Shown one piece after another: positions 1-64,000 of a stretch of DNA of 64,000 nucleotides. Made by a program: the position numbers and the translations under genes. The stretch spans positions 1 through 64,000 of the forward strand of contig JANCYW010000008.1 of NCBI GenBank assembly GCA_026184775.1, read 5' to 3'. The notes beneath the pieces were generated by a model. The model was not told the origin of the DNA, did not search any database, and saw only the letters and a program-made list of their open reading frames with translations. Within the stretch, counting starts at the first letter, position 1, and every line of letters starts with the position of its first letter. The stretch comes from Cyanidium caldarium (lineage: Eukaryota > Rhodophyta > Bangiophyceae > Cyanidiales > Cyanidiaceae).

Positions 1-177
1 CCCCCCCATTCCCCCCCATTCCCCCCCATTCCCCCCCATTCCCCCCCCATTCCCCCCCATTCCCCCCCATTCCCCCCCATTCCCCCCCATTCCCCCCCAT
101 TCCCCCCCATTCCCCCCCATTCCCCCCCATTCCCCCCCATTCCCCCCCATTCCCCCCCATTCCCCCCCATTCCCCCC
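1..177. repeat. Telomere repeat array, (CCCCCCCATT)n
   Basis: Seventeen head-to-tail units of CCCCCCCATT run from base 1 to 171, followed by six more C and a change to unique sequence. One unit (41-51) has eight C. The C-rich strand reads 5' to 3' inward, which is the polarity of a left chromosome end. On the other strand the unit is AATGGGGGGG. C. merolae is known to use AATGGGGGG, so this one is related but one G longer. Runs of seven G could form quadruplexes on the G strand. Confidence 0.97.
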
Positions 178-178
178 T

Positions 179-296
179 AATTCACACCCGGTCGCCCGAT
201 CTCACCCAACTCACACCCCTTCGCCCGATCCCCCCCCAACTCACACCCGGTCGCCCGATCCCACCCAACTCACACCCGGTCGCCCGATCTCACCCA
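179..296. repeat. Telomere-adjacent 29-bp satellite
   Basis: About four tandem copies of a 29-bp unit built around CACACCCGGTCGCCCGATC directly follow the telomere. One copy has CCTTCG for CGGTCG and one has a run of C. The unit resembles no coding or RNA motif that I know and looks like the first subtelomeric satellite. Confidence 0.85.
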
Positions 297-299
297 ACT

Positions 300-1935
300 C
301 ACACGCGACACAACTCCCATTCCCCCAAACGCTCTCCCGTGCGCACGATCGCGCGCGCTCACGTCGATCCCCAATAAAAAACAAATAACGAAAAAACATT
401 CCCGACACTCGCTGCCCCACTCCCCATGCCGGTCCCCACCGCTCCAACAAGCCACACACGCGCCACTCCCGGGCAGGGCACGGCGCCGATCGGCGATACG
501 CAACCACAAAAAACGCAATTGCGGCTTGCCATGCCACACAACATCCATTCCATTCAGGTCACGCCACTCCCACACACACACACACTCCCAGCCACCACAC
601 CCGCTCCCACACATACACCTTCCACGCGCTTCATCATCGTCACCGTTCCGGGACTCGTTACATACACCCTGCAGCAGCAACAACAACACTACCCACATAG
701 ACACCGGAACCGCCGCCGCGCTGCCCACCACCACCATCGCTCTCTCCCACTACCACCGACGCTTTCCCACCAGGTGGCGCCCACACCGCATCCACCACTC
801 CGCGCCATCGCCGCGATCGCCGCTTCTTGTCTACTGTTCTCGATCGACACAATCAACGCGCCCCTCACCTGCGCGCCGCCGCCGATCGGCGCGCGCGCAC
901 CCACAAGGCGCCGCCGCTCCCATAACCGTCACCGATCTGTGCGCATCCACACACAAGGCGACTCCATTCCATACGATTCCACTCCACTCCATACGCTTCC
1001 ATACACTCGGCACTCCCCTCGTCTACAACCAGCCGCATCAACACCGACTCCTCTCGCACCCGCCAACACACCGAAACGCTTTTCCCACCTCCCGCCACCG
1101 TCCCACCGTCCCACCGTCCGGCGCACACACACACACACCATCCAACCACCCCAGTAACACCCACTCAGGCAACACACGCTCATCCCACTCACACACGCAT
1201 CCACCCACCACAACCAGCCACTCACTCCCAAACGCATACACTCACTTACACAAGCGCACACACACTCACAGCCGCCCTCCAACTTCACTCCACCAACACT
1301 CCCACATCCACCAACACCAACACCTCCATTCATCTCACTCCAACCCACCACCAACCCTCAACAATCATTCACCTACATCTCCACATCCATCAACACCCCA
1401 TCCCACACACACCCATACTCACCCATACTCACCCATCTCACTTCACCTGCCCCGCTCGTTCCCCTGTAGCCAACCACCACCATCACAACACTCACACACA
1501 CACACACGCCTCCCGACGCTGCGCAGCGCTGCGCAACGCCCATCCCACACGCTCACCCCATCAATCGCTCATTCCTTCATTCCTTCCATCGATCCAGAGC
1601 TCTCAGCGTTCTTTTACACTCCCAGACGCACGCGCAGCCACCGCTCCCCGCTTCCGCTTCCAACCACCCCAACGCACTCCCAACACACTCCACACCCACC
1701 AACCAACGCTCCCGCACGCCCATGACCCCTCTCCCACCACCACCGATCATCAACCCATCAGGCGCTCACCCGCCAACACTCCCCCAGCTCCCAGCTCCCA
1801 ACCGACCCGCTGGCCGTTCCCGCCCCAAACCGACCCCAACACCCAACACACACTCATGAACACTCCAAACACTCCCAACACACTCCACACCCAACAACCA
1901 ACGCTCCCGCACCCTCATGACCCCTCTCCCACCAC
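300..1935. repeat. Subtelomeric duplicated block, copy A
   Basis: This stretch is nearly the same as copy B at about 4077-5855. The two share the opening around CGACACAACTCCCA (copy B has ACCA in place of ACAA), the AATAAAAAACAAATAACG stretch, the microsatellite runs and the closing CATGACCCCTCTCCCACC segment. The closing segment occurs twice in each copy, about 196 bp apart, so each block has an internal tandem duplication. The plus strand is rich in C and A with very little G. Long open frames cross it in several phases but encode only Pro, His, Thr and Ser runs, so I call no gene. Confidence 0.85.
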
Positions 1936-2204
1936 CACCACCGCCCATCGTCGTCGGTCAGCCCAAGCCCTCATACGCCAGCGCCGCGCCAACGCCCACC
2001 GCCCACCGCGTGCCCACTGCACGCCCTTACGCCAGCACGTAACACACTCGAAACACAACACCACCTCCCCCACTCACCCAAACACTCCATACGTATACTC
2101 ACGCGCACACACACACACACGCTCTCTCACTCGACACCACTGCCCCCCACGCACTGCCCAATGGCGCCGCACGACACTCTTACCATTCCCCGCCCGCGCA
2201 CGAT
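1936..2204. other. Unique spacer between copy A and the minisatellite
   Basis: This spacer of about 270 bp shares no sequence with copy B that I can see. It has a short CA run at 2105-2122 and no supported gene. It ends at CGATCGATCGGCAATC, where the minisatellite begins. Confidence 0.6.
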
Positions 2205-2206
2205 CG

Positions 2207-2266
<60 letters not shown>

Positions 2267-2985
2267 CCTTCAATCAGTAATCCGTAATCGGCGATTTTCC
2301 TCGATCGGCAATCGGCAATCGCCTTCAATCACTATTCCGTAATCGGCGATTGTCTTCGATCGGCAATCGGCAATCGGCAATCGCCTTCAATCAGTAATCC
2401 GTAATCGGCGATTGTCTTCGATCGGCAATCAGTGATCGGCAATCGGCAATCAGTGATCGGCAATCGCCTTCAATCAGTAATCCGTAATCGGCGATTTTCC
2501 TCGATCGGCAATCGGCAATCGCCTTCAATCTTTATTCCGTAATCGGCGATTTTCCTCGATCGGCAATCGGCAATCGCCTTCAATCTTTATTCCGTAATCG
2601 GCGATTTTCCTCGATCGGCAATCGGCAATCGGCAATCGCTTTCAATCAGTAATCCGTAATCGGCGATTGTCTTCGATCGGCAATCAGTGATCGGCAGTCG
2701 GCAATCGCCTTCAATCAGTAATCCGTAATTGGCGATTTTCCTCGATCGGCAATCGGCAATCGCCTTCAATCAGTAATCCGTAATCGGCGATTGTCTTCGA
2801 TCGGCAATCAGTGATCGGCAGTCGGCAATCGCCTTCAATCAGTAATCCGTAATTGGCGATTTTCCTCGATCGGCAATCGGCAATCGCCTTCAATCACTAT
2901 TCCGTAATCGGCGATTGTCTTCGATCGGCAATCAGTGATCGGCAATCGCCTTCAATCAGTAATCCGTAATCGGCGATTTTCCTCG

Positions 2986-3017
<32 letters not shown>

Positions 3018-3054
3018 CCTTCAATCAGTAATCCGTAATCGGCGATTTTCCTCG

Positions 3055-3085
<31 letters not shown>

Positions 3086-3282
3086 AGTGATCGGCAATCG
3101 CCTTCAATCAGTAATCCGTAATCGGCGATTTTCCTCGATCGGCAATCAGTGATCGGCAGTCGCCTTCAATCAGTAATCCGTAATCGGCGATTGTCTTCGA
3201 TCGGCAATCAGTGATCGGCAATCGGCAATCAGTGATCGGCAATCGCCTTCAATCAGTAATCCGTAATCGGCGATTTTCCTCG

Positions 3283-3335
<53 letters not shown>

Positions 3336-3441
3336 CCTTCAATCACTAATCCGTAATCGGCGATTGTCTTCGATCGGCAATCAGTGATCGGCAGTCGGCA
3401 ATCGCCTTCAATCAGTAATCCGTAATCAGCGATTTTCCTCG

Positions 3442-3472
<31 letters not shown>

Positions 3473-3524
3473 AGTGATCGGCAATCGCCTTCAATCAGTA
3501 ATCCGTAATCGGCGATTTTCCTCG

Positions 3525-3562
<38 letters not shown>

Positions 3563-3745
3563 AGTGATCGGCAATCAGCAATCGCCTTCAATCACTAATC
3601 CGTAATCGGCGATTGTCTTCGATCGGCAATCAGTGATCGGCAATCGGCAATCGCCTTCAATCACTAATCCGTAATCGGCGATTTTCCTCGATCGGCAATC
3701 GGCAATCGCCTTCAATCACTAATCCGTAATCAGCGATTGTCTTCG

Positions 3746-3777
<32 letters not shown>

Positions 3778-3785
3778 CCTTCAAT
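2205..3785. repeat. Hairpin-forming subtelomeric minisatellite
   Basis: About 22 copies of a core (TCAATC-A/T-TAATCCGTAATCGGCGATT) alternate with variable numbers of the 7-mer GGCAATC, giving units of roughly 55-95 bp. GGCGATTG in the core is the exact reverse complement of the CAATCGCC that ends the 7-mer run, so each unit can fold into an 8-bp stem; variants with TTTT keep a 7-bp stem. Expansion by 7-bp steps is visible from unit to unit. The minus strand is open in places and would give repetitive peptides, but this simply follows the repeat and is not evidence of a gene. Confidence 0.92.
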
Positions 3786-4076
3786 CGGCGTTGCCCTCTC
3801 TCAACCATCAACCATCCCACAGCGCGAAAACCCGAAATCCGCCATCCCGCATCCCTAACACCATCCGGCCACGTAACCGTCTGCCCCAACACGCACACAC
3901 ACAAAACCCAAAACGCCCCAACCGCCCGACACAGCGACGCCGCCCGGTCGCAGGGCGCCGCGCTTTTTCCGCGCCATTTTCCACAATTTCCCCTTTTCCC
4001 GGCCGATGCTGCGTTCCAAATCGCGCGCGCGCGCATGCCACCCCCAATCTCGCCCGCCGTGCGCCCGCCCGCCCCC
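3786..4076. other. Spacer between the minisatellite and copy B
   Basis: This unique sequence of about 290 bp contains CGCGCGCGCGC at about 4023-4033 and a CA run at about 3895. It bridges the minisatellite and the second duplicated block. No gene or RNA is supported. Confidence 0.6.
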
Positions 4077-5855
4077 ACACGCGACACCACTCCCAATCCC
4101 CCAAACGCTCTCTCCCGTGCGCACGATCGCGCGCGCACACGTCGATCCCCAATAAAAAATAAATAACGAAACACATTCCCGACACGCGCCGCCCCACTCC
4201 CCATGCCCGTTCCCCACCGCTCCAACAAGCCACACACGCGCCACTCCCGGGCAGGGCACGGCGCCGATCGGCCATACACATCCACAAAAAACGCAATTGC
4301 GGCGTGCCATGCCACATCCATTCCATTCAGGTCACGCCACTCCCATACACTCCCACACACTCCCGTCCACAACACCCGCTCCCACACATACACCTTCCAC
4401 GCGCTTCATCATCGTCACCGTTCCGGGACTCGTTACATACACCCTGCAGCAGCAACAACAACACTACCCACATAGACACCGGAACCGCCGCCGCGCTGCC
4501 CACCACCACCATCGCTCTCTCCCACTACCACCGACGCTTTCCCACCAGGTGGAGCCCACACCGCATCCACCACTCCGCGCCATCGCCGCGATCGCCGCCT
4601 CTTGTCTACTGTTCTCGATCGACACAATCAACGCGCACCCTCACCTGCGCGCCGCCGCCGATCGGCGCGCGCGCACCCACAAGGCGCCGCCGCTCCCATA
4701 ACCGTTACCGATCTGTGCGCATCCACACAAAAGGCGACCCGATTCCATACGATTCCATACACCCGGCACTCCCCTCGTGTACCACCAGCCGCATCAACAC
4801 CGACTCCTCTCGCACCCGCCAACACTCCAAAACGCTTTTCCCACCTCCCGCCACCGTCCCACCGTCCCACCGTCCGGCACACACACACACACGCCAACGA
4901 ACCACCCCAGTAACACCCACTCAGGCAACACACGCTCATCCCACACACACACGCATCCACCCACCACAACCAGCCACTCACTTTCAAACGCATACACTCA
5001 CTTACACAAGCGCACACACACTCACAGCCGCCCTCCAACTTCACTCCACCAACACTCCGTCATCCACCAACACCAACACCTCCATTCATCTCACTCCAAC
5101 CCACCACCAACCACCAACAAACATTCACCTACATCTCCACATCCATCAACACACCATCCCATACACACCCATACTCACCCATCTCACTTCACCTGCCCCG
5201 CTCGTTCCCCTGTAGCCAACCACCACCATCACAACACTCACACACACACACACACACGCCTCCCGACGCTGCGCGACGCCCATCCCACACGCTCACCCCA
5301 TCAATCGCTCATTCCTTCATTCCTTCCATCGATCCAGAGCTCTCAGCGTTCTTTTACACTCCCAGACGCACGCGCAGCCACCGCTCCCCGCTTCCGCTTC
5401 CAACCACCCCAACACACTCCCAACACACTCCACACCCAACAACCAACTCTCCCGCACTCCCATGACCCCTCTCCCACCACCACCGATCATCAACCCATCA
5501 GGCGCTCACCCGCCAACACTCCCCCAGCTCCCAGCTCCCAACCGACCCGCTGGCCGTTCCCGCCCCAAACCGACCCCAACACCCAACACACACTCATGGA
5601 CACCCCAACACACTCCCAACACACTCCACACCCACCAACCAACTCTCCCGCACGCCCATGACCCCTCTCCCACCACCACCGATCATCAACCCATCAGGCG
5701 CTCACCCGCCAACACTCCCCCAGCTCCCAGCTCCCAACCGACCCGCTGGCCGTTCCCGCCCAATCCGGTCGTCACTCGCCTCAACACCCACCAACCAACC
5801 AACACACCCAAACACTCCCATCACCACCACCACCCGACCAGGCGCTCACCCGCCA
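4077..5855. repeat. Subtelomeric duplicated block, copy B
   Basis: This is the second copy of the block at about 300-1935, offset by about 3.74-3.78 kb. Differences are scattered substitutions and small indels, several in CA runs. The roughly 197-bp tail unit is cleanly duplicated (5461-5657 and 5658-5855), more alike here than in copy A, which suggests a recent tandem event or conversion. As in copy A, open frames are compositional only. Confidence 0.85.
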
Positions 5856-6479
5856 ACACCCCACCACCCTCGAAACCCAACACCCCGCAACTCAGCTGCT
5901 CAGCAGCTCGCTCAGCGGCCCCAAACCCACTTCCATCTGCGCTGCCCCAGATCGCCTCATTTCGATTCCACACACCAACACAGAGACGCACCAGTGCCCG
6001 ATTCCCCCAACAACAACAACAATCACACGGCGTTCCTATGCGGCCACCGTGACCGGAACGACCGCCACAACACCACTCCCACTCCCTGACAATCACGCGC
6101 ACCCCGCACTACTTCCCTCACTCGCAGTCACACTCACACTCCAACAACAACAACACTAAGGGTACCCACTTGTCTCTCCATTTCTCCCGCATCCCCGGCG
6201 CGCCCTGCAACGTATCACATCCACTACCAACAACTCCCGCGCCATGCCCACATGCTCTGCGGCCAATCGACTCACCACCACCAACCACCACCACCACCTC
6301 ATCTTCATCATCACCATCGCCCCGTGGTGCCTCTACGACGACGACCACCCTCCAACGGCAGGCACCGCTGTCCCGGTGCCCTGCTGCCCCCTATCCACCA
6401 CCAAACATCCGGTCCACACACGCCAACCGCGCGGCCAGCCGCGCATCCGCCGCTTCACCTGCTTCTCCCACGCATGCCG
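5856..6479. other. Low-complexity subtelomeric sequence without a supported gene
   Basis: The plus strand stays C- and A-rich with ACAACAACAACAA runs (6010-6021, 6142-6154) and a CCACCACC-type stretch (about 6271-6315). Overlapping open frames in all phases give Thr/His/Pro-rich translations. I see no domain, RNA or splice pattern. Confidence 0.6.
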
Positions 6480-7073
6480 CTACGACGCCAACTCTCACCG
6501 CCACTGGGTGCACCACGGCCAACACCCACACCGAATACCTCTCTAAACTGTACTCTTACCGGGCACAGCACATCTGTGCGGTGCCGCAGTTGCAGCGACG
6601 GCCCTGTCACTACCACCGCCACCAACAACAATCTTCTTCGACCACAACTCCACCCACGGTGCAGCAGTGCCTGCAGGCGGGCTGGGGTGTGGGCTACAGC
6701 GGCGAGCGCGCTATCAAAAGGTGCCGTAGGTTGTGTGTGTCTGTCAATCGGTGATGTCGACGACAGCAGTAGGGGCCGCCACCAACAGCACCTGTTTGGA
6801 GACGAACCACTCTACTTGTGTGCCGTGCGGTCCCGAGTGCTGCAACAGCGCTACCCAGAACTGCACCTACACCGCGGGAGCCAGCGGCAACTCGGCGTCA
6901 CCACCACCACCTGTGACACCGTGACCTCGTGCTGGGTGTGTGCCGGGACCCCTCCATTCAGGGCGGCACCCACACGATACCGTCGGACAACTTGGTCACC
7001 AAAGTGCGCTGTTACGCCGAGGACGAGGTGGGTGTAAATACGGAAGAATGCGTCGCGGTGCCTTGAAACATAC
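6480..7073 (+). pseudogene. Possible degraded cysteine-rich coding remnant
   Basis: Composition changes here from C/A-rich low complexity to ordinary coding-like sequence. Short stretches in different plus-strand frames resemble pieces of one secreted Cys-rich protein: one has Cys-rich spacing with NST sequons (about 6781-6900), another has CWVC (about 6931), and a third ends in RCYAEDEVGVNTEECVAVP before a stop at about 7071. No single frame joins them, so if it was a gene it now carries more than one frame change, or it contains introns that I cannot define. I recognise no family. It could also be chance. Confidence 0.3.
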
Positions 7074-7329
7074 AATCTTATAGTTGGTACCACAGAACTG
7101 TCCACCTGGTGCACACGGCCAGCGCGGACACCAAACGGTGCACCAGCGCCATAGCACCGTCTACAAAAGTGCCGGCGCATGTAGTGTAGGTGAGATAAGC
7201 TATTCGGTTGACGGCGCTAACGAGGGTTAAATGAGCGGGCTGTGCCACCATACCACACTTCATCGCATTCCCCGCTCGTCCCAGCACTGGCATCGCCACG
7301 CGCGTCCAGCATCTGGGAGGCTGCCCACG

Positions 7330-9867
7330 TCACCCGAACACACCGCCCTCCTCCAACTCCCGCAACCACCTCGCTACTCGCCAATATTTCACCCTCACCG
7401 CCTTGGCTGGATGAAACAGCCCTTGCAAGACATACCCCTCCACCCGCGCCGGCCCCACACACACCGCCACCGCCTGCACCGCCCTATCGAACGCGTGCTC
7501 GAGATGCGTACCCGGCTCGGCGGCGTTCACCAAATGCGGCCACAGCAAATTCCACAGATGCAGCACGTAGTCCTCATATCCGAGCCCCACTAGCGCCAGC
7601 GCCAGATGTCCGACCACCTCCAGCGCCATTTGGCGCACCACCTCGTGCCGCTCCACCAATGCCACCTCCAACAACGCCACCAGCGCCTGCACCAACTCCG
7701 TGTCCCACTGCGCATATCCATCCGCCCCCAGGTACTCGCACAGGAATGCCAGCGCTTTCAGCACGCCGGTCTGCACGTTCTGATCCGCCTCGCGGAGATA
7801 CTCCTCCAGCAGCAGCGCCACCACCGCTTTGGCGCCGCACGTCTCACCGGCCAGCGCCAACGCCACCGTGGCACACACCCGCACCTGCCGATCGCTCTGA
7901 TGCAGACACGACAGCAACGGGCGCACTACATCCTCCACCCGAGTGACCGCCGCGGCAATCGCTCGAAACGCGTCCACCGTGGCGCGCCGCACCCGTCGCC
8001 GCTGCGAACCGAGCATCTCGCGCATCTCCTGCGACGCTCGCAGCCACTCGTGACTGGGCACGCGGGCAGCCGCCCGACGCGCAATGGTCTCTACCAGGTG
8101 CGCACACGCCTCCCGCACCGCCTCGTCGCGATTGCGCAGTATCGGCACCAGCCGCGCCAACATCGCCGCATACGGCGCCCGCCCGTCCGGGTCGCGCACC
8201 CGCCGTAGCACCGCGTTCAGCGCGTCCAGCACGGCGCTGAGCACCTCGGGAAACTCCTCTCCCAACTGCTCCGACAACGCCGCACCCATCTGCAGCAGGG
8301 CGGCCTCGTCGTCGGCATCGTGCAGACTCGGCGCCAGCCACTGCATCAGCTGAGCGGCCTGCCGGCGGCCGCGCGGTGACGGGTGGTGCAGCCGGTTGCG
8401 GGCCACGTTCGCCAGCGGCACCAGCCAAGGTGCCGATGCCCGACCGGCCGCGCGCACCACACCCCCCAGCGCCGCCACAGGCGTCGGTGGCGGCTGTTGC
8501 GCCAGCACCAATACCGCCTCCATCACCGCCCGCAGTTGCCCCTCCGATAGGGTGGCCGCACCGCCCCCCGCCAAAATCATCTCTACCGTCTCCAGCGCCG
8601 CAGTCCGCACCACCCTCTCCCTGGATGGTTGCAGCGCCTCCAGGACCGGCTCGCCCAGCATCGCCGCCGCCCCCGCCTGCTGCACCAGCAGCGCAGTCAC
8701 TTCGGTCACCCGCCGCCGCACCGTCGCCTTGCCCAAACGCTCCATTGCGCCATCTTGCTCGAACACTGCGGTCCACCACTCGGGCAACACTTGCGTCTGC
8801 AGCAGCTCCGCGTCCAAAGCCACCGCCGCCAACAATCGTCCCAGAACCCGCAGCGGCAGCCGCGCCCGCATCTCCCGCATCACCAGCGGCAGCAGGGCGC
8901 GCGCCTGGTAAGCCGCGCGCTCCGGCTCCATGCGCGGCAGTAGCGCCGTCTGCGCCTCTAGCAGCGCCATCAGCATTTTGCCGTGATAACGTTGCAATCC
9001 CGCCCACATGCTCGAGGCGGCCGCCTCAAATGGCACCATCCCGGTGCCGATCGCCAACGGTGCCAGACGCGCAATGGCCGCCGCCCCGGCCACGTTCACC
9101 AGCGGCTGCTCGTCGCGCACACAGGTTGTGGCTAGCGGTGCCAGCTCGGAAAGTGCCAGCGCCGCCGAGGCCGCCGCCCGCTGCGCTATCTCCTGCACCG
9201 CCAGCGCTGCAGTGATGCGTGGCAGACACCCGTGCACCTGCGACTGCAGCATGGCGTGCAGAAATGGCAACACCGCCCGCACCCCAAATGTCGCCGCCAA
9301 CACCGCCAGCACTTGCGCCGCCCACTGGCGCCGGCGGTGGTCTTCGGCACCCACGTCGCGTCGAACCGCCGCCAGCATCATCGGCAGCGACACCGTCCGC
9401 GCCAACTGCTGCACCACCCACGCAGTACTCTCGTTCATCGCGCCGTGCAAGCTGTCCAGCACACTGGCCGTCAGTGGACGAGCCGACGCCCCCGTCACCT
9501 CCAGCACGCGCCCCAACAGCCGCTCCAGCCCAAAACGCGCCTCGTGCTCCGAACCGGTGTCCGCCAACAGCTCCAGCAGCGCTCGCAGCACCGCCCGGCT
9601 CTCGTACACCTCCCCACAACGCAGCACCAGCCATCGCGCCGCCTGCCGTCGCACTCGCTGATCGGCGGCATTCTTCACCCGCAACAACAACAGTGCCATG
9701 CGCGCCGGCCCCTCATCGCCGTGCACCCACCGCGCCGCAAAAGCCTCGTCGGCCGGCCCTGTGACCACCTCTTGCCACTCACCGGGCAAGGTTTTTTTCG
9801 ACGGTACCACCTCCTCTTGGTGCACATCCCACCGCGTCCGCCTTCGTTTACGCTCCATCGGGCTCAT
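7330..9867 (-). CDS. SF3B1: Splicing factor 3B subunit 1 (SF3B1/SAP155), shortened
   Basis: This is the HEAT-repeat scaffold of the U2 snRNP SF3b complex, which holds the branch-point helix. The C-terminal two thirds follow human SF3B1 closely by eye: RRATV, VCTTVA-like RVCATVALALAGETC, NVQTGVLKALAFLCEYLG, and near the end YVLQGLFHPAKAVRVKYW. I chose the ATG at 9867 (845 residues) because the next residues are ERKRRRTRWDV, keeping one RWD motif typical of the SF3B1 N-terminus; the frame stays open to an ATG at 10056. Human SF3B1 is about 1300 residues; here the roughly 450-residue disordered N-terminal region with many TP/RWD motifs has shrunk to about 70. It lies head to head with the DUF488 gene. 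The family is certain; the exact start is less so. Confidence 0.93.
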   Translation of the reverse strand: MSPMERKRRRTRWDVHQEEVVPSKKTLPGEWQEVVTGPADEAFAARWVHGDEGPARMALLLLRVKNAADQRVRRQAARWLVLRCGEVYESRAVLRALLELLADTGSEHEARFGLERLLGRVLEVTGASARPLTASVLDSLHGAMNESTAWVVQQLARTVSLPMMLAAVRRDVGAEDHRRRQWAAQVLAVLAATFGVRAVLPFLHAMLQSQVHGCLPRITAALAVQEIAQRAAASAALALSELAPLATTCVRDEQPLVNVAGAAAIARLAPLAIGTGMVPFEAAASSMWAGLQRYHGKMLMALLEAQTALLPRMEPERAAYQARALLPLVMREMRARLPLRVLGRLLAAVALDAELLQTQVLPEWWTAVFEQDGAMERLGKATVRRRVTEVTALLVQQAGAAAMLGEPVLEALQPSRERVVRTAALETVEMILAGGGAATLSEGQLRAVMEAVLVLAQQPPPTPVAALGGVVRAAGRASAPWLVPLANVARNRLHHPSPRGRRQAAQLMQWLAPSLHDADDEAALLQMGAALSEQLGEEFPEVLSAVLDALNAVLRRVRDPDGRAPYAAMLARLVPILRNRDEAVREACAHLVETIARRAAARVPSHEWLRASQEMREMLGSQRRRVRRATVDAFRAIAAAVTRVEDVVRPLLSCLHQSDRQVRVCATVALALAGETCGAKAVVALLLEEYLREADQNVQTGVLKALAFLCEYLGADGYAQWDTELVQALVALLEVALVERHEVVRQMALEVVGHLALALVGLGYEDYVLHLWNLLWPHLVNAAEPGTHLEHAFDRAVQAVAVCVGPARVEGYVLQGLFHPAKAVRVKYWRVARWLRELEEGGVFG

Positions 9868-10104
9868 GGCCACCGCCGCCGCTGCCGTGTTATCTCCCCC
9901 TCGCAACGAGATTGCCCGCTCATGCACACACCGCGTCCGCGCGAGACGCGGCCGCCGCGATGCGTGTCGCTGAACGGACGCTTCGGGAATGCCGAGAGGG
10001 TTCGCCCAGTGAAACAGCGCTGACAGCAGGTTCACACCTAGTGTTTCGGGGGACAATACGCCTACTGCCTTCGCTTCACTCCCACTGCCTCTCTACTCCA
10101 GCAT

Positions 10105-10530
10105 ATGTCTGGAAGCATCCACGTGAAACGTGCGTACGACCCGCCCGAGGCGTCGGACGGCACGCGGGTGCTGGTGGACCGGCTGTGGCCGCGCGGACTC
10201 TCCAAGGCACACGCGCACATCGATTTTTGGCTCAAGGACGTTGCACCCAGCGATGCACTGCGCAAACGTTTCCATCACGAGCCGGCCAAGTGGCCCGCGT
10301 TCGTCAACGACTACCGCCACGAACTGGAGCACAACCGCGCCAACCTCGAACAACTGCTGCAGCTGTGCCGCGACTCGCCAGTCACCCTGCTGTACAGCGC
10401 GCACGACACCGAACACAACAACGCCGTCCTGCTGGCCACCGTGCTCGCGGAACACCTGCGTGAGCAGGACGGCAGTGAGCACAACAACGACAAAATTCAT
10501 CACCTTCACCACGGAGGCATGGATGGATAG
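10105..10530 (+). CDS. DUF488 (YeaO-like) family protein
   Basis: This 141-residue protein has the full DUF488 pattern: VKRAYDPPEASDGTRVLVDR, then LWPRGLSKAHAH, a W-L-K-D-V-A-P-S stretch, and TLLYSAHDTEHNNAV near residues 93-107. The family is common in bacteria and archaea and its biochemical role is not established. It is uncommon in eukaryotes, so acquisition from a prokaryote is a reasonable inference. Codon use and GC look like the neighbours, which would mean an old transfer or strong amelioration. A His/Asn-rich tail (residues 128-141) is not part of the usual domain. No targeting peptide is evident, so it is probably cytosolic. It is divergent from SF3B1, sharing about 237 bp of upstream sequence. 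Confidence 0.85.
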   Translation: MSGSIHVKRAYDPPEASDGTRVLVDRLWPRGLSKAHAHIDFWLKDVAPSDALRKRFHHEPAKWPAFVNDYRHELEHNRANLEQLLQLCRDSPVTLLYSAHDTEHNNAVLLATVLAEHLREQDGSEHNNDKIHHLHHGGMDG

Positions 10531-10817
10531 CCCGAGACACCAGTGGTCGGCATCGATCTCTCGTGTAAACCGTTCCAGCGGGCTCTCTCCGCCGGCTGTG
10601 CACCGATCGCCGCATCCTTCACCGATCGACGTGTCCGATTTCTACCCGACGCGCCGAGAACGGATGCGGAGGTGGCGTTGCGCGCGGTGGTCGCAGGGGA
10701 AGCGGTCTCGCGCCCGCTGAACTGGGTCAGCGCGCCAGGCAGTGTCGTGCGGGCAGTGGACGGTACGACAACACTCTGGGTAGCTGCGGGGGTGCGCAGG
10801 GGTGACGCTTTGAGGGG

Positions 10818-12842
10818 ATGCGTAAACGAGGCGCCACCTGGGGAGGAGCTGGGGTTGGAGGGTGTTCACCAACGGGGGGCGTGCGCTGGCGGCGCGCGCT
10901 GAGGTTGCTGACGGCGGTGGCGCTGGTGTTGGTGGCCTTGTCGAGGGGTGCGCAGGCGTTGATTCCGACGCCGGTGCCGTGGAGCGAGGTGCCGCGCTAT
11001 GGGGAGTGCAACGCGAGCACCACGCTGAACGCGGGCGATGCGGCTTGCGTGGCGAAACTGCCGCCCAAATCGGCGACGGTGTTGTTGGCGGTGGACAAGC
11101 CGTCGAGCTCGTACGTGGTGGTGGAAGTTTCGCGGTACAATCAGAGTGTGACGGCGTTTCAGTACACCGGCAAAATCGCGCTGCAAGTGCAGCACGGCGA
11201 TCAAGCGAGGGCCGTGGTGGCGGTCGACAGCTGGGCGACCTTGTCGGGCGCGTCATACGCGTCGGTGGCGCTGCGACAATCGGACTTTGGAAACAACGCC
11301 AACTTGACGGTGAACCTGACCGCGTCCTACGTGGACGCCAGCGAAGACAACTCCGGTTTTGTGCCCTTCTCCGGGGCGGTGCGCCTCCGCGAAGCCGCTC
11401 ACCTCAACGACACCTGCGGCGTGGGCGCCTTTGGCAACGACACGTGCTCCGGTCGCGGCACTTGTACCTTCACCAATAGCAATGCCGCCGCTGCCCATTG
11501 CGATTGCCGCCCGGGATACAGTGGGCCGGTGTGTGATATTTCGGTGGCCACCCTGAGGCCCGACGGCAGCAGCGTCTCCGCCACCGTGCCGCCGGGCATC
11601 TTTATCTACTACCAACTGGAACTCAACTGGACGGCGTCGCCTCCGGGGGGGCAGTACTTTGTGCAGCTGACGCGCGCCCAAATGAACCAGGGCTACCCCG
11701 AACTGTACGTGAAACCGAGCAACGGCTCGTACTTGTCGCTGCCGCTGTACGGCGACTTTTTCACGGTGGGCAACTTCCCGTCGGGCACCGACCAGAACGC
11801 GTTACAGTGCAACTACGGTCATCAGCTGGTGCTGCTAAGCAATCGATCGCTGAATAGCTATTGGGTGGGCGTGGCCAACCGCAACGCCAGCACGGTGCCG
11901 CCGATCTCGTTCAGCAACACCACGGTCAACCTACAAGCGGCATCGTGTGGCGGGTCGGGCGCTGGCTGCCCGTCTCCCAGCTCACCTTGCGGCTACGGCG
12001 TTTTCGACAGTTGGTACTTTTTGGTGCCGGTGTTGCTCGGAGGCATTGCGGCCATTCTGGGCTTTGGGCTGCTGCTGGCGTGGTTGCTGCCGCGGCACCG
12101 GACGGCGGACGTCAACGCAGCGATGCCCGATGCGCAGACGTACATGTACGAGGAGGAGATTCAGTTGCGCTCGGATACCGGCCGGGTCATCCGGGTGCGG
12201 TTGCGCGGTCCGGGACGACACCGTCTGCCGCCGGTGCCCATCGAAAAGATCGAGAGCGCGTTCCCGGCGGCCGTGTTCATGTCGGCCGAAGCGAAACCGC
12301 CGGAGCCAGCAGCCGCGGAACGCGAGGAGGAGCCGGCTGCCACCTGCGAGCCCACACCGCAACCACCGCTGGCGGCATCGGACGGCGAGGCGGTCGCCCG
12401 CGACCTGCACGCCGACGAGGCGCTCACCGAGGCCAGCAACAGAGTCACCTGCCACATCTGCCTCGAGGACTTTGCCAAGGGCGACTCGGTGCGATGCCTC
12501 GGCTGCCACCACATGTTCCACGTGGCGTGCATCGACCCGTGGCTGCAACGCAGTGCCGCCTGTCCGGTGTGCCGCGAGGATTATTCGATGGCGTTACGTG
12601 GCCAGGCAGCGCCGCAACTGCCGCAACATCCTGCGGCAGCGGCGGCGGCAGCAGCCCGCACCAGCACCGCACAGCGGTCGTCGACACCCCCAATCGACGA
12701 TACCGACGACTACCTGCTGCATCCTGGCCGCTTCGTGCTGCCCATGTATCGGCGACCGCGACGCACGTCAACGTCCCGGCCTGTGCCCGATGGCACTTCG
12801 AACCCGCCGCCCGCGCGACCCTGGTGGCGCCTCTGGCGTTGA
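10818..12842 (+). CDS. Membrane RING-H2 E3 ubiquitin ligase with EGF-like ectodomain
   Basis: This predicted 674-residue single-pass protein probably acts in the secretory or plasma membrane. A basic start is followed by a hydrophobic signal or anchor (about residues 28-47). The lumenal part carries many N-x-S/T sites and one EGF-like module (Cys200 to Cys239, with CDCRPGYSGPVCD). A transmembrane helix (about 399-425) leads to a cytosolic region ending in a C3H2C3 RING (Cys545 to Cys585; CHIC, C-H-H-M-F-H, CPVC). The layout recalls PA-TM-RING ligases, but the ectodomain differs and I recognise no close relative. The C-terminal tail is Ala/Pro/Arg-rich. RING and membrane assignments are strong; substrates are unknown. 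Confidence 0.88.
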   Translation: MRKRGATWGGAGVGGCSPTGGVRWRRALRLLTAVALVLVALSRGAQALIPTPVPWSEVPRYGECNASTTLNAGDAACVAKLPPKSATVLLAVDKPSSSYVVVEVSRYNQSVTAFQYTGKIALQVQHGDQARAVVAVDSWATLSGASYASVALRQSDFGNNANLTVNLTASYVDASEDNSGFVPFSGAVRLREAAHLNDTCGVGAFGNDTCSGRGTCTFTNSNAAAAHCDCRPGYSGPVCDISVATLRPDGSSVSATVPPGIFIYYQLELNWTASPPGGQYFVQLTRAQMNQGYPELYVKPSNGSYLSLPLYGDFFTVGNFPSGTDQNALQCNYGHQLVLLSNRSLNSYWVGVANRNASTVPPISFSNTTVNLQAASCGGSGAGCPSPSSPCGYGVFDSWYFLVPVLLGGIAAILGFGLLLAWLLPRHRTADVNAAMPDAQTYMYEEEIQLRSDTGRVIRVRLRGPGRHRLPPVPIEKIESAFPAAVFMSAEAKPPEPAAAEREEEPAATCEPTPQPPLAASDGEAVARDLHADEALTEASNRVTCHICLEDFAKGDSVRCLGCHHMFHVACIDPWLQRSAACPVCREDYSMALRGQAAPQLPQHPAAAAAAAARTSTAQRSSTPPIDDTDDYLLHPGRFVLPMYRRPRRTSTSRPVPDGTSNPPPARPWWRLWR

Positions 12843-13119
12843 CCACATCCGCCGACCTGGGGCGGCACCCACGCATTGCACAGCCTACCGTCGGTAAACT
12901 CGCCACCGGTGTTCGGTCAACGGGTGTGGCTTTCGCCAGACGCTATCGGTGGGTGCCGCAGTGCCCCCCAGCGACGCGATGCCGACCAGTCGGACGCCGC
13001 ACTCTGCGCGGCGTTGGCATTTCTCTCGGGCACGCTCGCGAACGGCAACGCACAGCATGAGCTGTGACACGTTCTCCGTCTCAGAAGTGACGTCTATCGG
13101 CTCCCTCCTTAGCTAGTCC

Positions 13120-13887
13120 ATGTCGCGAGCGGCAGTGCAACGGGCGGCACAGCAGGTGCGTCAAGCAGTGCCGGTGCCGGACTGCATCGTGCCCGGTCCG
13201 CACCCGGCGCTGTCCACGCTGCACGCGGCGCGACGGACGGGGATGGAGAAACGCGACTTGCGGCAGTTGCGACGGGACAAGCACGTCATCCCAGCAGTGC
13301 TGCAACGGTATCAACAGCCGGACTGGTACTTGGTGGCGCCGGTGGCGCCGCTGCGGCGCGACGTGCATCACAGCCGACGGTTTGTGTGGGGCGGCGCGCC
13401 CAACAGTTTGTTGTCGGGTCCACTGTACAATCTGGCGGTGCACGCGTCCATGGCCGAGGCCGAGGAGGCGGCGGCACAAGAGGCACCGGGCGACAAGGCG
13501 GTGTGGTTTCACGCGGTGGCGCGGCAGTTGCAGCTGCACCCGGTGAGCGAGGAGCCGCTGCACGTCGGCTTTTACGCCTACGACCGCACCGGCGTCATCC
13601 ATCCGAACGGCGTGCGACTCCGGGTGCCACTTCGAGCGGTCGGCATGGAAAAGAACGAGGCGCTGCGCTTCGGCTACATCAACCAGCTCGCCTGGTCGGT
13701 GGAGATCCTGGTGGCGCACGACGTGGTGCCGCCGACGCACCTGGAGGCAGATGTATCGGCGCTGGCCATCCATCGCAGCTGTTACGGCCGCGACATTGCC
13801 TGTCCGCCGGGCGTGCGCTTACCGCCCGGCGGGGATGCGCAGCAGCTGATCAAGATCTGTCGCGACCGCCGGGCTCACGAACTGTAG
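13120..13887 (+). CDS. Ribosomal protein bL25 family (Ctc/TL5 type), probably organellar
   Basis: This 255-residue protein is related to bacterial bL25, the 5S rRNA-binding protein of the large subunit. The N-terminal domain has the family pattern of a basic R-x-LR stretch before VIPAVL (about residues 48-61). The C-terminal beta domain matches TL5: VRLRVPLRAVGMEKNEALR, then L-A-W-S-V-E-I, PPTHLEADVSAL and CPPGVRLP near the end, aligned by eye with the HVPLHFVG, VLRELEVE, PEHIEVDVS and LPEGVKL pattern of bacteria. A eukaryotic nuclear copy should serve mitochondria or plastid; mitochondria seem likelier but no clear presequence decides it. The 3' end overlaps the convergent RnpA-like gene by 38 bp. 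Confidence 0.8.
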   Translation: MSRAAVQRAAQQVRQAVPVPDCIVPGPHPALSTLHAARRTGMEKRDLRQLRRDKHVIPAVLQRYQQPDWYLVAPVAPLRRDVHHSRRFVWGGAPNSLLSGPLYNLAVHASMAEAEEAAAQEAPGDKAVWFHAVARQLQLHPVSEEPLHVGFYAYDRTGVIHPNGVRLRVPLRAVGMEKNEALRFGYINQLAWSVEILVAHDVVPPTHLEADVSALAIHRSCYGRDIACPPGVRLPPGGDAQQLIKICRDRRAHEL

Positions 13888-14635
13888 CGATGCCGTCGGC
13901 GTCGAAGGCGGCATCCGGTCGCAGCCCGCCCACGCGCACCAGCGCCTGGCGCAGATCGGCCACCAGATCGCCCCAAGAGACGTATAGCGCCTCCGGCAAG
14001 CCGTTAATCATAAAGTCCCAGTCAGGCCGGGCGTATGGCAGTATCAGCGCGCGCGCTGCCGCTTGGAGCCGCTGGCGGGCGCGACTGCGCAACACGCTCC
14101 GCTTGCCGTACACCGTCATGGTGGCGCGCACCGAAAACCACGGCTGCGGGTGCGGTGCTACGGCCGGCACTGCCGCCAGCTGCAGACTCTGAGTACGGGC
14201 GCGCCGTGTCCACCGGCTGTTCTCAAAAGCGGCCGCCGAGCGATAATACTCCCCCGACGACGGCGGCTGGCGATCGCGCCGCTGCGACCCGCCCCGATCC
14301 GTCCGAGGGTGCGTCCCACCCGGTGTACGGTTGCGCGGCGGCTGTTGACCCCTACCGCGCGCCGAGAAGGTGCTTTTCCCGTCTGACGGTGGCGGTGGAG
14401 TAGATTCGGTGGCGGCGCGCACCGCGAACAGCGCGCCACAGAAGAATGGGCGCGCACGCACCGCACAACGCGCGCCAAGCTCTCGTGGTGGTCGCCTCCA
14501 GGGCAATCCGTACCCTTCACCGCGGCGCAAAGCGGCAACCGCAACGTCCGCTGCACCTCCATTCAGTACACTTATCACAAACGCCTCTGCCGAACCTCTA
14601 CCTCGATTCGGATAGCTGGCGCTGCTCTCGGTCAT
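13850..14635 (-). CDS. rnpA: Bacterial-type RNase P protein component (RnpA-like)
   Basis: The C-terminal roughly 110 of 261 residues fit RnpA, the small protein that helps RNase P RNA cut the 5' leader of pre-tRNAs. Visible are the beta strands (Y-R-S-A-A-A-F-E-N, then WFSVRATMTVYGKR), the RNR-type helix as VLRSRARQRLQAAARAL (Ser replaces the usual Asn), and the closing DWDFMINGLPEALYVSWGDL and a DLRQAL helix. About 150 upstream residues are Arg/Gly/Pro/Ser-rich and could include an organelle-targeting peptide. I chose the ATG at 14635 because the frame stays open further upstream only across the divergent archease gene. Some red algal plastids encode the RNA partner rnpB, so the plastid is the likeliest site. 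The gene is convergent with and overlaps bL25. Confidence 0.68.
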   Translation of the reverse strand: MTESSASYPNRGRGSAEAFVISVLNGGAADVAVAALRRGEGYGLPWRRPPRELGARCAVRARPFFCGALFAVRAATESTPPPPSDGKSTFSARGRGQQPPRNRTPGGTHPRTDRGGSQRRDRQPPSSGEYYRSAAAFENSRWTRRARTQSLQLAAVPAVAPHPQPWFSVRATMTVYGKRSVLRSRARQRLQAAARALILPYARPDWDFMINGLPEALYVSWGDLVADLRQALVRVGGLRPDAAFDADGIATVREPGGRDRS

Positions 14636-14779
14636 GGCGCCGGAAAGCGAGACCGTCGCACGACGTCGGCCATGCGCGCGCCCGAATCGCGTCGAAGTTG
14701 CGAGTGCGTGTACGCGTGCGTGCGTGCGTGCGTGTGTATCGAGAGAGGAGACAGACGGCGCTCGTTGAAGCACGTCCCG

Positions 14780-15502
14780 ATGAGCGAATGGCGATATGCA
14801 TCGTTGCCGAGGAGGGAGCCGCCACAGAAACCAAATGATCGTGCAGGCGACGACAGAAGCCGGGGTGGAAGCGGCCACAACTGGACACCGGAGAAAAGCT
14901 CGTTGCGCCCGCGGGCGACCGAGCCGGAGGGTCGGGATGCGACACCCGCGCCGCCTGCACGCGCACTGGACGCGCGGGACGGATCCCACGTGGTAGCCGA
15001 TGCGGCGACGCGACCACGATGTTGGGAGTACTTGGACCACACGGCGGACGTGATGGTGCACGCTTGGTCGGCGACGCTGGCCGGCGCCATGGCCGCCTGC
15101 TTGCTGGGCGTGTACGGCATACTGACCGACGTGGACAAGGTGGAGTGCGCGGCGGACGCGACGGTGGAGTGGCGGGCACACGGTCACGATGCGGCCAGTC
15201 TGCTGTACAATTTTCTGGACGAGGGTCTGTATCGATTTCACACCGACGGCTGGGTCGGTTGCCGCGTGCAGGTGCTGCAGCTGGAGGCGAGCGGCACCAC
15301 CACCGCCGAGGATGCCTGGCGCATTGCGGTGCGGGTGCACGGCGAGCCGTTCTCCCTACAAAAACACGAACAGGGCACCGAGGTGAAGGCCATCACGTAT
15401 AGTGCCATGCAGATTCTGCGCGACGGCGTCAGCGTCGTGGACCAGTCGGCGGATGTGCACGCGGTCGGCCGATACGACGTGTATGTCATTGTGGATATTT
15501 AG
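14780..15502 (+). CDS. Archease (RtcB tRNA-ligase cofactor)
   Basis: Archease activates the RtcB RNA ligase that joins tRNA halves after intron removal. The domain starts at YLDHTADVMVHAW, with the acidic D-H-T-A-D motif, continues with G-x-x-G-I-L-T-D, SLLYNFLDEGLYRF and VKAITYSAMQ, and ends in the typical YDVYVIVDI just before the stop. This matches the whole family length after a disordered N-terminal extension of about 90 residues. The frame is open to an ATG at 14672, but that stretch reads through a GTGC repeat (about 14709-14732), so I prefer 14780. It is divergent from the RnpA-like gene by about 145 bp and convergent with TRM82 by 43 bp, placing three tRNA-processing genes side by side. 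Confidence 0.9.
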   Translation: MSEWRYASLPRREPPQKPNDRAGDDRSRGGSGHNWTPEKSSLRPRATEPEGRDATPAPPARALDARDGSHVVADAATRPRCWEYLDHTADVMVHAWSATLAGAMAACLLGVYGILTDVDKVECAADATVEWRAHGHDAASLLYNFLDEGLYRFHTDGWVGCRVQVLQLEASGTTTAEDAWRIAVRVHGEPFSLQKHEQGTEVKAITYSAMQILRDGVSVVDQSADVHAVGRYDVYVIVDI

Positions 15503-15545
15503 AGAGAGCGCATCACATCCAGAACGTATCATCGCACGGGGTCAG

Positions 15546-17401
15546 CTAGCGGTCATGATCGTTGGCGCGGTGCCAGTAGGCGAGCCAGGCGGCGGGCGCA
15601 TGATCTCGTGCTCGATAGAGACGCCTCGGTGCCGGTTGCGGCGGCGTATCCTCTGGACGAGCGTGGCGCCGAATGCCTGCGATCAATGCCTGGTTCAGGG
15701 CGCGCTGCAGATCATCGGGAGAAGCTGACAAGAGACGCTCGTTGGTGGATTTTCCGTCGGCCATCTTCCATGGCACCACCTGGAGCCACGACAGGACACC
15801 GTCGCGCAACAGACTCTTCGTTTCCGTCTCGTCCGCTTCCCCTCGTGGCGCCCAGGCGATGACCAGCCACGGAGGCGCGAATGCGCGCTCGTCACCCGCT
15901 GGCCACCACCGGCAAATGTCGGTGGGCTCGGCAACGCTCAGCCGCGCGGCGTCTACTGCAAGCAGGTCCGCGTCTGTGTTCGGACCATCGTGCGCCTCCG
16001 GCATCCGCTTCAAGGCGTATTGTCCATCTCGAGATACACACAACATCAACCGTGCGTATCGATCCACCGCCACGCATACCAGTCGCGGCGACGAGGGCGC
16101 CGACTCGCTCACCACCCCATTCAGAACGCCACAATGCACTGGCGCCTCGAAAGCACACTCACTCGACATCCACACGCCGGTGCCCAGACCCATCAGAACA
16201 CTCGATGCGGGCAGCCAGCACAGCCGGGTGATGTAATCGTCGGCGGCGACGGTGCGCGCATCGCCGCCGCAGCTCGGGATGATGCGCACGATGTCGTACA
16301 CTTGCGGCAAGCGACTGATGCGCATGTGACCGTCTACATCCGCAGTGGCCACATACCGTCCGTCGTCGGACACTTGCAAGTCGGTGATGAGGGAGAAGTG
16401 GCCCATCACCGGCTCGCGGTAACCCTCGCGCCGCGCGTACTCGGGCTGGCACGTCAACGGCGAGGCGGTATCGGCAGCCGCCAGCGACTCGTCCAGGTCA
16501 AACGCGTACACGTTGCCGGTCTTGTCGGCCACCAGCACGTATCGGCCGTTGTGCGCCAGGTCGATGGCGCATAACCGTTTCGGGCAGATGCTGCGAGCAC
16601 CACCCACAGCCATGGTGGGCGGGCGGTTAGTTTCGTGTGTGGGTAAAGACGTCAGGCCCATCTCTCTCTCTCTGCTGCAGCCGGTCGCCCTGGATACCGC
16701 GCTCAGACAGCCAAGGGAAGCGCTCGTCGCTTTCGTCACCGAGAGCGTCTCATCGGAAACTCTAGTCCCGTGTGTTTGTTGTGTAAACAAGCTGATCATC
16801 ACGGCGATATCCAGGGCGCGGCCAGGACACCGATGGCCATGCGGGCGTCGCTCCCACTCCCCGACTTGACTTGCTATTCCAGCAGGCAGTGCCACGAGGC
16901 AGACGAGTCTGGGTATGGCCGCTGGAACACCCGCACCGTCTTGTCTTCACCGGCGGCCGCGAGTCGCAACGCGCGCACCATCGACGAGGGTGTTGCAACG
17001 GCGGCGGCCGGCTCGGTATCCACAACGACGCACAGTCGCATACAGCGCACACCGCTGGCGTCGCTCGCCGTCACGCAATTCGAAGACGCACACGCAGTAT
17101 GACCGACGGTGCGCTGTTGCTTGATCGGCCGCCCCGATCGATCAGCCCGTCGCGAAGCATCCAGCTCGGCTGCGACTCGCGGACCGGCAACTCGCGCATC
17201 CCACACCAGCTCACAGCAACAACCCCAGTTCGGTTGGTCACTGCGTTCTCGCTCTGGCCACAGCACCCACAAACTGCCCTGCAGCGGACCACAAACCGCC
17301 AGCGCCCCGGTCCGCGGCTCGGACGCCACCAAGGCGACGCCCTCCCGGCTTTCCATCTCCACGAATATCGGAGAGCATCCACTAGACGCCCGACCGATCA
17401 C
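15546..17401 (-). CDS. TRM82: WDR4/TRM82, non-catalytic subunit of tRNA (guanine-N7) methyltransferase, two exons
   Basis: This WD40 partner of the METTL1/Trm8 enzyme makes m7G46 in tRNA. Exon 1 is 17401-16875 and exon 2 is 16590-15546. Exon 1 ends AAAGEDKTVRVFQ and SWHCLLEY, and exon 2 continues ICPKRLCAIDLAHNG, VLVADKTGNVYAF, MGHFSLITDL and VATADVDGHMRISRLPQVY, a full match to the WDR4/Trm82 pattern (DK, pKR, vaDK.GdVy, GH.S, TaD.d.hIR.s). The two exons join in phase only through a GC-AG intron of 284 nt (16874-16591). An ATG at 17356 is an alternative start. It is convergent with archease and divergent from the PP2A gene. Confidence 0.88.
16591..16874 (-). other. Spliceosomal intron of GC-AG type in TRM82
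   Basis: On the minus strand the exon ends GGAATA and the intron begins GCAAGT, the standard sequence around GC donors. The acceptor reads GTGCTCGCAG, and ACTAAC (plus 16631-16626) sits about 36 nt before it as a textbook branch point. Cutting here joins a codon split after its second base (TA+C, Tyr) and restores the protein family across the join. Reading straight through meets a TAG at the donor. Confidence 0.82.
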
Positions 17402-17768
17402 TTCGGTAAGAGAGCAGAGTGTTCGTCAAGCATCCCGGCGTGGCGCTCCGCTCTCTCCGTATTCACAGTCGGAACGCTCCTCGTGCACGCCAGCGCGCCT
17501 CTCCCGGTGTCTGGGCGCGCGTGTCCGATGCGGCGTCGACGGCGGCGCGGCCGCGCGGCCGTTTCGGTAACGCCGTTCCGGCAGGCGCACGGACGACGGT
17601 GTGGTGTGCAAAGTGTCCGCTAGGACTTGGTAGCGGCAGGCACCAGACGGGGCGTGTAGGGCGGCACGTTCAACGACGGTCGGGTGGCGTTAATACGCGC
17701 GTCGGAGGGGACTGTGGACCGGGGGAATGGACATCGAGGGCGCGGCGCTGCTACACACGTAAGCGAGC
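17402..17768. other. Divergent upstream region of TRM82 and the PP2A B'' gene
   Basis: Roughly 370 bp (460 if the PP2A gene starts at 17865) separate two divergent genes. It is GC-rich with no repeat, RNA gene or clear TATA box, and probably holds both promoters. Confidence 0.5.
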
Positions 17769-17939
17769 GTGCGGGCGGTGTGCTCGGGGTCGGTCGGGAG
17801 TGGTCGTGTAGACGGCAGTGCGAGGGTTGCGCGCGGGTGCGTCTCTTTCGACCGGACGTTGGCCATGAACGGCGACGCGGGTCCGCTGGCGGACGGTGGG
17901 CGGCCGGGGGTGTCGGCCGATGGGGTGCACTGCCGAGAG

Positions 17940-17973
<34 letters not shown>

Positions 17974-20216
17974 ACGACCGTGCGGCGACGTCGGACAGCG
18001 ACTGTGCGCTGGAGCGGTCGCCGTCACGCTCACCGTTCCGCGCGTCGCTGTGGGTGCAGGCGGGCACCGCAGCAAGCCCCGAAAGTGTGGCGGTGGCGCT
18101 GCCGGAGCCGGTTTGCGTGCAGTTGAGCGATGTGCAGCTGCAGTCGCGGTGCCGTCTGGAGGAGCTGTTCACACGGTGGCTGAGTGTGGCGGAGGTGCCG
18201 GCGCAGATTTTGCACATGGCCACCAAGCTGGCGGAGACGGGCACGCTGGCGGATGACGAGGTGGAGCTGGCGCCGCCGAAGCCGTCCACGTCGCGCCTGG
18301 GACGCGCCAGCGCGGGCAGCGCGACGACGACGGGCACGCCGCGAGCGGTGGTCAGTGGGCGTGCGCTGGATCGCGACGACGGCGAACGTGCACAGTCGCC
18401 ACTGGCGGCTTACGAGGAGCACGCGACTTTGTCGCTGCCGCAATCGCCGGTATCCAATTATATGCGGCTGCGGGGGATGTTTCTGGAATTGCCGCACCTG
18501 CGCGAGGGCGAGGCACTGCTGGACGACGCTGCCGTTGTACCGTCGGCGGACGCGGCATGCTCGGCATCACCTACCCAAGTCGATGCGGTTGCGGCTTCGC
18601 CACCGTGCGAGGAGCGGGCAGCGGCGCCCATGCGCACCCGCAGTGGGCGAGCGGCGGCGGCGGCGGCGGCGTTATCCTCGGCCGGCACGAAAACCGGTAT
18701 CGCGACTGTATCGATTCCGCGCTTTTACTTTCCGTGCGGCAAGACGCCCGACAGTCTGCAACGCGCCGAGGACGAACTGCGCGCCATCGAGGCGACGTTC
18801 CGGCGCGTGGGCACCGGCCTCGGCCAGCGCGAGACGGTGGAGTTAATTCTGGATGTGGTCGGGCTGCCGAGCTTTTTCTCGGTGGTGATCTTCGAGCGGC
18901 TGTTGGAGCGACAAAAGCGGCAACGCCAGGCATCGGTGACGGATCGCCTCGCTGAACGGACGGTGGACCGGGCCACCTTTCTACAGTGGTACCGCGAGGC
19001 GTGCGCCGGCTTTGACAAGCACGCGCGCCTCTTTCACGCGTTGCTGGACTCGCGGCAACCGACCGAAGCGCATACGCCACCACCGAGCCATACTGGCAGC
19101 GTCAACGGCGACGACGAGCACCGCTTGGAGGCAAAGCACGCGCGGCACGCGCGGGACTACCTGGTGCCGTCCGACTTTCGGCCGTTCATCGAGGCGCTGC
19201 TGGCCACGCATCCCGGACTGCAGTTTCTGCAATCGACGCCCGAATTTCAACACCGCTACGCGGAGACGGCCGTCGAGCGCATCTTCTACGCGCTGAACCG
19301 CCCCGAGGGCCGCATCTACCTCGCCGACCTGCGACACCACCGCGTCATCGACACGCTGATGGAGGTGGACGAGGAGGACGACATCAATGTGGAGCGCCGC
19401 TTCCTCAGCTACGAGCACTTTTACGTGCTCTACTGTCGCTTCTGGGAGCTGGACACGGACCACGATTTGATGGTCGACCGCGAGGATCTGCTGCGGTACG
19501 GTGGCCATGCGCTCACGTACCGCGTGGTGGAGCGCATCTTCAGCGGCCGCGGCCGCCCGCTGGATTGCAAGTATGCCGGCCACATGAGCTACACCGATTT
19601 CATCTGGTTCGCCCTCAGCGAGGAGGACAAGAGCAGCGACACTGCCCTGGATTACTGGTTCCGCTGCGTGGACGGCGACGGCGATGGCATCATCACGCTG
19701 CACGACGTCGACTGGCTCTACTCGGAGCAGCTGCACCGCATGGAGTGTCTGGGACACGAGCCGGTCGCCTCGGAGGACATTCTGTGTCAGCTGCTGGACA
19801 TGCTGAGCCCGCACATGAACCCGCCGCTCATCACCAAAGCGACGCTGCGGGCCAGCCGCTTGCAGAGCAACTTTTTCAACACTCTCTTCAATCTGAACAA
19901 GTTTATTGCGCTCGAGAGCCGCGATCCGGCGCTGATCCGCCAAGAGCACGCCACGCCCGAGCTGAACGACTGGGACCGGTTCGCCGCCATCGAGTATTTG
20001 CGGCTGTCGGCCGAGGACGGCGACGACACCGATAACGAAGAGTCGAACAGCGCGGTGATGCGACTGGCCGGCAGCACCGGCAACAGCATGGCTGCCGGCG
20101 ACGAGTTGGATATGATGCACGTGTGGCACGCGACGGACATGGAAGCGTCGTCGGGCCACTCTCCGTCGTCGTCGTCGTCGTCGTCGTCATTCAGTGGCCT
20201 CGAGGCACCATTCTGA
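17769..20216 (+). CDS. Protein phosphatase 2A regulatory subunit B''-like (EF-hand)
   Basis: This 815-residue protein targets the PP2A catalytic core in a calcium-responsive way. After a long disordered N-terminal half comes the B'' signature IPRFYFPCGKT (about residues 317-327), GLPSFFSVVIFERL, FLQWYREAC, LVPSDFRPFI and ATHPGLQFLQSTPEFQHRYA, all close to the plant and animal PPP2R3 families. Two EF-hand loops follow, DTDHDLMVDRED (from residue 562) and DGDGDGIITLHD (from residue 635), both with good calcium ligands. MSYTDFIWFALSEEDK and NDWDRFAAIEY are further family blocks. The ATG at 17865 (residue 33) is an alternative start. Runs of Asp (about 17960) and of TCG codons (20167-20187) are local triplet expansions. 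Confidence 0.92.
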
Positions 20217-20473
20217 GCGACAGGCGCGTACAAACGAGCGCCCATCCTGCACAGCGCGACGTATGGATTGTAAAACGCCTGGTCCATCATGATCAAAGGG
20301 AGGATGAACCGCCTCGGGCAGGTTCAGGTCGGAGATACGCCGCCCGGACACACGCGCATCTCCGCGCGCCCGTCCGATTTCGAACCGCCGCGTCGCCCGG
20401 GCCGCGTCTCTCACAGTGGACGACGACGTCGGCCGGCAGAGGCTCGTCGCGCACACGCCTCACCTCCGCGTGC

Positions 20474-20914
20474 ATGAGTCGCCGATGGGAGTGGCTGGCG
20501 TTGGGGTGTGCGGCGCTGGCTATGGGCGTGTCGGTCAATGCGTGGGACCGACGTACGCAGCACGAGGATGAGAAGGAGCGGCTGCGGCTGGAGATATTGG
20601 AGCGGGAGCTGGCGGAGAAGTACGCGCAGACGGTGCGGCGGGAGTTGGCAGAGGCGCGCGCACCCGAGCTGTTGCAGCGATTGGCTGAGGGTGGCAGGTC
20701 GCGCGGGTGGTCGCAGGGCAGTCGGGCGTGGCCGTGGCAGCGCGGCGGTGGAAGTGGGGAGGATGGAAATACGGCTGCCGTGAAGGCGGTGGTCGACTGG
20801 TATGAATCGATCGAGGAGGAGGTGGTGGTGGTGTTGCAGAATACGCACAGGCGTAGCGAAATCGGTGGCGATGCCGCGAGAGAGAGCAAAGATGGTCCTC
20901 TACTGGTGGCGTAA
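20474..20914 (+). CDS. Small membrane-anchored coiled-coil protein, unknown
   Basis: The translation is 146 residues: a short basic start, one hydrophobic segment (about residues 6-22, LALGCAALAMGVSVNAW), then a strongly charged helix rich in Glu, Arg and Leu (about 30-70) likely to be a coiled coil. A Gly/Arg/Trp-rich middle and a second acidic helix (DWYESIEEEVVVVL) follow. The frame is open upstream to 20123, but nothing there looks coding and ATG 20474 starts directly before the hydrophobic segment. I do not recognise the family. The form would suit a mitochondrial inner-membrane or similar small organelle protein. It is convergent with the next small gene. Confidence 0.6.
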   Translation: MSRRWEWLALGCAALAMGVSVNAWDRRTQHEDEKERLRLEILERELAEKYAQTVRRELAEARAPELLQRLAEGGRSRGWSQGSRAWPWQRGGGSGEDGNTAAVKAVVDWYESIEEEVVVVLQNTHRRSEIGGDAARESKDGPLLVA

Positions 20915-20988
20915 GCGCGTCGAGGAGGTGACCGGACTCGGAGCTAGGCATCTCGACAAACACCGTCGGGCGAGCGTCTGCGCCCATG

Positions 20989-21360
20989 TTAGGACGCGCG
21001 CGGATGCCAGGCCACGCCGGGGATCCTCAACGGCTGGGCAGAAGTGTGGGTCGCGTCTCGTGGTAGACTTGGCGTATTCGAGGGTGATTGCACCTGTGCG
21101 AATATAGCTGCCAGCGCGTCCTTGCTGTGCTGCGCATACCGCTGGGCCTCGGGATCGCGTGCCAACTTCCGCCGCAGCTCGGCGTCGCGGGCGGCAGCGC
21201 CACCGCCGCCGAAGCGCTCGTTCGCGCCCAGAAGCGCCCAGCCGGTGCCCAGCCCGACCGCCAGGAACGACCCGCTCACCGCCAACGCCCGCCACGGCGA
21301 CAGCGTGGTCTGGTACACCAACCACCGCCACAGCGCCGACTTTCCGTACAGGAGAGACAT
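20989..21360 (-). CDS. Small membrane protein, unknown
   Basis: The 123-residue translation begins MSLLYGKSALWRWLVYQTTL, followed by a Gly/Ala-rich membrane segment (about residues 28-46). A charged helical stretch rich in Arg, Asp and Ala with QRYAQHSKDALAAIFAQV follows, then a Pro/Ser-rich tail. The start at 21360 is chosen because the frame further upstream looks non-coding. I recognise no family. Its small size, single membrane helix and charged helix mirror the convergent gene at 20474-20914, but the two are not clearly homologous. It is divergent from SRP54. Confidence 0.58.
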   Translation of the reverse strand: MSLLYGKSALWRWLVYQTTLSPWRALAVSGSFLAVGLGTGWALLGANERFGGGGAAARDAELRRKLARDPEAQRYAQHSKDALAAIFAQVQSPSNTPSLPRDATHTSAQPLRIPGVAWHPRAS

Positions 21361-21695
21361 GAAGAGGAGAGAAGAGAGAAGGAAGCAGTGGATGGAGGAG
21401 AGCACCCGGGGCGCCACGCCCGCTGTTGGTAACCGGTCGCGGAGGAGACCCTGACTTGTCAGCACTGCCCACTCACACCCTCCTCTCTGTGCACGCGCGC
21501 TCGCCTCTTCTTCTCGTCGCACCGTCTGTCGTTCACACAATGTGCTACCGCACGCCTGCCGTCCACAACCCGCGGTCAGCGCCGAACGGCAACGCCGTCT
21601 GTTGGTCTGTGTCGGTGCGGTCTCGTGCCACACGCTCCGTCTATGCCCCTACCTCCCCATTGGCCCTAACGCCTGCTCTTCCCGCATTCTCTACC
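21361..21695. other. Divergent upstream region of SRP54 and a small membrane gene
   Basis: About 335 bp with a purine-rich GAGGAGAGAAG stretch at 21363-21385 and a pyrimidine-rich leader (CTCTTCTTCTCGTC, about 21503) before SRP54. I see no RNA gene or repeat. It probably contains both promoters. Confidence 0.5.
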
Positions 21696-23183
21696 ATGGT
21701 GCTAGAGGCGCTGGGCAGCCGGATAGCCGGCGCGCTGCGCAGCATGTCCGCGAAGACGGTCATGGACGAGGAGACGCTGGACGAGGCGCTCAAGGAGATC
21801 GCCCGCGCGCTACTGGAGGCGGACGTGAACGTGAAGCAGGTGTCGCTGCTGCGACGCAACATCAAGGCGGCGGTGCGGTGGTCGGAGTTGCCGCCCGGTG
21901 CCAACAAGCGCCGCATCGTCCAGAAAGCGGTGTTCGACGAGCTGTGTCGGATGCTGGACCCGGGCGAGCCGCCGCTGTCGCCCGAGCGCCAGCGCGCCAA
22001 CGTGGTCATGTTCGTGGGGCTGCAGGGCAACGGTAAGACCACCACCTGTGTGAAAGTGGCCTACTATTACAAGCGGCGCGGGTACCGCACGTGTCTGGTG
22101 TGTGCGGATACGTTTCGGGCGGGCGCATTCGATCAGTTGCGCCAGAACGCCGCCAAAGTGCGCGTGCCCTTCTACGGCAGCTACGAGAGCACCGACGCGG
22201 TGCAGGTGGCGCGCGACGGGGTGGAAATGTTCCGACAACAGGCCATGGAGGTGATCGTGGTGGACACCAGCGGGCGGCACAAACAGGAGGCGGCGCTGTT
22301 CGAGGAGATGGCGCAGCTGGAGGCGGCGGTGCAGCCGGACCACATCGTGTTCGTGATGGACGGCTCCATGGGTCAGGCCGCGTACGACCAGGCGCTGGCG
22401 TTCCGACAGCGGGTGCGCGTCGGTTCGGTCATCCTGACCAAGATGGACGGGCATGCGCGCGGCGGCGGGGCGCTCAGCGCGGTGGCCGCCACCCACGCAC
22501 CCGTCGTGTTCCTGGGCACCGGCGAGCACATGGACGAACTGGAGGCGTTCCGGGTGGAGAGTTTCGTCGGGCGCCTGTTGGGCATGGGCGACGTGCAGGG
22601 CCTGGTGAAGACCATCACCGAGTCCAACCTGCAGAATCCCGACGAGGAGCAGATGCAGCGACTGTCGCAGGGCGTGTTCACGCTGCGCGACATGCAGCTG
22701 ATGTACGGCAATCTGACGCGGCTCGGACCGCTCAGCCAGGTGATGTCCATGATGCCGGGCATGGCTGAGATGATACCGCAGGGGTCGGATCGGGAGACGC
22801 AGGCGCGCATTCAGCGCATCATGGTGATGCTGGACTCGCTGACCGCGGCGGAGCTGGATCAGACGCCCTCGATCAAGTGGGACGAGTCGCGCAAGCGCCG
22901 CATCGCGCGCGGCAGCGGGCGTTCGCTGGCGGAGGTGGAGGAGGTGCTGGCGCAGTATCGCACGGTGAGCAAGGTGTGGGGCCGCATGGGCAAGAACATG
23001 AAGAACATGGCGCACGGTATGCCGGCCGGGGGCGGCGGGCCCGGCGCGCTGGGGCAACAGATGCAGCGCCTGTTCAACCCGCGCATGATGCAGTCCATGG
23101 GCGGCGCCGGGAATTTACAACGCATGCTGCAGCAGGCCATGGCGAGTGGTGGCGGTGGTGGTGCGTCTTCGAGGCGACCGTGA
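21696..23183 (+). CDS. SRP54: Signal recognition particle 54 kDa protein
   Basis: SRP54 is the GTPase that binds signal peptides and guides ribosomes to the ER. The protein is 495 residues, the usual size of eukaryotic SRP54. It has the N domain, the G1 loop GLQGNGKTTT (residues 108-117; Asn where most have Ser), ADTFRAGAFDQL, DTSGRHKQE, TKMDGHARGGGALS and the Met-rich M domain beginning around LGMGDVQGL, with repeated MM/MPGM motifs and a Gly/Met-rich tail. I chose ATG 21696 because MVLEALGSRIAGALRSM is the family start; the frame is open to 21426 with no supporting sequence. It is the cytosolic form, since it lacks the plastid cpSRP54 traits and has no transit peptide. Confidence 0.96.
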   Translation: MVLEALGSRIAGALRSMSAKTVMDEETLDEALKEIARALLEADVNVKQVSLLRRNIKAAVRWSELPPGANKRRIVQKAVFDELCRMLDPGEPPLSPERQRANVVMFVGLQGNGKTTTCVKVAYYYKRRGYRTCLVCADTFRAGAFDQLRQNAAKVRVPFYGSYESTDAVQVARDGVEMFRQQAMEVIVVDTSGRHKQEAALFEEMAQLEAAVQPDHIVFVMDGSMGQAAYDQALAFRQRVRVGSVILTKMDGHARGGGALSAVAATHAPVVFLGTGEHMDELEAFRVESFVGRLLGMGDVQGLVKTITESNLQNPDEEQMQRLSQGVFTLRDMQLMYGNLTRLGPLSQVMSMMPGMAEMIPQGSDRETQARIQRIMVMLDSLTAAELDQTPSIKWDESRKRRIARGSGRSLAEVEEVLAQYRTVSKVWGRMGKNMKNMAHGMPAGGGGPGALGQQMQRLFNPRMMQSMGGAGNLQRMLQQAMASGGGGGASSRRP

Positions 23184-23543
23184 AAAACTTCAGGAGGAAA
23201 GGCGCCGCGATGAAGGTTGCGGCGCTGACCGCCTCGGGCGACGTGCCGCTTTACCCACTCGACATAGGCCGGTGACGAGCAATCGATGAGGGCCACCGCG
23301 ATCGGTAAAAGTATCTGGTGATGTCGTGTTTTCGGCTTTTGCCGTACTGAGTTCCCATTGTGGAGAATCCGTCCCGTCCGCACGGTCGACTTTCTCGAGC
23401 GTCGAGGCACGAAACACGACGACAAGCCGCGCGATGCGCACAGCATCTCGCTGTTCGGCAGGTGGGGACGACTTCACCAGCCAGCACGAATACGCACCGG
23501 GGACGAGGAGAGACCTGCCCCCGTCGCAAGCGACTGGAGCGAT

Positions 23544-23576
<33 letters not shown>

Positions 23577-23581
23577 ACCGA
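23184..23581. other. Upstream region of glutaminyl cyclase 1, with a TG microsatellite
   Basis: This spacer of about 400 bp lies between tandem genes. A (TG)14 run at 23548-23575 ends only six bases before the chosen start codon. No other feature is seen. Confidence 0.7.
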
Positions 23582-24913
23582 ATGGCGCGTTCCACGGCAC
23601 GCGTTGGGAACAGGTGCCACCCTCCATTTCTCCTCCTACTCGCGCAAGCTTTGGGGTGCCTCCTCTCTCTCATCTCTCTTCAACACCATCCGGTACAGGC
23701 GAGCGCCTGGTGCACGGCACTCGTTTCCGCCCATCACGACGTCCTAGCCGCGTACCCGCACGCGCACGACGCCTTCACGCAGGGACTGCGGATCGACCCG
23801 CACAACGCCAGTCGGTTCGTCGAGTCGATCGGCCTGCGACGGCACTCTGCGGTGCGCCGGGTGGAGATTGCCACCGGACGCGTCCTGCAGCAGACGGCGT
23901 CCACCCCGACGGAACTATTCGGCGAGGGCGTGGCCTATCGTGCCGCGGACGACGTGCTGCTGCAGCTGACCTGGACTGGCGGGGTGGCCCTCGCGTACGA
24001 CGGCACCACCTTGCGGCGCTTGCCGGAGAAGGATCTGCGGTATGCCGGGCATGGATGGGGTCTGGCGGACGTCACCTGGGGACAATTGGGTGCTTGTGTG
24101 GCTGAAGCGGCTGCACGTGCTCCCGCTCGCCGTCGCTGGAAGCAACTGCTGAGGGCGGCGTCAGAGGGCGCCTGCGGTCGGTACGGCGCGGCATGTGGAG
24201 CGGACAACGATACCGCCCTGTTCCTGATGAGCAACGGCAGCGCGACGATCACCGTGCGCCATCCGCGCACTTTTGAGGTGCTGCAAGCGTTCCCACCCTT
24301 GCGCCACGCTTGTTTCCGACAGAACATGGCGCTGCTGAACGAACTGGAGGTGGTGCACGCGCCCGACGACGCGCTGGAGCTGTGGACCAACGTGTGGTTG
24401 TCGGACCACATCGTCATGCTGGACCTGTGTGCCGGTCTGTTGGGCGATGCAGATCGGCTGTGGCGTCGGTATCTGCAGCTGCATGATTTGGGGATGGAGA
24501 CGAGCACCACGGCGTCCGGTGAGCCGGTGCCGGTGCGTCCGGCCAACCCGGACGCGGTGCTGAACGGCATTGCCTGGCATCCGGCGCACCCGCAACATGT
24601 GTATGTTACGGGCAAGTTGTGGGGTCGGGTGTATCGATTACAGGTGCCGCCAGCAGGACCGGAGATGCCGCTGGTGGCGGAGGAGCCGCTGTTGCCGCAA
24701 CGTCCGTGGCACGCGTGGGAGAGCCGAGGTGCTGCGGTGCCAACGCGTCCGCCGGCGTTGTTGTTGGTGGTGATGGGGCTGGCGGCGATGGGCGCGTTGG
24801 GCGTGACTGTCGTGTGGTTGGTCGCCAGAAATTATCGCCCCTCGGGTGCTGTTCGAGCAGCTCCGCGGCGCGAGGTGGACGCGTCGCCTATCCTGGATGC
24901 CAAAAACAACTAG
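23582..24913 (+). CDS. Glutaminyl-peptide cyclotransferase, membrane-anchored form
   Basis: This is the plant/bacterial type of glutaminyl cyclase, which turns N-terminal Gln into pyroglutamate on secretory proteins. The beta-propeller family motifs are present: HDAFTQGL (near residue 60), FVESIGLRRHSAVRRVE, FGEGVAY, LLQLTWTGGVALAYD, LNELEVV, ELWTNVWLSDHIVMLDL and DAVLNGIAWHPAH followed by YVTGKLWGRVY. ATG 23582 gives 443 residues with a signal peptide (about 15-35). A C-terminal transmembrane helix (about 400-425) and a short basic tail mark it as type I in the secretory membranes, which is unusual for the family. A variable Ala/Arg-rich insert lies near residues 170-200. A second, soluble paralogue is at 33234-34277. 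Confidence 0.87.
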   Translation: MARSTARVGNRCHPPFLLLLAQALGCLLSLISLQHHPVQASAWCTALVSAHHDVLAAYPHAHDAFTQGLRIDPHNASRFVESIGLRRHSAVRRVEIATGRVLQQTASTPTELFGEGVAYRAADDVLLQLTWTGGVALAYDGTTLRRLPEKDLRYAGHGWGLADVTWGQLGACVAEAAARAPARRRWKQLLRAASEGACGRYGAACGADNDTALFLMSNGSATITVRHPRTFEVLQAFPPLRHACFRQNMALLNELEVVHAPDDALELWTNVWLSDHIVMLDLCAGLLGDADRLWRRYLQLHDLGMETSTTASGEPVPVRPANPDAVLNGIAWHPAHPQHVYVTGKLWGRVYRLQVPPAGPEMPLVAEEPLLPQRPWHAWESRGAAVPTRPPALLLVVMGLAAMGALGVTVVWLVARNYRPSGAVRAAPRREVDASPILDAKNN

Positions 24914-24999
24914 AAGTATCTCTTTACAAAACCCCGTTTTCATTCCCCGATGCGTGCATCGCCCGCCTCCGTCCGCACTCGGCGTTCGCGACGCTTCTC

Positions 25000-25845
25000 T
25001 CACGCGGTTGCCGCTAGCAGCTGCTCCGGCTGCACCGGGTCGCCGGAGTGCTTGCTGCGCTTCATGAGGCGGACGCGACCGGTCGAACGGTCCACGAGCA
25101 CGCAGCCGCCCTGCTGGAACGCATCCGGAGGAATCATGTCCCAGCGCTGCCCCACGCCCGAGGCAAACGCCTCGATGATCTTTTTCAATCCGGGCAGATT
25201 AAAGGTGCTGGCGAGGCCGCGCTTAAACTGCAACGCCAGGTAGGTGTGGCGCTTCGGGTCGGTGTACACCCGTATGGATGAGGGCACGGGTCCGAGCGAC
25301 GGGTCGCGCGCAAAGTCGGCCGCCTGCTCCGGCGTGCCGCAGCCCACGATAATCACCCGCCACTTTTTCTGGTTGCGGATGGTGTCGTACTGCTGTACCA
25401 GCTCCTTGGTAGCCTTGCGGCACATCGCGCAGCCAAAGTGGCGCGGCCACAGCAACAGCGTCGCCTGCACGTCCGCTTCCGAATCGTCGAAATGCTCGAC
25501 GACGTCCGTCAGGCGGTGCGCCCGCTTTTGGGTGTCGTACACCAGAAAATCATCGAGCGTCGCATCCTGAATATGCTGCAGCAGCATCTCTGAGAAGAGC
25601 GGCGCCTGCTTCCACTGTTCGGCGTTGGGCTGCGCAGGCACATAGGTGACCAGCGCCGCCCGCAACGACGGTCGCGAAGCTGCTCGACAGCGGCGGGGTA
25701 GCGTGCGGGTGTGCACAGGAGTGAGAGAAGCGGGTGCGGTGCGAGGGGAATAGAAGCGGGTGGGTGGAACGCCGCTAGGCGCAAAGGCGAGAGAATAGAG
25801 TGATCGGGGCGAATGCGCCGACTTTGCGAGACACCTCGCCTCCAT
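25000..25845 (-). CDS. Peroxiredoxin-like (AhpC/TSA-2, PRXL2/SelU-like) protein, probably plastid
   Basis: This thioredoxin-fold protein of 281 residues belongs to the AhpC-TSA_2 group that includes PRXL2C/AAED1 and SelU-like proteins. Landmarks are TLLLWPRHFGCAMCRKATKE with a CxxC at 139-142, VIIVGCGTPEQAADF, VYTDPKRHTYLAL and the closing GGCVLVDRSTGRVRLM. The N-terminal roughly 65 residues are rich in Ser, Arg, Ala and Pro with few acids, like a plastid transit peptide, and the ATG at 25845 is chosen to include it. The frame stays open to 26490 without coding signs. Related plant proteins are thought to act in redox defence; the substrate here is unknown. It is convergent with glutaminyl cyclase 1 and divergent from SQD1. 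Confidence 0.85.
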   Translation of the reverse strand: MEARCLAKSAHSPRSLYSLAFAPSGVPPTRFYSPRTAPASLTPVHTRTLPRRCRAASRPSLRAALVTYVPAQPNAEQWKQAPLFSEMLLQHIQDATLDDFLVYDTQKRAHRLTDVVEHFDDSEADVQATLLLWPRHFGCAMCRKATKELVQQYDTIRNQKKWRVIIVGCGTPEQAADFARDPSLGPVPSSIRVYTDPKRHTYLALQFKRGLASTFNLPGLKKIIEAFASGVGQRWDMIPPDAFQQGGCVLVDRSTGRVRLMKRSKHSGDPVQPEQLLAATA

Positions 25846-26616
25846 CTCGTCAGTGTGAGGGAGTGCAGGTGCGGCGGGAAATGAGCACGGTTCTCTGTTG
25901 CCATTCTCAACGCGTCGAAGCGGTAACGAACTGGGCTGAGAGGCTTGGTAGCTTCTCATCTGCTCTAATTTTGGAACGATTCTCTTTCGCGTGACTCTTG
26001 GACACCCGCTTGGCCAAGTCGATGGCTGTCGTGCGTGCGTGAATGCACGGAGTGCGGCAGACGCCACAATCCGATCGCATCGCGTGACGTTCCAGAGCGG
26101 GCTGGCGGAGGTGAAGCGGCACGCGCCCGCACTTTCGGCCGAACCCGACAGAGAAGGCACGCCTATGGCGCGCTCCGGTGCAGTGCCGGGGACCTTGCAC
26201 GGGTCGGCAGTGGCTGTCGATCTCCACACGCAGTCAGTTGGGAGTGCGTCATGTGTCCGGAAATGTGTTGCGACGACGGGCACAAGACTGCCATACAACA
26301 TCCGATAGGTTGATGCACCGCAGTGATCGATGCTGCAGATAAAAGTATCACCGACATCCACACGTCCCGTTGCATTCCCGGGTGTCTCGCTTTGCGCGGC
26401 GCCGACGGACACGGGTCTGGCCCGTCCGTCCGAACGCATCGCCCGCCTGGGACGCTCGCGTTTCCCGCCTCTCTCTCTCAAACACCTCATCAGCGCGCGC
26501 CTGGGGCAGAATCTGCCTTACCCACATCACTGCAAGCACCTCGCACCACCTCAGGGCCACTCCTATCGCACCTGCATCCCGCACCCTCTCATCTCGGCCT
26601 CTCGGCCTTTTGCAGC
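25846..26616. other. Divergent upstream region of the peroxiredoxin-like gene and SQD1
   Basis: Roughly 770 bp, one of the longest gene-free gaps outside the subtelomere. It holds GATAAAAGTATCA at about 26337 on the plus strand, which could serve as an AT-rich promoter element for SQD1, and pyrimidine-rich leader sequence from about 26467. Frames are open in several phases but I see no domain. Confidence 0.5.
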
Positions 26617-28161
26617 ATGCCTCTCCCCTTCTCCTTCATCCCAGCACTGCTCCCTCGCGGCCGTACCACCCGCCCCACCCACGCCTCCCTCACCCCGCAT
26701 CACCCTCGCCATGCCACACCCTCCTTCACCCTACCTCAGCGCCGTCGCCACCACTTCTTCAAGCCTCTCCGCATGCTCCACGCGGACAGCAACGCTCCCC
26801 GCTCCTCCCCCATATCCGGCAAGACCGTCTTCGTGCTGGGCGGCGACGGCTTCTGCGGCTGGCCGACGGCGCTGCACTTGAGCGAGATCGGGTACGATGT
26901 GGTCATCGTGGACAACTTGTCGCGGCGCAAGATCGACGTCGAACTCGAGTGCGAGTCGTTGACGCCTATCGCGCCCATCACCGAGCGCCTGCGGGTGTGG
27001 AACACGCTCAGCGGTGGACGGCTGATCCGCTTCGAATACCTAGACGTGGCGCACGAGTACGGCCAGCTGTTGGAGCTGATCAAGCGCGAGCGCCCGGTGG
27101 CTGTTGTGCATTTCGCCGAGCAGCGCGCCGCGCCCTACAGCATGAAGGGCTCGCGACAAAAGCGCTACACCATCGACAACAACGTCAACGGCACCATGAG
27201 CGTGCTGACGGCGGTAGCCGAGTCCGAGCTCGATGTACACGTGGTGCATCTGGGCACCATGGGCGTGTATGGCTACGGCAGCAGCGGTGGGCGCATCCCC
27301 GAAGGCTACATCGACGTGGTGCTGCCGTCCGGCGAGCGCCAGTCCATCCTGCACCCGGCCTATCCGGGCAGCGTGTATCACGCGTCCAAGTGTCTGGACG
27401 CGCTGCTTTTCCAGTTTTTCGCCCGCAACGACGGACTGCGCATCACCGACTTGCACCAAGGCGTGGTGTGGGGCACGTTCACCGACAACACCATGCGGCA
27501 CGAGCTGCTGATGAACCGGTACGATTACGACTCGGACTACGGCACGGTGCTGAACCGCTTCCTGATGCAGGCGGCGAGCGACCTGCCGCTGACGGTGTAC
27601 GGGACCGGCGGGCAGACGCGCGCCTTTATCCACATCCGCGACACCTGCAAGTGCATCGCACTGGCGCTGGCCAACCCGCCGCAGCCGGGCGATCGGGTGA
27701 AGATCTACAACCAGGTGGCGGAGACGCACCGGGTGCGCGACTTGGCGGCGCTGGTGGCGCGCAAGACCGGTGCGCGCGTCGATCACGTGAACAACCCGCG
27801 CCAGGAGGCGGCCGAGAACGAACTCGACGTGAGCAATCAGAACTTTCGGTCGCTCGGCTGGGCTCCGGTCACGCTGGAGGAGACGTTGTTGGATGAGGTG
27901 GTGGGCGTGGCCGAGCGGTATCGCCACCGGATCGACGTGAACAAGATCATGCCGAGCAGCTTTTGGAACAAGCGGCGGGCGGCCGAATGTCGGGCGGCGC
28001 CGGTGCTGAACTCCAACGGGCAAGCGGTGACGGGCAGTGACGGTGGCGGCGGTGATGCGGACGGCGCGGCGATCGATTGGCAAGAGCGGCTGATGCAGCA
28101 GCTCGCCGGCGGCGACGCGCACAAACTGGAGCGCGTGCGGGCCGCACTGCGTGGTGAATGA
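26617..28161 (+). CDS. SQD1: UDP-sulfoquinovose synthase
   Basis: SQD1 makes UDP-sulfoquinovose from UDP-glucose and sulfite, the head group of the plastid sulfolipid SQDG. The protein is 514 residues. A transit-like N-terminus of about 65 residues rich in Pro, His, Arg and Ser precedes an NAD-binding Rossmann start, GGDGFCG (75-81). Family blocks follow: DNLSRRKIDVELE, VHFAEQRAAPYSM, HLGTMGVYGYG, HPAYPGSVYHASK with the catalytic Tyr-x-x-x-Lys, HQGVVWG, GTVLNRFLMQAASDLPLTVY and NNPRQEAAENE. The C-terminal end is slightly longer than usual, with a Gly/Asp-rich linker. Sulfite is also the substrate of the sulfite reductase at 61254-63461, so the window carries both routes that use it. Confidence 0.97.
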   Translation: MPLPFSFIPALLPRGRTTRPTHASLTPHHPRHATPSFTLPQRRRHHFFKPLRMLHADSNAPRSSPISGKTVFVLGGDGFCGWPTALHLSEIGYDVVIVDNLSRRKIDVELECESLTPIAPITERLRVWNTLSGGRLIRFEYLDVAHEYGQLLELIKRERPVAVVHFAEQRAAPYSMKGSRQKRYTIDNNVNGTMSVLTAVAESELDVHVVHLGTMGVYGYGSSGGRIPEGYIDVVLPSGERQSILHPAYPGSVYHASKCLDALLFQFFARNDGLRITDLHQGVVWGTFTDNTMRHELLMNRYDYDSDYGTVLNRFLMQAASDLPLTVYGTGGQTRAFIHIRDTCKCIALALANPPQPGDRVKIYNQVAETHRVRDLAALVARKTGARVDHVNNPRQEAAENELDVSNQNFRSLGWAPVTLEETLLDEVVGVAERYRHRIDVNKIMPSSFWNKRRAAECRAAPVLNSNGQAVTGSDGGGGDADGAAIDWQERLMQQLAGGDAHKLERVRAALRGE

Positions 28162-28302
28162 GGGTGTCGCAGAGGAGGGCGCAAAAGATCCTCCAAAAGC
28201 GAATGGCGGGAATGTGCGCGCTCCTCGAGATACCCATTGGGTGTGTGCGTCCTGCGCACAGTCGCTCCCGTCCGAAGGTAGACTCCTGAAAAACGTTCCG
28301 CT

Positions 28303-29589
28303 CTACACTGCATTCACGGTCTGCGGTCGGGTCTCCCGCCAAAAGGCGGCCATGCCGCGTTTGAGCCGCCAGGTGAACGTGACCGCCGTCACCGCACTCA
28401 TCACCACCAATATCGACATGCTGAGCGCGGTGAGGATGATCATGATCACCAACGTCGCCACCGTCGGGCCGATGTAATGCCACCACTGTACGCTCACGTG
28501 CGCCAATGCCAGAGTGGGAAAAGCGGTCGCCCAGTAGTCCATGTTGAGGCGCACGCGTCCTCGCAGCAACACCACGCCGCGCACTCGGAACATCAGCAGC
28601 AGCAGAAACAGCGCCGAGTAAAAGAATGCCAGCGATAACAGCGGGAAAAACTTTTCCCTCGGCCCGCCGGGCTCGTGCAGCGAATTGCGCAGCAAAAACC
28701 AGGACGACGACGCCAACGACAGCGGGCCCAACACCATGAACAGCGTGGGCGACGTCGTCGGCACCGGTCGGTCGGGCAGTCGCTGAAACATCGACACGTA
28801 TAAGATGATGAGGAAGAACACGCCCACCGAGAAAGAGTACATGCCCACCTGCGGCAGGTTGATCTCCGTGGAGACGATCACCAGGAAAAAGTGCCCGATG
28901 ACCGGCAGGGTGTACACTGGCCTCACATTCGCCAGCGAGCGCGACGTGCCGTACAACCAGTCGCCGAGCAGGATGAGGCTGACGAGCAGCCACACGGCCC
29001 AGAAGATCCAGAAGAACACCTCGTGTACCGTCCCCTGCTGCAGGTATCCCGGCGCGGCAGCCAGCAGCCCGATGCACGTCATCACGGGCACCGTGAAGTA
29101 CGTGGCGGTGTCGCTGCTGTTCCACTCGTCCGCCACCATCTCCGGGGCGACGCGCCACTTGAGGACGTACAGCGCCACCAGGAGCGTGTTGAGCGTCAGC
29201 GTGATAAACCACAGCACGTTGGACACCGTCAGCGGCACCACGAACGCATATGTGCCGAGCGCTTGCCACAGCAGGGTCGCTGCAGAGTAGGAGAAGGGAA
29301 TGGAGAAGCTGCTGACCGGGAGGCTGTGCGCGAACGCGTGCCTGCGGGAGGCCGCGCGCGTCGCGGTCTCCGCGCCGCACTGCTTGCACACGTTGACCGT
29401 CACCGTGGCAGTCGATGACATGCGCTCCAGAGCATCTTCGTCACCGTTATTCGTCGCGCAGCTGCTGCTCCCGTCGGGCCGAAAGTCCCCCGACGCCGGT
29501 TTGGAGCCGTCGTCGTGCTCGACGCCACCACCGCCGTTCAGGGCGGGTGCGGCCTCGGGCGGCTCTTCGGTCTCCTCAGAATGGTCCAT
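28303..29589 (-). CDS. SLAC1/TehA-family anion channel or tellurite-resistance/dicarboxylate transporter
   Basis: This 428-residue polytopic protein has about ten hydrophobic segments from residue 95 on. The first transmembrane block, VSSFSIPFSYSAATLLW, matches the PxSxFxIPLG-type start of the TehA/SLAC1 fold, and E-x-x-x-x-D after a cytosolic basic stretch also fits. The N-terminal roughly 85 residues are acidic and disordered with a CKQC pair. Plant members are slow anion channels and fungal and bacterial ones are dicarboxylate or sulfite exporters, so the ion cannot be told from sequence alone. It is convergent with SQD1 (about 140 bp) and divergent from the proteasome gene. Confidence 0.82.
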   Translation of the reverse strand: MDHSEETEEPPEAAPALNGGGGVEHDDGSKPASGDFRPDGSSSCATNNGDEDALERMSSTATVTVNVCKQCGAETATRAASRRHAFAHSLPVSSFSIPFSYSAATLLWQALGTYAFVVPLTVSNVLWFITLTLNTLLVALYVLKWRVAPEMVADEWNSSDTATYFTVPVMTCIGLLAAAPGYLQQGTVHEVFFWIFWAVWLLVSLILLGDWLYGTSRSLANVRPVYTLPVIGHFFLVIVSTEINLPQVGMYSFSVGVFFLIILYVSMFQRLPDRPVPTTSPTLFMVLGPLSLASSSWFLLRNSLHEPGGPREKFFPLLSLAFFYSALFLLLLMFRVRGVVLLRGRVRLNMDYWATAFPTLALAHVSVQWWHYIGPTVATLVIMIILTALSMSILVVMSAVTAVTFTWRLKRGMAAFWRETRPQTVNAV

Positions 29590-30167
29590 AAGCCGTGCCC
29601 GAGAGAGGGATTGGAGGAGATGGAGCGCTCAGATCATTGTGGCAGGTTGTGTGTCCTTCACAAGAGCGTTCATGACCCCCTACTCTGGATACTTTCGTCG
29701 ACGTCGCTGCAAGCCGCTCTCGACTTGCCCAGCGCCCGCATCGAGACCGCACCCGTTTCGACAGGCCGCGCCACCGACCCGCGAGCGCGCCGCTGCGTGG
29801 AAAGCCGATGCCGCGAGGGAGCAATCGTCGGAGAATATACGGGAGCGAAGATGTGGGGTGAGGAGGATATCGGCGTCTGTAAACGGTTGCTTGAAACAAA
29901 GGACGGGAAGGGCGAATCGACAGCCCACATCGCAGTCTCCAGTCGTAATCAACATTCTGGCCGTCACTCGACTTTAGTGTGTGAACGTATCCCATAGCGC
30001 CCTGAGGCACACGCTCCCTCCTCCCCATCCATTCTCTCTCGCTCGCCTTCCCTCTGCTCCCGACACCTTCCCTCCTCTCCCCGCCTCGATGCAACCCTCC
30101 TCCCCACCCATTCTCTCTCGCTCGCTTTTCCTCTGCTCCCGATACCTTCCCTCCCCTCCCCGCCTCG
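29590..30167. other. Divergent upstream region with a 79-bp tandem duplication
   Basis: About 580 bp lie between the SLAC1-like and proteasome genes. From about 30016 a 79-bp pyrimidine-rich unit is repeated twice, and each copy ends in CCGCCTCGATGCAACC, so the start codon at 30168 has an upstream twin at 30089 in another frame. No RNA gene is seen. Confidence 0.8.
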
Positions 30168-31124
30168 ATGCAACCGACGCTCGACGACGGAAACCGCAAT
30201 TCCGCGCTCCGCGTTTCCGCTTTCGCCTCTCCCCCACCACACTTCCCTCACGCTTCCCTCATGCGCTCGCCCCACTTTTTGGACCGCACCTTCGCGGTGC
30301 ACGATCACCAAGCAGACCGACTGCCGACGCATCCGCTCCACTCCGCGGCGCCCGCCGCTTCCCAGTGGACGCAACTGCAGGAGGCAGTGGCGGCGGCGCC
30401 GATCCGCTTCCTGCACGGCACCACCACGCTGGCGTTTGTGTTTCAGCACGGCATCATCGTGGCGGTGGATTCGCGTGCCTCCATGGGCCAGTACATCGGA
30501 TCGGGCTCGGTGAGGAAGATCATCGAGATCAATCCCTACCTCCTGGGCACCATGGCGGGCGGCGCGGCGGACTGCTCTTTCTGGGAGCGCTACCTGGGCA
30601 TGCGCTGCCGCCTGTACGAGCTGGAACACAAGGAGCGCATATCGGTGGCGGCCGCCTCCAAGCTGCTGGCCAATATCGTGTACCGGTACAAGGGCATGGG
30701 GCTGTCGATGGGCACTATGATAGCCGGCTGGGACAAGACCGGCCCGCAGCTGTACTATGTGGATAACGACGGCACGCGACTGCACGGCAAGCGCTTCTCG
30801 GTCGGCTCCGGGTCGACGTTTGCGTACGGCGTGCTGGATCAAGAATACCAGTGGGATATGGAGCCGGCTGCGGCCGCCGAGCTGGGGCGCCGGGCCGTGT
30901 TCCACGCCACCCACCGCGACGCCTTCAGCGGCGGCTACATCAACGTGTATCACGTGCGCGCGGACGGCTGGGTGAACCTGTCGCACGACGATTCGGGCAT
31001 TGCCAAGTTTCGTGAGTACATCGGATACGAGCGATACGTGAAGAAAACGGCCGCGATAACGCAGGAGCGACCGAGGGAAGTGGAGGGCGAAGTGCGGGAG
31101 GCTCAGGAACGCATGGCGATATGA
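30168..31124 (+). CDS. PSMB5: 20S proteasome subunit beta-5 (chymotrypsin-like)
   Basis: This catalytic subunit of the 20S core cleaves after hydrophobic residues. The mature N-terminus follows HG, with Thr85 as the nucleophile ([20 protein letters not shown]). Counting from it, Asp17, Arg19 and Lys33 are all present, so it should be active. Other family blocks are [48 protein letters not shown] and [15 protein letters not shown]. The start could be 30168 or ATG 30261, giving propeptides of 84 or 53 residues. The C-terminal extension after the last strand is Arg/Glu-rich and a little long. It is convergent with the DMT transporter by 75 bp. Confidence 0.96.
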
Positions 31125-31199
31125 GCAGCATGAAAAGTGCAGAGGGTGCCGCAAAGCAAGGTTGCTCTCATGACCGTCGTCGCCACCACCAGCGATACC

Positions 31200-32864
31200 T
31201 CAACGCCGGCGCTGTTGTTCGTGGCCGTTCACCGACCCCACCGCGTCTCGACTCTCTTGCGTTTCCGCCTGCTCCTTCTCACTGTGGCGCAGCTGTCGGA
31301 ACCGTTGTTGAAACTCCGGATTCAGCGCCTGGTTGATCAACACTGCCGCTAAAATCAATGCTCCACCGACGCCACCTTTGAGCGACATGCTCTCGCCCAG
31401 CAGCGCCGCCGTAAAGGCCACCGCGAAGAGCGGCTCCAGGCAGAAGATCACCGAGGTCTCCTCGGCGCTCACCCGACTGATGGCAATGGTCTGCAGGATC
31501 ACCGCGGTCGCCGTGGTCACCAGACCGGTGTACAACAGCGCGCCAGCCACTGCCGGTCCGTTCTCCGCCACCTGCCGCACGATATCGCCCCAATCGACGC
31601 CGCTGCCACCCATCAGCGACGACACCGCATACCACGCGGCGCTATATAACGCCACCACCGTCAGATTGATCGACGCCACTTGCAGCGGACGGCCCGGGTA
31701 ATCGCGCGTCAAACTCTCCACCATCATGAAACCGGCGCCGAAAAACACCGCCTGCATAAACGACCACACATCGTACACGGTGGTCATGGTGGTCTCGTCC
31801 AGCTCCAACAGGCCGACGCCGAGCACCGCCAACGCCGCCGACGCCCACATGCGCAGCTGCACGCGTTTCCGAAACAGCGTCCATTCCAGGAACGGCACCA
31901 ACACCACCGTGAGTGAACACAGAAACGCCGACTTGTTGGCGTCGGTCTCGATCAGCCCGACCGCCTGCGAAAAGTAACCGGCGAACACGATGGTGCCCAG
32001 CAGGAACGCGCGCCCTAAAAACTCCGCCCGACCCGCCCGAGTATCCCGCGAAGAGGTGAGCGTGGCGGTGGTGCCGTTGGCAGCCGCTGCCGACTCGCTC
32101 CGTTTCCCGTTGTTGGAGGCACTGGGATGTTCCCGACTCTCCGTCGCCACCGACTCGGATGACCACGGCCAGTGCCGTATCAGCGCGCGTATGGTGAACG
32201 GCAGCATGGCCAGGGCGGCGATGCCGAAGCGCGCAAAAGCGCCTGCGGAGACATCCAGCGAGTCGGCGTCGCCGATGAACTTGACCGTGGCGAAGTTGGT
32301 GCCCCATATGGCCGCCACCACCAGCAGCAACCCGCGCGGCCACAGGAAATCCCACGCCAGCGCCTGTGCAATGGGCGCTGGCGGCGGCGGTCCTTCCGGC
32401 TCCCACTCGCCGTCGTCGAGCTCGGGTGCCGGCGGCACCGTGCCGTTCTGCGCCCCATCGATTGGTTCCTTGTCCGACCTTTGGTCCTCCGCTAGCGTTG
32501 GTGTCCGCTTTGGTTGGCGTTCCGGATTGGCTGGCGTCGCAGCAGTGCGGCGCTCCTCGGACGTTGACGCTCGCAGTCGGCAAAGGCGGAGTGGTGCGGG
32601 CCAGCGAGCCGAGCGCCAAGATGGTGAACCGCTCCGTGCCCGCCAGCGTGCCTTCGAGCGAGAACGCCCATCGAATTCCAACTGCCGACACCGCAGCACC
32701 GCGCTCGTCGTCACCCACGCCCATTCGCGCCAGTGCCGTCCACCACAACACGTAGACCCCGCCGCATCGGTGTTCCCGAAGCAGCCGGCCACCGCGACCT
32801 TGTCTGCCGTTCCACGTCGTTCCTGTCCGCTTGCATCCTCCACAGAATCCATCTCCACGCCCAT
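31200..32864 (-). CDS. EamA/DMT-family transporter
   Basis: This polytopic protein of 554 residues has ten predicted helices in two EamA repeats. Repeat 1 begins LLLVVAAIWGTNFATVKF, the classic W-G-x-N-F start of the drug/metabolite transporter group, and repeat 2 includes TVYDVWSFMQAVFFGAGFMM and, near the end, SAEETSVIFCLEPLFAV followed by a Gly-rich helix. The first roughly 165 residues are soluble and Arg/Thr/Ser-rich, so organelle targeting is possible but unproven. Substrates of this family range from amino acids to purines and phosphates, and none can be assigned here. A disordered Ser/Asn-rich loop (about residues 240-270) splits repeat 1. Confidence 0.85.
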   Translation of the reverse strand: MGVEMDSVEDASGQERRGTADKVAVAGCFGNTDAAGSTCCGGRHWREWAWVTTSAVLRCRQLEFDGRSRSKARWRARSGSPSWRSARWPAPLRLCRLRASTSEERRTAATPANPERQPKRTPTLAEDQRSDKEPIDGAQNGTVPPAPELDDGEWEPEGPPPPAPIAQALAWDFLWPRGLLLVVAAIWGTNFATVKFIGDADSLDVSAGAFARFGIAALAMLPFTIRALIRHWPWSSESVATESREHPSASNNGKRSESAAAANGTTATLTSSRDTRAGRAEFLGRAFLLGTIVFAGYFSQAVGLIETDANKSAFLCSLTVVLVPFLEWTLFRKRVQLRMWASAALAVLGVGLLELDETTMTTVYDVWSFMQAVFFGAGFMMVESLTRDYPGRPLQVASINLTVVALYSAAWYAVSSLMGGSGVDWGDIVRQVAENGPAVAGALLYTGLVTTATAVILQTIAISRVSAEETSVIFCLEPLFAVAFTAALLGESMSLKGGVGGALILAAVLINQALNPEFQQRFRQLRHSEKEQAETQESRDAVGSVNGHEQQRRR

Positions 32865-33233
32865 CCACTCCTCCGCGCCCTACTCTACGCCAACGAAGAC
32901 CATTCTCCGCCTTGTTTACGCCTCAATCACCCCGCGCTCGTGGATGCTCCTCACGCCCGCGATGGAAACGATCGTGCACACACCGCGCCGGCGCGCGCGT
33001 ACAATCTGCGCGCACATCCCCGATCCGATGAGGGCGCGTGCGCGCGGAGGAGGTTCGCCGGTTCTCCGTCGACGATCCGTGGACCGATCAACGGGTCGCA
33101 ACGACGGCAGCGAGGCGAGAAGGTTGAAGTCGTCAGGGACGTCCCACTTGAAACACTCGAACACATATCCGCCACTGTCCGCTATCCCGACCCGCCATTC
33201 TGTCTCTGTCTTTGGAAAACCCACCGTGTTACG
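32865..33233. other. Spacer between the DMT transporter and glutaminyl cyclase 2
   Basis: About 370 bp upstream of the minus-strand transporter. A 102-codon minus-strand frame (33224-32916) crosses it but has no recognisable domain and I do not call it. No repeat or RNA is seen. Confidence 0.5.
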
Positions 33234-34277
33234 CTACGTTCCACCTCGGCACGACTCCGTCTCCCGGATGGCATACAGCCGCGGCCAGCACTTGCCGGTG
33301 GCGTACATGCAGTGGCGCTGTCGGTCCCACGCCAGCCCGTTCAGCACGTCCACCGGGTGGTTTGGCAGCTGGTGCTCGGGTTGCAGCAGACCGCGCAGAT
33401 CGATCCAGCGTTTGGCACACCAGGTGGCTGGATCGACCACCACCACGAAATCGCTGAGGAACACGTTGCACCACAACTCGTCGGCGCCAGGCACCCATTC
33501 CAGATCGTTCAGATGCCATATGGCGGACGGCACGCCTCGTTCCCGATACACCTCGCGCAGGTGCGGTGGCAGGCGCACGCGCTGCACTTGCCGCACCGCA
33601 CACGTATCCGGGTCCAGCACGCGCACGCAGTCGGTGCCGTCGCTGACGTAGAGGCAATCGCGGTGGGCGTCGTAAGTGGCGCCCCAACCCTCGTAGTCGC
33701 ACTCGAAGTGATGCAGTCGCTGCAGCGTCGAGGCATCGTACACGAAGCCGCAGCCCGATAGCCAGGTCAGCTGCACCAGTCGATGGCGCGGCAGCGGCAG
33801 GTAGGCCAGCCCCTCGGCGAAATGCGGCGGCGGCACGGCCACGGCCCGCAACACCGCACCGCTGCACCGATCCACACACCGCAGACTGGAGTGGTGCACC
33901 AACCCGGTGGACTCGAAGAAGGCGTCCGTGAGAGAGTCTGCCACAGCAAACGCCTCTGGGGCATATACCAGACCCTGAGTAAAAGCGGCGGGGTCGTGTG
34001 GGTACGACTCCAGCAGTTTGTAGGAAGAGACACTCCCCGAGGCCGCCTTCCACTGCGCGGTACAGGAAGCGCGCCGCAGAGGCAGTGATCGCATTCGGTG
34101 AGAGCGGGAGAAGGGTGAGCGTGCCGCTAGGGTGCCAGCCGGTCTTCGATGAAGAGAGAAGCAACGTCGAAGCTTCGATCGCCAACGCCACCGACGGTCG
34201 ACCTCGACCGATACTCGCGCCTCCCGGAGGCGTTGCCAGCTGTTCAGCGCGGGCGGCAGCGCCCACTGCACGCGCAT
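33234..34277 (-). CDS. Glutaminyl-peptide cyclotransferase, second copy without membrane tail
   Basis: This second glutaminyl cyclase of the same beta-propeller family has 347 residues. Motifs are LLESYPHDPAAFTQGLVY, FFESTGLVHHSSLRCVD, FAEGLAYL, LVQLTWLSGCGFVYD, LYVSDGTD, LNDLEWV, ELWCNVFLSDFVVVVDP and DVLNGLAWD followed by YATGKCWPRLY. These are closer to the usual plant and bacterial form than copy 1, including LYVSDGTD, which copy 1 lacks. The N-terminus is basic with no clean signal peptide, so it may go to an organelle or use ATG 34094. The absence of the C-terminal helix seen in copy 1 suggests a different compartment. It is divergent from RFC5. Confidence 0.88.
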   Translation of the reverse strand: MRVQWALPPALNSWQRLREARVSVEVDRRWRWRSKLRRCFSLHRRPAGTLAARSPFSRSHRMRSLPLRRASCTAQWKAASGSVSSYKLLESYPHDPAAFTQGLVYAPEAFAVADSLTDAFFESTGLVHHSSLRCVDRCSGAVLRAVAVPPPHFAEGLAYLPLPRHRLVQLTWLSGCGFVYDASTLQRLHHFECDYEGWGATYDAHRDCLYVSDGTDCVRVLDPDTCAVRQVQRVRLPPHLREVYRERGVPSAIWHLNDLEWVPGADELWCNVFLSDFVVVVDPATWCAKRWIDLRGLLQPEHQLPNHPVDVLNGLAWDRQRHCMYATGKCWPRLYAIRETESCRGGT

Positions 34278-34598
34278 CGCCGTGAACCCCTCCCGTCCTG
34301 GCAACGGGCAGTGCGCTGCCTCATTCACGGTCTCGGGCCATCCGCCTCCTCCACCGTCTCGTAACGTCGCACGCCGACGAGACCCGGTGGACCGCCCGAG
34401 AAAACCCCCGCTCCAAGCGCCCGCTGCCGCGCATCGCTCGGCATCGTCGTCGGTGTCGTTGGCGCCAGACTCGACCATTGAGGACGCGCGCCTCCTCGAC
34501 CGCGCGTCTTTCTCTCGCAGATCCGTCGCTATTGACATCTTCTCATCGTTATACCTCCCGCCGGATCTTGCAATCACGCATCGCGTCCCCGAGATCCC
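34278..34598. other. Divergent upstream region of glutaminyl cyclase 2 and RFC5
   Basis: About 320 bp, GC-rich, with a pyrimidine-rich segment (CTCGACCGCGCGTCTTTCTC, about 34495) before RFC5. No repeat or RNA gene is seen. Confidence 0.5.
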
Positions 34599-35741
34599 AT
34601 GGAGGTGCCAGACGCGTCCGGAAAGGCGCCGCTCATCTCCCCCTCCTCGCCTCTGTCGGGCACGGCCGACACGCTCTGGCTGGAAAAATACCGTCCGCAA
34701 CGACTGGACGACCTGGTATCGCACCGAGAGATCATCGCCACGCTGCGCCGCATGCTGGCCAACGGCACCCTGCCGCACCTTCTGTTCTACGGCCCGCCGG
34801 GCACCGGCAAGACGTCGACCATCCTGGCGTGTGCGCGGGAAATGTACGGCGAGCACGTGCCGTCCATGGTGCTGGAGCTGAACGCGTCCGACGAGCGCGG
34901 CATCGACGTGGTGCGCGAGCAGATCAAGACTTTCGCCTCGACGCGCTGCATCTTCGCCGCCGGGCCATCGGTCAAGCTGATCGTGCTGGACGAGGCCGAT
35001 GCCATGACGCCGGTGGCGCAGGCGGCGCTGCGGCGGGTGATGGAAAAGTACACCGCCAACGCTCGTTTCTGTATCGTGTGCAACTACGCCAACAAGATCA
35101 TCCCGGCGATACAATCGCGGTGCATGCGATTTCGCTTCGCGCCGCTGTGCACCGAGGACATGGTGCCACGGCTGCGACAGATCGCCGACGCCGAGCGCGT
35201 GCAGGTCACCGACGACGGAATGCAAGCGCTGACCCAGCTGAGCGGTGGCGATATGCGCCGCTGCATTCACGTAATGCAGAGCACCTCATTGGCGGCGCCG
35301 GACCATCGGGTTACCGCCGCCGCCGTATACACCAACACCGGCCATCCCAGCCCGCAGGACTTGCACGCCATCGTGGAGGCGCTGTGGAGGCGTGAATTGG
35401 GTGACGCCTACCGATGCGTGGCCGAGTTGAAGAGCGACAAAAGCCTCGCACTGACCGACATCGTGACCGGCGTGCACGACACCCTGATGCGCACCGACTT
35501 GCCGGTGTCCGCCAAGGCGTTCCTGTACGAGGAGCTGGCGAATTTGGAGTGGCGTCTGGCGTCGGCCACCTCGGAGACGATCCAGATGGGCGCGCTGGTG
35601 GGCGCGTTCCGACTGGCCGCCTCGCTGGTGCCGGATGCACCTGAAGAGAATGGCGGTGGCGCGGGGCGCTCCCGTCAACGACAGCGATTGGCATGGATGT
35701 TGCAGCGGGGTATGAGCAGCGGCACCCGCATCTCCAGCTGA
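34599..35741 (+). CDS. RFC5: Replication factor C subunit 5 (yeast Rfc3)
   Basis: This small subunit of the clamp loader opens PCNA and places it on primed DNA. The protein is 380 residues. RFC boxes are in order: WLEKYRPQRLDDLVSH, Walker A GPPGTGKT (65-72), VLELNASDERGIDVVR, Walker B with DEAD (131-134), ICNYANKIIPA, the arginine-finger SRC (173-175) followed by FRFAPL, and SGGDMRRCIHVMQST. TNTGHPSPQDL and the C-terminal collar with EKIQL-like ETIQMGALVGAF place it with human RFC5/yeast Rfc3 rather than RFC2 or RFC4. The Ser/Arg-rich last 25 residues are extra. It is convergent with the aminotransferase gene. Confidence 0.95.
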   Translation: MEVPDASGKAPLISPSSPLSGTADTLWLEKYRPQRLDDLVSHREIIATLRRMLANGTLPHLLFYGPPGTGKTSTILACAREMYGEHVPSMVLELNASDERGIDVVREQIKTFASTRCIFAAGPSVKLIVLDEADAMTPVAQAALRRVMEKYTANARFCIVCNYANKIIPAIQSRCMRFRFAPLCTEDMVPRLRQIADAERVQVTDDGMQALTQLSGGDMRRCIHVMQSTSLAAPDHRVTAAAVYTNTGHPSPQDLHAIVEALWRRELGDAYRCVAELKSDKSLALTDIVTGVHDTLMRTDLPVSAKAFLYEELANLEWRLASATSETIQMGALVGAFRLAASLVPDAPEENGGGAGRSRQRQRLAWMLQRGMSSGTRISS

Positions 35742-35874
35742 AAAGCAGGCAGCGATGTGCACGACCGTTTACCGACGACACCACGGAGTGACACATGTTG
35801 CGCCGATATCTCCCACCGTATCCACCTCTCTCTCCTGCTCCTCCTGCTCCTCCTGCTCCTCCTGCTCCTCCTCC

Positions 35875-37215
35875 TCATATCACCAGATGTGTCCAGTGGG
35901 CCGGATCGGGCGCCTCTCCGGTCTGAATGGCGCGCACCTGTCGGTACAGTCGTTGCGCCACCGGACCCACGTGGCCGCTGCCCGTTGTCCTCCCGATCGG
36001 TATCACGCGTTCGCCACGCACCACCTGATCGACCGCGGTGATGACCACCGCCGTGCCGGTGGCAAACACCTCGTCGAAGTGCCCCAGCTCGTCCAGCGTC
36101 ACCGGTCGATGCTCCACCGCCATGCCCTCCAGCTGCGTCAACTCCATCAGCGTGCGATTGGTGATGCCCGCCAGCACCGACTCGCTCCACGGGGTGACGT
36201 ACACGTAGCGGTCGCCACGCTCATCCAGGTAACGGATGCCGGCGAAGTTGCTGGTGCCAAACTCCTCGACGTACCGCTGCTCTCGCGCGTCCAGATAGAG
36301 GTTGATGGGGTAACCGCGCGCCTTGGCCTCCATGCTCGGTTTGAGGTCGGCCGCGTAGTTGCCGGCCACTTTCACGTGGCCCACCCCGCGCGGCGCCGCT
36401 CGATCGTACTCGGTGGTGATGTAGGCAGTCACCGGCGCCAGTCCGCCACGATAGTAGTTGCCCACCGGAGTGACCAGCACCAGGAAGGTGTACTCGTCGG
36501 CCGGCCCCAGGCCGATGCGCCCGCCGGAGCCGAACAGCAGGGGTCGCACGTACAGCGAGCCGCCAGCGCCGGCGGCACCGTACGGCGGCACGTATTCGCA
36601 GTTGCGCAGCACACACCGCTGCACCGCCTCCATAAACAGCTCCGGCGGCACCACCGGCATGTTCAACCGGCGCGCCGAGCGCTCCAACCGCGCCGCGTTC
36701 TCCCGCGGCCGGAACAGCCGCACGTGCCTGTCGGCGCAGGCGAACGCCTTCAGGCCCTCAAACACCGACTGGCCGTAGTGCAAAGCGGTGCTGGCGATGT
36801 GCACTGGCATGACCGGCTCCCCGTGCGGGCCGTAATGCACCTCCTCCACCGGTGACCAGCTGTTGGTATCGGCGCGCCAGACGCTCTTCACGTAACAGCT
36901 CGTGGGCACAAAGTCGAACGCCAGGCGCTCCCACGCCAGCGCCGCCGTGCCGACATCGGCCGCGGACTTGACGGCAGATGAGCTGCGGGATGGCACAGTG
37001 GTGGTGGTGGTGGTGCTGGAGCGCCAGTTGCCATCGGCCAGCGCCCGCAATCGCTGCGGCGCGGACGGCAGGAACGACCACCGCCTCGAGACGCGCTGGT
37101 CAGTGAGACGCTTCTGCGGCCGTCCGCTCAGACGCCCGGAGCGGATGGAATGGGCGGGCGCCACAAAACCCATTCGAGCAGGCGCTTCGGTGTCCGACGC
37201 GCCGGTGGAGGGCAT
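35875..37215 (-). CDS. Branched-chain amino acid aminotransferase
   Basis: This PLP enzyme makes the last step of Leu, Ile and Val synthesis, or starts their breakdown. The fold-type IV motifs are VHIASTALHYGQSVFEGLKA, LFRPRENAARL, LYVRPLLFG and VKVAGNYAADLKPSMEAKARG with the PLP Lys at residue 298 from this start, then VEEFGTSNFAGIRYL, TGTAVVITAV and TTGSGHVGP. The first roughly 80 residues are Arg/Ser/Thr-rich and read as an organelle-targeting peptide. ATG 37215 is preferred because it starts that stretch; 37281 is also open. Plastid use for synthesis is likely but a mitochondrial role cannot be excluded. The GGxY/Q positions are those of class IIIa BCATs. Confidence 0.94.
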   Translation of the reverse strand: MPSTGASDTEAPARMGFVAPAHSIRSGRLSGRPQKRLTDQRVSRRWSFLPSAPQRLRALADGNWRSSTTTTTTVPSRSSSAVKSAADVGTAALAWERLAFDFVPTSCYVKSVWRADTNSWSPVEEVHYGPHGEPVMPVHIASTALHYGQSVFEGLKAFACADRHVRLFRPRENAARLERSARRLNMPVVPPELFMEAVQRCVLRNCEYVPPYGAAGAGGSLYVRPLLFGSGGRIGLGPADEYTFLVLVTPVGNYYRGGLAPVTAYITTEYDRAAPRGVGHVKVAGNYAADLKPSMEAKARGYPINLYLDAREQRYVEEFGTSNFAGIRYLDERGDRYVYVTPWSESVLAGITNRTLMELTQLEGMAVEHRPVTLDELGHFDEVFATGTAVVITAVDQVVRGERVIPIGRTTGSGHVGPVAQRLYRQVRAIQTGEAPDPAHWTHLVI

Positions 37216-37281
37216 GGCCGCGGTGAAACGGCCACGGTCGGGCGGCGCTGTGGGTCTAACGTCGACTCGAGGCGGTTCCAC

Positions 37282-37650
37282 TCTGCCTCACAACAACCGC
37301 CCTAGTATCTATCCTGACAGGGCACTCTGTGCAACACGCTCACACTCGTGCTCTCGACGGCACTTTCGTGGTGACGGAGGGCGTGCGGTCCGCGTCGTCG
37401 GGCGGTCCAGACCGCAACGCGCAGCCCGGGCGACCGGTGCCGCAATCGTTGGCGCGCCTCCCACCCGCGAGGGCAGCTGCCGCTGGGAGGCACACACACA
37501 CACACACACAGAGATTGCGCGAAAGGGATCACCCGGACAGGTATATCACCCGAGAGTGGGCTACCTTGGTGCACGAAATGGCCGCGACGGACCGGTAGGT
37601 TCGGATTCTCTGAAAAGCGCTGAAGGTTCTCTCCTGCGCCCGCCTCCGTC
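37282..37650. other. Divergent upstream region of BCAT and MCM9
   Basis: About 370 bp with an (AC)n run of about 20 bases at 37492-37511 and no other structure. It probably contains both promoters. Confidence 0.55.
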
Positions 37651-40026
37651 ATGGACTGGCCGGAGGAGTTGCTGGACGACCCGGAGCTGGCGCCGTTCGA
37701 CACGGTATTGCCGAGCGAATATGTGGCGGCGTTGGCCAGCTTCCTGGTCGATCAGTATCGGGAGGAGGTGGTGGAGGTGCTGGAGGCGACAGACGGCGGT
37801 CGCTTCTACGCGCTGCGGGTGCACTTTATGGACCTGGCGTGTTATCACGGCGAACTGGCGGCGGCGATACTCGCACAGCCGATCCAGCTGCTGCCGCTGC
37901 TGGACGATGCGGTGCGCGAGGCGCAGACGCGCCTGTTGGCCCAGGTGGACGCCGACGCTCCCCCATCACTGTGGTCGTTCAAACCGCGGGTGCACGTGCG
38001 ACTCGACCACCTGCCGCAGTGCCCCGAGGTGTACAAATCGACGCTCTCCGGTTTGCGCGCCAGCGACATCCACCACCTGATCGCCGTATCCGGCACGGTG
38101 ATACGCACCGGGGCGGTGATGATGCGGGAGAAGGAGCGCGAGTATGAGTGCGCCGCCTGCGGACATCGCTTCGTGGTGCGGGCCTCGGTGGAGCGGTCGG
38201 CCACGTTGGAGCTGCCACCGCGCTGTCCCTCGTTCACCGCCACCGCCACCACCACCACCACCACACGTCGCCCGAGTTGCGGACGCTATCGAGTGCGCGC
38301 GCCGTGCCGCAGCGGCAAGTTCGTGCCGGTCGGCACCCTGGACGGCACCCTGCCGCCGCGCATCTGCGGCGACTATCAGGAGATCAAACTGCAAGAGTCG
38401 GTGCATCGACTCGCGCTCGGCTCCATTCCGCGCTCCATCGTGGTGGTGCTGGCCGACGACCTCACCGATGCCTGCAAGGCCGGCGACGACGTCATCGTCA
38501 ACGGGGTGTTGCGACGACGATGGCTGCGGCCGCCGACACCCGATGCCCGCTGCGACATCGAACTGGTGTTCGAGGCGGTGTCGGTGCAGCTGAACAACGA
38601 GAAAAAAGCGTTTGTGGAGGTGAGCGCCGAAGTCGCTCAGCACTTCGAGGCATACTGGTGCAGGGCGCAGCGGTCGCACCGCTGCCTGGAGGCGCGCGAC
38701 GCCATCCTGCGGGCGGTGTGTCCGCAGCTGTACGGCATGTACTTTGCCAAACTGGTGCTGCTGCTGTCGCTCATCGGCGGCGTGCCGCAGTGCGACGCCA
38801 GCGGTACGCGGGTGCGCGGCGAGTCGCATCTGTTGCTGGTGGGCGATCCGGGCACCGGCAAGAGCCAGCTCCTGCAGTATGCGGCGCGGCTGAGTCCGCG
38901 CGCCGTGATCACCACCGGCGTGGGCACCACCAGCGCCGGCCTGACGGTGACCGCGGTGCGCGAGGCCGGCACCGGCGAATGGGCCCTGGAGGCCGGCGCG
39001 TTGGTGCTGGCCGATGGCGGCCTGTGCTGCATCGATGAATTTGGATCGATCCGCGAACACGACCGCGCCACCATCCACGAGGCGATGGAGCAGCAGACCA
39101 TCAGTGTGGCCAAGGCCGGTCTGGTGTGTCGGCTGAATACCCGCGCGACGGTGTTTGCGGCCACCAACCCCAAGACACAGCGTCTGGCAGGGAGCGATAC
39201 CGCACCGGATACCGCAGCGGCCCTGTCGATGGCACTGGGCGTCGCCTCACCGCTGCTCAGCCGTTTCGATGTGGTGCTCACGCTGGCCGACGCGCAGGAC
39301 GACGACTGGGATGCGCGCGTGGCGGCGTTTATCCTCGACGATTATCCGGGTGCAGCCGCATCGGTATCGGACGCCTCGCATTCCTCTCTAACCTGGACGC
39401 TGGAGACGTTGCAGCAGTACGTGCACTACGTGAAGAGCACGCTGCGGCCGAAGCTGACCCGCTCCGCCGAGCGCCTCCTCGGCCAGTACTACGCCGCGCA
39501 GCGGGCTTCGATGGCGCGCAACGCTGCCCGCACCACCGTGCGCCTGTTGGAGTCACTGGTGCGGCTGAGTCAGGCGCACGCGCGGCTGATGTTCCGCCGA
39601 CACGCGCTGGTGCAGGACGCCATCTTTGCCATCGCCGCCGTAGAAGGCTCCTCGCTGCAGCACACGCTGTTGGGGCGCGTCGGTGTGTGGCAGTCGGAGT
39701 TTCCCGGGCAGCCGTACGCGCGGTATGTGGAGTATGCGCGCGAGGTGTTGACGCGACTGGGGTTGGAGCGGGAGATATCACCGGATGAGGGGATGGCGGG
39801 AGGAGTGGGCGGGAATGGGCAGGAGTCGGTGCCGAGTGGCGATTCGACGGCTGTTGCCGAGGCGACTTGTCATGCGCGTTCGTCCCCGGTTTCGGCCGGG
39901 GTGCGCGACGTGCTCCAGGCGATGGATTTCTCTGCGGTGGAGGGACGGCTGCTGGCGGATGCGTCGCTGGGGAGTTGGGCGGCGAGTGGAGGTTGTCCTA
40001 TGAACTCCCATTCCTCCTCGCCGTAG
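37651..40026 (+). CDS. MCM9: MCM9-like DNA helicase
   Basis: MCM9 is an AAA+ relative of the replicative helicase that works with MCM8 in recombination and mismatch repair. The protein is 791 residues. It has an N-terminal OB domain with a C4 zinc site (CAACGHRF then CP and C), the linker VVVLADDLTDACKAGDDVIV, Walker A GDPGTGKS (398-405), GVGTTSAGLTVTAVRE, Walker B CCIDEF (459-464), EHDRATIHEAMEQQTISVAK, ATNPK and an SRFD arginine finger. DDLVD-SCKAGDDV and CCIDEF with S-x-x-E-H-D-R are MCM9 rather than MCM8 or MCM2-7 traits. The Thr-rich loop at 196-204 is an ACC expansion. The C-terminus is short and lacks the long tail of animal MCM9. It ends 14 bp from the convergent gene. Confidence 0.93.
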   Translation: MDWPEELLDDPELAPFDTVLPSEYVAALASFLVDQYREEVVEVLEATDGGRFYALRVHFMDLACYHGELAAAILAQPIQLLPLLDDAVREAQTRLLAQVDADAPPSLWSFKPRVHVRLDHLPQCPEVYKSTLSGLRASDIHHLIAVSGTVIRTGAVMMREKEREYECAACGHRFVVRASVERSATLELPPRCPSFTATATTTTTTRRPSCGRYRVRAPCRSGKFVPVGTLDGTLPPRICGDYQEIKLQESVHRLALGSIPRSIVVVLADDLTDACKAGDDVIVNGVLRRRWLRPPTPDARCDIELVFEAVSVQLNNEKKAFVEVSAEVAQHFEAYWCRAQRSHRCLEARDAILRAVCPQLYGMYFAKLVLLLSLIGGVPQCDASGTRVRGESHLLLVGDPGTGKSQLLQYAARLSPRAVITTGVGTTSAGLTVTAVREAGTGEWALEAGALVLADGGLCCIDEFGSIREHDRATIHEAMEQQTISVAKAGLVCRLNTRATVFAATNPKTQRLAGSDTAPDTAAALSMALGVASPLLSRFDVVLTLADAQDDDWDARVAAFILDDYPGAAASVSDASHSSLTWTLETLQQYVHYVKSTLRPKLTRSAERLLGQYYAAQRASMARNAARTTVRLLESLVRLSQAHARLMFRRHALVQDAIFAIAAVEGSSLQHTLLGRVGVWQSEFPGQPYARYVEYAREVLTRLGLEREISPDEGMAGGVGGNGQESVPSGDSTAVAEATCHARSSPVSAGVRDVLQAMDFSAVEGRLLADASLGSWAASGGCPMNSHSSSP

Positions 40027-40040
40027 GCGCGGCGCGCCCT

Positions 40041-41279
40041 CTAGGCCGTCGCATCCGCCACGCCGGCTTTCTCCTCACAACCGAGCCAGTCGCGCGGATG
40101 TTTGCACGCGTCGAGGAGGTCTGCCTCCGGCGTGCCCAGCTGAGGAACGGAATCGTACTCCCATCTTGCTGTCAGCGGCAGCGAGACGAGAATGCTCTCG
40201 ATGCGCCCGCCAGTTTTGAGGCCAAACACGGTGCCCCGGTCGTATACCAAATTGAATTCCACATACCGCCCGCGCCGCACTTGTTGCCACCGCTTCTGTG
40301 CCTCGGTGTAGGCCATGTGCTTCCGCCGCGCCACGATCGGGCAGTAGGCCTCGGTGACGTGCTGCACCATGTCGCGGCTGAACTGGAAGATACGCGCCGG
40401 CTCGCGGTCGCAGAGGTCGTCGAAAAACACCCCCCCGATACCGCGTCGTTCCCCGCGGTGTCGAATGAGAAAGTAGTCGTCGCACCACTTCTTAAACCGC
40501 GGATAAAACGCCGGGTCGTGTCGATCGCACACCTGCTTCAGGGTGCCGTGAAAGTGGCGAGCATCCTCCTCGTACAGGTAGGCGGGGGTGAGGTCGGTGC
40601 CGCCGCCCATCCACCACATGCCGCGGTCGGTCTCAAAGTAGCGGTAGTTGAAGTGCATGGTGGGCGCGTGCGGGTTCCACGGATGCAGCACCGACGAGAT
40701 GCCCGCCGCAAAGAACGGCACCCGCTCGTCGGGGGCGTAGCCGGCGTTGCGGGCGACGGCGCTGTCGGCAGTGGCCGCGCGCAACGCCTCAGGAGGCATG
40801 GTGCCGTACACCACCGACACGTTCACACCCGCCTTTTCGAACACGTCACCGTCTTGCAAGACGCGCGATATGCCGCCGCCACCGTCACTACCGCGCACCC
40901 AGGCGTCCTCGCGAAAGCGCTTGCCAGAGCCGTCCAGCTGCTCCAGGGCGGCGCAGATGTCGTTCTGGCCCGCGCGGATCATGGCCTCGAAGCGGGCGCG
41001 CATGGCGGGATCCACCGGCGGCACGCCATCGATAGCGCCCACCGGTTTGGAGTGCACGTGAGCGGAGGTATCGCTCTGGCGCAATAGCGTTTCGGGCGCA
41101 CTGTGTACGGGTTGGTGCGAGGAGAACGCGTTGCTGGCGCGCAGGTGCATGGCGCCGCCGGGACGAAAGCGCGGTGCGTACGGCGAACGGCTGCGTCGCC
41201 CGCGAGCAAGATGAGGTGGCAGTGGCGAGACGAACCCCAGCATGCTTGCGAGAAGTGTGATTCTACCGGATCCCTGCAC
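40041..41279 (-). CDS. Coproporphyrinogen III oxidase, oxygen-dependent
   Basis: This HemF/CPOX enzyme converts coproporphyrinogen III to protoporphyrinogen IX in heme and chlorophyll synthesis, in the plastid of algae. The protein is 412 residues. Family blocks are [125 protein letters not shown] and [13 protein letters not shown]. The first roughly 60 residues are Arg/Ser/Pro-rich and fit a transit peptide. ATG 41279 gives the full targeting region. Convergent with MCM9, separated by 14 bp, which leaves almost no room for separate 3' UTRs. Confidence 0.96.
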
Positions 41280-41550
41280 GGGCTTGAAGGTGTTGCTCGC
41301 CGAGTGATCGCCTCTCCGGGGAGGGACGGCGTGTGGCGCTGCAGCGCACGGAGCGGAACGGACTCACGGCGAGCTGCAGTCACCAAGAGATTCCCTTACG
41401 GGCGTGCCTTCACGAAGGGAAATCGCTGTTTCGGTTCTCACCCTTCCCGTCTCAATCCGGCACCCTCACCTCATGCACCACCACAACTTCCCCCCAAACA
41501 GACATCCACCTCCGTTTTACATTTCCCGCCCCCCTCTCTCCTGCTCTGCA

Positions 41551-42567
41551 TTATTCCTCACGCTTGCCGCCTTCGGTGTCGTGATTCAGACGCAGCGCCG
41601 AGGGCGTCGAGTCGTCCGCACTGGTCTCCGCCGGCCACCGACCGAGACCGTGCACTTGATTCATGCACTGCCCCAAATCCAGCGCGTGAGCGTACGCTTC
41701 CCCAAGGCGCTCGAACACGTCCAGCGTGAGCAGCGCGTCGCTGCCGGCCTGGTGAATCGGCCCGTATCGCCGCACCTGCAGCGTCTCTGCCAGTCGGTTC
41801 AGCCCGCCACGCAGCTCCAGCCGCTCCATCAACACTTTCACGTCGTATACCCGCGGAAAGAAGAGCTGCAGCAGCTCGTGGAACTCGCGCTCATCCTCTG
41901 GCAGCGCGTCCGCCGTGCAGATCTTGATCAGATACCCGAAATCGTACCCCGAGTGGAAGGTCACCCAGGTGACCTGCTCGTTCAGCACAATGCCCGACGT
42001 CATCAGCAGCTCGCCGAAGCGCAGCGGGTCGATACCGTGCCGGGCGTGCGCCTCAAAGTCAATGCCCGCCTCGGTGAGCAGCGCGATGGACTCTTGGGCG
42101 CACAGGTCGCGCTCCACCGAGAACGCAAAATTGAACTGCCACACGTCCGCCGCAGCATCCTCCATCCCCGGCAACCGACCGTCCGCATCCGCCACACATA
42201 TCCCGATCTGTATCACGTTCAACAGATCCACATTGCACCGCATGCAGTGGTACATAAAGTCGGCGCCGTTGGCAAACGTACCCAACGGACGTGCGACCAC
42301 CCCCGGGAACTCGGTGTCCATGGCCAACACGGTGTACTTACCGCCCGCCACCAAGTTGGATAGGTTGCGGATTTCATCCTCCAGGTTCTCCGCGTACACC
42401 TCGCGTATACGCAGCGGCATTCGAGCGCGCTCCCGACGACCCGCCGCCGATGCCGAAGCGGGGGCGCCGAGAGGACCCCCCGCAGGCGCGCCCGTCGCAG
42501 CGACACCGTCACCACCACCACCGCCACTGCCGCCGCTCAACCACGTCACCGCACCCGCCGTCGCCAT
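41551..42567 (-). CDS. CAF1: CCR4-NOT deadenylase subunit CAF1 (CNOT7/POP2)
   Basis: This DEDD exonuclease shortens mRNA poly(A) tails. The catalytic residues are in place: AMDTEFPG (Asp and Glu), VTFHSGYDFGYLIK (Asp), and HQAGSDALLT (His and Asp). Other family blocks are NLEDEIRNLSNLV, DLLNVIQIGI, VWQFNFAF, SIALLTEAGIDFEAHARHGI and LFFPRVYDVKVLM. The first 49 residues are Gly/Ala-rich, so ATG 42420 is a possible alternative that starts directly at the domain. It is divergent from a small membrane gene at 42759. Confidence 0.96.
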   Translation of the reverse strand: MATAGAVTWLSGGSGGGGGDGVAATGAPAGGPLGAPASASAAGRRERARMPLRIREVYAENLEDEIRNLSNLVAGGKYTVLAMDTEFPGVVARPLGTFANGADFMYHCMRCNVDLLNVIQIGICVADADGRLPGMEDAAADVWQFNFAFSVERDLCAQESIALLTEAGIDFEAHARHGIDPLRFGELLMTSGIVLNEQVTWVTFHSGYDFGYLIKICTADALPEDEREFHELLQLFFPRVYDVKVLMERLELRGGLNRLAETLQVRRYGPIHQAGSDALLTLDVFERLGEAYAHALDLGQCMNQVHGLGRWPAETSADDSTPSALRLNHDTEGGKREE

Positions 42568-42758
42568 CTACCTCCCGAGTGCACTCATATCCCTAGTGCG
42601 CTCGTCTGCTGCGTCGTCAACGGCATACCCGACGAGCTGCTCTCGCTGGTGCTTTTCCCGCACGAACCGCCGCGCGCTCTCCGCTTCGGTCGTGGCGCGT
42701 CCGCACCGCCGGTCGGCACCGTCGCCCACGTCGTCGGCTCACACCGTTCCCGTACGCC

Positions 42759-42998
42759 ATGCCCACCGCCTCAGTGTTGCGAGAGGTGTGGAAGCACGCC
42801 AGTCGGAGGGACACCTACCCGTTCATGCTCGGTTTTGCGGTGGTGCTGGTGGGCGCGGCCGTGCTCGGCCGCGAGGGACCGGAGGGCGCGGTGTCCGAGG
42901 TGAACCCGCGCTTCTCCCGGCCGAAGAAGAACGCGGGCCACTCGGGAGAGCACGGGAGGCCAGGCGGGCAAACGCCGGGATCGGTCGAGCACCACTGA
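42759..42998 (+). CDS. Small single-helix membrane protein, unknown
   Basis: A 79-residue translation with a basic amphipathic start (VLREVWKHASRRDTY), one membrane segment (about residues 22-38, FMLGFAVVLVGAAVLG) and a polar Gly/Lys/His tail. The arrangement resembles small subunits of mitochondrial respiratory complexes, but I cannot name it. It lies in a clear gap between the divergent CAF1 gene and the convergent MutS gene, which supports it being real. Chance remains possible. Confidence 0.5.
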   Translation: MPTASVLREVWKHASRRDTYPFMLGFAVVLVGAAVLGREGPEGAVSEVNPRFSRPKKNAGHSGEHGRPGGQTPGSVEHH

Positions 42999-43038
42999 GA
43001 CACGAGTACCAACTGGCTGCAACGCCGTTTAGTCCGCG

Positions 43039-45987
43039 TCAACACGCGGCCGCCGCGGGCGTCTGCGCCCGCTCGCGCACGATCCGCTGCGCGTGCTCCA
43101 CGACCGGCAGCGGCAGGCCGGCCAGTCGGGCCACCTGAATACCATAGCTCTTGCTGGCGGTGCCCGGGTGGACGCGATACGCAAACGTCAGCGCGCCGGT
43201 GGTGGCGTTCACGTGCACGCCGGTGGTGATGCAACCGACGCGGTGGCGGACGGGCGATTCGGCGCGCGTCAGCCGTCGCGCCAGTTCGTGATAATGCGTG
43301 GCGAACAGGGTACGGCAGCGCGGTGCGAGCGCACACGCCACTGCTTCGCCGATAGCCATGCCGTCCTCGCTAGAAGTGCCGCGCCCGACCTCATCCAACA
43401 CCACCAGCGAGCGCGACGTGGCGTGCCGCAGAATCGCCGCCGTCTCCTCCATCTCCAGGTAAAAAGTGCTCCGCGCAGTCACCAGATCGTCGCCGGCGGC
43501 GGCGCCCACGCGCGCGTACACTCCGTCCACCGGGTGCAGGCGGCAGGCGTCGGCTGGCACGAAACTGCCCATCTGCGCCAAGACCACGATCAGCGCGTTC
43601 TGTCGGAGGTAGGTCGACTTGCCCGAGGCATTCGCCGACGTGAACAGCGCCAGGGAAGGTATCGGATGAGGCGAAGCGGAGGCATGTGGTGCGAGGTGAT
43701 GGTCGGCGGCGACGGCGGGCTTTGCGTCTCTTCCGCGTGAGCCAACGTCGGACCCGTTCGCGCATCCCTGTGCACCGTCCTCCGCTCCGTCTTCGGTCCG
43801 CAGATGACACGAGTTGGGCACAAACGTGCGCACCGCCCGTTCCACGGTGGCGTGGCGGCCGTGCAACACATACAATTCGTACTGTGGACGCTGTGCATCC
43901 GGACGCAACAGCACTGGCCGACAATAGTGGTGCTGGTGCGCCACATGAGCCAGCCCCACGGCCACGTCCAACTCGCTGAGTGCTCCGGCGGTCCGGCGGA
44001 TGGCCTCGTGATATTCGGGCTGGAGGGCGCACTGCCGCACCAGCTGCTGCAGGATGCCGTGCTGGATGGCCAGACAGCGTTCGCGCGCCGCCACTAGCGC
44101 TTGCTCCCATCGGCTCAGCGCCGCCGACTGGAAGCGCAGGGTCGTGCTCAACTCGCCCAGCCGCCGGAAACGATCCTCTTCGGCTGCTGCTGCTGCTGCT
44201 GCTGCTGCCCCCTCGGGCAGCGCGCCTCCGAATGCCGGATGTCGCGCTGCCTCTCGTTTGGACAGCTCCACATACCAGCCGTGCAGGTGATTGCAACGCA
44301 CGCGCAACGTCCGCGCCGCATACCGCTGACGATACGTCTCCTCCAGCGCCGACAACTGCTGGACGGCGCGCTGATACGCCTCGAGCGCCGCATCCAGTTC
44401 GCTGGAGTAACCGCGCCGAATCACGTGCGCCGGATGCACAGACACCGCACTGCCCACAACACCCTCTGCTGCCGTCCTGGCCGACGTCTCCCCCACCGCT
44501 CCGTCCGTCAATCCCTCGGGCAATCCCAGCGCATCGCAGAGGCGCCGATACACCGCATCGCCCTGAATGGACTGTAACGGCGCCTCCACGGCCACCACCC
44601 CCGCGCCATCCACCTCGGCCAACAGCGGGCGGTACTGCCGTCGCCACACCCGGTCGCGAATCTCCAGCGCCTGCGCCAGGGCGTCGCGCACCGTGAGTAG
44701 GTCGCGGATGCGACTGGCCATGCGACCGCTTAACACCGGTGCGTCCAACGCCATGCCACCGCCACCGCCACCCGCCTCCCCACCCGGCACTTCCTTTTCC
44801 CTCTCCAAGGCGCCGCCCCCGAAATACAGACGTTGCAGCGCCCGTTCCATGTCCGTGGTGCGCGCCAACACTCGGCGCATATCACGCGCGCACGCCCGGT
44901 GACGCACGAAAAATTCGACGACATCCAGGCGGCGCTCAATGGCCGCAGCGTCCACCAGCGGGCACGCCAACCGCATCGACAGCAGACGCGCGCCGCCGGC
45001 GGTCACTGTGGCATCGATGGCGTCCAGCAGCGATCCGCGGCGGCTGGTGGGATCGCGCCACGATCGATGCAGCTCCAGCGCGCGCCGCGTCGCCGCATCC
45101 ATGCGCATCACCGTGTGCGCCTGGAAACGACGCACCGGCGGCCAGGCGCTGGGAGAATCGGCGGTGGAGGACAGGGCCGCGGCGTCGGCCGACGGCGCTC
45201 GCACGAAATCCACATACGCTAGCAGCGTCTCGGCAGCGGCCACTTCCTCGGGGCTCATTCCCGCGACCTCGTCGATTCGTGGCTGCTGCTGCTGCTGCTG
45301 CTGCTGCTTGGACGATGACGATGCCCAAGCGCGCTGCATCGACTCGTCGGCCACGCTCACGATGCACTGCGGCGGCAGCGCCCGCTGCAGCACGGAATCC
45401 AGTGCGGCGGCTATGCCCGACGGCGCCACGGGTTCCACATCCGCGCGCAGCACCACTTCGCGCGGCCGCAATCGACTGAGGCACTCGGCGACGGTGGCAC
45501 TGGTCTCGCGACTGCACTCGATGCCACCGCCCGTGCTCACATCCGCCCAGCACACCCCGTAATGTTGAGGCGGCGTTGCCGACCCTCGCGCCCCCGCGAC
45601 GGCCACCAGAAAGTTGTTCTCGGTCAGACCGTCGGCCGCCTCGGTAAACGTGCCGGGCGTCACCAGCCGCGTCACCTGCCGCCGGACCAGCCGCCGCAGA
45701 TTCGGCGTCGCCGCCTCCACCTGATCGCACAGCGCCACCCGCAGCCCCGCGCGCACCAACCGCTGCAGGTACGCTTCCACCGACCGCACCGGAATACCGG
45801 CCATAGGCGCGGCCGCCTCGCCCACCCCGCGTTTGGTCAGCGCCACCCCGAGCGTCTCCGACAGCGTCACCGCGTCGTGCCGAAAGCACTCGTAAAAATC
45901 GCCCACCTGGTACAGCAGCAGGAAATGCGGGTACCGCCGCCGCACCGCCGCCCAGTGCCGCAACAACGGCGTCACACAGCCGCTCAT
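43039..45987 (-). CDS. mutS: Bacterial-type MutS (MutS1-like), probably organellar
   Basis: This mismatch-recognition ATPase of 982 residues is closer to bacterial MutS than to nuclear MSH2-7. The N-terminus has the mismatch-binding F-x-E motif (GDFYECF, Phe31 and Glu33), then VALTKRG, AAPMAGIPVRSVEAYLQRLV and VTRLVTPGT. The core includes GSLLDAIDATVTAGGARLL and the ATPase has NASGKSTYLRQ with Lys790, FYLEMEETAAIL, VLDEVGRGTSSEDG and LFATHYHEL. In the P-loop the usual G-P-N-M is S-A-N-A, so the first glycine is replaced. A Gln run (CAG repeat, about 45280-45310) and Ala, Gly and Asp runs sit in loops. No presequence is obvious, so mitochondrial or plastid targeting is only inferred from the type. 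Confidence 0.92.
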   Translation of the reverse strand: MSGCVTPLLRHWAAVRRRYPHFLLLYQVGDFYECFRHDAVTLSETLGVALTKRGVGEAAAPMAGIPVRSVEAYLQRLVRAGLRVALCDQVEAATPNLRRLVRRQVTRLVTPGTFTEAADGLTENNFLVAVAGARGSATPPQHYGVCWADVSTGGGIECSRETSATVAECLSRLRPREVVLRADVEPVAPSGIAAALDSVLQRALPPQCIVSVADESMQRAWASSSSKQQQQQQQQPRIDEVAGMSPEEVAAAETLLAYVDFVRAPSADAAALSSTADSPSAWPPVRRFQAHTVMRMDAATRRALELHRSWRDPTSRRGSLLDAIDATVTAGGARLLSMRLACPLVDAAAIERRLDVVEFFVRHRACARDMRRVLARTTDMERALQRLYFGGGALEREKEVPGGEAGGGGGGMALDAPVLSGRMASRIRDLLTVRDALAQALEIRDRVWRRQYRPLLAEVDGAGVVAVEAPLQSIQGDAVYRRLCDALGLPEGLTDGAVGETSARTAAEGVVGSAVSVHPAHVIRRGYSSELDAALEAYQRAVQQLSALEETYRQRYAARTLRVRCNHLHGWYVELSKREAARHPAFGGALPEGAAAAAAAAAEEDRFRRLGELSTTLRFQSAALSRWEQALVAARERCLAIQHGILQQLVRQCALQPEYHEAIRRTAGALSELDVAVGLAHVAHQHHYCRPVLLRPDAQRPQYELYVLHGRHATVERAVRTFVPNSCHLRTEDGAEDGAQGCANGSDVGSRGRDAKPAVAADHHLAPHASASPHPIPSLALFTSANASGKSTYLRQNALIVVLAQMGSFVPADACRLHPVDGVYARVGAAAGDDLVTARSTFYLEMEETAAILRHATSRSLVVLDEVGRGTSSEDGMAIGEAVACALAPRCRTLFATHYHELARRLTRAESPVRHRVGCITTGVHVNATTGALTFAYRVHPGTASKSYGIQVARLAGLPLPVVEHAQRIVRERAQTPAAAAC

Positions 45988-46306
45988 GACATGGTATGGA
46001 AGATGGCGTCGGTGGTTGGCAGAGGCGAACTATGTCGTCGGTTGCATTTCCCGCCGGAAAATCGACCCAGAGCGGACGAGCACCCCGGCCCGGCGGACGG
46101 GCGGGTGCCCGCGAGCGCGCACGACGTGGCCGCTCCGCTCGTATCGATCCGAGTCTCGATATCGAACCGCTTTACGGAGGTGTGTCGATGCGTGTGGTGA
46201 AGGGCGGCACGACGTCACATACACCCTGCGGCACGCTACCACTCCATCACGCCATCCATCCCGGCGTCCTACCTCGACACTCCTATCCACCGCTGTCGTT
46301 CCCGCT
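45988..46306. other. Spacer upstream of mutS
   Basis: About 320 bp between two minus-strand genes. It contains the mutS upstream region and no repeat, RNA or domain that I can see. Confidence 0.5.
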
Positions 46307-47509
46307 TCATACCACCAGACCGAGCAGCGCGTGCACAAATCCTTTGGCCAACGACCAGGAGAGGCTCAGCGTGAGCGATGAGGCTAGCGCTAGCACCCAC
46401 AGCACCGCTGCCAGTAGCAGTCGGGAGACGGCGTCGGCTTGGCGGAAACACATGACTGCCACGTGGGCGCGACGCACGCTGCGCTTCCACACGCTGGACC
46501 ACAGCGGCGCCGTTTCGATGGGGTGTTGGCGGGCGGCGTTGCGGCCGTATCGATCGACGCAGGCGGTGTATTCCAGCAGGCGGGTGGAGGCGGCGGCATA
46601 CGCGCCGAAAACGCGTCGCCGATGCTGCTCGGGGATGCGGTCCGCGAGGCGCCGGATCCAGCGCGACACCACCGGAGCGGTGTGGTGATAGAGGTGTGCG
46701 GCGGTGCGCCAGGTGTGACGGCGGAGGCGACGGATGCGCGGCTGCGTCCAGCGCCACACGCGATGCAGACGCCGCCCGCTCCAGTGTGCCGCCCGGCGTC
46801 CCGCGTGCTGTACCTGTTGCCACCGCTCCGTCACGCCGTACCGCTGCAGCAACGCCGTGGTGCGCTGGGCGTACACCGCAGTCTTCGCCTGCAGCACTCC
46901 CGCCAGATCCACTTCGGCCAGATCCAACGGCGGCGGCTTTTGCGCACGCAGCCGCACCACCTCCGCCTGCACCTTGGTCAACGCATCGGCCAGGTCGGCC
47001 TTGTCCGCCGCCATCTGCTCGCGGTCCACCACCGCCCGTGATAGCTCCGCGGCCATGCGGGCCAACTCGTCGTCCTTGGCCGACAATTGTGAGCGCACGC
47101 GCGCCACCTCCCCCTCCAACCGCCGCACCTGCTCCTCCAACTTGGTCACCCGCGCTCCCTGCGCATCACCTTCCGATCTCACCTCTGCTGCTACCCGGGC
47201 AGCCGCAGCCGCCGCTCCCGATTCCCCCACCGCCACCGTGCTCGCGGCGGTGAACACCACCCGGGCGCCCGCCTCGCCGGCCGTCAAGGGCGCTGCCGGC
47301 CGCGGCGCCTCCGAAGCGTTCCCCGCCGCCACCGCCGCCGCCGCGTGCTTGGCCGCCCGCGCTGACACGCTCTCGGCGGTGCGCGCATCGGTGTCCGCCC
47401 GGGCGAAGGGGAAGCGCTGCGGTGCGGAAAACACCAGGAGGCACAGCAGCGCGGTCAACAGCAGCCACCACCTCGCGGCGTGTCTGCCGCCTATCCCAGT
47501 GCTATTCAT
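46307..47509 (-). CDS. Predicted membrane coiled-coil protein, unknown
   Basis: This 400-residue protein is not recognised. From ATG 47509 there is a signal or anchor helix (about residues 14-30, WWLLLTALLCLLVFSA), an Ala-rich lumenal stretch, and a strong coiled coil (about 118-195) with V-T-K-L-E-E-Q-V-R-R-L-E-G-type heptads. A Trp/Arg/His-rich basic region with RLHRVW and HTWRTAAHLYHHT follows, and the last 40 residues hold one or two hydrophobic helices. The frame is open upstream to 47611 but adds only Arg-rich sequence. The pattern suggests a secretory or organelle membrane tether; this is inference. The coiled coil and membrane segments are the firm part. Confidence 0.7.
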   Translation of the reverse strand: MNSTGIGGRHAARWWLLLTALLCLLVFSAPQRFPFARADTDARTAESVSARAAKHAAAAVAAGNASEAPRPAAPLTAGEAGARVVFTAASTVAVGESGAAAAAARVAAEVRSEGDAQGARVTKLEEQVRRLEGEVARVRSQLSAKDDELARMAAELSRAVVDREQMAADKADLADALTKVQAEVVRLRAQKPPPLDLAEVDLAGVLQAKTAVYAQRTTALLQRYGVTERWQQVQHAGRRAAHWSGRRLHRVWRWTQPRIRRLRRHTWRTAAHLYHHTAPVVSRWIRRLADRIPEQHRRRVFGAYAAASTRLLEYTACVDRYGRNAARQHPIETAPLWSSVWKRSVRRAHVAVMCFRQADAVSRLLLAAVLWVLALASSLTLSLSWSLAKGFVHALLGLVV

Positions 47510-47800
47510 GACGGCCCGACTCTCGTCTGCCTTGTCACCTAATCCTTGCACACGACGCGATCGTCGAGCTGTTCGTCGCGCTCCCTCGGCCCACCTCACC
47601 CGATATGCCACAACCGGTGTCGTTCTCGCGTGGAAGCGCCCGGGCGTGCTGCGTCATGGACGAACTCGATGGGGCGATGTCGGGTGCGGGTGTTCCCGCG
47701 ACCAGAACACAACACGCTCCCCTCCTCCTCATCCCTCACAGGCAACTTCTCCGTCCACTTTTACCGACCACATATCCTCGCGCGCGCTCTGCCTCTTCTC

Positions 47801-48750
47801 TCATTCGATGACCGACAGGCGCAGCTTGCCGTCGGCGCCGCTGGATTCGCGGCGCATCAGCAACCACAGGGTGATGCCGTAGAGGCTGGCCAGGATTTTG
47901 CACTCATTCCACAGCGCGTCGGCGACGCTAAACTCACTGAATCGCAGGCGCCGCAGCACATCGTCGCCGGTGTGCGCTTCGCCGGCCTCTCCGGTGGTCT
48001 CGAACGGCATGTCGCGCAGCTCGTTCACCGCCAGGCCCACAAACGCCCACCGGATGAGGCTGATATCTGGCAGGCGGCGCGCCCAGGCCGGCGGATTGGT
48101 GACCGACAGGCCGCCGAAGATGATGAAAATGACCATGAGCGCCGGACCGATGGCCGTGGCCGCCTGGGTGCTGGGGGCGACGGCGCCCACCGCCAGGCCG
48201 AAGGCAGCGCTGGCGAACGACTCTACCAGCAGCAGCGACAGGTAGCGGCGGTAGCGGCCGTCGCCGCCCTGCAGCCCGCACAGCTTGTGCGTCCACATTC
48301 CGAACAGCAGCGGGAAACAGCTGGCGATGGGCGCTTCGGCCACCAGCTTGGTGACCAGGTACACCGGCAGGTAGTACATGCCGCGGGCGCGCTCCTTGGT
48401 GGCGATCAGACGCTCGTCGGGGAAGATGTTGAGCGTCTTCACCAGCGCCGACATGGCGGTGTTCACCGTGGACACCTGCAGCAGCCCGAGGCGATCCTGA
48501 ATAGCCGGTTGGCTGCGACCCAGTTTGTAGTAGATGGCGCCGAACAGCAGCGACGAGAAGATGGTCGACGCCAAGCGCGCCATGTTGGTGCGCCGATCCC
48601 GCACCGCCTGCCGCCAGGCACGCCACAACAGCGCTCGCGCCTGCGTCCACAGCGTTGCCGTCGGGCGTGGTCGCGTCAGCAGCGTCGAACGCGGCACGGT
48701 GCGGAAGCGCCCGGCCTCCTCGGCACTGACCGCCAGTCGCGGCCGCATGG

Positions 48751-48782
<32 letters not shown>

Positions 48783-49849
48783 AATGACGACACCAATTTC
48801 AACATCTTGTCCTGCGACGCCTGCGGGTTGCTCGGGTCGACGGCGATCTCGTCCACCAACCACTCGGCCACCGACGCGTTCGGCGGTCGACGTGCACCCA
48901 GCACGCGCTCGAAATGCGCCACCGCCATGCGCGCCTCGCCCGCATACACCACCTTCCCGTCACTGACCAACACCAGATCGTCCACCAAGTCCAGAATGCT
49001 GCTCCGCGGTTGATGCAGTGAGCAGACGACGGTGCGGCCTTCGTCGGCCAGCCGTCGGAACACCTCCATCACCTTCAGCGCCTGGTTGGCGTCCAGGCCG
49101 GTGGTGGGCTCGTCCGCGAAAATGATGCTCGGATTGCCGAACAGCTCGCAGCCGATAGAGAGGCGCTTGCGTTCGCCCCCCGACAGGCCCGGATTGCGCT
49201 GGTCGCCCACGCGCCCGTCCGCGCAACGCGACAGACCGAGCTCGCGCAGCATGTTCTCTACATACGCCGCCCGTTGCGCCTTGGAGTAGCGACGCGGCAG
49301 CAACAGCTCCGCGTAGAAGGAGAGCGTCTCGCGGGCGGTCAATTCGGAGAAGAACGACTCCTCCTGTTCGATGTAAGCGGCGCGGAAAAGCGAGTGCGTC
49401 GCCGATGCCGATGCCGCTGCTCCCCGCATGCCGTTCACCGCGTTCGGCGCTGCCGCGGCAGTGTCGTCCGCCCGATCGCCGTCAGCATCGTCTCGCTCGC
49501 CCGCACGCACCCGCAACCGCCCCTCTACCCGATACGCGTGCGCCGCCGCCGGTGACCGCCCGGCCACCGCCCGCAACAGCGTCGACTTGCCGCCGCCCGA
49601 CGCCCCCAACACCGCCAAAATGCGACCCGGACGCGCACACCCACTGGCGTCGCTGAGGATCTCACGCCACGTCCCACCGCGACGGTCCCGCGCCCGCACC
49701 GTCACCTCCTGCCACTCCAGCAACACCGGCTGCGGCCCACGCTCCCATTCCTCGGCGGTGAGCGCCGGGCCCGCCTTGGCGGCGCGCTTGCGCTGCTCGG
49801 CCACATGGGTGCCCAGCGCTATGGCGAACGGTAGCGCCGCCAACCACAT
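47801..49849 (-). CDS. ABCG-type half transporter
   Basis: This ABC transporter of 682 residues has the ATPase first and the membrane domain second, the ABCG (white/WBC) order. Landmarks are Walker A GASGGGKST with Lys88, LSGGERKRLSIGCEL signature, Walker B IIFADEPTTGLD and the switch SLHQPRSSILDLVD. The membrane half has about six helices, starting near LASTIFSSLLFGAIYY and including YYLPVYLVTKLVAEAPIASC and SVTNPPAWARRLPDISLIRW. It should dimerise. A Ser run (TCG repeat, about 48750-48782) lies between the two domains. Substrates of such proteins are often lipids or sterols, but this is not shown here. It starts 425 bp from the divergent CBS gene. Confidence 0.95.
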
Positions 49850-50274
49850 GGACGGAGGAGAATTCGGGGTTTAATGACGAAGCGGGCAGAACGAGTTGGC
49901 GGCAACTCGGCCAACGGGCTGCACGGGGAGCGGCGCACCCCCGATGGATGCGCTGCTCGGCGCCCAGAGCGGGGAGGTGGACACGTGCGCCGCGCTGCCG
50001 TGTGGGCGCGATCTGCCATCACCGCGGCGCCCTCACACACACGCGCGCGCTCTCCAGACGGCGGCGACATCGCGTGCGTGATCCGCGCTGTGCATCTCCC
50101 GATGGCGCCCGCGCACCCCTGTGTGTCCGACTCGGCTTCCGTGACGCTGTTGCGACAACGTTCTGCCTCTGGAAGAGCCGGATATCCTCTGGTGCGAACG
50201 CCTATACTGGTGATTGCGTTGTCGTCTAGCGGTGCACCTACTGGCACTGGTGTCGGTAGTGTCGCAGCACCCTA
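49850..50274. other. Divergent upstream region of the ABCG and CBS genes
   Basis: About 425 bp (740 if the CBS gene starts at 50593). No repeat, RNA gene or obvious AT-rich element is seen. Confidence 0.5.
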
Positions 50275-52224
50275 GTGGCGGTTACGCAGCGGGCATTCTC
50301 GCTACCACAGTGGTTGCAACGCCTCGAGCTGCCGCCAGCGAATTGGCGTGCACTTCTTCTGCACGCCCTTTCTACCCTTCTCGGCGACCTGGCGGATGCG
50401 CTCGGGTCATCAACACTGAGTCCTCTGTGGCTTGCACTCCCGCGCACCCGAAACTCGCTTCCCTGGTCGGCGGACGACGCGCGCCCGATGCGAGCGGCGT
50501 GGGTGAGCGCCTGCGGTACGGTGCCCGCTCGTCGACTGGTATCCTTTCTGTCTTCGTGGCGCGCTACGAACGGTTTATCGTCATCTACTCGTATGCAGGC
50601 GGTGCGTGAGAAGAGCAAGCGCTTTTGGGATGCACGGGCCGGCGCCGCCCTGCCCGCCTACTACGAGGGTTTCGTCAGCCGCACCGGTGTGATGGAGGCG
50701 GCGCAGCCGGTCGGCGATGCCCATCAAGTGCAGGTGCGCCTGGCGCCAAGCGGCGGCGGCGAGTCGATGGTGTTCCTGCACGAGTCGTCGTCGGTGATGG
50801 GCGCGCTGCTGGAGATGCGCCAGCGCAACACCTCGTACGTGCTGGTGGCCGGCGACCCGATCGAGGCGTATCGGCGGGCGCGGGCGACGACCGCTGCCGG
50901 TGAAGGTATCGCCTGGAGTGAGGCGGGCGCCGGCGACGCGGAGACCATCGTGCGGGTGTCGGCCGTCGAGGATGCCGCCGCCGCCGCCGCGACGACGACG
51001 GCGACCGCATCTCGCAGCGCGCCCGATGCGGATACGCTGGCGGTGGTGGGGCTGTTCACCGAACGCGACTTTTTACGCACCCTGGTGCGCTCATGGCAAC
51101 AACCGCGCTCGGCGGCCGGCGGCAGTGGCTGGGGTGCCTCGGGCGGGCCGTCGGGGGCGGCGCGCCTGTGGAACGTGCGCCTCGGCCACGCCATGTCGCA
51201 CCTGCAATCGCGTTTCGGCATCCTGAAGGAGACATCGCACAGCGTGATGGATGCGGTGGCGGCGATGATGCGGCGCGGCGTGCAGACCATACCGCTAATT
51301 CGGGAGGAGGAGAACGCCGAGGATTATATGATCCCGGCGACGGTCAGCGCCAGCGCCTCGGCGGCAGCAGTTGGCGGCGGCGGCGGCGGTGGCAGTGTGA
51401 GCAGCGGCAAACAGGCACTGCACACCGAGGCGGCGGCAGAGGCAGAGGCATCTGTACTGACGCTGCCGCCGCGGGTGGTGTCCGGCGTGCTTACCGCCCG
51501 CGACATTGCGCGCTTCTTCCTCGCCCAGGACACCGACGTGCAAGAGGCGGTGTGCAGCGACGGCCTGGCGCATGGCGCAACTGCCGCCTTCCGTCACGAT
51601 CACCTGCGCCCGCTGTTGCTGCGCGATGTCATGTCGATGCGGTTGCGGCGCACGCATGACAGCGCGCACACCACCTTGGCGGCCGCAGCGCTCGGTCCGG
51701 ACGACGACGACGACAGCAGCAACAGCAGCAGCGTCGAACACGAATACGGCGCGGTCGTGTCGATATCACGCTCGGCATCGGTGCGCGACGCCATCGCGGT
51801 GATGGCACGACACGACCTCAGCACCCTGCTGGTCACCGATGCGGGCGACGCCGGCGAAGACGCCGGCGGACCGTATCCCGGCGTGTTGGGCGTGATCAGC
51901 CTGCACGACGCCATCCGGCAGGTGTTCACGGTGGGACGCGACCCGGCAGCGCTCAGCGTGGAGACGCTGCTGCGCGAGCGCTGGCAAGCGTTGCACTGCG
52001 ACGGGTTGCGGCAAGGTCGCGAGGAACGCAAATACGGCATCTCGCCCGACGATGAAGTGGTGCACGTGTTGCGCCTGCTGGGCGGCATGGGCGAGCGCCA
52101 CATCCCGGTGTACGTGTACAACGACGCCGATCAGACCAGCAACTGCATCGCTATGGTGAGCGTGAAAGACGTGTTGGGCGCGCTGAATCGCGTGGAGCGT
52201 CGGCGCCGCGGTCTGCAAGCGTAG
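50275..52224 (+). CDS. Multi-CBS-domain protein
   Basis: This 649-residue protein is made of CBS (Bateman) motifs, which bind adenosine ligands and regulate partner proteins. CBS-like units are seen around SSSVMGALLEMRQRNTSYVL, VVGLFTERDFLRTLVRSW, SHSVMDAVAAMMRRGVQTIP, VSGVLTARDIARFFL, SASVRDAIAVMARHDLSTLL and VLGVISLHDAIRQVF, ending with IPVYVYNDAD and MVSVKDVLGAL, so two Bateman pairs are likely. Acid/Ser- and Gly-rich inserts interrupt them. Residues 1-106 before ATG 50593 are Arg/Ser/Leu-rich and few in acids, like an organelle presequence, so I keep the longer start, although VREKSKRFWDARAG at 50593 would be a sensible cytosolic start. No catalytic domain is attached. Confidence 0.85.
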   Translation: MAVTQRAFSLPQWLQRLELPPANWRALLLHALSTLLGDLADALGSSTLSPLWLALPRTRNSLPWSADDARPMRAAWVSACGTVPARRLVSFLSSWRATNGLSSSTRMQAVREKSKRFWDARAGAALPAYYEGFVSRTGVMEAAQPVGDAHQVQVRLAPSGGGESMVFLHESSSVMGALLEMRQRNTSYVLVAGDPIEAYRRARATTAAGEGIAWSEAGAGDAETIVRVSAVEDAAAAAATTTATASRSAPDADTLAVVGLFTERDFLRTLVRSWQQPRSAAGGSGWGASGGPSGAARLWNVRLGHAMSHLQSRFGILKETSHSVMDAVAAMMRRGVQTIPLIREEENAEDYMIPATVSASASAAAVGGGGGGGSVSSGKQALHTEAAAEAEASVLTLPPRVVSGVLTARDIARFFLAQDTDVQEAVCSDGLAHGATAAFRHDHLRPLLLRDVMSMRLRRTHDSAHTTLAAAALGPDDDDDSSNSSSVEHEYGAVVSISRSASVRDAIAVMARHDLSTLLVTDAGDAGEDAGGPYPGVLGVISLHDAIRQVFTVGRDPAALSVETLLRERWQALHCDGLRQGREERKYGISPDDEVVHVLRLLGGMGERHIPVYVYNDADQTSNCIAMVSVKDVLGALNRVERRRRGLQA

Positions 52225-52371
52225 CCGGGGGAGGCGCATGCGTCGGCAGATGCCGAGGCAAACGCGGGTGTGTACAGAGGGGTGGGTGTTGTACACGGGA
52301 ATTTGTGTAGAGCGATAAAGCGGGATTGTTCCAAACGGGCCCTACATCACCTCCGCCTCCCCTTGCACCCA

Positions 52372-55175
52372 TTACCGTGGTGGTGGTGGTGGTGGTGGTG
52401 GTGGAGAGCGGTGCAGCGATGTGCCCGGGGAGCGCGGTACCACCGGAGCGGGGTCGGCGGAGCGCGAGCGCGTCTGCGACGGCACCGCCTGCGCTGCCGA
52501 CGCCGCCCAGTGCACCAACTGTTGTTTGATGCCGGAGAGGTCGGTGCGCAGCGCCTCCAACTCCGCCCGCAACTGATCGTTCTCCGCGCGCATCATCGAC
52601 ATCTCCTGGCGCAACTGGCCCACCTCTTCCGACCGCTGATCGGGAGAGGTGGTCGTCGAGGCCACCACCGTCGCGCCACTGGCATGGGCGCTGTGCTGGT
52701 GGTGGTTGTTTGGTGGATCACCGCGCGGCGACCAGTTCGAGGAGGACGGTTCGGCGCCGCTCATCGGCACCGCTCCGTACCACGACTCGGCACCGCTGAG
52801 GCGACTGGCATGCGGCGACGGGCCGGTGCGGCTGCCGGACGGCCCGTCGTTCCAGTCTGACGGTAGCAACGCGGCCAGGGTGCGCTGCAACCCCGCAACG
52901 TGATGCATCACCACCAGCAAATCTTCCTCAGAGGCGTGTGCGAGCGGAAAGTTCTGACTACGCGCCTGGCGGCTATAATGCAGGGTGGTCGCGGCGGGAG
53001 CGGTGTGAACGCCTGCTTCTGGCACTGCTGACGGCGATGTGGTCGTGAGCGGGCGTGATGCCGCGAATGCACCCTGCAGGTGCCGCGGGACGGTGGCTCC
53101 GGTGGCCACCGCGGCGGCGGCGGCAGCAGCAGCAGCACCGGTGGCCTGATCGACACCGCGATTCGGCTGTGCACTGCCTGATCGCGGTGAGCGCGGTCGC
53201 ACTGGCGGTTGCGGTGGCCGCAGCGGAGAGCGCACCGCACTTGACCGCACCACAATGCCGTCCAACGCCGCCAGTGACACCCCTGACGACAGCGGCGTGT
53301 TGCCGTCGCTGCTGATGGATTGCATCGATGCCGCCGTCGGCAGCACCTGCCCGGCGGCGTCCGATAGGAAGCCGCGCCGGCTACCACCGGGGGTGGTCGA
53401 CTCCACCGGGATGTCCACCACTTCGAAGCGACCGCGGCTGACGCGCTTCAATCCGTCCGCGTCACCCGCTGAAGCCATTTTGGTAGAGGATGGCGGTGGT
53501 GCACTGGTGCGGCCTAGCGGCGGTGGCGGCGGTACGGATACGCTGAGCGTCGATGGCGGTCGGCCTTCGGCGGTCACCTCCTTGTCCTCCGCCGGCGCCT
53601 CTGCCGACAGAGCCACCTCGGTGCTGGTGGCCGGGGTGTTGGCACCGGACGGCGACGGTGCCGTGTCAGCCACCAGCGGAGGGATCACCCGCGGCGACGG
53701 CACCACGATCAGATTGGCATTCTCGAGCGACGACAGCACCTCCTGCTGAGCATCGCCGGCGGCTGGCTCCATCGGATCCGGATTCAGCACCAAGAAGCGT
53801 CCGGCGCGCACGGGCGCATCGGCGTCCGTGGCCGCAGAGGAGGATGCCGACGACTCTACCACCGCAGCGACCGCCGCAGAAGTGCGCGTTGAGGCGGCGG
53901 CGGCGGCGCGCGCCTCGTCGCGTTCGCGTTTGGCCTCGGCCAGCTCGGGTGAGTCAGCGAAATTCCATCCGCTCACGCCCATCCGCGATGAGGGAAACGA
54001 CGACGACGGCGGCGGCGGCGGCGGCGATGTGGACGACACCCTCGACCACGCCCCCGGCGGACGCTCGGCGCGAGCCCATTCCATCCCGTCCGGCGACGGC
54101 ACTTCGCGACCGCTGGGCGCTGTCGCTGACGCGCGCCCACCGTGCATCAACTTGTGGAGCTCGCGCTCCGACACTTGCAGCCGTTCGGGCGGCGGCATGC
54201 GACGCAGCATGTCGTCCACGACGCACTGATCGATCCGTCGCACCGACCGGAAGAACGGATGTCGCAGCAGCTCGTCGGTGGTCGGCCGCTGCGCCGGCTC
54301 GCGTCGTAAGACACGCGTCGATCAGCGCCTTGAAGTCGCTGCTGAACCGTGCGGGACGCTCCAGCGTCGGCGACTGGGCCCTGCAACGTCAGCTGCAGTA
54401 TCTTCATCGGCGCATACCGCTCGTACGGAGCCTGCCCCTGCGCCAGTTCCAACGCGGTGATGCCCAACGACCACACGTCCGCCTTGTAGTCGTAACCGGA
54501 CACCTGCTCCATCACCTCCGGCGCCATCCAGCACGGTGTGCCCACAAACGTCTGGCGCAACCGCCTCGACACCCCGCTCTCCAGCATCAGCCCCAGAAAG
54601 GTGTAGTCGGTGAGCAACACGCGTCCGTCTGTCGTCAGGTGGATGTTGTCGGCCTTGAGGTTGCGGTGGATCTGCTTGTTGCGGTGAAAATAGTTGAGCC
54701 CCTTGAGCGCCTCGTGCAATATGTACCGAATGACCGACTCGTCGCCCAGACCCTGCGGATACAGCGTGCGCAAGATGCGCCCCATTGGCGTGCCGGAGAT
54801 GAACGGCATCACGATCCACAGGTGATGCCCGACCACAAACGAGGTGGAGTACGGCACCACGTTGTCGTGTGAGCTGAGCGACATCACCCGTATCTCTTTC
54901 ACCAGCGCGTCCAACGACAGCGGCAGTCCCTCCAGGTTGACGATCTTGATGGCCACCGACTCGTGGTCCATCGGCGGACACACCGCCCGGTACACCGCCG
55001 AGTTGTCCCCGTGTCCCAGTTCATCCAGGATTTCATACCCTTCCGGCGTGGTCGGGTAACTCGAATGGAATGACGAGGAGACGGAAGCGCGAGTCGCCGA
55101 CTTGCCGGTCGCCTCGACGGGCGCATTCTTGGCGGGCGCAGAACGTCCCGCGCCTGTTGCGGTCGACGTCTCCAT
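52372..55175 (-). pseudogene. STE20/FRAY (OSR1-BLUS1)-like pseudokinase with two frame interruptions
   Basis: The kinase domain begins GYEILDELGHGDNSAVYRAV, has VAIKI, and follows plant BLUS1/OSR1-like proteins by eye (VVPYSTSFVVGHHLWIVMPF, LKGLNYFHRNKQIHRNLKAD, VGTPCWMAPEV, SLGITALELAQGQAPY). The catalytic loop reads HRN in place of HRD and the DFG site reads DYT, so it is probably not an active kinase. One extra base near 54375 and another near 54307 put the rest of the kinase lobe (DFKALIDACL, then RPTTDELLRHPFF) in other frames, after which a third frame stays open for about 600 residues. That part is Ser/Pro-rich and ends in a coiled coil (VGQLRQEMSMM, DQLRAELEALRTD). The shifts could be sequence errors, true loss, or recoding. 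Confidence 0.82.
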
Positions 55176-55482
55176 CTTTCCCGGGAAATGGAGGGAGACC
55201 CCAGCAGTACTTCCGGATGAACGTCGGCCGATCCCGCAAGACGCCAAAACGACTCTCACACTATCCACACCTCTCGGAGAGGCGAGACGACACACCGGAG
55301 ACGCACCGGCTTTCGTTGCGCAGCTACGCGCCCGCGGAGGGCGCAGCGTGCGCGCACATGATCGATCGATCGATCGATCGATCGATGAGGCGCGTGCGCA
55401 ATGCGCGAGCGGTTCCGCGGCAGGTCGCTGAACGACAAAAACGGCACGCGGCTCGGGTGCTGCAGCTGGCCGCGCGGAGGAG
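55176..55482. other. Divergent upstream region with an ATCG tetranucleotide run
   Basis: About 307 bp between the pseudokinase and the BRCT-like gene. ATCG is repeated about 6.5 times at 55361-55386. No RNA gene is seen. Confidence 0.7.
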
Positions 55483-57213
55483 GTGGCACACACTGGGCGG
55501 GCACTTTGTGAAGGGTATAGTTGCGCCAGGTGTTTGGGTGGTGGTGCTGTTGGTGGTGGTTGTGGTGGCATGCCCCGGGGGGGTGTGGATGGCACGTCAC
55601 CGTCGGCGACCGAGCGGGCGCCATTGGGGCCGGCGGCGGAGGTGTGCGAGTCGGCTCGTGCGGAGCGGGACGTGAGCGGGTTGCGTGCGGTGGTGGACGC
55701 GGCGGGCACGCTGACGGGTGTGCTGGCGGAGGAGCGGGTGAATGCGAACGGCGGCGGGGGGGAGTTGGTGGTGGAAGCCGCAGACGGGTATGGGGCGGGT
55801 GCGGGGGCGCGACCTCGGCTGTGTGACCGCTGGTCGTGGTACATGCAGACCAGCGCGCGTTTGTTGTTTCATCGGACACAGCGAAACGAGCGGGACGGCG
55901 CAACGGAAGGTCGGCAAGGGAGTGCGGTGGCGGGTTTGTTCGAGGACGAGCGGCGGAGCGCGCTGGACGCAGTGCGGTGGCGGTTTGGATCCCGAGAACC
56001 GCTGGATAGGGAGGGAGCGGCCGTTATGGAGGCTGGAAGGCTGACGCGGAAACGTGAGGGAGGCGATCCGGGACAGCAGGGAGACGCAACGGCAGCCGCA
56101 GGGCGAGGGAAGCGGGCGCGTCGCACGCCGCGATCTGGCGGGCGGACGGAGGCGCCTGCGGCTGGCGCCGCCAAAGCCGTACGCAACAAGAGTCGACTGC
56201 TCGATGCCCAGTTGCTGCGAGGCGTGCGCGTCTGGTTGATCGGCGAAAGCGCGTCGGCGGAGGGCGACGATTCGGTTGTCAAGCGATTGGAAGCGTTGGG
56301 CGCGATCGTGGTGCCCACGGACGACCGATGGGAAGAGGTAGTGCAGTTTGCACCCGCGACCGAAGACGTCGATGAGGTGGTGGCCAACGGCGATGCCGCA
56401 GCGAACCGGACGGTGTTGGTGGTGGCGCCGACGCGATGGAACTGGTGGGATGTGCTGCAGCAGCGCTCGCTGGAGTCGGTGGAGGATGCCGAGCTGCAAG
56501 CGCAGCTGGCCACGGCACGCCTGATGCTCGATCAAGGCGACGCGGTGTTGCTGTCCCCGCCTGAAGACGAGCGCGCGCGGCAAGGGACGGAGGGTCCGGC
56601 GGCCGCATGGTTGGCAGCGCCATCGCGGACCTGGTTCGCTCCCCCCACAAGGCGTGGCGAGCAAGAGCCCGACGCACCGCATCCACGACGCCTGTTCGAA
56701 AGCTGCGCCTTTGTGGTGCCTTTTGTTTGCCGCCGTCGTGGTCGCGCAGCCAACGCGGACACGACCGAAAGGGACGCATGGCAGCGGCGCTGCGAGCGGC
56801 TGGTTCGCCTCGGCGGCGGAGCGGTCCGCAGCGACGATGCGTCGCCGGACAAGGGCTGCAAGGGCGCCAGAAACAAGGCCACAGCACGAATGTCCATGTC
56901 CAACGGCCCCGTGGCCGATGGACACCCGCCATGTTACCGACTGGTGCTGTCGCCGGCTCCGGCTGGAGGCGCGTCCAATGCCCGGCGGACGCGATCGTCG
57001 GACGCCGCGACAGCCAGTGCACTGCCGGCAGTCAGCTGGGAGTGGCTGGTGCGATGCGTACAGGCGCACCAGTTGCTGCCGGAGGCAGCGGAGCGGGATG
57101 CGAAGGTCACTGCGCCCACTGTCGGGAAGAAACGCGCGCCCCCGTCGCCCGCGACCTCCGACTCCAAGACACGGCGCCGGTCATCGCCACGTCGGCCGCG
57201 CCAACGACAATGA
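55483..57213 (+). CDS. BRCT-like domain protein, unknown
   Basis: This 576-residue protein is rich in Gly, Ala and Arg at the N-terminus. A basic, nuclear-signal-like stretch (about residues 190-230, GKRARRTPR) precedes a possible divergent BRCT module starting LLRGVRVWLIGESA (about residue 244). A C-terminal unit has FESCAFVVPFV, LVRLGGGAV, CYRLVLSP and LPAVSWEWLVRCVQAHQLLPE, the last fitting the closing Trp helix of BRCT domains. Tandem BRCTs of this form occur in DNA-damage proteins such as 53BP1/Crb2, PTIP and others; I cannot name the orthologue. A basic Ser/Arg/Pro tail follows. The start could be 55570. The BRCT call for the C-terminal unit is good, the first unit weaker. Confidence 0.65.
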   Translation: MAHTGRALCEGYSCARCLGGGAVGGGCGGMPRGGVDGTSPSATERAPLGPAAEVCESARAERDVSGLRAVVDAAGTLTGVLAEERVNANGGGGELVVEAADGYGAGAGARPRLCDRWSWYMQTSARLLFHRTQRNERDGATEGRQGSAVAGLFEDERRSALDAVRWRFGSREPLDREGAAVMEAGRLTRKREGGDPGQQGDATAAAGRGKRARRTPRSGGRTEAPAAGAAKAVRNKSRLLDAQLLRGVRVWLIGESASAEGDDSVVKRLEALGAIVVPTDDRWEEVVQFAPATEDVDEVVANGDAAANRTVLVVAPTRWNWWDVLQQRSLESVEDAELQAQLATARLMLDQGDAVLLSPPEDERARQGTEGPAAAWLAAPSRTWFAPPTRRGEQEPDAPHPRRLFESCAFVVPFVCRRRGRAANADTTERDAWQRRCERLVRLGGGAVRSDDASPDKGCKGARNKATARMSMSNGPVADGHPPCYRLVLSPAPAGGASNARRTRSSDAATASALPAVSWEWLVRCVQAHQLLPEAAERDAKVTAPTVGKKRAPPSPATSDSKTRRRSSPRRPRQRQ

Positions 57214-58087
57214 CGCTCTCCAGGACCTCGCACCTGCGGTCGTGTTCGCTCGCGCCCAAGCAACCGAATGCACTGCGTCTGCTGCCAGGCGTTGAAGCGG
57301 CTCTGCGGGTGCTGCGTGCGCCCGCCTCGGTGTCGTCTCCGACCCGCCCCTCTCATTCCATAAAATGATCTTGAATAACCATTCGCCACCCATCCCATCC
57401 CGCGCACCCCAACGTGTCTCCCTCGCTCGTACGGTTCCCGTTCCGTCCCCCCCGATCCCGTAAAGTGTCCTCTCGGGCAGCAGCCGAGGCGCGCGCATCG
57501 GCCGAAACGACGCGATCGACGCTGTTGCGTGCGCGATTTTCGGATCGCGTTCTTCCGACGCCCTTGTTGTTTCCCGCTCACTCAGATCGGGTGCATCGAG
57601 GGAGGCGGGCTGTCGGGCCAGTTGCAAACAATGGGCAGCTGCTCCGGACGCGCCGCGCACCAGGGCTTCTTTGGGAGGTGTGACGAGGTGCACGTGGAGG
57701 CGGTTGAGGCATTCGTGTGAAGTTTGGTGTTGTGCAGGTGGTGCGCCCAGAGTGTGTGCGGCACGCTCCCTCGAGAGGCTGCCGTGTAGGCGACGGAACT
57801 GGAACGACGGAAACAGTTCCGCGGTCCGGCTGCGACCAACAGAGGAGTGGAGGACGGCGACGACGACGAGACCGACGAGATTTTGGCACTGGTGCCGTGG
57901 CGAATGCGGTGCGGGTAAAAGGGGACGGCTGCAGCGGGTTTTCGGTCTACGTGTCTCCGAGGAGCACCGCGGCGCGGAGGAGAGATAAGCGCGGCCGGCA
58001 GCCGACACATCCCCAAACACCGACACGACACTGAATCATCGACGCGTAAGCGTTGTTCCGTCTGTCCGATCGCTGCCCTGCGGGCGG
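57214..58087. other. Long spacer without a supported gene
   Basis: About 870 bp between the BRCT-like and cyclin-like genes, both on the plus strand. Several frames stay open on either strand, the longest minus-strand one covering 58026-57181, but none shows a domain, targeting peptide or good composition. It could hold a promoter, long untranslated regions or a non-coding RNA. Confidence 0.5.
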
Positions 58088-59323
58088 ATGTCGACGCGGC
58101 CATCGCCATGCACCCGCAACGACCATGAAGACGCCACCCCCGCTGGAGACGCGCGATCAGCAGCCACTAGGTCGCCGCGGCCCCGGGGCCAATCGTGCAC
58201 CTCGCTGGACGCCCCGCCCGGCGATGCACAACAGCTCGCTCGGCTTGACGAGAACGATGACGAGGTCACCGAAGCGGCGGTGAGTGCGTTGGTGCTGAAC
58301 GGGTTCGCCGACAAGATGCGCATGCGCGAACAGCTGTTGGTATATGACGCCGCGTACCATCCACCAGCGCGAGGATCACGACTGTACCACCGGCGCGCGG
58401 CGGTGATGCAGCGCCTGTCGCAATGCGTGGCCCGATGGGCGATCCGCGACGAGATCATCTGGGTGGCCATGGCCTACTACGACCGCATCTGTTACGAGAT
58501 GGGCGAGGCAGTGTGGCGGGCGCCGGACACCAACTGCCACTACGGCTTCGCCTGCCTGACGCTAGCCTGTGAAGTGCTCGAGGCGCCGACGGTGGCACTG
58601 GCGGTGCTGCTGTCGGACGGCGATGCCGAGCGCCTGACGCAGCTGTGGAAGACCAAGCACGCGCTGCGACGGCATCTGAGTTGGCGCGAGGACGTGGTCA
58701 CGCCGCACGCCTGGATCCGCCTGCAGCGCCACTGGCCGCGACATGTGCAGGTGCTGGCGGTGGGCATGGTCACGCTGTCGTTGTTCGACCCGGCGTGGAG
58801 TACGGTGTTGCCGTCGCACACGGCTATGGCGGCGCTTACGGCGGCGTCTCTGGTGTTTGGCGAGGACGCGGCCCGGTACGAGGCGCTGGGCGCAAGCGCC
58901 AGTGGACGGCGGGCGGCATCGGCGCCAGAGCGACCGCGCCCGGCCATGGCCCGTTCGAATGGGGCGCCCGCGACGTCGTCGCGGGGTGTGCCCACAGCGG
59001 CCGAGCCGGAGTTAGTGCGGCGAATGCTGGTGGAGTTTTATCAGCGCAGCTTTCCGGCGGGCGAACCGCGGAGCGGCGTGGATATGGTGGGAATGTGGTC
59101 GTCGTCGTCGTCGTCAATGTCGACACCGGGGACTTCATCGTCGCCCTCGCCCGACCTGTCATCCGCACCGTCGTCTTCATCCGCGACCGCAGCGGCGGCG
59201 ACGGCCGCGGCAGCGATGATGATGCAAGGTGCTGGCGAGGCGGCCGCCGTGCCGGGCAGTTCGCGCCCGTCCGGCGCCGACCGGTCCGCCGCCCGTTCCG
59301 CACTCGCCTCGACCGGCCACTGA
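58088..59323 (+). CDS. Cyclin-like protein
   Basis: This 411-residue protein has a cyclin fold around residues 100-235. The first helices include VMQRLSQCVARWAIRDEIIWVAMAYYDRI, comparable to the R-x-x-x-V-x-W and V-Y-L-A-V-N-Y-L-D-R helices of cyclins. The hallmark third helix is CHYGFACLTLACEVLE, matching the L-G-V-A-C-L-x-I-A-S-K pattern. WREDVVTPHAWIRL and VLAVGMVTLSLFD continue the fold. The N-terminus is short and disordered and the last roughly 150 residues are Ser/Ala/Thr-rich with TCG and GCG repeats. Which kinase it partners with is unclear; I cannot place it in A, B, D or transcriptional classes. The stop lies 12 bp from the convergent F-box gene. Confidence 0.78.
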   Translation: MSTRPSPCTRNDHEDATPAGDARSAATRSPRPRGQSCTSLDAPPGDAQQLARLDENDDEVTEAAVSALVLNGFADKMRMREQLLVYDAAYHPPARGSRLYHRRAAVMQRLSQCVARWAIRDEIIWVAMAYYDRICYEMGEAVWRAPDTNCHYGFACLTLACEVLEAPTVALAVLLSDGDAERLTQLWKTKHALRRHLSWREDVVTPHAWIRLQRHWPRHVQVLAVGMVTLSLFDPAWSTVLPSHTAMAALTAASLVFGEDAARYEALGASASGRRAASAPERPRPAMARSNGAPATSSRGVPTAAEPELVRRMLVEFYQRSFPAGEPRSGVDMVGMWSSSSSSMSTPGTSSSPSPDLSSAPSSSSATAAAATAAAAMMMQGAGEAAAVPGSSRPSGADRSAARSALASTGH

Positions 59324-59335
59324 CGCCGCCTCAAT

Positions 59336-60559
59336 TCACGACGCCAACGGCGGATAGGCGTGCTGCACCACGCCCAACAGACCGCTGCCCGCGTACTTGA
59401 GCGTGTGCTGGCTGTAATCGCACGGCGGGATGAAGATGATCCGCCGGTCCTCATCCAACGCCAAGCCAGCGCGCGTGCGCTGAATGAGGTAGTCGATAAA
59501 GCCCTGGTAGCCCTCTTCGTCGTCCTTGCGCTCCGGTTCGAAGTAGAACACGGCCGCCTCGCGCAGCACAAACGCCTCCAGGTGGCTGAGGTTGAATCGG
59601 CGCTCGACGATCAGCACGTACGGCATGTTCTCCTCGTCCATCAGCGGGCCGCCGATCTGGTGCGCCACCAGCCGGCAGATGAAACGGCCGGTCTTTTGCA
59701 GGCGACACGACCACTGCGGTACGTTGCGTATGGCCGGGTAGATGGTGCGCCAGCGCGCTTCGGGCGGCAAGCGCTTGCTGGGCGATTCGTCGTCGATGTC
59801 GCCGCCGCCCTCGTGCGCCTGCTGTCGCCGCAGCAGCAGATCCCACAGCTGCTCGTCCTTGTCCAGCGCCCGCCAATTCTCCAGACACAGCCGCTGCCAC
59901 AGCTTCTCGTCGGAAGCAAAGTCGCGCCACTTGCGACACACGCCGCGCACGCGCCCCAGCTGCGGGCCACTCATAAACACGAACAGCCGGCGGATCAGAT
60001 CGTCCGGCAAGTCATTGATGGTCACCGGCCGGTTGCCGTGCACGTACGAGGTGGTCGGACGTGGCGGCGGTGGTAGCGGCGCCGGACGCAGCGCTCGGAT
60101 AGCCGTCGTCGCCGGGTCCGTCGAGGTGACAGCGGCGGCGGCGGCGGCGGCGGCATTGTCCGTCCCGGATCGCAGCGCCCCGTGCGACGACGCCGACAGA
60201 TTCACCGAGGCGTCCATCGGCTCCACCAACACCAAATCGTCAGCCGCGTCCACCGACTCGATCTCCAAGTGCGCCGTGGCCGCGGTCGCCGCAGCCGAAC
60301 CTGGCCTGCCGTCTAACCCCAGCGCGGCCGTCCCGGCCATGAGACCATGGCCAGCACCGCCCGCCAGCGCCCACTCGTCCCAGCCGTTCCGCGGCTGGGT
60401 GCGCGCCAGCAGCGTCCGCAAGTAGTCGCGCATGAACGACGCCGACCCGTCGTGCAACGCCGGCTTGTCCTCCACGTACGCAATCAGGTGCCGCAACTCG
60501 CACAACAGATACGGCACCGAGTCGGGGTGCTCCGCCCCCGCGTCACCACCGTGCTCCAT
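59336..60559 (-). CDS. F-box protein with a SPOC-like C-terminal domain
   Basis: The protein is 407 residues from ATG 60559. A disordered Ala/Gly-rich N-terminal half leads to an F-box (about residues 177-219): INDLPDDLIRRLFVFM and RGVCRKWRDFASDEKLWQRL, typical of a Skp1-binding adaptor in SCF ubiquitin ligases. The C-terminal roughly 130 residues start near WSCRLQKTGRFICRLVAHQI and end RIIFIPPCDYSQHTLKY and SGLLGVVQH. This recalls the SPOC fold, with its W-x-G-x-L start and closing I-F-P-P-C-x-F/Y-S strand. If correct, SPOC would be the substrate-binding part, perhaps reading phosphorylated tails. ATG 60664 is also open but adds Arg/Gly-rich sequence. The F-box call is strong, SPOC moderate. 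Confidence 0.82.
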   Translation of the reverse strand: MEHGGDAGAEHPDSVPYLLCELRHLIAYVEDKPALHDGSASFMRDYLRTLLARTQPRNGWDEWALAGGAGHGLMAGTAALGLDGRPGSAAATAATAHLEIESVDAADDLVLVEPMDASVNLSASSHGALRSGTDNAAAAAAAAVTSTDPATTAIRALRPAPLPPPPRPTTSYVHGNRPVTINDLPDDLIRRLFVFMSGPQLGRVRGVCRKWRDFASDEKLWQRLCLENWRALDKDEQLWDLLLRRQQAHEGGGDIDDESPSKRLPPEARWRTIYPAIRNVPQWSCRLQKTGRFICRLVAHQIGGPLMDEENMPYVLIVERRFNLSHLEAFVLREAAVFYFEPERKDDEEGYQGFIDYLIQRTRAGLALDEDRRIIFIPPCDYSQHTLKYAGSGLLGVVQHAYPPLAS

Positions 60560-61253
60560 GGCAAAGAGATTGTCGCCCGAGCGTCCACCCCCACGCACCA
60601 GCTGTACTCGCGTTCCAGTGAACAACCGCGGCCCGCTGACGCACGCTTCCCGCCAAGCGCCCACTCGGCGTCACGTCCAGCGGCGGTTACTTGCGCTCCG
60701 AAAGGTTTTCGAATCCGCGCTCCCTCGTAACGACCGCCTCCACCACCGACACCAACAGTCGCACAACACGCGCTTCGCGCTCAGCGGTTAGCAACACCGC
60801 AGACTGTCCTTCACCGCGGTGCACAGGCGCAAAAGTCACACGCCCTCTGGTGGGAGCGTCAAACGGTCGGATGAGCGACCGCGCCCCACTCGGACGCGTG
60901 CCGACGGCGTGCGCGTGAAACGTCGCGCGATCGAGAGACGCGGCGCCTGCGTGACGCAACGATCGACACAGCGGGCGTCCGACGCGCTGCAGGATGCGTG
61001 TCGGTGCTCGATATGCGTGCGCGGTTTTCCGTATGCACGACAGAGACCCGTGCGGGAGCATACAGGGGGAGAAGAGAGAGGTAAGAGTGGGTAGGAAAGT
61101 CTATGGAGGACGGTGCAGCCGCCACATCGGTTACCCTTGGAGTGCGAGGGGACCGAAAACAACTAGGACACTTTACGCAACCCGCCGGGTGCCGCGTCTC
61201 GAGGCGCGACACCCCACCGGCCGATGTCCACCGCAGCAACTGGCTACCTGCGT
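60560..61253. other. Spacer between the F-box gene and sulfite reductase
   Basis: About 690 bp upstream of the F-box gene. A few short open frames are present on both strands without domains. GTTTTCGAATCCGC (about 60706) looks superficially like a tRNA T-arm but does not fold. Nothing else is seen. Confidence 0.5.
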
Positions 61254-63461
61254 TCACGGCTCCGGAGAAGGCGGTGCCTGCCCGTCGCTGGTATTCTGCA
61301 TGATATGCTCCATCTCCGGGGACTTGAAAAAGTCCTCCAGCACCGCATTCACCAGCGCACTGACGGGCACGTTGCGCGCGTCGGCGGCGAACCTGAGTTT
61401 GGTGTACAGGTCGCGCGACACCGTGATCCGCGGACGCACCGGTGCGCTCTGTGGCGCACTGCTGATACCGTTTCCGCCGACGGCTCTGCGGGCCGAGCGC
61501 ATCTCTGACGGCGTCTGCACCCACTCTTGAATGGCCTGCTTGCCGACGCGCGCGCAAAAGTCACCAAACAGCTCGCGATAGCTGCGGCGTCGCTCTCGGT
61601 ACATGCAGAAGACCGACTCCAGCACCGCATCCAAACGACTGTCCTCGATGCGGTCCTCGTACGGGAACGCGAGGCGGGTCTGGTTCGGCGAGCCGCCCAG
61701 CCATAGCTGGTACGTTCCGTTCGGTCCGCTGCCGACCAGCGCCAGCTCGGCCATGTACGGCCGCGAGCAGCCGTTCGGACAGCCGGTCATACGCATCACC
61801 ATGGAGGTGCTGCGCGGCAGGCCGACCTTGTCCAGCAAACCGCGCACCCGCGACACGTACGAGTGCATGACGCGCTCGGCCTCGGTGATGGCCAGCCCGC
61901 ACAACGGCAGTGCCGGGCACGCCATCGAGGTGCGCTGCAGCGGATCGATCAGGTTGATATCGGTCACCACACCGTACTGCCCCAGCAAGTCGGCCACCGG
62001 CTGACATTGTTTCGCCTCGATGTTGCACAAGACGATATTCTGGTGCGGCGTGACCACCATCGGAAAGCCGTACTCGTCCGCCACGCGCCGCAGCGCCGTC
62101 TTCAAGTCGCCCTGGATGCGGCCGTTCTCGATGTTCAGACCGAGAAAGAAACGTCCGGCGGCGTCCTCGTGCCAGCCGCACCAATCGCGATACTCCCATT
62201 TGGGCAGCGGCTGCCATGGCTGCAGCGCCGCACCGTCGCCCTCCATGTACGACTGTACCAGCTTGCGGAACGCATCGATGCCCATTTTGTGCACCAAATA
62301 CTTGAGGCGGGCATGCGCGCGCACCTCCCGGTCGCCGTGATCGCGCTGCGCAGCCACAATCGCCTTGATGCAGTCCACCAACGACTCGGTGGGGATGAAA
62401 CCAAGCGGGTCCGCCAGACGAGCAAACGTGCTCTCCTTGTTGTGGGTGCGGCCCATGCCGCCACCCACCAGCACGTCGTATCCGCGCAGGTTGCCCTTGT
62501 TGTCGGTGACCACCACCAGGCCGACATCCTGCGTGAACACGTCGATGCTGTTATCGCCGGGCACGGTGACGCCGATCTTGAACTTGCGTGGCATGTACGT
62601 CTCGCCGTAGATCGGCTCCTCCTTGCCCGGGAACACCTGCCCGCGTCCGTTGTCGTGCTCGCGCCACTGCTGTATCTGCTCCAGATCCAGTCCGTGTCGC
62701 CAAAACTCCATGCTGGCCGCCTTCTCGCCATCCAGCCATATCTCCGCGAACGCGCCCGATTGCGGCGCCAGCAACTCGGCCAGCATCCGCGCCGTGAAGC
62801 GCGCGTGCTCGTAAATGGGCGTGTGAATGGGCGCCGGCGTCGCTACCACGTTGCGGTTGATGTCGCCGCATGCGCCCAGCGTGCTGCCGCCCGCGTTCAT
62901 AATGCTGGAGAACACCTGCTTCAGGTCGCCTTTGAGTACGCCGTGCATCTGAAACGTGCCCCGGGTGGTGGCCCGCAGCGTGTGGTTGCCGTATTGCTCT
63001 GACAAGTCGTCCAGCACCTTGTAGAGGCTGACGGGCATTTGGCCGGCGGGCATTTTCAAGCGCAACATGAACTGGTACTTTTTCTGCTCGCCCTTGGTGC
63101 GCCTGTCGCGGTCATCCTGCTGGTAGGTGCCGTGGAACTTGAGCACCTGCACCGCTTCGTTGGTCACGTGCGCCAGGTCGTTGCCCAGTTCTTCCTGGAC
63201 CGGGTGGCGCAGCTGCTGCGAACGCACCTTGATGCCCTCCACCGGCGACAGCTTGCGGGCTGTCCGCGGCTCGGTGGCGGTCATGCGCAGCGTGCCACGC
63301 CGGGAGGGTGCGCGTACGGCATGCGATAGCGCGCTGGCGCCCGGGCACCAAGAAGTGGCCCAGCGGCGGTGTGCAGAACCGCGCGCCGGAAGCGGGCGTC
63401 CGTGGGCGCTCGGCGCTGCCAGAAACGCCCATGGCGCGAAATGCCCATTGGTGCTCTCCAT
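61254..63461 (-). CDS. SIR: Ferredoxin-sulfite reductase with a ribbon-helix-helix-like tail
   Basis: This plastid enzyme reduces sulfite to sulfide with six electrons from ferredoxin, using siroheme and a 4Fe-4S cluster. The protein is 735 residues with a transit-like N-terminus of about 60. Catalytic cysteines are C515 and C521 (MACPALPLC) and C561 and C565 (TGCPNGC), the standard C-X5-C and C-X3-C pairs. Other blocks are TTRGTFQMHGVLKGDLK, MNAGGSTLGACGDINRN, PRKFKIGVTVPGDNSID and FFLGLNIENGRIQG. After the enzyme core comes an unusual tail (about 676-715): ITVSRDLYTKLRF then VPVSALVNAVLEDFF, the beta strand and two helices of a ribbon-helix-helix fold. Plant sulfite reductase is known to bind plastid DNA, so a DNA-binding tail is plausible. 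The family call is certain. Confidence 0.96.
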   Translation of the reverse strand: MESTNGHFAPWAFLAAPSAHGRPLPARGSAHRRWATSWCPGASALSHAVRAPSRRGTLRMTATEPRTARKLSPVEGIKVRSQQLRHPVQEELGNDLAHVTNEAVQVLKFHGTYQQDDRDRRTKGEQKKYQFMLRLKMPAGQMPVSLYKVLDDLSEQYGNHTLRATTRGTFQMHGVLKGDLKQVFSSIMNAGGSTLGACGDINRNVVATPAPIHTPIYEHARFTARMLAELLAPQSGAFAEIWLDGEKAASMEFWRHGLDLEQIQQWREHDNGRGQVFPGKEEPIYGETYMPRKFKIGVTVPGDNSIDVFTQDVGLVVVTDNKGNLRGYDVLVGGGMGRTHNKESTFARLADPLGFIPTESLVDCIKAIVAAQRDHGDREVRAHARLKYLVHKMGIDAFRKLVQSYMEGDGAALQPWQPLPKWEYRDWCGWHEDAAGRFFLGLNIENGRIQGDLKTALRRVADEYGFPMVVTPHQNIVLCNIEAKQCQPVADLLGQYGVVTDINLIDPLQRTSMACPALPLCGLAITEAERVMHSYVSRVRGLLDKVGLPRSTSMVMRMTGCPNGCSRPYMAELALVGSGPNGTYQLWLGGSPNQTRLAFPYEDRIEDSRLDAVLESVFCMYRERRRSYRELFGDFCARVGKQAIQEWVQTPSEMRSARRAVGGNGISSAPQSAPVRPRITVSRDLYTKLRFAADARNVPVSALVNAVLEDFFKSPEMEHIMQNTSDGQAPPSPEP

Positions 63462-63857
63462 GAATGCGGAAACTCAGAGGCGGGTGCCAACGGAATTTCC
63501 CACCGCGGCCGCGAGGGCACTCCCAGACGGGCACAGGCGAGGACGCGCCGACTCGTTGCCGCCTCGCGATGCCGTACGAAACGGTCTCGACGGCGAGGTC
63601 GTCTCCGAGCCGAGCGGCACGCCGGCGACAGAGAGACGAGACATTTACAGTCAATATTGGTCAGAACGTCCGCGAAGGGTGTTTGGACGCAAGTCGCCTC
63701 GGGATGACCGCTCGAAAACACCTACATAAGAGTGGCTGCCGACAAACAGGCAGCAAACGACCGCTGAGCTGCTATGCATGTGAGAGGCGAAACAGTGTCG
63801 GCCGCCCACCGATTCGACGCTCCCTAGCCTGGGCACATGACCGGGCCGTGTCGCCTC
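63462..63857. other. Spacer upstream of sulfite reductase
   Basis: About 395 bp holding the sulfite reductase upstream region. Only short open frames are seen, with no repeat or RNA gene. Confidence 0.5.
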
Positions 63858-64000
63858 TCAAAACCTCGTGTGTGTGCCCCCGGCGCCATGTGGAGTACGA
63901 CGCTCGCCCGGTTCCATTCTCTCCTGCTCCGGCTCTTGCGCCAGATGCGCCAGACGATCCATCGCGCCCTGCAGAATCGTCATGGCCGCGAGCGCATTCT
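63858..64000 (-). CDS. Possible C-terminal end of a gene continuing beyond the window
   Basis: A minus-strand frame is open from the window edge to a TGA at 63858-63860, about 47 codons. It begins with an amphipathic, coiled-coil-like stretch (ALAAMTILQGAMDRLAHLAQ, then a Glu/Arg-rich run) and ends in a Gly/Thr/Arg tail. The helical part looks like real protein, but with so little sequence no family can be named. Confidence 0.42.
   Translation of the reverse strand, partial: NALAAMTILQGAMDRLAHLAQEPEQERMEPGERRTPHGAGGTHTRF

Follow-up and report, generated by a model that had tools for sequence, protein, structure and literature searches.

The sulfite reductase (SiR) encoded in the window, by which we mean the whole stretch of 64,000 nucleotides that was analysed, ends in a tail for which profile comparisons show homology with the one that most of the examined cyanobacterial SiRs carry. 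Sequence families and structural models make a strong case that this tail is a genuine ribbon-helix-helix (RHH) domain, which would be held on the SiR by a flexible linker. As most cyanobacterial SiRs examined carry the same domain, the tail looks inherited and not newly added, and its most likely source is the plastid ancestor. Our explanation as a whole, according to which an RHH tail of cyanobacterial origin would pair SiR molecules and provide the enzyme with a DNA-bound state, appears to us moderately probable.

The enzyme and the limits of its tail

The SiR gene is complete and occupies 61254..63461 on the reverse strand, to which all coordinates of this gene refer, as a single open frame from ATG to stop with 735 codons for amino acids. 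Its catalytic core, residues 65-649 (61515..63269), was delimited by TIGR02042, the NCBIfam model for ferredoxin-dependent sir, and by the structural match to maize SiR. The TIGR02042 match has an E-value of 5.6e-234 and a score of 777.6 bits (cut-off 731.5) and covers positions 3-579 of the 581 positions of the model. The best-scoring solved structure by sequence was maize SiR 5h8v, aligned to residues 69-652, and the full-length AlphaFold model of the protein resembles the maize SiR chains 5h92, 5h8y and 5h8v with TM-scores of 0.92-0.93 by target length; at E <= 0.001 this model matched sulfite or nitrite reductase chains only. In an alignment of 40 rows the PRKFK anion site with its two lysines (P291, R292, K293, F294 and K295) and the four siroheme/4Fe-4S cysteines (C515, C521, C561 and C565) are invariant, their roles being presumed to be those of the corresponding residues in E. 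coli SiR. These family and motif matches identify the gene product as a complete ferredoxin-dependent assimilatory SiR. Residues 1-66 (63264..63461), which lie ahead of the family model and were modelled with pLDDT values below 50, are a probable plastid transit peptide.

The gene lies in eukaryotic DNA. Positions 1-177 of the window contain 17.6 copies of CCCCCCCATT, a telomere-like array which is followed by tandem repeats and is similar to the telomeric repeat of Cyanidioschyzon merolae, a red alga. The DNA presumably comes from a cyanidialean red alga. Three neighbouring open reading frames (ORFs) were scanned against families: one codes for an F-box/SPOC protein and another for a cyclin-like protein, the latter match staying under the Pfam cut-off, whereas the third had no family. 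About 33 kb from the SiR gene, at 26323-28161 on the forward strand, an ORF was observed that by its motifs presumably encodes UDP-sulfoquinovose synthase (SQD1), i.e., another sulfite-using step.

Residues after approximately 650 lie outside the enzyme family model, as the TIGR02042 match stops at residue 649, and the alignment with the 583-residue maize chain 5h8v ends at window residue 652 with only two residues of this chain remaining. The stretch between the family model and the RHH domain comprises residues 650-674, and a flexible linker with pLDDT values below 50 in the full-length model is formed by residues 663-676 (61434..61475). The RHH domain, as delimited by profiles and model, spans residues ~675-714 (61320..61439). 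Its predicted parts are a strand, R678-I-T-V-S682 (61416..61430), which was recognised in the sequence and starts with the invariant R678, and the two helices A (residues 683-696; 61374..61415) and B (residues 700-712; 61326..61364) of the AlphaFold models. An additional C-terminal helix (residues 715-726; 61284..61319) is predicted by the full-length model and lies outside the cyanobacterial tail profile described below, whose match stops at residue 714. The first-pass annotation of this DNA, which had placed a tail after the complete enzyme at 61254-61440, was right in this respect, with the domain proper being confined to 61320-61439.

AlphaFold was run on residues 650-735 alone with three sequences as input and on the full-length protein with 40 sequences. 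In the tail-only model, tail positions 34-47, 51-64 and 66-76 are helical; the mean pLDDT values are 92, 95 and 90 over positions 31-60, the overall mean is 69.1 and the pTM 0.41. In the full-length model, the core of which is mostly confident, helices recur at residues 683-696, 700-712 and 715-726. The strand RITVS is formed in neither of these two monomer models, as would be expected of a sheet built by two chains. Of the originally proposed plan of one strand and two helices, the helices are present in the models and RITVS (residues 678-682) can be read in the sequence, while the strand as a structural element is missing from the monomers. The idea that the tail is simply part of the SiR core and shared by all plastid SiRs, which the first-pass annotation had named as a finding that would speak against its own proposal, was checked and can be ruled out: neither the maize chain nor 33 of the 149 cyanobacterial SiRs have the tail, and a low-confidence linker lies between core and tail.

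Identity, conservation and descent of the tail

Of 386 cyanobacterial genomes surveyed, 187 contained a sequence that matched the SiR strongly (E <= 1e-120). The sample used here consists of 149 of these cyanobacterial SiRs, with 37 of the 187 matching genomes, those with weaker matches, lying outside the sample. A tail profile was built from 38 cyanobacterial tails taken from the alignment after removal of the window row, and it matched 116 of the 149 SiRs (E < 1e-4). As the 38 tails come from among these 116 and the loci L001 and L002, the matches to all of these arise partly by construction, which does not apply to the window. There, the profile scored 30.5 bits on the whole protein and 34.3 bits on residues 650-735 alone. 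The best of 2000 shuffles of these residues reached 9.1 bits, and among all 1013 stop-to-stop frames of the window the SiR tail was the sole significant match (E 1.4e-8, next 3.2). A chance resemblance is ruled out by this combination of a window-free profile, shuffles and frame scan. A count of tails by regular expression (109/149) missed some of those found by the HMM, and the HMM count was used instead.

Among 80 loci kept from a search with the whole protein, the tail profile matched at E < 1e-4 only L001 and L002, both cyanobacterial, and none of the other 78 at this threshold. The SiRs of L001 and L002 align through window residues 714 and 712, respectively, and end in RHRVTLSP.VY.RLKE... 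The 33 tail-less cyanobacterial SiRs are made up of three isolated cases (L120, L129 and L138), four short-ended ones (L148, L149, L150 and L155) and 26 that we term picocyanobacteria-like, a label given from sequence ends and genome sizes. One cyanobacterial SiR (L234 of genome G324) carries its RHH tail 274 residues past the FGDFCxR motif, where the others measured have it within 62. Stand-alone RHH proteins were also noticed in seven of 12 cyanobacterial genomes searched (L283, L285, L286, L287, L288, L289 and L290), as open frames of 128-142 amino acids with a CPxC-like C-terminal part.

The RHH identity of the tail rests on sequence families and on helix spacing, the two confidently predicted helices being spaced as in RHH proteins. 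The matches of the single window tail to RHH models are, taken alone, only suggestive. Three in-frame cuts of it matched Pfam RHH_5 with E-values of 3.6e-4 to 0.0019 and scores of 18.3-20.7 bits (cut-off 26), the match to Pfam CopG_antitoxin was weaker (E 0.042-0.2), and three regulator families of PHROGs, two of them Arc-like, were matched with E-values of 0.0037-0.01. The NCBIfam scan of this tail yielded no family, and a PDB sequence search with it, up to E 10, returned no RHH protein and only four arginine methyltransferase chains (E 0.41-0.59). When tails were scanned singly against Pfam (E <= 0.01), RHH_5 was matched by 15 and RHH_1 by 11 of 39, the best E-value being 3.4e-7. The 17 Pfam families matched by these 39 tails are mostly RHH or antitoxin families; among the exceptions are Pox_VLTF3 and ATP-gua_PtransN, which look like chance matches. 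Six cyanobacterial tails were compared with the Pfam cut-offs: one scored above that of RHH_3, another above those of ParG and HicB and one remained below cut-off, while the other three had no Pfam family at E <= 0.001.

Against the sequences of the PDB, the tail profile matched AvtR (4.6e-5), ORF56 (9.4e-4) and a CopG-family protein (0.0038), followed by 56B, ParG, Mnt, ParD and omega as well as, weakly, the PutA RHH chain 2jxg (E 0.32); unrelated chains, e.g., E8 and k-cTRP5, were also matched. A Foldseek search with the tail model placed CopG first (probability 0.95, TM-score 0.69 by target length). The E-value of this best match was 0.28, i.e., the search gave no match at E <= 0.001, and the 50 matches listed are mostly CopG, Arc, ParG, MatP, CopASO, NikR or antitoxins. 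The assignment of the tail to an Arc/MetJ-type RHH fold, as it had been made at first sight of the sequence, is supported by the profile family and the helix models; it is weakened by the unformed strand in the monomers and by the sub-cut-off match of the single tail.

R678, the residue that starts the strand, is invariant in all 105 distinct cyanobacterial tails. The following positions are V/I/L, mostly S, and V/L/I in cyanobacteria, where the window reads R-I-T-V-S. From CopG/Arc-type structures, we take the position of R678 to be a surface-exposed one on the DNA-contacting strand. The window protein keeps hydrophobic residues at 679, 681, 685, 686, 689, 700, 703, 704, 708, 711 and 712 and retains, besides R678, also Y686, L689 and P699. 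It departs from the other tails at positions 690 (R for the usual K) and 706, where the usual E is missing and replaced by A. When 49 tail-bearing representatives were compared in pairs, median identities of 71% (core), 17% (linker) and 38% (tail) were obtained, and the window has median identities to them of 14% in the linker and 26% in the tail. Between the FGDFCxR motif and the RHH match lie 37 residues in the window and 19-62 in homologues, apart from L234. As the linker varies in both length and identity and the tail is better kept, the latter appears to be a domain of its own that is under constraint and only loosely tethered.

The descent of the enzyme was followed in a tree of 82 rows (the window, the maize chain, 68 cyanobacterial SiRs left after thinning a set of 153 at 82% identity, and 12 of the 76 other loci from the whole-protein search), which was a quick one calculated with LG+G4 and SH-aLRT support. 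The window and maize SiRs fall inside a cyanobacterial crown of 69 rows with 100% SH-aLRT. A tail-less SiR of Gloeobacterales lies outside this crown, and the earliest branches inside it are the tail-less SiRs of L003 and L150. The branch of the window row is long (0.96), the deeper forks of the crown are weakly ordered and maize was flagged as meeting other long rows; judging from these sequences, the placement of window and maize is not fixed beyond their membership of the crown. The tail state needs at least four changes over the 82 rows, a number that alone does not separate gains from losses. The tail would have been gained in cyanobacteria after the Gloeobacter-like split and then carried into algae with the plastid; in the simplest reading, picocyanobacteria-like lineages, a few others and the lineage leading to maize would then have lost it. 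A fusion made in the alga is largely refuted by the occurrence of the same tail on 116 of 149 cyanobacterial SiRs, and the view of the RHH tail as a dedicated algal solution is not supported.

Possible roles of the tail and the palindrome upstream of sir

In RHH proteins two chains intertwine to form a dimer, and the two-stranded sheet that they share is inserted into the major groove of DNA. As the fold is such a dimer, the tail is proposed to pair SiRs, so that two molecules would be joined by it. The paired strands, led by R678, would bind DNA and give SiR a DNA-bound state as it exists for PutA. DNA binding is the likeliest job of the tail, as an invariant arginine starts the strand, and we infer it here by analogy as a plausible property. 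In cyanobacteria, the most likely function by the same analogy would be a PutA-like combination of dimerisation and DNA binding, and SiR would then be a candidate for a regulator or for an enzyme associated with the nucleoid. As the algal gene is nuclear and its product presumably plastid-targeted, the remaining target in the alga would be plastid DNA, and the tail may possibly act there as a nucleoid binder. A tentative extension, which we regard as rather doubtful, is that cyanobacterial SiR might be a PutA-like moonlighting enzyme that binds DNA by means of a C-terminal RHH dimer and passes on sulfite or ferredoxin status to transcription or to the nucleoid, that the plastid ancestor might have brought this trait along and that DNA compaction by land-plant SiR might be its descendant after tail loss.

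Other readings of the tail have to be weighed against this one. With a small but real share of the probability, the RHH tail could serve solely in the dimerisation of SiR or in its docking to a partner, DNA binding being gone. RHH folds are dimers, many of the conserved tail positions carry hydrophobic residues, as suits the core of a dimer, and the window domain is not strongly basic (seven lysines and arginines and four aspartates and glutamates in residues 675-714). A pure clamp would, however, have no obvious need for R678, whose position is on the surface in RHH folds and which is kept in 105 of 105 distinct cyanobacterial tails. It appears unlikely that the algal tail has lost its function and is decaying: what could be read as decay, namely the median identity of 26% to cyanobacterial tails and the changes E706A and K690R, is found in a frame that is still open, with the hydrophobic pattern, R678, Y686, L689 and P699 kept and with two helices that are confidently modelled (pLDDT 90-95 over tail positions 31-60). 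Far less probable again is that SiR and an RHH gene were fused independently and recently in the algal lineage, as the first-pass annotation had implied. The maize chain without a tail would fit such an event, but the same tail sits at the same place in the cyanobacterial SiRs, and the window tail scores 34.3 bits with the cyanobacterial profile, while none of the Pfam RHH models gives it more than 20.7 bits; from these sequence comparisons, a recent fusion is largely refuted. An inherited domain that would both pair SiRs and bind DNA is the reading that we prefer.

A comparison of 8-mers shared upstream of 30 cyanobacterial sir genes led to a palindrome. An element like ATTCCGACCGGATTACCGGGGA was observed upstream of many cyanobacterial sir loci with or without the RHH tail, e.g., L085, mostly 84-103 bases before the chosen sir start (28 bases in L003 and 22 in L155). 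Its core TCCG-N1-3-CGGA occurs within 300 bp upstream of 22 of 118 tail-bearing and three of 35 tail-less cyanobacterial loci, and degenerate forms of it were seen by eye upstream of other sir loci. Nine genomes, all chosen because their sir carried the element or a variant of it, were searched for the exact 12-mer TCCGACCGGATT. It was present in eight of them, in all eight upstream of sir, with two further sites located inside other ORFs, which suggests that the element is sir-specific. In L237 and L242 the 12-mer lies inside the stop-to-stop frame of SiR, ahead of the chosen start codon. Seven element-bearing loci contained no Rfam family at gathering score, and the palindrome was not found in the 64-kb window. 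The element may act as an operator or may form a hairpin in the mRNA (CCGG-ATTA-CCGG). As it also precedes tail-less sir genes (L003, L155 and L120), it cannot be claimed as the operator of the tail, and its occurrence next to such genes speaks against the tail as its sole reader. On the same ground, the element is no proof of autoregulation via an upstream operator.

Comparison with known systems

With CopG and Arc the tail would share the strand-helix-helix plan, CopG being its top structural match, and the RITVS of the window is similar to the strand pattern of CopG, R-x-T-x-S/T. Unlike these stand-alone repressors or antitoxins, the domain is here the tail of a large enzyme. The cyanobacterial ferredoxin-SiRs resemble the window protein both in their core, with a median identity of 53% over the 49 tail-bearing representatives, and in the tail found on 116 of 149 of them, whereas the transit-peptide-like N-terminus and the predicted short third helix are additions of the window protein. 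A literature search, with most subscription journals outside its reach, revealed no paper that joins sulfite reductase and ribbon-helix-helix, and none of the papers found with related terms described a SiR tail in its title or at the start of its abstract.

For the SiR of land plants (DCP68), which belongs to the same enzyme family as the window SiR, a review reports binding and compaction of plastid DNA as well as repression of transcription (PMC4154389). Its passages considered here agree with the first-pass annotation as far as compaction is concerned; that it is brought about by a C-terminal part of the plant enzyme, as had also been claimed, is not stated in them. The same passages mention a maize nucleoid proteome from which SiR was missing (PMC4154389). 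In contrast to the window protein the maize chain lacks the RHH tail, and DNA binding by maize SiR would consequently need other surfaces. According to another source, it has been suggested that nucleoids are condensed by HU in red algae and by SiR in certain angiosperms (PMC2923531), and this suggested role of HU in red algae weakens a simple nucleoid story for the alga. SiR as a plastid DNA-compacting protein has been an oddity; if the cyanobacterial tails bind DNA, the association of this enzyme with DNA may predate plants.

The nearest working precedent is trifunctional (type C) proline utilization A (PutA), likewise a redox enzyme carrying an RHH domain. In PutA the RHH domain anchors the dimer and binds DNA, and the protein moonlights as an autogenous repressor of its own regulon (PMC5293562). 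The two cases differ in that the RHH domain of PutA is N-terminal and sits on a flavoenzyme, whereas that of SiR is C-terminal and sits on a siroheme/4Fe-4S enzyme for which DNA binding is deduced by analogy. If our explanation is true, SiR would be another redox enzyme beside PutA that carries its own RHH domain.
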